A stretch of DNA of 64,000 nucleotides, taken from positions 6,833,307-6,897,306 of the forward strand of contig NC_057920.1 of assembly GCF_018873765.1 (NCBI RefSeq). The letters run 5' to 3'. The notes beneath the pieces are model-generated. The model did not search any database. It was not told where the DNA came from and was given only the letters and a program-made list of their open reading frames with translations. Position numbers and translations under genes: made by a program. Positions 1-64,000 of this stretch are shown piece by piece. How positions within the stretch are numbered: the stretch's first letter is position 1; every line of letters starts with the position of its first letter. This DNA comes from Telopea speciosissima. Lineage: Eukaryota; Streptophyta; Magnoliopsida; Proteales; Proteaceae.

Positions 1-431
1 TCCATATTTTTTTTCTGAAGTTTCAAATAATGGCGTATGTATCTGGTTGATTCTTTCAATAAGTTCTTGAGGGAAGAATAGATGGAGAAGTTCAATATTC
101 TATTGCTTAGTTCCTTGGTGGATGAAATCTGCTAAGGGGCGAATCTTGAGGGATTGGATTCTTTCAATAAGTCTTTGAGTGGCTTTTTAGGGAAGTCCTA
201 CCTAAATTCTGAGGAAGGCTTCCAGAAAAACAGTCCCAAACTGCAATTTAACCCTCCTAGGAGCTAGTATGAAAAGCATAAGAGTTACTCGTCCTTTGAA
301 AGTGTACAAACATCAATTAAATTGAGAAATTCATAGCCTGATACAAGTGAGCCCCCCTTTGTTGACTAGGGTCGTCTAAAAAGAAGAAAAATTAAGGGTA
401 TGGAGAACTTTCTGCTCTTGCAAAACCCAAA

Positions 432-3400
432 TTATTTCTTTTTCTTTCCACCTTTTCCAGATTTGGTAGATCCTGCTGTTGAAGTTGATGCAGGTTCCTG
501 TTTCTTGGTCCTCCCGTGGTGTCTGGGGACCATCTCTGCAATCTGGAGCATCAATTGTTTCCCTGCAAGATAATCATCAGAGAATTAACTACCAATCCGT
601 TTGTTTCCATGTAGAAAAGCGGAAAAGGAAAATGTTCACATAAAATAGGATTTCCCACTATTTGTTTTAACGTAAAATGTAAAAAATGACATTGAAAAGT
701 GGGAAAATTTTTCTTGTACAATAACATTTGCATGGAAATTTTACAATGAAACAAACAGGGCCGTTTATAGAAGAAAGAAAAGATGTGCTTATATATATAG
801 AAGAAAACAATAAAAAACACAATAGAAACACAAAACTGTGCAATCACACAGTAGTGAGGAACAAGAAGTATGGATTGCAAGATTCCATTAACACATTTCA
901 TTTATTTTGTTGGAGGGTAGGCTGGTCCTCCAGTTGCTCGCTGAAAATACAAAACAGAAGGAAACATTAAACAATGTTTAAACCCATAGGATTCCTTCAA
1001 GAGTGGTTTGCAATTGGACTGGACAACCAGTCCTTTTGTGTTTTTCAGTTATCCAATGTAGTCTAAGGGAGTCTATAAATGAAAGGATACTCTCAAAAAC
1101 TTTTCTTCCTTTGTCAATGAAATTCCAGCTTCCTTTCCTTTATTTTTTTCCTATTACGAAAAAGCCAAAAGATTTCATTAAGGGGGGAGACAGAAACCTA
1201 AAGAATTGGGGGAGGGGGGAATCCCTAGGGAGTATGAAAATACCATAGAATGCTGGCCACAAACCTATAAAAAAGCACAAAATTAAAAAAATGTTGGCCA
1301 AACCCACAGTGAAAAATGCAAACAAAGTTTGCAGTTGGCCATTGATATGTTCCAGAAAAAGAAAGAATGAAGACTGACAGAAAAGCCAAAATCGGTAGAG
1401 CAAATTGGAAATCCCAGAAAGAGGTGAGATCTCTTGCTTTTGGAGCAAAGCAATCATCTATGCTGGCTTGCAACAACCCTCAAAGATCCAGCAGCATTTC
1501 CATTCTGAAATAATTTGAGTGCAACTAAAATCAAAACCCTTTGTGACAAACCCAGACCCTGGAACCAGTACCTACAAGTGGAAGAGAGGATTTGCTGAAC
1601 CCACAATAGATTCAGTCTACTTATGTGGTCTGCCAATGACCTATTTATAACAAGTAAAATCAGATTCAGACTCTGAGTAGTTTACAAAACACGCACACAC
1701 ACACAACTTAATCTAACTAGACTCCAACTAGGAAAACTAAAGAAGACCAGACATAACACAATAGGGACACCCCCCCTATTGTGACTAAACGCAGTACATA
1801 TCTTAACACTCCACCTCAAGCTGGTGTGTATATATCAAAGGCTTCAGCTTGGAACAAGAACAAATATTAAAAACAGCACCAGTCTTGAACATAAATAGCA
1901 GTTTTAGACGCTAATAAGCATATAGAGAACTTCATTCTAATAGAAATACCAACTCAAGCATATCAATCAGCAGCAGCAGTAATAGTAGAGAAAAAAATTG
2001 TGTCAAATAAACCCAGCCAGCAACGAACAAAATATGCGGTAGAGACCAACAACCCGCAATCCAAATGATCATATCAACAACAGCATCAGCATAAGCTCTT
2101 CCCAAGGAAGACATGTAGTAAGTAGTAATTTGCACAAAGAAGACCACTTCCCGTATTTATTCTCAGGCTGAAATTCACCTGGTGAGATGGGTGTAGAGTC
2201 CTCTATCACATGACATACCCACAACCACTGAAATTTGCCACATGGTAAATAATGACAGGCACCAACATAAGGAGGGGTTGTCATTCCTATGCACTACAAA
2301 TTCATCAAACTCATCACAATTCTAACATACTTGATACTTTCACATATAACAGAATCTATTACAACCTCAGAGAAACCATTCCCTCTTCAGCCAGAGCTAA
2401 AACAACCTCATTAAAGTCATTTTTTCATTCCATGTGAATTCTTACTTTTTACCATATTTCCCTGAAAATCTATGCTTAAATAGAGCCTAAAGTCGGTTTT
2501 ATTTTACAGCCTTAAAGCAACCCCAGGGCTCAACCATATCCTAGAAAGTACAGACAGTTTCCATACTCTAGACATTACAGATATACTAGCTACTTGATGA
2601 TGAAAGGTTTCCTGCATCAGTGCCGAACATGACGCCTTGGTACATACCCCATTTAGTTTTTGAGAGACAACTATAAATTAATGGGGTATAGTGTAGAATC
2701 TCTGCCATAATGTCAGGAGCAGATTTTTTTTTTTTTTTTGGGGTGGGGGGGATCAGCAACAGTAAAAAAAAAATTGACTACCAGGCATAGAATATCAGAA
2801 AACTCCTTAGACAAGAGCCAGTCCAAATACAATCTGTCCTTACAGAACTTTACCTCATCTACCCTTCCAACCCATACACTAATGTATCACAATATGCATC
2901 AGCCTGCTTCAAATACTCTTCCACAGACCAACCCTGTGGAAAATCCAGGATAACTGGGAAACATTGCCCCCAAGAAGAACTCAACACAAAAAATGGCACG
3001 TCTCTTCCTCTCTAGACCAAGCTTGGAAATATTCTCCATAAGAAGTGGACCATTTTGCATGCTAAGAATGACAAGAAGTGGTCCATTTCAACCACACATG
3101 AACCCAAAATAAGAAAACACTCACATGGCAGTTAATATTCATTAAGTATCAGGTGCAAACTGCAAAATATAAAGAAATAATTGGACTAAAGATTATACAA
3201 AAATAAGAACTTTAGGCTTCAGTTCCCAATAGACCAAGATGACAGGATACATATGGGCTATTCATTCTTCATGTGGGCCAAAATCCTCGGTGCTTAATTT
3301 TCCCCTTCCTTAATAAGGATATTAAAGTCAACTCATGTTCATGGATAATGTGACCTATTGGTTATTGCAATGGAAAAGGGATTCCCACAAAGCCCTCATT

Positions 3401-4245
3401 TCTCAACTCATAAAATTTGAGATAGTCAGAATGTAATGTAACATCAACCATTATCCCTGTGGATGGGAATAATGGGATACAGAGAACCTCCAGAATTGCT
3501 CAAATACAATCGTTTAACATGACAGAGCAACATTGTGAAGGCCAAAGTCCTCTTTACTAGCTAAGTGTGACCTTGAAAGCTTTTGTCATGAGAAAAGGCT
3601 ATGTTTTGTCTATTGTTTATTAGAATCCAGTTACACTGTATGAAAACAGCATGCTTATATTTTGGCAATTTAATTAGTTCAAAAGAACTTGTAAGAACCA
3701 ATCTCATGTTTGCTATCATTCAGTCAACATGAAAGATTAAATCTGTCTGATCATGCATCAACTTTAGAATTAAGACCAAGTGGGCACTTCCAACGCAAAG
3801 GACGTCGAGAGGAGGGGGCAGGAGTGTTACATTTACGTGAAGTTATAGCCAGATTATACAAAGTTCCATCTTCTTTTTTCAGCAATACCCTAACTCTCCC
3901 TCTTTGCATGAAATCGCGTGGATATGCCTTATCAATCTGTAAGTGTAAAGCACCATGAATTGTAAATATAAGTTGGCAACCTTATTTCATATACCCCGTT
4001 GCAAATTTACTAAGAGAATGCAAGGGGACCATCAACAAAAATAAAATTACGGAAAATGAGTAAAAGACCTCGATTACAGATGGTAGCTTAAGATAGTTGC
4101 AGCAATCACCGATCTCAACACAAGTGGGATTTTCACATGCTTTAGTAGTGTTAATTCTCCGTCCTTCGGTTATAGTTTTCTTTGAATTTATATAGATGGG
4201 ATAAAGCACAATCCACTTCTTTGTATTAGGCAATGCTGCATCCAT
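432..4245 (-). CDS. SRP19: Signal recognition particle 19 kDa protein (SRP19), 3 exons
   Basis: SRP19 binds the helix 6/8 tips of SRP RNA in the nucleolus and cytosol and lets SRP54 join the particle that targets secretory proteins to the ER. Coding exons on the minus strand are 4245-4069, 3936-3837 and 562-432, all with GT-AG borders and consistent phases (177, 100 and 131 nt), giving 135 residues; plant SRP19 proteins are about 130-145. Exon 1 holds the family block KKWIVLYPIYINSKKT (residues 9-24) and EGRR. Exon 2 holds DKAYPRDFMQRGRVRV. Exon 3 holds LMLQIAEMVPRHHGRTKKQE and a Gly/Lys-rich tail ending GKGGKKKK. Intron 2 is 3.3 kb and AT-rich, with a possible Copia LTR scrap near 1640-1860. 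The ATG starts the conserved N-terminus. A CAG just upstream of it suggests a 5'UTR intron. Family identity comes from remembered SRP19 sequences. Confidence 0.93.
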
Positions 4246-4499
4246 ATCTGATCATAAAGCAGTAAACAGTATATTATAGAGCTAATGCACTTAAACAAAT
4301 GTGACTGAAACATTTCTCGGATTCGACATACCACAAGGCACCATCAAATAAGAGGTTTGAATAGAAAGCTTGGTTAGTTCTTTAGGATTTGTAATCCAAA
4401 TGAGTCGGCAAAATTCAAATTGTAGTATGAGTTCTGATGTTTTCGGAAACAGATAACGACCGATTAAATGTGGAAAACCCTAGATCATGGCAGAAAACA

Positions 4500-4535
4500 G
4501 GGAGAGGCGATCTGAGAGAGAGAGAGAGAGAGAGA
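4500..4535. repeat. GA microsatellite upstream of SRP19
   Basis: A short uninterrupted GA run lies about 260 bp upstream of the SRP19 start codon, in the probable promoter or 5'UTR region. On the minus strand it reads as a CT tract, which is common in plant leaders. Confidence 0.7.
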
Positions 4536-4762
4536 CTACCGCTGCCAGAACAGAGTGGCGTGAGTCGTTGCGTTACCACAACGGAGTAATCCTCTTTGAA
4601 GAATAAAATAACGAAATAGAACAGTTCTTTTTTTTTTATTTTTTTATAGAAGAATAGAACAGTTCCAGTTGCAGAAGAATTACTGATCCAATTGTAAATG
4701 GAGATAGAATAAGCATGGAAAATAATTGTAGATGTCCGAGGTGCCAGGTGTCACATTCAATT

Positions 4763-4848
4763 GTAGATGTCCGAGCTGCCACGTGTTAACGTCTCCACCT
4801 AACTCTCTCGCATTGCACACTATTAGAAATTAGAGAGGATTAAAATCC
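4763..4848 (+). repeat. Dispersed repeat, copy 1 (second copy at the right window end)
   Basis: About 86 bp matching 63739-63825 with scattered differences. Both copies run from GATGTC(C/T)GAG through GTCTCCACC or ATCTCCACC to GAGAGGATTAAAATCCG. A partial extra copy of the first part lies just before it (4729-4755). It looks like the end of a dispersed element, family unknown. Confidence 0.6.
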
Positions 4849-6172
4849 GACTAGTATGTAGTTAGATACTATTGGGCCGAGTGATACCCCAATCTACAAT
4901 ATTCTTGGAATAGATTCTGAGTCTAAAATGCATTCTAAATCCAATTCCTCTTATTTTTTTGGTTTTTCAAAATGCATTCTACCAAGAATCTATTTCAAGA
5001 AGATATACCAAATACAACCTTAATATTGCGACCTTAATTGATAGGGCAATCCTACTATAATGAACATTCAAAAGTTAGGCCTTGATGATTAATTTATCTT
5101 CAATTTTCCCCCATTTAAGATCATAAGTCAGAATTCAAAATTGAACGAATAGATCGAAGCTGTCTTCGATATGTATTCTTAGAATGCATTCCAGATCAAT
5201 TTTATATTCTTGGGTGATTAAAATGCAAAATAGGTTGCAAGAAACTTCAACCTCCGCCCTTTCGCATCCTTGAATCCCTCTTCAACAACGATTTACGGCG
5301 AGTAGATGACAGTGATCACAAACCATGCATCCTTGAAATCCTCATTGTCACTGCTAACTTCAACCTCCACCCTCATGGCCTCATTTCTCTGCTTGTCTCT
5401 TCCTTATCTATCCTCCTTGTCCTCTCTCTCCTTACTTTTCCTGTTTGGAATATTAGTCTCTCTCTCTCTCTCTCTCTCTCTAACATTCCCATCCAACCAA
5501 ACATTATGGAGTTGGATGCTATAACAATTTTTCTCCCACAGCATGCCAGCATGCGGGATCTATCCCCATTACTCTCTCACCTCACACTCCGAATATCCAA
5601 ACAGAACCTTAAAATAGTTTGAAGTCACGAGTCACGACCAGTCTCTCTCTCAACCAGGGGTAATGGGGGTATGTTGGGTGCAATTTTGCCAAACAAAAAG
5701 CAATTGGGTCCAAATACCCCAAAAACATGAGATGATACCAGCTGCAATGTAAATTATCCTTTTATTATTTTTCAATCTTGCACGCTGAGTCGCTGAATTG
5801 ATACGTCAATCCTACTTAGAAAGAAAATCCAATGTTTGAATTTTGAAAATCGGAGGTCTATAATTACTACTTTCCTAGTCCAAATGAAGTTTGGTGCTTT
5901 TACTACATGGATTTGGTAAAGTCAAAAGCTCCGAAATTCTCCTATAACTCAAAATCTTTGAATAAATAAAGAAACCTTCCGAGGTTTGTTCCCATGCAGG
6001 TGGTGGAAACGCGGGTTAACCGCTTAATAAAACTACTATGGAACCACCGTGTTTTATAGGTTTTGTGTCTTGCACAGTTCTACTCTTTTTCGGAGACGGA
6101 TTCCTTGGACCAAGGTCCTTAACTTTTCCCCTTGCTCCCCCTCCCTGTCCCCACCCACATCTGATCATATAA

Positions 6173-6255
6173 GGCCTTGTTTGGTTGATAGGGAGGAGTT
6201 AGTGGGATGGGAACAAAATCCAATCCCCAACCTCTCTGCCCGACCAAACGGAGCC
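6173..6255. mobile_element. Very small Harbinger/Tourist-like MITE candidate
   Basis: An 83-bp segment begins GGCCTTGTTTGGTTG and ends with the imperfect inverse, ACCAAACGGAGCC. It is flanked by TAA and TAG, an imperfect version of the 3-bp duplication made by PIF/Harbinger elements. The ends resemble those of the large Harbinger element at 35621-46528. It is too short and degenerate to be certain. Confidence 0.35.
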
Positions 6256-6374
6256 TAGATGTTTTAGGGAATTTGCCTTTTGACCATCTAGACCGTTGTG
6301 ATCTTACATTTTCAGTTAGTTAGTTACATGAAGGGTAAGGAATAGGTCTAACTCCATTGCAACTTGTATGATAC

Positions 6375-6582
6375 GTAAATAGAAGGAATATTACGAAGAA
6401 ATTTCATTAAATTAAAAAACATGGCAGCACCTACCTCTTTATATATATTTTCCTGAATCCATCTTCCTCCATATAACTTAAAAAGTTATAACTAGTGCTT
6501 TTCAATACCTAACTAGAAGGAATAGTGCGAGAAGGTGGTTTCATTAGATTAAGAGACTGAGGTAGCATCTTTCTCTATATAC
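6375..6582. repeat. Imperfect direct repeat with TATA-like motifs upstream of the kinase
   Basis: Two copies of about 70 bp, 6377-6447 and 6510-6582, share TAGAAGGAATA, TTTCATTA(A/G)ATTAA, a CAGCACC/TAGCATC block and end in TATA-like strings (TTTATATATA and CTATATAC). They could be a duplicated core promoter for the kinase gene; this is inference from position. Confidence 0.4.
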
Positions 6583-7264
6583 TTCGGGCGGGAGGCGAAA
6601 CAGGAGCTTAGCTAGAAGAATTGCTCGCTCACAAGCTCTCCTTCTAATGGCAGAAGATACAATCTCAACCAGTTCTTGGCAAAAGAATTTTAGAGGAAAA
6701 CAAACATCACCAGCCACTACTGCAACTACTACCACGAGGACAGAGGTAGAATTCTGCACAAGGATTGGGCCCATTCCCTTTACAAGGGAACCGACGGAGA
6801 ACTCCACAACAAAAGGTATCTTGTTTGGTGTAATCACGGTTAGTTTCACAAATTCTATAATCATACCACAACTATACTGGAATTGCCCGCCACCGGGCGA
6901 TCTTTGGTGATGATAACAGTGAGAATATTTGTTTTGTTTATTTCATTAATTTTGTGCATTTTATTCTATCACTCCTAACTCCTAAGTCGCAACAATAAAA
7001 GGGAAAAGGTTCCTGAGCTGACAGTAGATGATAGGCTAGCACTCTCTCTCTCTCTCCCCCCCTCTTCAGATGAAATGACCTCTCTACCCCTATTTACATG
7101 AGACCGTTCTGTCGCTCCTCATCGGTCCATGCTCTGATGCTCCCCCATGCTGCTCACCCAGAGAACCCTATCCCTAATAGAAAAAATAGCATGTGAATGT
7201 CAATCATTTATTCCTTAATTTATTTCCTAATTGGTTCTCTTTGAATTGTGAGACAGAGAAAAGA

Positions 7265-8329
7265 ATGTGCTCCTGGTTGAGCGCAAGAAAGAAGAGAGAA
7301 ACAAAGGAGAGATCCTTCCTGAAAAATGGAGGCCAGATTTTAGAAGAATTGATCGCCTCTTGTGATGGAAAATGTAATCCAATACAAACCTTCTCAGAAA
7401 AAGAGCTCAACAGAGCAACCAACAACTACAATCAAGATCGTATTCTGTTCATGGACTGGGGCTATGCCTTGTATAAGGGAAACTATAGAGACCGTAACAT
7501 TTTAGTTAAGAAATACTTGTGCAAGCTAGAGAATCACAACGAAATTTGTACAGTCTTGGATGGTACTGTGAATGAAATAGTGATAGGATCCCAGATGAAT
7601 CACAAGAATGTGTTGAAACTCTTAGGTTACTGTTTAGAGACCCAAATTCCAATCCAAGTTTATGAATTTGCACCACACGGGGATCTCTACAGCCAAGTCT
7701 GTGCCAGTGAACCTGACAAACCTTCAATATTAACAACTCAGTTAACACTAAATTGGGAGAATAGATTAAGGATTGCCACAGAGGTTGCTGATGCAATAAC
7801 CTATTTGCACATGGCCGGTTCGAGACCCATCATACACAGAGACATCAAACCCAGTAACATTTTCTTGGATCAACACTGTGTTGCCAAGCTCTCTGACTTC
7901 ACACACTCGATAAGAATCCCATTGGGTGAAATGCATGTCAAAGATGACATAAGAGGGACTTTTGGATTCATTGCTCCAGAGTATTGTAAGACAGGTCTCA
8001 TAACAGAGAAAGCTGATGTTTTCAGCTTTGGAATGCTTCTACTTGAGATTCTAATGGGAAGGACGCCTCTCAATTTTCAACATCCAGCTGAGGACTTAGA
8101 CTTCACGTTTTGGGAACATGTGAGATCATTTGTTGAAAATAACCCACTTAGTATGATTGTGGAACCTGCAATTTTGGAAGAGAAAGGGATCGAGGAACAG
8201 TTGCAAGCATTTACCAAGCTGGCTATGAGATGCATCCCTGGAGCGGCAGAGGAAAGGCCAACTATGATGGAAGTAGCAAAAGAGCTTAGACAAATTAGAA
8301 GGTGTCTCAGTCCAGTGCCTGCACAGTAA
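7265..8329 (+). CDS. ZED1/ZRK-like receptor-like cytoplasmic (pseudo)kinase
   Basis: An intact 354-residue protein made almost entirely of a kinase domain, with no signal peptide or membrane span, the usual ZRK layout. Family signs are FLKNGGQILEELIASCDGK (residues 18-36) and FSEKELNRATNNYN before the kinase fold. The glycine loop is replaced by MDWGYALYKG (63-72). The VAIK lysine is kept (VKK, 81-83), HRD is intact (191-193), but DFG reads DFT (211-213); APEY (237-240) and DVFSFG (251-256) follow. ZRKs in Arabidopsis act as decoys or adaptors for the NLR ZAR1 at the membrane. Loss of the glycine loop and of the DFG glycine points to weak or no catalysis. I chose the ATG at 7265; the frame is open further 5' but without an ATG. 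A 5' exon from 6647 could splice in-frame (see findings). Alternative: a WAK-like kinase fragment. Confidence 0.85.
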   Translation: MCSWLSARKKRETKERSFLKNGGQILEELIASCDGKCNPIQTFSEKELNRATNNYNQDRILFMDWGYALYKGNYRDRNILVKKYLCKLENHNEICTVLDGTVNEIVIGSQMNHKNVLKLLGYCLETQIPIQVYEFAPHGDLYSQVCASEPDKPSILTTQLTLNWENRLRIATEVADAITYLHMAGSRPIIHRDIKPSNIFLDQHCVAKLSDFTHSIRIPLGEMHVKDDIRGTFGFIAPEYCKTGLITEKADVFSFGMLLLEILMGRTPLNFQHPAEDLDFTFWEHVRSFVENNPLSMIVEPAILEEKGIEEQLQAFTKLAMRCIPGAAEERPTMMEVAKELRQIRRCLSPVPAQ

Positions 8330-8881
8330 GGTATTGAGTCAACTCCCTTGTGTAGCAAATCCACATCACCCTCAAAAGCCATACTGTAACCTGTGTTTGA
8401 CAATTCACTATCACCATTGACAGATAATCCGTAGTAGTAGTTCCATATGACACTTGGATTCGTAAAAGAGGCTGAAGTCAAATCCATTAGATGGTGTGGT
8501 GGGCTTGGCTCATGTACATAATATCAGGAATAGAGTGCAATCATGCCAGTTGAGGAGGCATTACCCAGGAATCTATTTCCCTTGCACTAAATTCCCACAT
8601 TGTCCGAATCAAGGTTTCACCCCTCCCCTCCCCCCCCCCACCCCAAAAATATTCAGCTTCACTATTCGTCGAGCTAAAATGTGTTAAAGTGGGTACAAAA
8701 TCTCATCTATTTTATGAATTTCCCTTCCAAAGAGAATATAAGGTTTTATTCATGTCAAAAGATCCTAATTTCCTAAGAGAACAAAACAAAATCAGAAGAA
8801 AATTGTGAATGTAAACGAAAAGGAATGAGGCACAAACAGTATTTTGGCTTTCAATACCATGGGGAGCAAGCATTGATTTTG
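8330..8881. other. Convergent 3' flanks between kinase and PFP alpha
   Basis: 552 bp separate the stop codons of two converging genes. It contains a short C-run near 8625-8643 and no gene-like feature. It should hold both 3'UTRs. Confidence 0.6.
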
Positions 8882-26153
<17,272 letters not shown>

Positions 26154-26220
26154 AGTTGGTAGTTCTCTTTGCTCTGTTTTCCTCTGTTTCTGTATCCCAC
26201 TCTCCTCTGTTCAACGACAG

Positions 26221-26228
26221 TTTTTATA
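26221..26228 (-). promoter_or_regulatory. TATA box of PFP alpha
   Basis: On the minus strand the string TATAAAAA lies 68 bp upstream of the start codon at 26153, which predicts a start site near 26190 and a short leader of about 40 nt. Confidence 0.6.
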
Positions 26229-28085
26229 GTAATGGCGGAACCACCTAAGCTGCGGAGTCTGAGCGCCACCAGTTCAGCGTTCAACTACTAAACTACCACG
26301 AGGGCTGATAAATTTACGACTTAGGCAATTTTGTTTTAGAATGACGGAATTACCCCCAACAACTTGTATAGATCCAAGGACTAACGGAGCGTCACAATCA
26401 CGCAGACGGATACCAAACGTTCTCAAATTATGGGACCTACTAGATTAGGAGCAAACTATCTGCTCAACCCGCGCAAGACACGTTTCACAAGCAACAACCA
26501 TAAGGTAGGTATTTTCGTAAAATGATGTCGAGGATAAGATCACACGTCGCAAAGTAAACGATTACGAGTTTCTTCACCAAAGTTTCAACGTCCGCTCTTG
26601 ACTGCTATTTCATTCTGTCTGGGAAACTGAAACGTCGTCAGTCTGCCGTCAAACTGGTCAATGAAAGTTGAACTGTTATCAGCAATTTTTGTTAGTGGAT
26701 GAAGAATATTTTCGTAATTTGGACTGCGGCCCACAGGCTTACCGACCCATATCTATCATGGATCCACCTAACCCACCAAATTTTTTCTGTGGGTTTTGCC
26801 GTTTTGGCCTTTTTGTTCGGCTCGGCTCGGCTCGGCTTCGCATCTTCGACTGTAACCCACACATCACGACCATACAATTACATCTTAATCCAACGGCTTG
26901 GAGCATTGTACTATTTTAATAAACTGGTTGAGGTTTTATCAAATCAGGAACCACGATCGCTCACTCTCACTCACTCTATCGCGTCCACCACTCCACCACT
27001 GACCAGTCTACCACTCTACCAGATTTTTAAGATATTAAAGAGTAACGAACACAAAGTAGCTTGGGAAGGGAAACCACGTGAAGAGCAAGATCCAAAAATG
27101 ATTTTCAATATTAAAAAAAAAAAAAAAAAAAAAAATCGCTGCCCGATCACGTGATCCTTGCACCCGGTCATAGCACTCTTACAATAACCATCATGCTCCT
27201 TATAAAATGAAAAGTCTCCTTGTCAAAATGCCTCTATACGTCCCTTTCTTGGGCCATGCTGTGCAAGGCCACACAGCTGGGCAACGTACTTCTTCCCAAA
27301 AGAGGATGGGTTCTTCATCCTTCGTGGACCATACAATACATGATTGATTTAATAGCATATTTAGAAGGAATATATTTCCACAATGCAAGAATAAGTATTC
27401 TTTTCCTTACCTTCACACAGATTGAGTCGTGGGGTTTATATCGACACTCTCTCTTCAAATAAAATATAAGTATTCTATTAAACGAATTTGTCACCCACTC
27501 TCTCATTGTTGTGGTTTTCTATTCTAATTTGATGGGAAAATTTTGTCCTACATATAAATATGTCCAAAAAATACATATATTTTTTTTTAATGGGAGAAAG
27601 GAAAATACTAATATGACCTTTTGTTAGGTATGAGAAGGACAACTTTCCCCTTTGTTTACTATCGAAAAAAACATAATAATAAAATCTCCACATAAAAGAA
27701 TATAATAAAAAATCTTGTTGATAATTAGAAAATAATTGATTACACCACTAACAGATTAGATAACTCAAATCAAATGGCACAAACAAGTATTTAGATGTAT
27801 TAAAAGATAAATATTAGTTGAAAGAAGTTTGGTGCTCCAACAAGGCGCAACCTAGACTTCTTCCAACTCCATCCGATTCTCCTTTGCCTTTAGAAGTTAT
27901 TACATATTTTTTGCAGATTCTGGATCGAGATAAAGATGTCTCTTTTCGACCATTGACACACTCTAGTCTACTAACTTGGTTCAGATCTTTTGTTAAATAT
28001 GCCGGTCATAAGAATGTTCCTTATGTGTTTGAACAATGTACTAATTTGTCATCTCTTTAATTAATATTAATCTATATATTTTCAT
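26229..28085. other. PFP alpha upstream region and AT-rich debris
   Basis: No gene is recognised. The region includes a GGCTC pentamer run near 26819-26838, a poly(A) block at 27113-27134 and, from about 27810, an unidentified sequence ending in an A-tail at 28087-28103, which suggests a retrocopied fragment. Short frames lack domain features. Confidence 0.5.
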
Positions 28086-28139
28086 CAAAAAAAAAAAAAA
28101 AAACCCCACTAAGAAATCCTTGAAACAGTGCAGCATTTT

Positions 28140-28381
28140 CATCTATATTGATTTATTTGACCTTGGAGAATATCTCAAATCATTAATGTTCTAAAACAAG
28201 GGAATTCAGTTGCAGATCGATTGACTTCTTTCGATCGCAATTTAGGTCAATTTGTAGTTTGGAATTCTCTCTCCCCTTCTTTTATTTCTATTTTACTATC
28301 AGATGACATCCATTCGGTATAACACCCTTGCAAACACTTCTTCTAATTAAGGTTTTGTTCTGATAAAAACAAAAAAAAAAA
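28140..28381 (+). mobile_element. LINE remnant: RNase H C-terminus with A-rich tail
   Basis: The plus strand encodes a tail typical of plant LINE RNase H domains: WRISQIINVLKQGNSVADRL, then a W-x-x-L-x-P block and a stop, followed by 3'UTR and an A-rich end at 28367-28381. The 5' side is missing, as expected for a 5'-truncated insertion. A second A-tail just upstream (28087-28103) indicates another retro-insertion next to it. Confidence 0.7.
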
Positions 28382-29954
28382 TTCATACAAATTTTTATGG
28401 ACAGATGAATATTGGCTGATGTTCCAGGTTGGGTTATACAAGAGCGACTTCAAAAATATAAAAAAACTAAAATGGAATTATAACATACGTTTCAGTAATA
28501 AAATCAATGGAAGGAATCCACATATCTTTCAAGAAACACACTGATTGAGGGACACAGAGTGTGACAAAGTCTTAACAGTACTAAAGTTTGTTTCTCATTT
28601 TCATTAAGATCGTTGCCATCCATCTTTCTGCACAATTACTTCTGCCTGAATTTATCACTTTCCGTTCTTGCATTGGTTGTGAACACTCTCCTATTTTTCA
28701 TCGTATGACTTGCTACAAGTTTCTTGCAACCAAGGTTCTAAAACTCAGGATCATGAATTGGATAGGCAAATTCAACCAGATCCTGGCAGATTCTAAATTA
28801 AAGGCTTCATGGAAGAATCGAAATTTCGACAAACCAATGGTGTTGGTACTTATCGATTTCGAGCAAGTCCAGATCCTCATCGGTCAGGGTTTACATAAAT
28901 CGCAAACAGTACTGCTGTCTGTATTAATCTCAGCCAATACCAATACAATATTAATACCTATTAAGTGGTATCATGAACAGTAACAGAATGTTCCGTACCA
29001 TTTTGGCTCGGGCTGCTCTATATTGGTACCAGGATCTGACAGTAACAATACCCAATACGATACCGATACCTAAAACCATTAATCAACCTTGACACAGTTG
29101 ACGGCTAAAATGTCTCCAAGAGTTAAACCGGGTGAGTTTATACCTTGATTCAACCTGCCGACCCTCACCCATTCCTGTGTTCAGAACGACATTTCAACAG
29201 TTGGATTCAGCAGCTTCTGCTCTATACAGAAACAATATGGATGTAAGTCAAAATCTATAACAAACAAAGCCGTAACAATGTCCAACCAAATTCATAACGG
29301 TCTACCTCGTTGGTCCAAGTTCATGTGACTTGCCATTAAGGATTGTCACTGCAACCAAATCTCTTTTAATTCACAAGATAATGGTTGATTTAATTACAGC
29401 TTCTCAAAACACAAAACAATCCATGGCTACTCATAACCATCCAGCGGCAATCAATTGCCAGCAAACAGAATAATAGGTTTGCCAGAGCACCATGCATTGG
29501 TACATACTCTTCCTGGAATCTGGAACTAGAAATCTGATAATATCACCTCACCAAGCAGTCAATGATGGATAAGTAAAGGTTAGTTTTTGGTAATCCTGCA
29601 CTTTGCTGCAAAATAACAAGGGCTGCTGTAAACAGTAACTACGACAAGAAAACAATAGCCCTAACCCTGAAAATATTCTCACTGAACACTATCAATCACC
29701 TCTGGTGCCTGTATTACCAGATAAATTCACCTCACTAGCATGAGCAACATTTTTCATCTGGTAGATTCTAAGTCCCCTGTATTACCAGTCAAACCCAATC
29801 TTCACCTCCCAAGCATGAGCAACACTTCTCCACAAGTAGGATCTATGAAGCACCGTAAATGACTTACCCTGTCTGATCATTTAGTTCAAAGTCCATGCAA
29901 TTGGACAATTGAACTGCTATATCTTCTCAATTGCGCATGCAAGAGTAATAGATT

Positions 29955-29995
29955 ACAACAACTCAGCTTATCCCAACATAATGAGGTCGGCTAAG
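29955..29995 (+). repeat. SINE-like conserved motif
   Basis: The string CAACTCAGCTTATCCCAAC followed by ATGAGGTCGGCTA matches a motif I recall from widespread plant SINE-like repeats. A divergent copy is at 33690-33740. No tRNA-like promoter head could be made out at either site. Confidence 0.35.
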
Positions 29996-32900
29996 AGTAA
30001 TAGATTACAGACGGTACAAATTGACTAGAGAGCATCCTCAGGCGGAAATCAATATGCTTCTGCTGAAAAAAAAACATTGATTCAACCATTATACCAATGG
30101 GTCCTATTACCTTCCATCAGTATTCAGGACTCAGAGTCGGGAATGGTACAAGATGCATCCCAACTATCACACCAAATGTCCGCATTGTACCAAACCAAAT
30201 GTAAACCTGATGATAAGACCCTGTCATCAACTTGTTTCAACATCCACAACCCAAAATTCTGAGAATTTCAGAGGGAAACTGCAAAGAGGTCTTTAACTCA
30301 GAAGAGGAATCTCTTCAGAGAGAGAGGCACTAAAACCAGTGCTCAACATTTTGACTCATCGGTATTAAGCCAGACATAACTTTGCAACTCCATACTCCAG
30401 TCAAGTTGCAATGATGAGTTAAAATACATGAAATGTCACTAAAATTTTGCAATCTTAATTTTTTAAAGCAATCTGCCAAGAATCAACTTCAAATAAATTA
30501 AAACTTCATTATAGAACAAACCTATCAACTCTTTAAGTACAATAGGATGAGGTCATAAAGCAATTTTGGGTGTCACTACAGAAAGACCTAAAAAAATTTA
30601 TTCCTTTACTAAGTTAATAATGAGAGTAATCAAGACTAGCTATATTCAAGGGTTCATGGCTTCTCATACATGGAAACCTCGTCAATCATAAACCCCATGA
30701 TGAACCTTTTTTATGTCACCAAATGTGGGTCTCAATCAACTATTTACTTCTATGGACAAAGAAACTAACTCAAATTGATCCAACAGACCACACTACTTCA
30801 GGGAATCAGATACACGAAGCTTGATGAGTATTCCCAAAGCAGAAGAATCAGGGTTTTCAGATGCTTCAAAACTGCCAGGCAGATTGAATACCAGAATCCA
30901 TTCAACGAGGGCATTATTCAGTACAACAGAGTTCAGTGGCATTCCAGTTAACCAAGGAGGTGCATGAACCCATTTGCTTTCTCAAAGATCAGATTATCCC
31001 CCCCCCCCCCACAAAAAAAAACTAAACTAAACAAAACAAAACAAAAAAAATCCTTCCTAATACTGCAATCAGTTCTCAGAGTTGCTGGAAATTTCAGAAC
31101 AATAAAGTAAAACACAACAAATCGAAGAAGGGAAGAAGAAGATAGGGTAGTTTTTCTCAGACTTGCGTCTCTCACCCCCAGTCTTTCACCATATTTTGGT
31201 CTCTCACCAATGGCATCTCACCACTCTCTCACAAAGCTATGTTTTTTTCCCTCAATCTAATTAATCAAATTCATGTACAAGGAAGTAACCCCTTACAAAC
31301 TTATACAGAAGACTCAAACACTAAAAGGAAAGGCCTAACCCAATCCTTAATGAAAGAAAATGACTCAAAACAGGACTCTAACTAAACTGATGAAGTAAAT
31401 CCTGATTTCATACTATCTACCCATATTTTAGGCCCATTAACGTGGCCAATTACAAAGAAACCCATCGGATCAAAGGCCCAACACCTACATAACCCAACCC
31501 AAGGCTTATTACCAATACAATAAGCCCTTTAGGTGACTTAACTGCATCAATGCCAAGCAAGGTATAATTCAGTTATTCAAAAAGTGGAGAAAAAAATTTT
31601 CAGGGCCACACTAGTTCAGCCTATATTTTGAAATGTACAGATAAACGGGAACCAAGATTTGAACATGGGAAAGCATCTGACGCATAACTTCTCAATCCAG
31701 TTTTAGCAAAGTTTAAGATGATAAAGTACTAGATACTGAAATGTAAAACAAAAAATAAAAAGGTGGAGCAGATAAGTTTAGCAAGTGTTTTGAAATACCC
31801 AGATAACACAAAGGCAGAACTTACAAAATGTCTGTGACGGCTGCCGAAGGAAGCAAGAGAATCAGCTACGTAATTCCCTTGTCTAAAAACATGGACAACA
31901 GTTAAAAGACGTAAACTTGAGAAGTGCGAATAACAAAATTATAACTTTAGTTGTTTTAGCAAAGTTTAAAATAATAAAGTCCACAAATCACATGACTGAC
32001 CGGTATTCAGGAGTCAGACGGTCGTTTACAAGTACAACAAGGGAGTTTGAAAACTACGGAGTAAGGTGTAGAAGGAAACAAAAGTGAATAATAAATTTCC
32101 TAACACTACGAGACTAGGTGACACTGACACACTAAGAATTAAATTCGACTATTTACGAAAAAATTTTAAAAACCCTTTCAATACAACTGCCCTGTGGAAT
32201 ATGATATCACAGAAAACCTATCAAGACCCAACAAATGATATTCATGGGAAGATACATACACAGTAGAAAGCAAAGCAGCACCAGGAATTCTTTACGTAAC
32301 ATCCTCCACCAGCACCTAAGTGGCAAGGAATAGGGATTATTTCAATCAATAAATTGGTGTAATTGATAACCAATATAAAACACTGTACAGGTATTCAGAT
32401 ATAGTTATCTTCTATGGTTAATCTACACCAGAGAGAAGGAATATTTCTCCCTTTCGAGGATAGTAAGAATACTAAAGAAGAGCAACCCTATATAATATAT
32501 ATATACAACAATAGCTAAATACAATAGGAATGACAAGTGACCCTGAGAATCAAATAACCATCACTGGCATGAAAACCCATTCGGACAAATTCAAGGAAAC
32601 ACCAAAGACTGTCTGGTTTCAACTTCATAAATCATGTTCCAATTTCTACAGCAGCTCCTTTCATCACTAATGAGCACTACCATAATTAAAATATAATATT
32701 GATCCATTTCCCCCTCTGAAGAAGTGGATTAAACATGAATACTAGCACCCCCACAATATCCCCTGGGACATTGCTGATGGTGTAAATCAGCAACAGCTAA
32801 TAGGAAGTCCAACAATTTTACAATTAGGTCTGTCTAAAGCAGAATCAGGTTTCAGGATCTGAATCCATTCTCGAAAACAATAAGTTGGAATTAACACAAA

Positions 32901-33689
32901 ATGCCAGGAAGTACCTAATGATACAAATTGGTAAAAGACCCTTAAAACTTCATGAAGTGTGGGGACTGGCAAGCATATAAGAAATGCCAAGATAAGGTAG
33001 AAATAGCCAAAAGAAATAGAAATCTAAGAAGATTAAATCTATCAAAAATCATGTTTCTATTGTTCCCCCAAGCACTTCAAAGGCATCCAAATTCTAAGAA
33101 TGTTGAAATGTAAAATGCCTGAAAAAAAATAACAGCAATAAGGGAAATACTTATCACAGCAGTGACAGGACACCAAGCAGGATGGAGAGAGCCAGAGACC
33201 TCACCCTCCCTATTCTTCTGAACTATTTACTGACACTTCGAAGGAGGGTTTTTTTTCTTATATATTTATAACATAATTGCTAAAGAAGCATAGCATGTAA
33301 ATTTTTTAGCATTATTCTAGAAAACAATGCAAGGGACAAAGACCAAGACAAGTCCCAATATTAATATTTGTGATGTGTTAGCAAAGAGAACTTCCATACT
33401 TACATTATTTTTAGTTCCATTTTCAAGACATCCTCCTAGCATTTAATATAATTGATAGTGTTCTACAGAAAACCTCACAAGGACCTAGACTGAGACATGA
33501 AATGGTGAAGCTAAGTACTAAACAAAGAAAAGGTAATATGCCAAAGGTGTAAATCCAAAAGAACAAAGCAAAGTTATTCCCAACTCTAGAAATTTTCAGA
33601 GTCATTCCCTTGGGGATCTCGCTGAATTTATATAGTGCATTTTCCCGTGTGCCCTAGAGAAATTTTAATGAGATACTTACGGATATATC

Positions 33690-33740
33690 TATTCAACTCA
33701 ACTCAACAAAGCTCTATCCCACCTAAATGAGGTAGGCTAC
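33690..33740 (+). repeat. SINE-like conserved motif, second copy
   Basis: The string CAACTCAACAAAGCTCTATC with CACCTAAATGAGGTAGGCTACA resembles the motif at 29955-29995 and known plant SINE-like repeats. Ends are not defined. Confidence 0.35.
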
Positions 33741-34153
33741 ACAACCCCATTTTATGTGTCAATAATAAAAACTAATGGAGAAAAATGATGCATTATATAA
33801 TATAAATGAATGATACGATGTGAAGTGCAAAACAGAAAATGAACATAATGGTCTCAAATCTAGCATAATTATAAGGAAAATGGTAAAAGGACACTCAATA
33901 TAGAAATGAAGTGTTTATTTCCCCTTCTCCCCCCAACTATTTCTAGCAGTGAAATCCTAACTCGACCAGACCCTGATAACAGCTACCTACTCTTCATCGC
34001 CCAAAAAGAGACCAGCTTCTTCAAGGTTCAAGGAGCATAACAAAGACTGCTAGGCATCAAATGATATTACCAATTAGCAGAACAATGACAATAAGAGCTC
34101 CATGACATATTGACTTCTTTGTAGAGAGAACTAGCCACAACCATCAAACCCAA

Positions 34154-34981
34154 TCACCACTGCTTCTCTTCCTTCTCCCGGTTCCATTGTTCGATCCTTG
34201 CTCTCCGTTCCTCACTCCCTTCCCTTACTGGGCTCTTGGTTCGCCTCGGACTCCCATGCCGTCGCCTTCCCCCATCACTGTCGAATCTTCCATACCTGTC
34301 CCCGCTGTGCCGACCATTCCGGTAGTCCCGATCACGGTAGTCCCCATGCCTATCTGATTCCCTACGGTGGTATGGACTCAAACTCCTGCTGCGACTACGA
34401 CTACCCCTTGATCGACGATACCTTCCATAGAGTTTCCTCCTCAAGTCCCTTGAAATCTGCTTCACATGCATGAAATTACAGTATCCTCCTCGATTGCAGC
34501 TATTCTCCTCAAATTGCCTGCAAGTAGCCTCACGAAAATCAGTCACTGGGGAGAAATCGACAATGATTGGGCGACCAGAGTAGAAACGCCCCTGCAGTGC
34601 CCGCAAAGCTGCAGCGGCTTGATCTTCCTCCTTGAACTGAACGTAAACATTGCCAACCATGTGATCTGCCAGGTTGTCACAGATGTTCAAACTCTCTATC
34701 TCACCGAATTTGTTGAGCTCCTCAAATATGTCCTCATAGAAATCCTCAAAGTGTTCCTGGATCTTCCGAGGGTCGATAGGCTGTCCTTGGGGATCAACAC
34801 CAGGGGTGATCATATCGGGCCGCTGGTACATGTTTGATAAAAGGAGAGTTGGAGAAATGGTGGGCTTGTTGTGAAGACGGGAGCACCTATCGCCGTGGCG
34901 GCAGGCACCAATTTTGAAATAAAAGGGACAATTCACTCGGTCCTTTTCAGTGCCGAAGATAGAAGCTAAGTGCTCCGCCAT
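34154..34981 (-). CDS. U2AF35: U2AF small subunit (U2AF35), intronless coding region
   Basis: U2AF35 recognises the AG of 3' splice sites as partner of U2AF65 in the nucleus. The 275-residue protein is complete: zinc finger 1 with C18, C27, C33, H37; a UHM/RRM from about 44 to 146, with GRFYSGRPI at 131-139; zinc finger 2 with C154, C162, C168, H172; and an RS-rich tail with [11 protein letters not shown] and many RD/RH pairs, ending REKEEKQW. Length and order match plant U2AF35 paralogues. The ATG starts the conserved [20 protein letters not shown]. The leader probably contains an intron: a donor-like AG/GTTC site near 35470 and acceptor-like AGs near 35070 on the minus strand. Plant U2AF35 genes often have an intronless coding region. 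Confidence 0.97.
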
Positions 34982-35540
34982 GAACAGTAGTCTTAGAGCC
35001 CAAGATATCAGAAACCCGCTAAGCTAGGAAAAGGGGCTTCTAAATGCTTTGCCTCGATTTCTACTGATCTCAACCTGCTACAACCCAAAAATTTTAAAAA
35101 AAAAAAATCTTCTTTGCAGAAACCCGGAGAAGCATAAAGCAAATAGGTAGACAATGAAGTTACTCTAGAGGAAACGAAAAGAAATGCAACACTACCACTA
35201 TTTTGCCGAAACAATAATTTTAACATAGAGGAAATAAATTATGACCTATATATCAATCTATCGAAATTAAAGAGCAGAATCTGCATACATGCTTGAAGAC
35301 GACCCGGATGATAATTTAAAAAATAAAATAAAAATAAAAACCCTAAGTTGCAGAAGTGACCCTAAGATCGTAATAATATAGCAAAAATAAACATCCAAAA
35401 CAAACTGACCTAGATTCGCTGTCAAATTGGATTGATTTCGGAATCCCGATAAGTAAGAAGAAAGAACCTTCTAGGGTTTCGCCATGGAAATGCCGGAGGA
35501 AGCACTGAAGCACACACAGCATTACGGCGAACTGGTCCGA

Positions 35541-35548
35541 TATTTAAG
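35541..35548 (-). promoter_or_regulatory. TATA-like box of U2AF35
   Basis: On the minus strand CTTAAATA lies upstream of a probable leader that contains GAAACCCTAGAAGG. It sits only about 75 bp from the end of the Harbinger element at 35621. Assignment is by position and motif only. Confidence 0.4.
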
Positions 35549-35717
35549 GGGGCGTGGTTTCTGCGAGGTCATCAAACCGTAGTCGGATCGGTTTCGGGAC
35601 GAAAGTTAGGAAAACCTTTAGGACGTGTTTGGTTGGAGGTGTCCTAGGAGACGGATTCTTAAATTGGATCGGATTCTTAAGAATCTGGTTCATGTGGATT
35701 TGGATCCTGATAAAAAA

Positions 35718-35915
35718 CCTGTTTGGTTACCCAAAATCTGTCAGGTGGAATCCAGTTGAAAAACTGGTTAGTTGCTCTGGTTCTATCAAGTGGAATCCAA
35801 CTGAATCCATATATAAGACTGTTTGGTTACCCTGAGTCTGACAGTTGGATTCTTCCTGAATCCATATTCAAAATTGTTTGGTTACCCATGAATCCATTAG
35901 TTAGATTCTACTTGA
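35718..35915. repeat. Subterminal repeats of the Harbinger element (left end)
   Basis: Three imperfect tandem units of roughly 75-100 bp, each carrying CTGTTTGGTTACCC or a variant and ending in TGAATCCAT-like strings, lie just inside the left end. Subterminal repeats often serve as transposase binding sites; that role is inference here. Confidence 0.6.
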
Positions 35916-36264
35916 AATAACTTGTAATTTAAAATTTTTTTTTTTATATATACAACATATGCATAAATTTAATGATAATTTATTAAAAAAAAAAGATAAA
36001 AAAATTGTAAGTAGTAACATGACACTTCAATATGTGATCTTTCCCAAATTTTTTTGTTTCCATACTAATATAAAAATCTGTAGTAAGTGGTGATATGGTA
36101 TTTCAAGTCCACAAAACGCATGGATAATAAGTCACAGCCAAATATGGAATACATTGTATTGAATTGAAGTACATACATATGAGAGTTCATCTTTTCAAAA
36201 TACATCACTTGTTAAGATCTAATGTTTTTACAGCATCAAGTATCTCTTCCAACGTCTTTGTATG

Positions 36265-36793
36265 CTACTCACATAATCTTGTTTGTTGTTTTGAACCTTT
36301 AATTTTACTAGTAAGGATTCTCTCCAGATTTTCTTTGGATTGACTTGAAGTCGGTAGGATGGTTGATTCATGTTTGTCAGTATTCCTCGCTTGATTGTCT
36401 GAGGAGGATGTTTGTCCATCATTTATAAATTTACAGAATCCACAACCAATATATTTCCCCTGCTAGAAAATGAAAACAAAAAATTTTATGAAAAATGAGT
36501 AAGAATGAATTATCACAATGACAATAATATTAAAGAGGAAAATTATATGATAGTCATACTGCAGTGGAATTGGGGCAACACCAAAAATGTCGCCCTATGT
36601 CTAATCCTCTTGTGCACCTACGAACCTTGCACTGACCTTTTCCACAGTCACACATTCTCAAGTGATCCACCGACATAAAAAAAGACATGTGAACAGGGCA
36701 TTTGAAGAATTTTCTTCCCGGATTATTCTTCGTAGTTGATGTAAATACGTTACATCTACTTTGACAAATTTCGCATCTACCAATAATGTCCAT
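36265..36793 (-). CDS. GRF-type zinc-finger protein inside the Harbinger element, 2 exons
   Basis: Exons 36793-36560 and 36459-36265 have GT-AG borders and matching phase, giving 142 residues. The protein starts MDIIGRCEICQSRCNVFTST and shows two GRF-like zinc modules: C-x2-C, NPGRKFFKCP, then CDCGKGQCKVRRC, GRHFWCCPNS and, after the intron, CGFCKF. GRF fingers bind single-stranded DNA or RNA in topoisomerase III, APE2 and NEIL3; small stand-alone GRF proteins are common in plants with unclear roles. The tail is polar (Ser, Lys, Gln) and lacks a recognisable domain. It lies on the same strand as, and downstream of, the transposase and Myb-like ORFs, so it may belong to the element. The upstream ATG at 36820 is an alternative start. 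Confidence 0.6.
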
Positions 36794-37266
36794 CTGGGTA
36801 CATTGAAAATTGAAGAACAAAAGTAAATAACAAACGATCCAATGGCTGATTATAGAGTGAGAACCAAAAAATCAGAATCTGAGATCACATCTAAAATTTG
36901 AGGAGATTTTTCAAAACCCCAGATAATAAAGGTCGAAGGACCTTCTTTGGAAGGACAATAATGCGTCAATATATTAGAAAAATAATAAAAATTATCACCT
37001 CTATGTCAAGCATAAAACAATGACAGAAACAGAAATGAACTCAACACATTGAGCTGTTCATAAAATGAAACAAATAGTACCATTTCATAAAATTGTTCCA
37101 AGATACCATTCTAAAGACAACCACCACAGAAATATAAATTCTAAGTCATAAGTTCATAAACACAAAATCACAAAACATCCATGTCAACTGCTTAATATCT
37201 CAGAAACAGAAAATCATAAGTTCATAACCAAGTCTTCCACCCAAAGCATCAAATAAAATTGCCCTT

Positions 37267-38154
37267 CTACTCCATCATTTGAAGATAATAGTCAATCATT
37301 TCAGGCCTCTCTTCAGAAGGAGCAGTCAAGAATAGAGTAGCCTTATTCTTCTTCTCCATCAAATACTCTTTGATAACCATTTTCTTGTGAAAGTCAATCC
37401 CTAGAATGGCACCAATTGCTTCATGTAACTTAGGTGCAAAATCAGTCTCCTTGGTTAATATGGCAGACATTGCCTTGGCTATCATTTTTAATGGACTGGC
37501 AACCTTATCAACACCTGCTTTCTTTTTCTTTGATTGGGCTTGATTTTTGCTAGATGTAGAAGCCATTTTCTTTGAACGGTTTGTACTCTGATTGAGAGTG
37601 GTACCTTCTCCTTCAAGATCCATGTCTTCACTCTCAATGTTGTTATTATCAAATGCCCTTTCATTGGCAGACAAATCAATGTCTTCATCGTGGGCTCCAT
37701 CAGCAGGGTGTGAGGCTGCTGCCCCTGTGGCTATTTCATTGCCTAGCCAAATAGCAACTTCAACATGAATTGGTAGAACGTTATGATCTTTCCAATATCG
37801 TTGCTCCTTCTTCTGCCAAACATTCAAATACATTATTATTCTAGCTTACCATATACATAAATTTATAAACATTGAAATGATCACCAATATTGCCTTGAAT
37901 TCATTCCAAACATGTTGGCCTGCATCAAACCTATTTTCTTGAGCATTTCAACCCATGCCACTATTTTTCTACATATCACTAAGCGCTTTGAATCTTGCCT
38001 TCCAAATCTTGAAATGGTTTTGACATTGTTCCCAACCGTATGTCATCCCATACTTCTCATTCAACCTTTTAGATATGTCAAGCCATACCTCCTTCCTTAA
38101 CCCATTGTTGCCACTCTTTCCAGTTTTATGTTGTGTGACACATAATTCCAACAT
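37267..38154 (-). pseudogene. Harbinger ORF2: Myb/SANT-like DNA-binding protein, broken
   Basis: Residues from 38154 carry a Myb/SANT-like helix bundle typical of plant PIF/Harbinger second ORFs: GLRKEVWLDISKRLNEKYG, then Y-x-W-E-Q-C-Q-N-H-F-K-I-W-K. The frame then meets two in-frame stops (after KALSDM, and where a Trp would fit in SGMG-x-NAQENRFD) before HVWNEFKAI near 37875. A likely intron leads to KKEQRYWKDH from about 37817, continuing to the stop at 37267 with an acidic, Ser/Lys-rich middle. In related elements this protein helps the transposase enter the nucleus and bind the ends. With two stops it is probably non-functional in this copy. Confidence 0.75.
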
Positions 38155-38514
38155 ATGATGAGATACTTCAAGTGACCAACTTGCTTGTGATCTAGACTAG
38201 GTTCTCTCTTATGTGGCCATTGTTTATGCCTAGTGTGACTAGTAATAAAAATAATATACAAAAATTATTGAACTATCTTCATACACAAAATCAATAATTG
38301 CATGACAATTTGTATTAATACAATCATTTATCATTAAAATATAATCATCCATTCAACATTGAGATCATGAAACATAATAAACCTAAAACTTAACACAACA
38401 TGACATAAGTCCATAAACCAAATATAAAGGAAACATGTCAAAAGTTTAAACACCAATTCAACACAAAAATCAATATTTAAGTTTATAATCCAATACATTA
38501 AACTATCAATTACA

Positions 38515-39766
38515 TTAACCATCAGCAGAAGTAGAAGTTTCTTCATCATCCATATCGCCTGTCATCCAGTCAGCCCACATGTTGTCAGCTATTTCTTCTC
38601 TGAGTTGATCAGCATTAAGGGCTTCACCACTGTAATCATCCTGAACTTCATCATCATCATCATCATCATCAATTTGTTGGTTTGGTTGAACACTAGAACT
38701 AAGCCCTGCAGCTCTCTCATCTGCATCTAACCACTCTATCTTCTTCAATACTGTGCTATGTAAGGATGTGGTTATGAAGTTGAACACATGCTTGAACAAT
38801 TTTTACTTGAGTCCTAAATGGGTATTCCGGTTGAGCCTTCAATATCTTGAACCTTAACTTCAAATTAGAGAATGCCCGTTCAATAACGCTTCGTAACTTA
38901 GAATGTCGCAAATTAAACAATTCCTGTTTATTTGTTGGTGACAAGTTTGAATTATTCCACTCCTTTAAATGGTACCTAACATTACGATACGGTCTCAAGA
39001 ATCCAGTTCTGTTGGCAAACCCAGCATCAACTAGATAAAGTTTACCTGTAGGTACCACTAACTTGCTGTCACCCTGTCTATGAATGGCATCCTCTAATAT
39101 TCTAGAATATGATGCAGATCCTTCCCAACCAGATAGTATATATGTAAACCTTCTACCATGAACGTATGCAGCTAAAATATTTTGAGATATAAGTCCTTTC
39201 CTATCACGAAACTTGCAATGATCGGCAACTGGAACCCAAGCTGGTACATGTGACCCATCTATGGCTCCAATGCAATCCTTGACGTAGGGGTAGTAGCTTC
39301 TTGGGTTATTCAATATTTTTTCATGGGTTGTGGTACTTGGAGGGGTCAGTAACACTGGGTACAGTTTAAGAATTGCATGTAATACTTTGTTTAAATACTG
39401 ACTTACTGTCTCACCAGAGTGTCCAAAATGCAGCTTCATAACTCGATTCTTAACATTGTGGGCAATTGTAAATAAAAACATGACCACTTGTTCTTCCACT
39501 CGAACTGAGTTCGTGTGATACAGAAAGCCACAATCCTGTAGCCTTTGACATAAGGTAAAAAAAGACCTTCTACTCATTCTTATTATATCTCTACAAGTCC
39601 TGTCAGAAGCACCAATTATTCTCTCTGTCTCAATCCATCCACGATTACCCTCAAGTCGATAAGGTTGTTTTTTGAGGAACAGTTTGTGATACTTTTCTAC
39701 TGCTATAACAACAGCGGTAAGTACCCAAAACAATATCATCTCTTCATCATCGGGGTCAATATCCAT
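38515..39766 (-). CDS. PIF/Harbinger DDE transposase (HARBI1-like)
   Basis: The frame 39766-38756 (336 residues) holds the DDE_Tnp_4 fold. Catalytic residues are visible as CIGAIDGSHVPAW (first Asp), LYLVDAGFANRTGFL (second Asp) and RSVIERAFSNLKLRFKIL (Glu). An N-terminal helix-turn-helix-like part includes CRDIIRMSRRSFFTLCQRL. The frame stops after QLHNHILT, while a second frame (38799-38515) continues the expected C-terminus with LKKIEWLDADERAAGL and an acidic Asp run. An intron or a small frameshift near 38760 must be invoked to join the two, and I cannot decide which. The catalytic part is otherwise open, so the element may have moved fairly recently. Related plant host genes (ALP1) share the fold, but the inverted ends make a transposon the better call. 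Confidence 0.88.
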
Positions 39767-39769
39767 CTA

Positions 39770-42198
39770 GTACAAAAACAAAAATTACAAAATATGATGA
39801 CATCAATTACGACATATGTTAACCATATGAAGTACTAGAGCAAAATTTTCATATACAATATTTACACAACAACTTTATATACACAGTTCAAGCCATGATT
39901 CAAACATTCAATAAAACAACAGGCTTTTCACCCAAGCAATTCCCCTGAAGCTCTAGCTTTCTAATCCCTGTTTTGTCCCCTTATTTTTATAATCCCCTCT
40001 TTGTCAACTTTAGTCCTTTTCTCTCAGATATCTCTTTGATCTCCTGCAATCAATAATTTACCTATCTCCTTATACACCACTCACTAAATATAGATTGGCA
40101 AAGATATTTCTTTCACAATCTCATTGGATTCCTTCTTCACCTCCTTCGAGATGTGTGCAATGGCAGCTGCCCCTTCTTTACCTCCTTTGAGATGTGTGCA
40201 AGGGCCGCTGCCTAAGTATACAAACTGGTGTTTTAAAAACACCATAGTTGGACTTGCTCAACCAATGAATGACTCAACCAAGGTAACATTAATTGGTTAC
40301 AATCTTCCTATCATTTGTGGAATTATTAATCACAAGAACCCAAAGTGCAACATTTCAGATGAGTGAATACCAAAATTGTGAAGAGTTCTGGCAATGATAT
40401 TGCTTCCTTTGTAACTTAGTCCAAAATAGTTAAAGATCACGAAATGTGAGCAACACTGTTCAAGATTATAATCTCAAACTGAACTACATAGTTGCCATGG
40501 CTACTAGGTGAGGCCAAGGAGCCCTAGGGGAGCACCATATTCCAGGAAGATTTGCCTAATTACAGGGTATGCTTCCATATTCAACCTGCCTTATTTCCAT
40601 GGCATTGCCTACATGATGCCTTGACAAGTGACAACTTCAACCGAAAGAAACAAGTTACGTAGTTGGATCACTAGCTGAATACAAGAAGAAGCTTGAAGGA
40701 GGCCAAATTGCAACTTATACTTGTTTACTCATAATCAACAGTAAATGAAACTTTCAAGCCATCATATTGTTCATATACTCATTTTAGTTAGAACGAAATG
40801 AGGATATTTGCTACAGATGGAAATAAAGAGAAAAATAACTGGTCATTATTAAAGGTAGAAAACAGAGATGCACGTTATGGAAAAAAAATTAAGAAGAAAA
40901 CCCTTTTAAGGAACAGAGGATAAGGACAGTGCATTTAATTCATCCCACTCCTTGAATATGACCCTACTGTCTACCCGTAACCAATTCCAAAGTTCCAAAA
41001 TTCTTTCCTTGTTTCACTAAAGCTAGAAGTAACAACCCCTTAATTAACTTACCATAACCCTACAACCCCACAGAGGAGACTAGAGAGAGAAGATAAATGA
41101 TTTCAATGTTAAATGACCCCCATGCAAAGCATACAAAGATTCCAAATGCTTCAAAAAGATACAAAGATTCCAAATGCTTCAAAAAGATATTTAAGATTAG
41201 ATACTGAACAACAGAACCCACCTTCAAGGTCAAATCCAACAGGATTTTAGATTTAGAATTTGTCCAATTTAAAATTCAGTTTAACTCAAATATATTCTTA
41301 ACACTGGTTTTCTCAGAGTGGGTTCTCAAACAACTGATTTCAAGGATCGAGTGGAACAGCCTGCAACCATAGCTTAAGAAAATATGATGATACTGTGTTA
41401 TAGTGGTGATTCATGGTAAGTTATTTGATGGGAAGACATGTGAACCAGCTGAAACTTAGATTTTGTGCTGGAATCAAAAGAATTAGAAGTGAAAATTGAG
41501 GTGGTCCCCATTTTTTTTTTCCCTCGTTAGAGTAAGGTGGCCTTGGATGATGGATCAAAGAATGTAAAATAATCCATCCTTGTGTGTAAAGCTGGATTTT
41601 GCTAGTCTGAACTGCTATCAATCAGTAAAAATTTTGATCTTTGTTAACTCTTGAGATTTTGAAGCCAGCCAAGCTTATGTTATCAGAAATCTGAGCGATA
41701 AATGATGACCATTGGTCCACATTGGGTGTGCAATATTTTATTGAACAAGGATACTTGTGTTATGGTCCTGTAAAGTGATGGGTGCACCTTATTCAGCATA
41801 GCTTAATATAGTGGGTCCTATTGTTTTACGTGGAAGCAATTCACTGTCTGGGATGGATTCAGAATCCTCGTAACTCCTTCATGGCATGAAGCCTACCCTT
41901 CTCATTTGCATAATCATATTCAGAGAATTTTGATATTTAGGGAATATAAGTGATACAAGTATTCAGCTTGAGTTATACTATGTTCTTGCTGTGTGTTTTT
42001 GATGGCATTGTGACCATTGATGATAAAATCCCAGAATTGTTTGACAATCAGCTCGGTGTGGTATAGGATTGGGAACAAAAGTGGTATCCCTACTGAGTAG
42101 AGGGTGTCTAATGATATTTTATGTTCTTGTTTACCGATTTATTAGTTATTACCTAAATACGACTCTCCTAGATCTATTAGGATTGTCCCATATGGCCT
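39770..42198. other. Non-coding interior of the Harbinger element
   Basis: No gene-like frame. It contains the region upstream of the transposase, a ~45-bp imperfect direct repeat at 40127-40210 (CTCCTT(C/T)GAGATGTGTGCAA) and a 28-bp exact tandem duplication at 41131-41186 (unit ATACAAAGATTCC...). Confidence 0.55.
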
Positions 42199-45100
42199 TG
42201 TAGGCGCAGCGGACGGAGGGTCGCTGGGCGTGCACCCAGGGGAAAAGAAAGAAAATTGGAAAATGGGAGTCGCCACCTAGATTTAGGGTCTAGGACCCAT
42301 GAATGGTGCCCCTCCTTCGCAGAAGGGGTGCTAAATTAACTCCAATGACTCAATGGATGGTCTGCCCCAGATCTCTGGGTAAGTGTCAAGTTATGGGCTG
42401 GAAAGGTGTTAGGCACCCAGCAACCGCCCGGCCGACGGCCGGTCTTCCTAGACCAAATTCTGTTGTGTACTGTTGTGTTATACATATTATGCACCTAATT
42501 AAACTAATTTTTTTTTTGAAGATTTTTTTATTAACTTGATTGAAATTTATGAACCTAATTAGGCTAGTTAAGATTAATGTTTTAATCCTAATTACTACTC
42601 CTAAGTTTGGTGATTATGTACATTATGCATCCTAATTAAGCTAATTAATGGATTTTACCTAAATTAGAAAGCCTAACTCTATGATTAAAAACATGATTGA
42701 CTGTAAAAAAGAAAATCAAGTTTAATTATATTATGGAAAAGGACAATCATTGATAAGCAAAACAGCTCATAGGCCAAAATAGCCAAAATTACAAAAATGC
42801 CACTAAAGGGCCAAAATATGTATAAAGGCATGAAATCATATTTAAATGCTGTAAATAAGCAAAACATGATTAAATAACATTAACATCATGCATTTGGATC
42901 ATCAAGAGCACATGAAATGGCAAGGAAATGTGGGGGTGATAAAAATTACCAAAATGCCCCTGTTATGGCAAACATGTAGAAAATGCATGATAATTCATGA
43001 AAATGCTGACTTATGCTTAAAATATGTTTATTAAATGTTAAAACATGCGGCAAAAGTAACAGGAGCCTTTCCGGGGTCCTAAGCAAGGTTTGGTCACAAA
43101 ATGACCAAAATGCCCCTAAGGGCGAAATGGCAAAAGTGTCAAAAGACACTTAGAATCATTGTAGGCATCAAAAGTGATGTTAAACATCCTAAAATGACTG
43201 AACACACCAAATGATATTTCCAGAATGATAGCCTAGGCCCACGTTTGGTAAATTACCAAAATGCCCCTAGAGGGCGCAAATGACTTTGTATGCATATCTA
43301 TCAAGCATGATGGTCACGTATGCATATGAAAACATCCTAAACCATTCTAAAACAGCATGTCATGCATACAAACATTTTTTCCTATTTTTCCAGAATTTTT
43401 CATTATAATTAGAAAAATGACATTTATACCCCAAAATGAGGTGGGAAATGTATAAAAACTATCAAACATGCATGTTAGTGGATAATGATTCCATAAAATC
43501 AAGCATGATGAAATATGCATTCCATAATTTTTTTGTGAATTTTTATGTATTTATATTATTTTTAATATTTTCTGAAATGCTAAAAAAGAAGGGAAAGCAA
43601 AGAAAAATACAAAATCCCCATCACAGATCCGAATTGGATCAAACCAGAGCCCATTCCCACTAATCAAAACATGATCTTTAACATGGTCATAACACTTTTG
43701 TCCAAATACCCACCCACATGTTCAGATTTTACATAATCCGAAATCCTTTACAGGGGCAAAAATATCACAAAAAAATGATTTGGAGCTTGAGAAAATTAAT
43801 GAATGTCAAACATAGTGACAAGCATCATCCCTGAAAATTTCATATTTTTAGCACTCTTGAATTATTTTTAACATTTTTATAACTGAAAAACAACCTTTAT
43901 TGTAAAGAAAATCAAAACAAATACTTAGAAATAAGTAAAAATATGGAAAAATACCCTTGAAGCGTGGAAGTGCCTGGGCTCAGCTTGAGTAATCTTTTTT
44001 TGACCGTAAGTATCACCGGAAACCTCCAAAAGCCGCTCCAAGTGTGGTTGCTCAGAATGGCAAGAGTGGTGAAGAAGGGGTATTTACGGAATTTTATATC
44101 AGTAATGGAGCATAACCTATGGATAAGAAAACCATGGATGGAAATAGGGGATCAAGGACTACGTGAAGGTAAATTTTCACTAATTTTCCTCCGTCCCCCA
44201 ACCTCTCTAAAACATCTCCTATTTATAGGAAAAAAGTGTTCGAGGAAAGGTCTCAAAGACCCCTGGTGCATTAATGGCTAGGATAAGGAGTGATGGGTTG
44301 GCTTGCGTGTGGCCAGGCTTGCTGCGCAGCCTGGGCTTGCATGTACCTAGGCTTGCTGTGCAGCCTGGGCTTGCGTGTGCCTAGGCCTGCTGGGCAGGTG
44401 GGCATGGGTGATGGGCCTTGTGTGGCTCAGCCTAAATGGTGGGGCTTTGTCCCTTGCCGACAGTTCAGGTGGGTCGGCTCAGGTCGGGTCAATCCGGTCT
44501 GACTCGGGTCGGTCAACTTTTTATTTTATTTTTCTCTCTTTCTTAAAGATTCCATTTTAAAGGCCCACATTCAAATATTGATATCTTCTAATCTGTGTGG
44601 TCGATTTTGACACGCCACATATTACCGCAAAAGTCTCAACCCGTACTTTTCATCCGTGTGACAGATATGGTCGGATTTTACCTAAAAATGGCACGAATAT
44701 CGAGAAAAGCATATAAATGGTGTTTCACACCGATCAAGGTCCAACTGATACCAAAATTACATGAAATTTTACGTGTAAGCACAATATGACCAAATAAAGT
44801 TATCCAAATGATTTCAGGTCACATCGAGTGGCTCGGGTACCAAGAACCATACTAGGAGCAAAACGGTCATTTTCACAAAAGTTACCCGATTTGGCCGAAA
44901 CTTTACGTGAAAACTTAGTATGACCAAATGAGGTCATCCAAAGTATTTTGGACTAAATCGGGTGGTCCAGATACCGAGAACCGTGCCAGGGGCAAAACGG
45001 TCATTTTCATGAAAGGTGTTGGATTTGGGTGAAACTTCAAATGTGAACTTAAAATGGTTAAATACGGCTATGTTAAGGGTTTAGGCTCTATTTGGGACAG

Positions 45101-45224
45101 TTTGGGTATAAAAAGTGGGGTAGGGGTAATTTGGTAATTCTTGCCATTCAGTCACCACACGAGTTACGTCCTTAACCATCATTGCCAAGACATACTTCCA
45201 AGGTGTCAAAATGTGGTGTCTGCA
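42199..45224. mobile_element. Solo LTR fossil, Ogre/Tat-like, nested in the Harbinger element
   Basis: About 3.0 kb from TGTAGGCGCAGCGG to GGTGTCTGCA, flanked by near-identical 5-bp sequences (GGCCT at 42194-42198, AGCCT at 45225-45229). The block GGGAGTCGCCACCTAG with TTAGGCACCC near the left end, and AAAATGTGGTGTCT at the right end, are strings I associate with large plant Ty3-type LTRs. Repeated ACCAAAATGCCCCT motifs occur at 42949-43270, and ~134-bp tandem units at 44740-45060. No internal genes are present, so it reads as a solo LTR. It is younger than the Harbinger insertion it sits in. Confidence 0.6.
44740..45060. repeat. ~134-bp tandem repeat inside the solo LTR
   Basis: Two full and one partial unit share ACTTTACGTG, ATGACCAAAT, TCATCCAAA and GGCAAAACGGTCATTTTCA. 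Divergence between units is moderate. Confidence 0.65.
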
Positions 45225-45839
45225 AGCCTGAATTATTCTTTGATTTAAAGATATTGTCTATTGGCTACTGTTTCGAGTCTTTCAAATACAATACCACATT
45301 AGAAGGGGTAGAACAGGATAACAGTAAAGAGAGCAGGTAAGGAAGAAGAGGAACAAAGAAAGATGAAGGGAAATCATACCAAGGGGAAAAAGGAAGAAGA
45401 AAAAATTAATGGAGGAGAGAGAGAAGTTTCTCACGCCACAGCCATAACACAGTAGCAACTCAAAAACTCTTTCACTTCATTTTAATCTTCCATTGTATTA
45501 CATCAATATAAAGAAAAACACTTTTACATGATAATAGAAACTCAAATAAAATGAAAACTAAACAATCTAGGCAATATATCAAATATGCTCTCAAGTCGCC
45601 CCCAAATCAACTACTTAACCTATGTATTTTTTAAAAATCCATAACTATAATGCAGCTGTCTCAGAGAAGGGAGAGAGTGAAGAAATGTGGCATACCTGTG
45701 TTAATCCAAGATGTTCCTTCCACCACAGATTTTCAAAACAACCCTAACTACAATCGAACCTGAAATGGAGAGAAAAATCGGTTAGCAATCAAATAATTCC
45801 ATTTTTTTAAAAAAAAAAAAAAAAAAACCCTAACTACAA

Positions 45840-45980
45840 TCGGAGAATAATAAAGGGAGAGACAGGGAGATACATAGACACAGAGAGAGAGACAGAGATA
45901 ATGAGAGAGAGGCAGAGACAACAATAGAGATAGAGAGCGATAGACAGAGAAACAAATAGAGAGAGAGAGAGAGAAATGGA
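45840..45980. repeat. GA-rich low-complexity tract
   Basis: About 140 bp of GAGAGA with GACA and GATA variants near the right end of the Harbinger element. No coding capacity is inferred on either strand. Confidence 0.8.
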
Positions 45981-46009
45981 GTCGTAAAGAACCTTTGTAG
46001 ACGAAAAGG

Positions 46010-46275
46010 AGAAGGCTGAGAGAAACCCTAGTATTGACTTCCTTTGTCTTCGGTTTGGAGAAAAAACGAGATGGCAAGACTAGAGTTGCAGAGACGACTT
46101 CGGCTTTGGTTTGGAGAAGAAATGAGAAGGATGCGAGAAACCCTAGTCTCGATTTCCTTCGTCTTCGGTTTGGAGAAGAAACGAGATGGCAAGACGAGAG
46201 TTGCAGAGACGACTTCGTCTTCGTTTTGGAGAAGAAACGAGAAGGCTGAGAGAAACCCTATCGACTTCCTTCGTT
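46010..46275. repeat. ~116-bp tandem repeat at right end of the Harbinger element
   Basis: Two units plus a partial third, beginning at about 46020, 46134 and 46250. Each holds GAGAAACCCTAG or its trimmed form, TTCGGTTTGGAGAAG, GATGGCAAGAC and GAGTTGCAGAGACGACTTCG. The GAAACCCTAG string is typical of plant 5' leaders, so a duplicated leader or promoter is possible. Confidence 0.75.
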
Positions 46276-46531
46276 TCGATCTCGATAAAATTGGAGTCCA
46301 CAAGATTCCACCGTATTTATTTGAGGGCTTGGAATCCTGGATTCTATTTGGAATTCACCCCCTTGGACGAATTCTGGTGGATTCCAAAATTTAGCCTAAA
46401 AAGTAGATTTTTATGGATTCTTGGAATCCAATACGGATCTGGGTTCCGAGAAACCAAACACCCAAAAAATGACGGAATCCGGATTCCATCGAATCCGACT
46501 CCGAAGATACCTCCAACCAAACGCGTCCTTA

Positions 46532-47161
46532 ATAATTACCTTTTTTTGTCTCATTTTTTGGGCTGATGTGCTCTGTGCCGTTGCGCCCAGACACATGTGG
46601 TGGGTATTTCTGCCATTTGGGGGGGTAGGGCAGTCATTTTCTCCACCCATTGTGTCTGGTACAGCCTACACCCCAGCACAGAGAATATTTGGCCCTTTTG
46701 GTGAAAAAAAAACATGTTTGGCAATGTAGCTCCTCCGTCTAGACCATTGTTCTAAGTATTGGTATCATATCGCCCGTATTGCACGATTCATATCGATTTT
46801 GCTAGTCACTGATTCCGATACCATGCTGATACCGTATCTGTAGCACGGTACAAATAAGGGGTAAATGGTCAAAAAACTCAATTTTTTAAGGAAATCAAGG
46901 GGTAATTTTGTCTAATATAGCCAATCCAGGCCGGTATCGTATCGGTATCATATTGATTATTCGTGTTGCCGATAACCGTTCTAACACCATGCACTAAAAC
47001 CATGGTCCAGACACAAAAAGAATTGAAATGACTACCTTACTCCCTGAATGCAAAATCCAATCCCAATTGATGCTTCCATGCTTGCTATAATTGGCTCCAC
47101 GCTGATGCAGGCCATGCTATTGCTGCCAGGTAAAGACACCTCTCCTTTTTTGTTGATGCTA
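46532..47161. other. Spacer between Harbinger element and Pack-MULE
   Basis: No gene. It contains a CGATAC-rich degenerate repeat (46750-46975) and a segment with a G-run at 46619-46626. Nothing else is recognised. Confidence 0.5.
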
Positions 47162-47611
47162 TAAATTTATGGGTTTTTTACAATTACTATCCAAAAAACT
47201 TTGATATCTACTATTACTCCCCTAAAATCTTTCAAACAACTATTATCTTCCCTGTTGCATAAGAATAACTAATTGGCTCCCACCGTTACATTTCCGTAAC
47301 GGAGAGAGTTAACCGTGACAATGTGCCATTGTCATGAATTTTTTAAGACCAAAATGCCCTTCAAGGTGGTAATTTGAAAAAAAAAAACCACCCCATCACC
47401 GTCCCTTCTCCTCCTCCTTCTTCTCCTTCTTCTTCTTCCTCCTCTGCAACCCCAAACCTTATTTTCTCCACTTGAGGTCTTAACCCCATCACCGTCCCTT
47501 CTCCTCCTCCTCCTCCTTCAAACTCAAAGCTGCAAAACGACCAAAACCTCAACGGCATTTCTAGGACCAAAATGCCCGTTGTCTCTCTAAGGTGTTGACT
47601 GGATCCTTCTG

Positions 47612-47851
47612 TTATTTACTTCCGTCACAGCAACACCAGCAAAAGCCATTCCTCCTCCTCCTCTGTTCATCATCTTTTTCTTCTTGAACTGCTTCTTCTT
47701 GTTCTCTCCTAACCCTAATTGCTTCTTCTTCTTGTCTCTTTCGATCACTGTGCTTCATGAAGATCAGTTTCTCCGACTGTGGAGAACCCCAATCATTGCC
47801 TCCCCATGTCATGTCTGAATCTGAAGATTCATGTCGAATGCAATTCCCCAT
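47612..47851 (-). pseudogene. Captured fragment of a small MGNC (myristoylation-type) protein gene
   Basis: An open frame starts MGNCIRHESSDSDMTWGGND, then WGSPQSEKL. MGNC is a classic N-myristoylation and palmitoylation start, and the MGNC-RHES-W-G-DDWG pattern recalls a family of small uncharacterised plant proteins anchored to membranes. After about 40 residues the sequence turns into a charged Arg/Glu/Gln stretch and ends CWCCCDGSK near the inverted repeat, so only the 5' part of the source gene seems present. It could still be translated if transcribed. Confidence 0.6.
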
Positions 47852-48569
47852 TTTGGATTGTTTCTACTTGTAATCTCTTTTTTTTCAGTTCTTCTCTGTG
47901 TGGAATTTCTGAACAAATCCCAAATCCATCGACCCTATTCTCTATTCTCTATTTTCATTTATTTATACTCACTGAAACAACCATCCCTGTTCCCATTTTC
48001 TCTTATTTTATTTTCCTCTCTCCCTCATCTGCCTAAGGATTCTCAACTCGAAAAACCAGCCCAAGAATAAGGTTCGATGCCAAAGAAATCTACAGGGGTA
48101 TCTCCCACTTGAAATAGAATTTCAGATGATCGATAGCGAGAGGGTTTTCGGTTAATGGAGGAAAAAATGAAAAGGAGAAGGAGAAAAAAGTGGATTCAGA
48201 ATAGAGGAAGAAGATTGGTTGCAGGTTTATGGGGTTCGGTTCTGGATTTCAGATGGAAGAGAAGTGAAGAGAAAGGAAAAGGGTAGAATTGGTTCAGTCG
48301 GAGTATTGGAATGGAGAGAGAATAACCTAACCTAGATGGTGGAAATAGGAGAGAGATGAGTTGCAGGTTTTGAATATCTCGTCGAAAGTTGCAGGTTTTG
48401 AGTACGAGCACGGTCGTTGCTTCTCTCTGATTTCGTTCATCGCCGGAAGTTTCAGGTCCTCATCGGAAATGCCGGTGTTCCTGTGACCAAAATGCCCTTT
48501 TGGGGTCGTAGACTTCGTCCTCGTCGTCATCGGAACCAGAAGAGGCCATGTCCATTGCCATGACGGTGG

Positions 48570-49240
48570 ACATCCGATCGACGGACTCCATTTTCTTGTA
48601 ATCTTCCCAGTTCAAGGGTTCTCTCTTCCGTTTCTCTTTCCTTATTCCATGGTGTTCCTCCTGTATTTTTTTTTTGTATCAACAATAGTCAAGTCAATAG
48701 ACCCTTTTAGTATTTTTTTTTATAAAATTTTCAGAGAGGGAGAGAGAGATTGGTGGTACCTTTAACTGATTAAGAGCATTTGGTGAGTGTCCAAGAAGTA
48801 TACGGTCATGACCAGGAGAGAGGAGGTTGTTTCACCTGCAAGAAGGAGGTCTGCTACAATACTCACTTTCTCTTTATCAATTAAGTTTGTACTTGTCAAA
48901 AGCAAATCCAAAAAGTCTCCTTTTCCAAGCCCCACACCCCCTTCCTCTCTGCGCTCTTCCATAATGGCTCTTACGGTGGACGAAATCCTTGCTCTTGCCT
49001 GCACAACCCCATTAATACCCATTCCATTAAGAAGAAGAAGAGGCTTTAATTACATATAAAATCCATAGTTGTTACCTTTACAGCTTTGGCATATGAGGTT
49101 CCTGGAACTTATGAGGTTCCTGGAACTTATAATGGGAGACACCAAACCCTTCATGAAGGTAAGGAATTCTTCTAATATCATTGAGGTTCGTGGGTCTTTT
49201 GGTTCCAAGGTAAGTATTTGCTTCACCATAACCCCAAACC
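48570..49240 (-). pseudogene. Captured cytochrome P450 fragment (clan 85, CYP724/CYP90-like) with introns
   Basis: Reading on the minus strand: [20 protein letters not shown] and EEFLTFMKG (about 49230-49130), a short duplication around VPGTS, then YAKAVK and a donor; after a ~75-bp intron, [17 protein letters not shown] (from about 49000), [20 protein letters not shown], the oxygen-binding I-helix [13 protein letters not shown], then VYFL and, one frameshift later, [10 protein letters not shown] with a donor; after a ~100-bp intron, EEHHGIRKEK and EPLNWEDYKKM (about 48650-48570). This order matches brassinosteroid C-22 hydroxylase-type P450s (CYP724, CYP90). The heme-binding Cys region and the N-terminus are absent. 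It is a fragment, not a working enzyme. Confidence 0.82.
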
Positions 49241-49739
49241 TTTTGCACCTTTGAGTTTGAAGGAGAAGGAGGAGGAGGAGGACAAGGGACGGTGATGGGG
49301 TTAGGACCTCAAGTGGAGAAAACAAGGTTTGGGGTTGCAGAGGAGGAAGAAGAAAAAGAAGGAGAAGAAGGAGGAGGAGAAGGGAGGGTGATGGGGTGTT
49401 TTTTTTTTTAACAATTACCACCCCAAAAGGGCATTTTGGTCTTAAAAAATCTGTGACAATGGCACACTGTCACGACTAACTCTCTCCGTTACGGAAATAT
49501 AACGGCGGGGGCAGTTAGTTATTAGTATGCAACAAGGGAGGGTAATAGTTGTTTGAAAGTTTTTAGGGGTAATAGTAGATATCAAAATTTTTGGGGTGGT
49601 AATTATTAAAAACACTAAATTTATTTGAGTAGTTTGAATCAAGTTTTTCTTCACCCCCGGCCAATGAGGAATCTAGTCATGACAACCATTGGTGAAAGAA
49701 AACTTCCCATTTTTTTATTTTCTCAAGAGCTAAAAAGAA

Positions 49740-50080
49740 ATTATTAGCTAGGAACTTGGATAGAACTCATCTTCAAAAGTCAGCCATTAAGGAGAAGGTG
49801 CTCAAGTACCTATAAACACCTCACATTCCTCATTCATATCCGATGTGAGAGCTATCGAGATTTCTCTATCTCCCCCTTCACACGGGAATATCCGATATTA
49901 TACTGAGTACTCACGCCCTGACTTTTCCCAAATTTAGAATTGTCACAACCTTGATCCTAATACCACTTGTTAGTAACTGGGGTAAAACTCATCTTTAAAA
50001 GGTAACCATTAAGGAGAGGATGCCCAAATACTCCATATTCCCCATTGTGGAACCTCAATAACTTGAACTCATTTAGTCAT
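49740..50080. repeat. Imperfect direct repeat (~90 bp)
   Basis: A block with AACTCATCTTCAAAAG and CCATTAAGGAGAAGGTGC (from about 49770) recurs from about 49985 as AACTCATCTTTAAAAG and CCATTAAGGAGAGGATGC. Origin unknown; it could be a retroelement scrap. Confidence 0.55.
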
Positions 50081-50255
50081 ATGCGAGGATGACATTCTAC
50101 TTTTCTGGTCAAGTATTTTAACTTTCCCTAAGGAAGTTTGCTATGGAATTAAATGGTTCTTCTCTCGCATGGGAAAAGATAAGTTGCATCAAAAGGAAAG
50201 AGGTCTTGGGTTGAGAAGAACTGAAGAATGTAATGGGTTGTTCTAATGTGGCATA

Positions 50256-50639
50256 TAGGGGTGTCAATGAGCCGGGCTTGCCCTAAATCCTAGCCCAACT
50301 CTAGAGGTCTCAAATTTGGCCCAAGCCTAGCCCGGCCTTGCCAAGGCGTAACATATCCTCAACCTCAACCCTACCCTGATTGACCTTGATTGGGCAAGGC
50401 TGGACCAGGTTGGCCATGAATTTTAATTGTAATTCAGTATATATATTATAGTTGTAATTGTAATTATATATATAGAGTCGGGCTAGGCAGGATAGGTCTC
50501 AGCCCGATGCATCAATCCAAGCATGACTCAACCCTGCCAGGGCCAGGAAACTATTAAGCTCAAGCCCACCTTGTGGACTAAAAAACCAAGCCCAGGCCTA
50601 TTCGGGCTCGGGCTGGCCAATCTTTTTATGACACCCCTA
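50256..50639. mobile_element. hAT-type MITE, 384 bp
   Basis: Ends TAGGGGTGTCAATGAG and the inverse TATGACACCCCTA. Flanks GTGGCATA (50248-50255) and GAGGCATA (50640-50647) form an 8-bp duplication with one mismatch, typical of hAT elements. The interior is rich in GGGC and GCCC motifs (AGCCCGGC, GGGCTCGGGC) and non-coding. Confidence 0.8.
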
Positions 50640-51218
50640 GAGGCATAGCTAGGATATAGCCTCAAATCAAGACTCCAATCACATGTTAGATATCCTTAGT
50701 CTCCCTAATCCGTGGAGACCGATGCTGATTCGTAGCTGGTCTTGTATCAATGGATTGGTACAAGAAAGGGTAAAAATGTAAAATATATTATTTTTTTAAG
50801 GAAATAGGGGTAAACCTAACCAATCTGGATCAGTATCTAGTGATACCAATTACAAAAACCCTAGTTTGACCAACATCTAGCACCATGGTTCGTAATCTCA
50901 GATCGGATCGACCATGACCGATCCTAAGATTATACTGATCTGTCAAGTTGTTCCTGGATCAGTCAACTTGGTTGGATCAGACTATATGATCTAAAATCTG
51001 ATACTTGCCTCTTTTTTGTGGGTTTTTTACCTTATTTTTGAATATTTTACGGATCTATACTGATTTTTAATATTTTATTAATATTTTTTATCAATCCAAT
51101 CCCAATCCAAAAAAACTTGGAATTTGATCATTTTTTACCGATTCAAGTCGAGTTTGACTGATTCAGATTGATATGGCATCAGTAATCGGCCATGACCAAT
51201 CCCGAGTCCGATACCTGG
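50640..51218. other. Degenerate repeat-rich spacer
   Basis: No gene. It holds scattered GATCGGATCGACC and GATACCGAT-like strings that resemble the CGATAC-rich family and a GATC-rich relative, which reappears at 53030-53600. Confidence 0.45.
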
Positions 51219-51226
51219 ATTTTGAA

Positions 51227-51655
51227 TAAGGATGTAAATGGATCGGATTTGGATTAGATATGGATCGGATGTGATTGGAGCCGGATATTCCCTGCCCGAA
51301 TACGGATAGCTCTAAATAGATTCGGATGCGGATTGGATTCGGATTTTTGACCATCCGTTTACATCTCTGCCTTGTGTAACCCGGACCTTCCTCCTCCTAG
51401 AGGATACAATTCACTCTCAATTCATATCTCTTAGACCATGATTATCTTTTCATCATATTCTAGAACTTGTTGAATCTTCAAAAATCCTCAAAAGCATTAT
51501 TTATTTAATTTTTTATTATTAAGTATCCGAAATTTTTTTCATAGATTTTTATTGGAGTATTCGGATTTTTTTTCCTAATTTCTCTAAATGAATACGGATG
51601 TCCCTAAACGGATACAAATGTGGATTCGGATTCGGATTATCCATTTACATTCCTA
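51227..51655 (+). mobile_element. hAT MITE, copy A (left of CP12), 429 bp
   Basis: Ends TAAGGATGTAAATGGATC and the inverse CCATTTACATTCCTA, with an exact 8-bp duplication ATTTTGAA (51219-51226 and 51656-51663), as for hAT elements. Interior landmarks are GACCTTCCTCCTCC and GAACTTGTTGAATCTTC. Copy B at 52671-52984 carries the same landmarks in reverse order and strand. Confidence 0.85.
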
Positions 51656-51970
51656 ATTTTGAACCTGTCCAGCACGCTCGATTCTCGCTCGTGGCTGAAC
51701 CCCACCGAACCGATGTGGTGGGTGAGAAAGTATACTTTTTCTAATCCTTTCGAGACCAAACTCATTATCTTCATTCTTCTCAGCTTTCCTGAAGCCCCAG
51801 CCCCCAACCCACAAAGTACAAGACAATTTACAGGATCTTTTTGTTCTGCATCTCTCTTTCGTGTTTAGCAGGAGATCGTGGAAAACAACGATCGATCTAA
51901 GGATTTCGATCTACCTTTGGATCGCATTATCTGACTAAGAACTCACTCCGATCGTCGCTTTTTCTCTGAG

Positions 51971-52393
51971 ATGACGTCTTTCATGACTCCGAGAGTTTTC
52001 TCGCCGGCAGCTGTAAATCCGATGCCTGCTTCTGTCTATAGTTGCGATAAGGTTTCTTATTCTTACTCGGTTGCCGTTGTTCCTGGTGTACGAAGCCGTA
52101 AGAAGGCGATGCAACAACCACTGTCGGTGAGAGCGATGGCGGTGGCGAAGTTCAAAGGGACATGGATGAGAGAGAAGCAGCTAACGGAGATGATAGAGAA
52201 GAAAGTGATGGAAGCGAAGGGAGTTTGCAAAGGAAACGAAGCGTCGGACGAGTGCAAGGTTGCGTGGGACGAGGTGGAAGAGGTGAGTCGGGCCAAAGCC
52301 GATCTCCGGCGGAAGATGGAGAAGCATGACCCTCTCGAATACTTCTGTCAGGAAAATCCTGAGACGGACGAGTGCCGGATCTACGAGGATTGA
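51971..52393 (+). CDS. CP12-3: CP12 domain protein, CP12-3-like, chloroplast
   Basis: CP12 is a small, flexible stromal protein that ties GAPDH and phosphoribulokinase into an inactive complex in the dark through redox-sensitive cysteines. The intronless 140-residue frame starts with a Ser/Val/Pro-rich, acid-poor leader (1-55) that fits a transit peptide. The CP12 domain follows: KGTWMREKQLTEMIEKKV (62-79), first cysteine pair C86/C95, core AWDEVEEVS (98-106), and second pair C126/C135 in PLEYFCQENPETDECRIYED at the C-terminus, which inserts into GAPDH. Both cysteine pairs are intact, so thioredoxin control should work. The MREKQL block and C-terminus recall Arabidopsis CP12-3, more than CP12-1/2. 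Two inverted hAT MITEs flank the gene at about 315 bp and 278 bp. Confidence 0.93.
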   Translation: MTSFMTPRVFSPAAVNPMPASVYSCDKVSYSYSVAVVPGVRSRKKAMQQPLSVRAMAVAKFKGTWMREKQLTEMIEKKVMEAKGVCKGNEASDECKVAWDEVEEVSRAKADLRRKMEKHDPLEYFCQENPETDECRIYED

Positions 52394-52490
52394 TGGTTTA
52401 TTCCACATCTCTCAATCTCTACCCTTGATTTCCATCATCGACGAAATTATTGCTAATACTATTACGTACCTTAGCTTAGCTCTCGATTGT

Positions 52491-52520
52491 CCTTTTCTTT
52501 TCTTTTCTTTTCTTTTTTTG
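52491..52520. repeat. TTTTC microsatellite in CP12 3' region
   Basis: A pyrimidine-rich run of CTTTT units about 100 bp after the CP12 stop, probably in the 3'UTR. Confidence 0.7.
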
Positions 52521-52670
52521 TCCTCTCGAAGAAAGGACGATGGCCTATGTGGTAAACTTGACCGTCGATGTTTATCTATCTTGTTAGATGTGACATCTGT
52601 ACATATGTGAAGCTTGTGATTTGAACGAATTAAGAATATAAATTGGAAAATAGAAACCCAGTGCTTGAAA

Positions 52671-52984
52671 ATAGGGATTTAAACGGGTATTGGAAATCCG
52701 AATTCTATTCGCATCTGTATTCGTGTAGGGATATTCAAATAATTCAGAAAAAAAATTATTCGATCAAGGGTTTTTCGAAGATTTAACAGGTTCTAAAGAA
52801 TGAGAAAATGAGAATTATGAGACTAGAACATGGATTGAGAATGAATCATATCTGTTGGAGGAGGAAGGTCTGGTACACAAGTCAGATATATAAATGGATA
52901 GTTGAAAATCTGAATTTGATTTGTATACGTATCAAGACAGGGAATATGCAGAACCAATCCTTATCGAATCCGTTTACATCCCTA
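52671..52984 (-). mobile_element. hAT MITE, copy B (right of CP12), 314 bp, inverted relative to copy A
   Basis: Ends TAGGGATTTAAACGGG and the inverse CCGTTTACATCCCTA; flanks CTTGAAAA and TTTAAAAA form a decayed 8-bp duplication. Its reverse complement runs collinear with copy A, including the GACCTTCCTCCTCC and GAACCTGTTAAATCTTC landmarks, but is about 115 bp shorter. Confidence 0.8.
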
Positions 52985-53029
52985 TTTAAAAATACAAAAG
53001 CTATTCTAGTTATCAGGGCAACGTATTAA

Positions 53030-53620
53030 AAATCAGAATGGGATAATGGGATTGGAATTGACATGATCAATCCCGATTTTACTTGATTCGGAGCGATTAA
53101 TTCTAAGATTATTGGGATTGCTGGGTTTCATAACTGAAGGATCGATTCTAGGTTTTTTGGACTTGCGATTTAATCCGATCTGATTAGACAACGGGTATTG
53201 ATTCAACCCATTTTTTTAAATGGCAGGGATTGATTCGATCTCTAATTCCAAGTTTAAAATCCTTAGTTCGGAATAATGAGAAAAGAAACAGGGCACAGTG
53301 TTTTAAGCAAATCCTGATAGGAGATTCAGATCAGAATCAGCTGATGTTCTGGAATTCTAGGGTTAGGGCATATTTTGGCAGATTCCTAATCAATCTAAAA
53401 CAATTCCGATCAGTGATCATTAAGAAATCGGTCCGTACATATTTGGATCCCGATTATGCTCTTTTAAACCCTGATCAGAGACTAATACCCACCAATTTAA
53501 CTCAGTTTCCGGCTGATTCTGATCAATTCCGACCAATTTCAATCGATTTGGATCAGGATGGATCCGATCTCCAATTCCATCTTTGGATATCAGTCTCTTG
53601 GCAATGCATATATAACTCCT
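53030..53620. repeat. GATC-rich degenerate repeat between CP12 and BRR2
   Basis: Many variants of GATTCGGAT, CCGATC and TGGGATTG in both orientations, similar to 50880-51210. No coding signature is visible; a 132-residue frame at 53230-53628 is low in complexity and has no family features. Confidence 0.45.
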
Positions 53621-53949
53621 ATACCTGAATTCCCATATAACTCCTGTATTATTAGCCCAAAAGCTTGAAATGAGATAGGAGAACCATGCAGTCCAGTATC
53701 TTACCTGCCTACAAAATTTGGTCTCCTCTGTGAATTTGAATGAATTAAAACATCAGGTTCTCCCTTAAGGGACACCGGCATTTTTCGAACACACGACACT
53801 GAGAACTCTAATGACAAGATAGAAAAGCATTACAGGTTCAGAAAAGCGGATTGTGATTATACAAGGGGATCTATAGCAGCAAGTATAGGAAAATTTCCGT
53901 GATTAAAGTTTGGATTGCATACACTCAAGATTGACACTGGAACATGTTT

Positions 53950-56900
53950 TCATTCTCTCCCACTCTTATCACCTGCACCTGCAACTTCTTTGACATCAAC
54001 TCTAAATTCATACTCCTGGTCACAACCCATGTATGAATCACACATAAAATAAAGAGTATATGACTTCTCTCCAGCTTCTGCTGGAGCAATGAACTCAAGC
54101 TTGACTTTCGACTTGCGCTGCAGGGCAACCCTCTTGATTGCAAGCAGCTGGTTAGTTTCAGTATCACCTACCACAAGCCACCATCCTTCTTCTTTGGCTT
54201 TGGGATACCTGGGAGCATACACCGGTCCCAACTCAGACCTCTCTTCAATAACCCACTCAAGGGTAACTTGCAAGGCAATATCATCCCCAGTTCTTATGCT
54301 GTCACTCTTCAGCACCTCATATGTCATATCTATGTTGGGGAAACGATTGCAGAATCGTGCAATGTCCAGCAACTGTGAATCTGTCATCTGCAGCAATTCT
54401 TGCCTCTCATCATCCTCCATCTCCACTAAGTCAAACACCGTTTCTATACTCTTTCCCGGGTTCTCTTGACATTTTTTTGCCAACTCTTTCGTGAAGTGAG
54501 GAAGTTGTAGAAGCATAGAATCATGCTCCCACATGCCCTGTGTTACCATCTGACTCACTTCCATTGCAAGAAGAGCCAGGCTAAGCCACCCATTGCTGGA
54601 TATAACATCTACCATAGCTTGAAGTAACCTACTAGCAGAAAGGAGTACTTCTAGCTGGTCAGAAGCTAGGTTCCCAACAACTTTGTGCCTTGAGAAGTGA
54701 GCTTGTAGCAAAGCATTTGCTTTTACATGTGGGTCAGTATATTTGGGGTTCTCAAATGAAAATCTCTGGTGGTTAATCAACCTTCTTATCAACTCTTCCT
54801 CCCCAGGTCTTATTGAAAGCTCTGCATATTCTGAAGCATTAGCCAAAATCTCCAGTAGGCCTTTCATCTTCATTTTGGGAATCAATGACGAACTAAAACG
54901 TTCTATTGTAGTGTAGCTGATGTAGTAGTATGATGCTATCATGCCAAGGTTCAGAGGAATAAGGTTCATATCATCCTTTATAGCAACACACATAGTTGCA
55001 TCTAAGTCGCTCAATATGTTCTCCACAAGCTCTGAGAGATGATCAGAGAGATGCCTGTGGTCAACTCCCTGAAGGTTGTAGTAGTTAGGATTTTGAGTGA
55101 TCCTACGGTACATGAATGTCCACGTCAGATAATCCACAGCATCTTGTTTGTTCTTGATTACTCCGACAACAATTTCTGCATTCAGATTGTCATGCAAGTA
55201 ATGCTGCAGATGACTTTCGACTGGCAATGCTTCATACAAGAACTTCTTATAGTATTCTTTACGAGGTGCATGGCAGAGGATAACACATTTCCCAGAATTA
55301 TCCACAAGAACTTTACTCGCATGACCCATCATCTGCAACAGATCAGTAATTGGGTACTCTGTGTGAGCGTTTTCCCGCCCATCATAATATTGTGTTCCCA
55401 TAACCACAACCAAATGAGCAGATAATGGCATCCCCCAGCACATTGAGCTGCTAGCAACACAGACCTGAATCCACCCAGCTTTAAATAAATGCAACACAAC
55501 CTCCTGATCCATGCTGGTAAGACCTTCATGCAAGTAGCCCACACCATGACGAAGAGTATCACGAAGCATGAGATCACTCACCTTTGAAATGAAAGGTTCC
55601 AAATCTTCTACTAGTCTTAATAGCAATGTTGGCTTCTCCCCACTGTCTGCACTTGAGTAAGTCATCAGATCAACTGCCGTAAGCTGTGCATGCTTCCTAG
55701 TTGGAACAAACACCAGAGCAGATTTTCCATTCTTTGCATGTTGAACAATAGCAGTGTATGTTGGTTTTGTCATTGCTTGCATCCTTGCTTCAAAATTAGC
55801 TATATCCACTCCTTGAATGTGAATCTCCAGAGGCACAGGACGAACACTTGGATGAAAATTGAAAAGGCCGTGAGAGGTTGCACCTATCCATTCCCCAAGG
55901 TCTTTGGCATTTGCAAGAGAAGCTGAAAGTGCCACTATCCGTATTTTGTTCTCACCCTGACTTGCAATGTTTCTCATCCGAGCGACTATAACTTCCAATA
56001 CAGGACCCCCTTGGCCACCAATTAAGTGGACCTCATCGATTATAAAAAGGCTGACCTGCTGAATAAGCTTCCGCTGTTTCCAGCGGCGGGATAAAGCATC
56101 CCATTTCTCAGGGGTGCTGATAATTATTTGCCCTTTCTCAAGAAGTTTCAAGTCTGTTGCAGTTTCACCCGTCAATTCAACCACCTGCATCCCTAGGCCT
56201 TTTCCAAACTTCCGCTCCCAATCACGATAACATTCATTGGTCAGAGCCTCAATAGGAGCAATATAAACTACACGAATGATAGATTCAGGTCCTTTCTGAT
56301 GATTCCTCAAAAGAGCAAACTCTGCACAAATGGTCTTCCCACTCCCTGTTGGGGCTGCAACCAATACATTATCATCAGTGTTGTACAACACGGTGAAAAC
56401 TTGAGTTTGGATCTGATTGAATTGCTTGAATTCTTGATAGAGAGCTTCATATGAGGGGTTTCTCAATGCTGTCACTGGCAATGGTTGCAAGTCCAACAAT
56501 TCAGTAGGTGGAGGATTTTTTTCAGGCAAGATTAGGTGCCTGAAAGAAACAGGTAAGACAGACTGAGACCCAAGCCACCTATCTGACACAACACAAATGA
56601 AGTACTGAGGTGGTAAAGGTTCATAGATTGGCACTGTGAAATTTAAAATGTAGTCCTCGTCAATATACTGCTTCTTAAGCATGAAATACTCATGATGAAG
56701 AATGTATTCCCTGTCATTGTCCTCAACAATAACCCAGAATGGTTCAACAAATCCATGGACTTTGTCCTCCCACTGAAAATCTGGAGTTACAGTGAGTTCA
56801 ACTCTCAGCACAGAACGAGTGATAGGTTGAACACGTGCAGCCAGGTTAAGCTTTGGAAACTGGTGAATGTACTTGTGAAGTGGTTTCCCCATCTTAGGGT

Positions 56901-59900
56901 AGCGTATGAGCTCTCCAATCTCCTGAGCAGAAAGATCATAGTACCTCTGCCAGGCCAAATCTTTCTTCTCTAGTTTCATCAGGATCTCATTTGGAATCCC
57001 ATTGAACTGGCAAAGGGGCATCTGGATGCTCCACATCCTTTTGTTAACCATCTTACACAGATTCAAAGCCTTCTCAGCTAATTGTGCCCATCCTCTCTTA
57101 AGGACAATCTCGAAAAGGGCTCGCAGAAGACGACCAGCACTCTACAAGGAAAGTAAATAGAACAAAATAAATAAAGATTAAAAATGGATGTAACTAATCT
57201 AATTGAGGAACAAAACTCAAGCATAAAGGAACAAAGTTTCTGATTATAGCAAACCTGGGTAATGAACACCATGTCTGACATCAATGAAAGCCCCTCGAGC
57301 TTAATTTGTGAAATATATGCCTGAAGTAGCACATTAATCTTGGCAATAGGCTCTTCCAAGCTTTCCTTTATGGGTATGGGGATACAATCCAAGAGCTTTG
57401 CCATTTCCATCTTCTCATCTTGTCTCACTGTAACATATTTGAATTCTTCACTAAGGGAAAACAAGTGACAAAGCTCAATATCACCCATTGTTGGCTTCAA
57501 ATACTCGTTGTATATAGATATCGTTCCATGAGTTATATAGTAGTAACTAGCAACCCGCCCCAAGTCTGTAACTTGAAAATAGCCACTTTTGCGATCATAC
57601 CTGATCAAATTATTTCTGTCCAAGATTGTTCCAGCACTATGGATCTACAAATAAACAAGAACAACATCAGAAAACATAAAGGGATATTATGCTCAATTTA
57701 TCTGTTTCAAAAATTAGTATAAGCTTTTTTCGTTTATATAGATAAAGATTTTTATTATGTGCCCACCGCCAAGAATAATGTACATGCATACAGAACTATA
57801 AAAATTGCTGTACAAGCATACAGTACCACAAAAATCAATAGAAGCTAGCTAAATACAATCAACTATGCAAGCATGGAAACCTGATTGGAACTTCAGAAAC
57901 CCATCAAAATCAAACAAGCATGAGACAATGGAGAGAGAGAGCATCATATTTAAAGAGGTGGATCCCCCCCCCCCCCCAAAAAAAAAAGAAAGATACAACC
58001 GGAGATTCATAGTCTATATGCAAATTTTCAGAAACCTACCACTCCAAAATAATGCCACATTGACTTCAAACTTTTGCATTCTGATTGACATGATTGCCAA
58101 AGTGGGAGATAATATAGAAACACAATATATGAGAAAAGGTCCCAATTAGATAGACCTGCTTCTTTAGACATGACAAAGACAGTGAACTCAATACTGTATA
58201 GAAAAACTGGAAATGAGAAAAGGTCCCAATTAGACACATCTGCTTCTTTAGAAGTCACGGGTATAACTCCTGCTTTGGTGTCAAAGTATAGCTGGTAGTC
58301 ATGTCAGTCACGCATACTGGAGGTTTCTAGTTCAAATTTAGATGATACTGGTAAATACTGCTAACCAAATAGATGAAAATTAAAACCTTCTCCTCAGGGT
58401 ATACTTTCAACCAAAAATAATAATTATTGCAATGAAATGAAAATAAATAAAACAATGACAACAGCAACAGCAATAGAAACACAATAAAAAAATTAACAAT
58501 CTTGTAAATTGTAATACTTCAGAAGTAAATCATACTTTCATTATTATTAGTTCAATATGGCTAAAAAACAAATAATGAATCGAAATCCAAAGCTTGGTGA
58601 CAAATTCCAAAACCACCCAGATTTTTATTTGTTCGGGTAAGCACAACTTGAAATTTCTGAGTTGAAGTTTCACAAATTTTACAGAACCACAAGTGTTAAT
58701 ATTTCTGATCAAAACCCAACTGCAATCCATCTATGTCTAGCATGGACTACAGTGACAACCTGATGTACCAGAAACCAAGTTTATCTAGCACTTAGATTTA
58801 TTTTTATTTTTTTTTGTTGGGGGGGGGGGGGTGACTGCAACATAAAATCAAGCGTTTAGTAATACGATAATCATAAAACAGGCCTAAGCAACATAAATAT
58901 ATCCACACAGAAAGTGAAACAGAAATACGAACATAAAATATATGTGTAACCATTGCTTACCAGATCGGCCCTCCGCTCCTCCAATGTAATGTCTTTACCA
59001 AGAAAATTTGGATCTATGCCATATAGAGTCGGATTCCTCAACATACGAACATACAAATATGTGTAACTAATCCAGTTGCAGGCCTCCCTTGCATTCTGAA
59101 CAGTCCCAAGAGCAATTTCAGCATTCAGCTGATCAGCCAATTTGGATATAAATTGACTTTCAATGGGAAGCTGTTGATTCATGAGGGAAAGATAGTATTG
59201 CAGTTCACTATGCCCAGTAATAATTATTCCTTCACCATAGGAGTCATACTGAGGCCTTCCTGCACGACCCATCATTTGCATAACATCCAGAGGGCTCAGC
59301 TCAGACCATGCTCCTTTCTCAGGATTGTATATCTCCGTCCCTTTGATGATCACAATGTGTGCTGGCAAATTAACTCCCCAAGCAAGGGTAGCAGTTGAAA
59401 CCAATACTTGAACATGGCCTTCAGAAAAAAGTTTCTCAACAAGTTGGCGATCTCCCCTTACCATTCCAGCATGATGAATTGCAAATCCATATGGCAACAG
59501 GTCCTTTAGATCATTGCTCTTGACCAACTCCATATGACTCTGCAGGATCTCACGGCTTGCACTGTCCTCTGCTAAAAAACAACCAAGGGCATCCTTTGCA
59601 AGAGAAGTATCTCGTATAGCACAAGCTGTTTTGGCCGTTTCTTTCCTTGAATGGACAAAAATAAGAACTTGATGCTTTCCAGCAACAGCTATGACCTTCT
59701 CATAACAGACATCGTTCATCAACTGGAATCTCTGCAAAGGCTTCTTAGCCGTGATTCCAATATACTGCTGAGCAAGAGGGCAAGGTCTGTAACTGTTGTC
59801 AAAATGGAACAGTCCTTTTTCCTGATCAACTCGGAGAAACAAGGCCACATCTTCATAGTTGGGGAGTGTAGCCGATAATCCTACCAACCGGATATGTTCT

Positions 59901-61897
59901 TTTGTTGTCTCAATTTGTCTAACTGTTCTTGCAACAATACTTTCAAGCACAGGCCCTCTGTTATCATGAAGAAGATGAATTTCATCAATGATAAGTAGCT
60001 TCACAAGCTGCGTATAGGTTCGGTCCCCAGATTTTCTGGTGATAATATCCCACTTCTCAGGAGTTGTAACAATTACCTGTGTCTCTTCAATCTGTTGACG
60101 GGTCAGGGTCTGATCTCCACTCAGCTCTTTAACTTTGACACCATAATGTTGCAACCGATTGGACAGATTTCCAACCACTTCAGCAACAAGTGCTTTCATC
60201 GGAGCCACATAGACAATTTTATAATTGCTGTTGTTGAATGATCCACCTGGGTTCTGCAATGCAATCTGGTGAAGAATGGTTAGTAAGGCAACATTAGTTT
60301 TTCCTGCACCAGTAGGAGCACATAAGAGAATATTTTCTGCTGTCAAGAGAGCAGTTTTATAAACTTTACTCTGCACTCTGTTCAGCTGGGTCATCCCTTT
60401 AAAAGCCGGCTGCGCCCAGTCGGGCATGACAGAAATCTTTATGAGCTCTTCATCAGGAGCAAGCGGCTTTGGCTTCAAAGCTGGCACATGAACTTCTTCA
60501 TACCACTTACTATGATTCCTATACGAACCCATTGGAAGCTCACATTTCTTATTGGCCATCAGAAGACCACCTTTATGAAAAATGTATTTGTCAAGAGGAA
60601 GTATTTCACGCTGCCCCTTCCCCCAACCACTGTCTGAGTCTCCATCAATAAAACCCCTCCACTCCCTATCCCCATCTCCAATGGTGCTTTCATCTTTCAA
60701 TCTCCTGACCTCTTCTCTTATACTTTTCTCCAAGTTCTTCTGGCGTTCCTTAGCAGTTGCTCTAGTGGCATGCAACTGCTCCAAAATAGCAGCCAAATCT
60801 GAACCCGAACCCATCATTTCTTCCTCAATCTTCTTCCTTTCCTCTTGGTCTTCAGCCCTTGCCAAACGTGTACACCAGACTATCTTCAGCCGGTTCCCCA
60901 AGAGATATTTAATGAGGCTAAACTTATCAAAATCAAGAAGCACCAAGAGCCTTTTTTCTCTGTCACCTCCTTCTGCAAGTATTGTAAGCACATCATCTGC
61001 CAATTTCTTGCAGTGTTGTGGGTCAATCACTTCATATGATTGAGAGATTTTTCTCTGGAGCCAATATGCATCTATATCTTGAACATTAAGAGTCATTTCC
61101 TCGTTGGCTTCTTGGACGTCATCATCATCGATCCCACGACCCATCTGCATTGCACCAGCGTCATTTAAGTCCAGCCCATCATCTTCCTCCATGTCCACTT
61201 CCTGAACCACATCAAAATCACTGTCGTCCTCTTCCTCCTCCTCATCTTCAAACTCGACAACAACACCCATATCATTATCAAGAGCATCATCAGCAGTAGC
61301 AGCAGCAGACCCGGCTGCCTCACCACCGTCTTGGAAGTCAGTAATAAGGTTCCCAATAGACACGAGTTGATCAAATACTTGATTTGGTATTGGATTCAAA
61401 GGCCCATCAATCTCCATTTTCTTGTCAGGATTCTTGATGGCATCATTCTTTAGAACGGCCAGCACCTCATCAGCTGCACCACTCACAACACTTGGTGGCT
61501 GACCTCCTAACTGCTGTTGTATGACTCCGAGTAAGGCCTCGTATGCTGCCCGAGTCTCCTTCGTCTTTGGCTGATAATCACCTTCCTCTGTCACAGAGAG
61601 GACGCTCTCCTTTCGGAGGCGCCGCCGCTTACTTTGCCTACTGGGCAAGCCCTCAGGGTCCCAATCCTTCTTCTTTAACTTCCTCAGCTTCTCATCGGAT
61701 TCCGGGGGTTTTCCTCTGTAAGCACGATCACCAAAGGTTTTCGGGTCTATCTTCCCATATAGAGATTCAGGCTTCACCGTTGGCTCATGAGTGTCACGAG
61801 GACCAGAATCGGTTGTAAGCACAAGGCTCGAGTTTGCTCTGTAGTCATACTGCTTGAAACGAGCGTGTGCCTCCGCACCACCACCCAAATGCGCCAT
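53950..61897 (-). CDS. BRR2: BRR2, U5 snRNP 200-kDa helicase (DExH), 3 coding exons
   Basis: BRR2 unwinds U4/U6 during spliceosome activation in the nucleus. Exons 61897-58961, 57644-57255 and 57141-53950 have GT-AG borders, all phase 0, giving 2172 residues; Arabidopsis BRR2a is about 2170. The N-terminal region includes an acidic run near 216-240. Cassette 1: [14 protein letters not shown] (about 524-537), [11 protein letters not shown] (636-646), [10 protein letters not shown] (671-680), then the motif VI block [15 protein letters not shown]. Cassette 2 starts near 1370 with [26 protein letters not shown] lies near 1478; two Sec63-type regions follow the cassettes. Cassette 2 is normally a pseudo-helicase; here motif VI reads QMMGHASKV where other plant BRR2s have QMMGRASRP. 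The leader probably has an intron ending CTGTAG just upstream of the ATG. No break is seen in the frame. Plants carry several BRR2 copies; I cannot say which this is. Confidence 0.96.
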
Positions 61898-62296
61898 CCT
61901 CTCACCAACAGAACGTAAAGGGTTAACCTACAGGAGAGGGAGAAAATGAACAATAAGAAAGCAGGAAATTGTAATCAGTGAGAGAGAAACCTTAAATCCT
62001 GAGTCAAAAGGAACGAATCACAGAGACGTTCCTGCTCCCGAAACTACTACCCGTACGTTCGAACAGACTCACAGAATCACGGGCACAATTCAATCATAGA
62101 AGAACAAAGTAGAAAAACCTGTTAATCAATTGGATAACTAGGGTTAGATGAACTCAAACGAACAGATAGAAAGAAAAACGAATAGAGACAACGCCATTGA
62201 TTGGTGAATGGTATCGAGTAAACAAACAAACTACTACTAAATATGCAAAAGGGAAAACTTCTTGTGACTTGCTGGGCAAGCTTGACTTTTGCAGAG

Positions 62297-62304
62297 CTTA
62301 TATA
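62297..62304 (-). promoter_or_regulatory. TATA box of BRR2
   Basis: TATATAAG on the minus strand, about 400 bp upstream of the start codon. It implies transcription start near 62265 and a leader that probably contains an intron. Confidence 0.6.
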
Positions 62305-62741
62305 CCGCATTTGGCCGGCCGGAGAGGAACTTGAAAAGTAAAGATGGACATTGAAATCAAGAATTATTTATTTAAAGAGACATGAGACATTGGACTCTAT
62401 CTACTTTGAAGTTCGGGTCTTGGCGCCGGCAGTAGGAATTCAAAAGATGGATTTTGTAATCAAGAATTATTTAAAACAGAGACACAGAATTATTCTCTCT
62501 AGTCTTTTGTTACCATGAACTTATCCCTTATTTCAAACAATTTTTATTTCTTAAATTGGGGTTAGATGCGGTGGTTCAAGCTCAAAAATATCAGATTTCT
62601 TTATTAGGCTTGAAAAGCTGGTTCGTGCCTCAATTGGGTCCAAAACTGTCAATTTGGCAAACAAAATTGAAATTGAAACCGGTATCCGCTTAAAATCCGC
62701 GTAATTGGTAATTGGTTTCAATTGTGGAAGAATACTCCCTG

Positions 62742-63560
62742 AGGTGTTTGTTAATTGCATGTTTTTTTTGCTCTTTTTCTTTTTGCTACCCTTCTTCTAG
62801 GGAAGTCTCTTTGTATATGTTTGATTTCATTGAATATATTTTTAGGGAAGTAATTTTCTGTACAGGAATGTGGTCTACGTCAGCACTCCCATGTGTCTAT
62901 CTCTCTCCTCCTTAAAACAAGGGCGTAGAGATGTCTTCTCACATGGGGAAGAGAGAGATAGACTCATGGGAGTGCTGGCGTAGGCCACACTCCTGGACAA
63001 AGAACTTTCTCCCATATTTTTATTAGGAGAGGGTTGGGCACACCACCCACAGATTTTAATCCTCTCAGTCCGGTACGATTTGTCCAGTTCCTCTTATAGG
63101 GGCCAAAAATGACCACCTTACCCTTTGCCCAAACACACTACCTAAGTGGAGTCCACCCCCCTCTTATTAGAGGCACTAGGAAACTGTACCGGATACAGAA
63201 CCTAGGAGGATAACTTTCCCTCCACCCACTCCATGGAAGCGGGCGGTCTTGGCCAATGGGAGGGGAATGGTGTTTGTTAATTGCATGTTTTTTGCTTTTT
63301 TCTTTTTGCTCCCTCAGGGAAGTCTTTTTGTATTCGTTTGCATCCATTAAATATATTTTTTTGTCAGTAGAGGGTTGGGCATGCCGCCCACTCCAATTAA
63401 ATGGGCAGCGTTGCCCAGTGGGAGGGGAATGGTGTTTGTTAATTGCATGTTTTTTGTTTTTTACTCCCCCACCCCCTTCTAGGGAAGTCTCTTTGTATTT
63501 GTTTGCGTTCATTGAATATATTTTTATCAGCAGAGGGCGGCGCGAGTGGCATTGCCCAAT
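62742..63560. repeat. Three-copy direct repeat upstream of BRR2
   Basis: Copies at about 62742-62850, 63255-63416 and 63417-63560 share GGTGTTTGTTAATTGCATG, AGGGAAGTCT(C/T)TTTGTAT and ATTGAATATATTTTT or close variants. Copies 2 and 3 are adjacent with a period of about 162 bp and also share GTAGAGGG-like strings. It is probably a fragment of a larger element. Confidence 0.75.
62851..63013. repeat. Inverted repeat / hairpin upstream of BRR2
   Basis: Arms of about 58 bp centred on ATGGGAGTGCTG and its inverse CAGCACTCCCAT, with AGAGAGATAGAC-type strings at the inner edges, separated by roughly 30 bp. This is a strong stem in DNA or RNA, possibly the core of a MITE. Confidence 0.7.
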
Positions 63561-63738
63561 GGGAGGGGAAGGAGGGGAGAGAGATAGACATAGGGTGTTG
63601 GAAAATTTCTCTCCAATTCCCTAAAAGTGTGCAGAGCGGCAGTTTAGAGTGGAGATTTAGACACCTGGCAGCTTGGACATCCAACGATGCTAAGCTCGAG
63701 AAGAAAGAAAAAAAAAACAAGTCAATGAGCTCGGACTG

Positions 63739-63825
63739 TAGGATGTCTGAGTTGCCAGTTGTCGACATCTCCACCCCGAACTGTCACACTGCACATTTTA
63801 GGAAATTGGAGAGGATTAAAATCCG
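63739..63825 (+). repeat. Dispersed repeat, copy 2
   Basis: Matches 4763-4848 in the same orientation, from GATGTCTGAG to GAGAGGATTAAAATCCG. See copy 1. Confidence 0.6.
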
Positions 63826-64000
63826 TAGGGTGCCCCATTCCCGTTTTTCCCATTTTTATCTAGTAAATAAGGGATCTTACCAATCTTTTTTTTTTTTTTT
63901 TTTATGGAACCAAAAAAAAAAATCTATTAGAAAAAAGAGTGTCCTAATGAAACATTTATTAGAACTTACTCATTTTTTAAGGGTTCTTCTATGCGTCACT

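Follow-up and report, generated by a model that had tools for sequence, protein, structure and literature searches.

The element and its ends

A Mutator-like element (MULE) with terminal inverted repeats (TIRs) of ~367 bp lies at 47171-49615 of the window, the 64,000-nucleotide stretch of Telopea speciosissima DNA analysed here (contig G000:C5). Its TIR starts with GGGTTTTTTACAATTAC at 47171, has its inverted counterpart at the 49615 end, and is flanked on both sides by a 9-bp target site duplication (TSD).

47162-47170, no strand: left TSD, TAAATTTAT, from the sequence
47171-47537, plus strand: left TIR, 87.5% identical to the right arm over 376 columns
49249-49615, minus strand: right TIR, from the sequence and the arm alignment
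49616-49624, no strand: right TSD, TAAATTTAT, from the sequence

A TSD of 9-11 bp is a hallmark of MULEs. An exact 9-bp match at the spacing of the element occurs at one of 61,537 window positions, which is the TAAATTTAT pair flanking it. The initial annotation of this DNA had described a 9-bp duplication and inverted arms of ~365 bp, and both were borne out, the duplication being perfect on the two sides. When 11 of the element's ORFs of at least 40 aa were scanned against Pfam, no transposase match was found and the sole match was to a P450 piece (PF00067, E=1.1e-4, 21.6 bits), under the cut-off of 22.8 bits. The element has one TIR per end and its interior holds only short TIR scraps. With its TIRs, 9-bp TSD and captured gene pieces, without a transposase match, and with a P450 donor elsewhere in the same genome, 47171-49615 is a Pack-MULE, the identity first proposed for it.

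Elsewhere in the window, the minus strand has two long open frames, of 1063 aa at 53953-57141 and of 1018 aa at 58874-61927. Both contain domains of the BRR2-type splicing helicase, and they are probably two parts of one gene. A DDE_Tnp_4 transposase frame of 336 aa lies at 38759-39766 (minus strand) and a retrotransposon gag frame of 415 aa at 22419-23663 (plus strand).

The P450 cargo and its donor gene

The P450 cargo at 48585-49231 (minus strand) aligns to contig C3:5310571-5311210 (locus L009, 5072-5711) with 89.9% identity over 663 columns, with gaps. It reaches from within exon 3 of this donor gene, through intron 3, exon 4, and intron 4, to a point inside exon 5, the boundaries below being taken from the donor alignment.

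48585-48660, minus strand: P450 exon 5, partial (EEHHGIRK...LNWEDYKKM)
48661-48759, minus strand: P450 intron 4, 99 bp, GT...AG
48760-48998, minus strand: P450 exon 4, including the I-helix region; PF00067 match just under the cut-off
48999-49075, minus strand: P450 intron 3, 77 bp, GT...AG
49076-49231, minus strand: P450 exon 3, partial (MVKQIL...YAKAVK), with its frame broken in the window copy

Both introns are at the donor positions and their GT...AG ends are kept in all three copies of the element. The initial annotation had placed the P450 pieces in this order on one strand, separated by two introns with GT and AG ends, and had predicted a parental gene in the same genome. The order, strand and introns all hold, and the donor locus on C3 has the same exon-intron order. 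The piece was captured as DNA, as had also been claimed, since its introns are still in place and match those of the donor. The P450 similarity does not run on through the arms; the donor match stops at 49231, short of the right arm. No arm-length (>90 bp) TIR match was found in the 9.9 kb of the donor locus, and the cargo is thus a host-gene fragment whose donor is not flanked by TIRs. At both P450 junctions the donor and the element share 3 to 4 bases, as would be expected from template switching.

A hand-assembled donor model of 481 aa has CYP90B1 as its best solved match (E=2.9e-142), with taxadiene 5-alpha-hydroxylase as the next family (E=2.4e-56). This supports a brassinosteroid-type P450 with CYP90B1 as its best solved relative, in line with the CYP90-like half of the earlier CYP724/CYP90-like assignment; the CYP724 label is putative and comes from that annotation. 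A second P450 locus with a 79% match lies ~33 kb from the donor on C3.

Copies of the element and its TIR family

DNA searches of the 822.9 Mb genome gave the copy count that the initial annotation had called for, with three full copies on three contigs (C5, C3, and C6), each with its own 9-bp duplication.

C5, window copy: TSD TAAATTTAT, exact
C3:15962640-15965075, copy L002: 92% identity, TSD GTTTCTGAT, exact
C6:33747207-33749671, copy L003: 90% identity, TSD TTGATAAAT/TTAATAAAT, one mismatch

The three different target sequences indicate three insertions and not segmental duplication, and thus that the element has transposed. Many single arms of the TIR family were also found, with the best 40 of 926 candidates scored, so that arm counts are lower bounds. 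A TSD with at most one mismatch is present in five of the nine other family elements (exact in L035, L017, and L020; one mismatch in L022 and L019) and was not found in the remaining four (L016, L018, L021, and L023).

Two relatives display additional arms. L019 (C10:53510000-53514500) has two tandem TIR-like arms at one end (2931-3377), and pairing of the outer arm gives a 9-bp TSD with one mismatch. L035 (C1:3230534-3233617) has a further TIR-like arm at 2006-2287, just outside its element.

MULE transposases are abundant in the genome, with 150 of 827 candidates scored and all 150 over the cut-off. The family TIR was absent from the 20 of these 150 transposase loci that were searched with 1.5 kb flanks. 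The 5-kb family member L016 was considered as an autonomous partner and rejected, a Pfam scan of four of its ORFs having found no match.

A mosaic interior

The initial description of the cargo was correct for the P450 part and missed the rest. The interior is a mosaic of P450, WD40, and PADRE-like pieces, a dispersed repeat, and two TIR scraps, of which those outside the P450 cargo are as follows.

47552-47580, no strand: TIR scrap, 29 bp, 89.7% to the family TIR consensus
47615-47918, minus strand: piece of a small MGNC... gene, with a 79-aa ORF at 47612-47851; 80.3% over 325 columns to L027 on C9
47811-48412, minus strand: stretch collinear with a C8 locus, covering the MGNC ORF start and its upstream DNA; 89.4% over 620 columns to L013
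48148-48379, no strand: dispersed repeat segment, 92-95% full-length at seven loci
48485-48510, no strand: TIR scrap, 26 bp, 96.2% to the family TIR consensus
48505-48588, minus strand: 84 bp from the 5' coding region of a WD40-repeat gene, joined in frame to P450 exon 5; identified by matches to L035 and L036

The MGNC piece has no known near-identical donor, its match being 80%. The C9 relative gives a sub-threshold Pfam PADRE match (PF14009, E=1.3e-4, 22.9 bits vs. a 29.6 cut-off), while the element's own MGNC ORF has no Pfam match. From its alignment, the C8 locus L013 could be either the donor or a sister of 47811-48412. No inverted arms of at least 24 bp were found at L013 or L027. Inverted-repeat pairs ~1.4-1.5 kb apart occur at L029 (862-2376), L014 (3898-5437), and L046 (1197-2593), where they surround either the start of the MGNC gene or the dispersed repeat described above. 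These three loci are perhaps other TIR elements with the same pieces; a TSD was looked for at each of them and not found.

The WD40 piece has a clearer history. It is 100% identical over its 84 bp to L035 on C1 and 96.4% identical to the long-ORF gene L036 on C10, where an open frame of 595 aa matches WD40 (PF00400). The arms of the L035 element (483-1955) belong to the same TIR family, its 9-bp TSD is exact (TATTTGTTA), and it carries 882 bp from the L036 gene with 95.1% identity; L035 is therefore itself a Pack-MULE. With a third relative, L039, as reference, one of the three differences from L036 is shared-derived in the element and L035; of the remaining two, one is derived in L036 and one falls outside the match of L039. 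A common intermediate for the WD40 piece of the two elements is thus likely, as judged from this one site.

Taken together, the locus is best read as a non-autonomous Pack-MULE whose interior was assembled stepwise from several DNA sources (probability ~0.93). It could instead be that the mosaic pre-existed as a chromosomal locus and was enclosed whole by a MULE. The collinearity of C8 with 47811-48412, across the MGNC start and the dispersed repeat, indicates that part of the mosaic did pre-exist outside the window element. However, the P450 donor is on C3 and the WD40 sequences are on C10 and C1, TIR scraps lie inside the cargo, and among the listed matches the three copies alone have P450 and WD40 joined in this order, which makes enclosure of a complete locus exceedingly improbable.

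Reading frames and selection

The three copies differ in their coding capacity. When L003 is spliced in silico at the donor sites, a single ORF of 186 aa spans P450 exons 3 to 5 and continues in frame into the WD40 piece. Splicing of L002 leaves 134 aa from a later ATG with a broken frame, and the longest ORF of the minus-strand spliced window copy is 91 aa, the P450 frame again being broken.

Branch changes were polarised by the second P450 locus on C3, which left two intron differences unplaced. On the donor branch 2/457 exon sites and 7/170 intron sites are changed (p=0.002), while on the element branch the counts are 7/457 and 3/170 (Fisher p=0.74). Exon and intron rates are therefore similar on the element branch, on few changes, and no selection is seen there. 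The donor is under constraint, of which the element gives no sign on the few changes available. Compared with the donor, dN/dS is 0.16 for L002 (seven synonymous and four non-synonymous changes), 0.45 for L003, and 0.29 for the window copy; between copies it is 0.39 for the window copy and L002, and 1.14 for the exons of L002 and L003 (two synonymous and eight non-synonymous changes). The low values against the donor include the constraint on the donor itself, and may in addition reflect constraint that acted on the element prior to its multiplication.

The 186-aa ORF raises the question of whether L003 (C6:33747207) could be a functional chimeric gene of recent origin, with the right TIR driving its expression. 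Its ORF is intact after in-silico intron removal at the donor splice sites and the P450/WD40 join is in frame, but the frames are broken in two of the three copies and the L002-L003 exon comparison gives a dN/dS above 1. The ORF also stops in exon 5, ahead of the part of the donor that aligns with the CYP90B1 haem-binding loop, and no P450 activity is therefore expected. A functional gene is highly improbable on this evidence, and the ORF is probably a by-product of capture.

Divergence of arms and interior

When the copies are compared with one another, divergence is 2.4-2.9% in the interior (47538-49231), 7.3-9.3% in the right arms, and 9.4-21.0% in the left arms; relative to the interior it is 2.7-3.6 times higher in the right arms and 3.5-7.3 times higher in the left arms. 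The tree built from 40 arms of 24 loci has a star-like shape, with good support for 2/37 inner branches; in it the right arms of the three copies cluster (89/83) and their left arms fail to group. Judging from this tree, exchange between arms, and not mutation alone, may account for part of the fast TIR divergence.

The arms are also rich in transitions. C-to-T or G-to-A changes from the consensus affect 487 of 5420 G/C positions in the 40 family arms, against 105 of 6659 in reverse (ratio 5.7), while the interior of the three copies has 24 of 2078 against 14 of 2876 (ratio 2.4); as the TIR and interior consensus differ in age, only these ratios are comparable. By context, the family C-to-T excess is 0.092 for CG, 0.116 for CHG, and 0.087 for CHH, and this lack of CG preference argues against simple CG-methylation decay. 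The left arm of L003 has 55 changes from the family consensus, of which 33 are C-to-T or G-to-A, and its right arm has 32 and 19, respectively.

A C-to-T excess is a mark expected where methylation is guided by small RNA, and methylation aimed at the TIRs would fit the excess in the arms; the missing CG preference and the ungrouped left arms, which point to a possible share of arm exchange, count against it. The possibility raised in the initial annotation, that antisense or small RNA made by the element lowers expression of the donor P450, was weighed against this pattern. The three copies have 149/429, 260/429, and 178/429 21-mers in common with donor exons 3-5, which would allow such targeting. 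However, the C-to-T excess is stronger in the TIRs than in the interior, an indirect argument against it, and silencing of the donor is considered very unlikely. In rice, the available text of PMC4858842 reports that TIR CHH methylation of such elements drops with age while interior methylation rises.

Proposed origin

Under stepwise assembly, a MULE (MURA-type) transposase from another locus would act in trans to move the element, and the gene pieces would have been copied in via template switching or ectopic gap repair. The 84-bp WD40 piece probably arrived via another Pack-MULE and not straight from the gene, and the cargo would have no host function and be in neutral decay.

A more far-reaching proposal is that Pack-MULEs of this family pass captured exons such as the WD40 piece among themselves and join them in frame to new exons such as those of the P450. 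The family would then act as a system for shuffling exons into spliced chimeric genes, with the L003 ORF as a living product. This broader proposal is regarded as unlikely.

Comparison with known Pack-MULEs

Like the Pack-MULEs of rice, maize, tomato, and Arabidopsis, the element is non-autonomous, has long TIRs and a 9-bp TSD, and carries host gene fragments including introns. No description of this element or of a CYP90-carrying Pack-MULE was found in open-access titles and the starts of abstracts. Mosaic cargo has precedent in Oryza, where 5-10% of MULE-derived putative genes combine ORF sequence of two or more parental genes, according to the available text of PMC4858842. GC-rich capture is described for rice and maize Pack-MULEs in the accessible parts of PMC3310237 and PMC4858842, whereas the cargo here is not notably GC-rich (P450 cargo 39.6% GC vs. 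39.1% for the window). As far as the accessible part of PMC3310237 goes, the multi-copy Pack-MULE family resembles tomato PM-ZIBP, and the additional TIR-like arms of L019 and L035 recall the multiple-TIR MULEs of tomato, from which the window element differs in having a single TIR per end.

The element is a fine representative of a familiar class and leaves the picture of Pack-MULEs unchanged. Its value is that the donor with introns, the element copies, the junctions, and a piece common to another Pack-MULE are fully traced in one genome. Two points thereby become testable: whether one Pack-MULE can take up pieces of another, and whether marks of silencing are confined to TIRs with the cargo spared. 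The best points of the case are the cargo shared between elements and the in-frame P450-WD40 join. Compared with the systems of rice, maize, tomato, and Arabidopsis, the genome and the cargo are different here, and one piece of the cargo also occurs in a second Pack-MULE from its TIR family.
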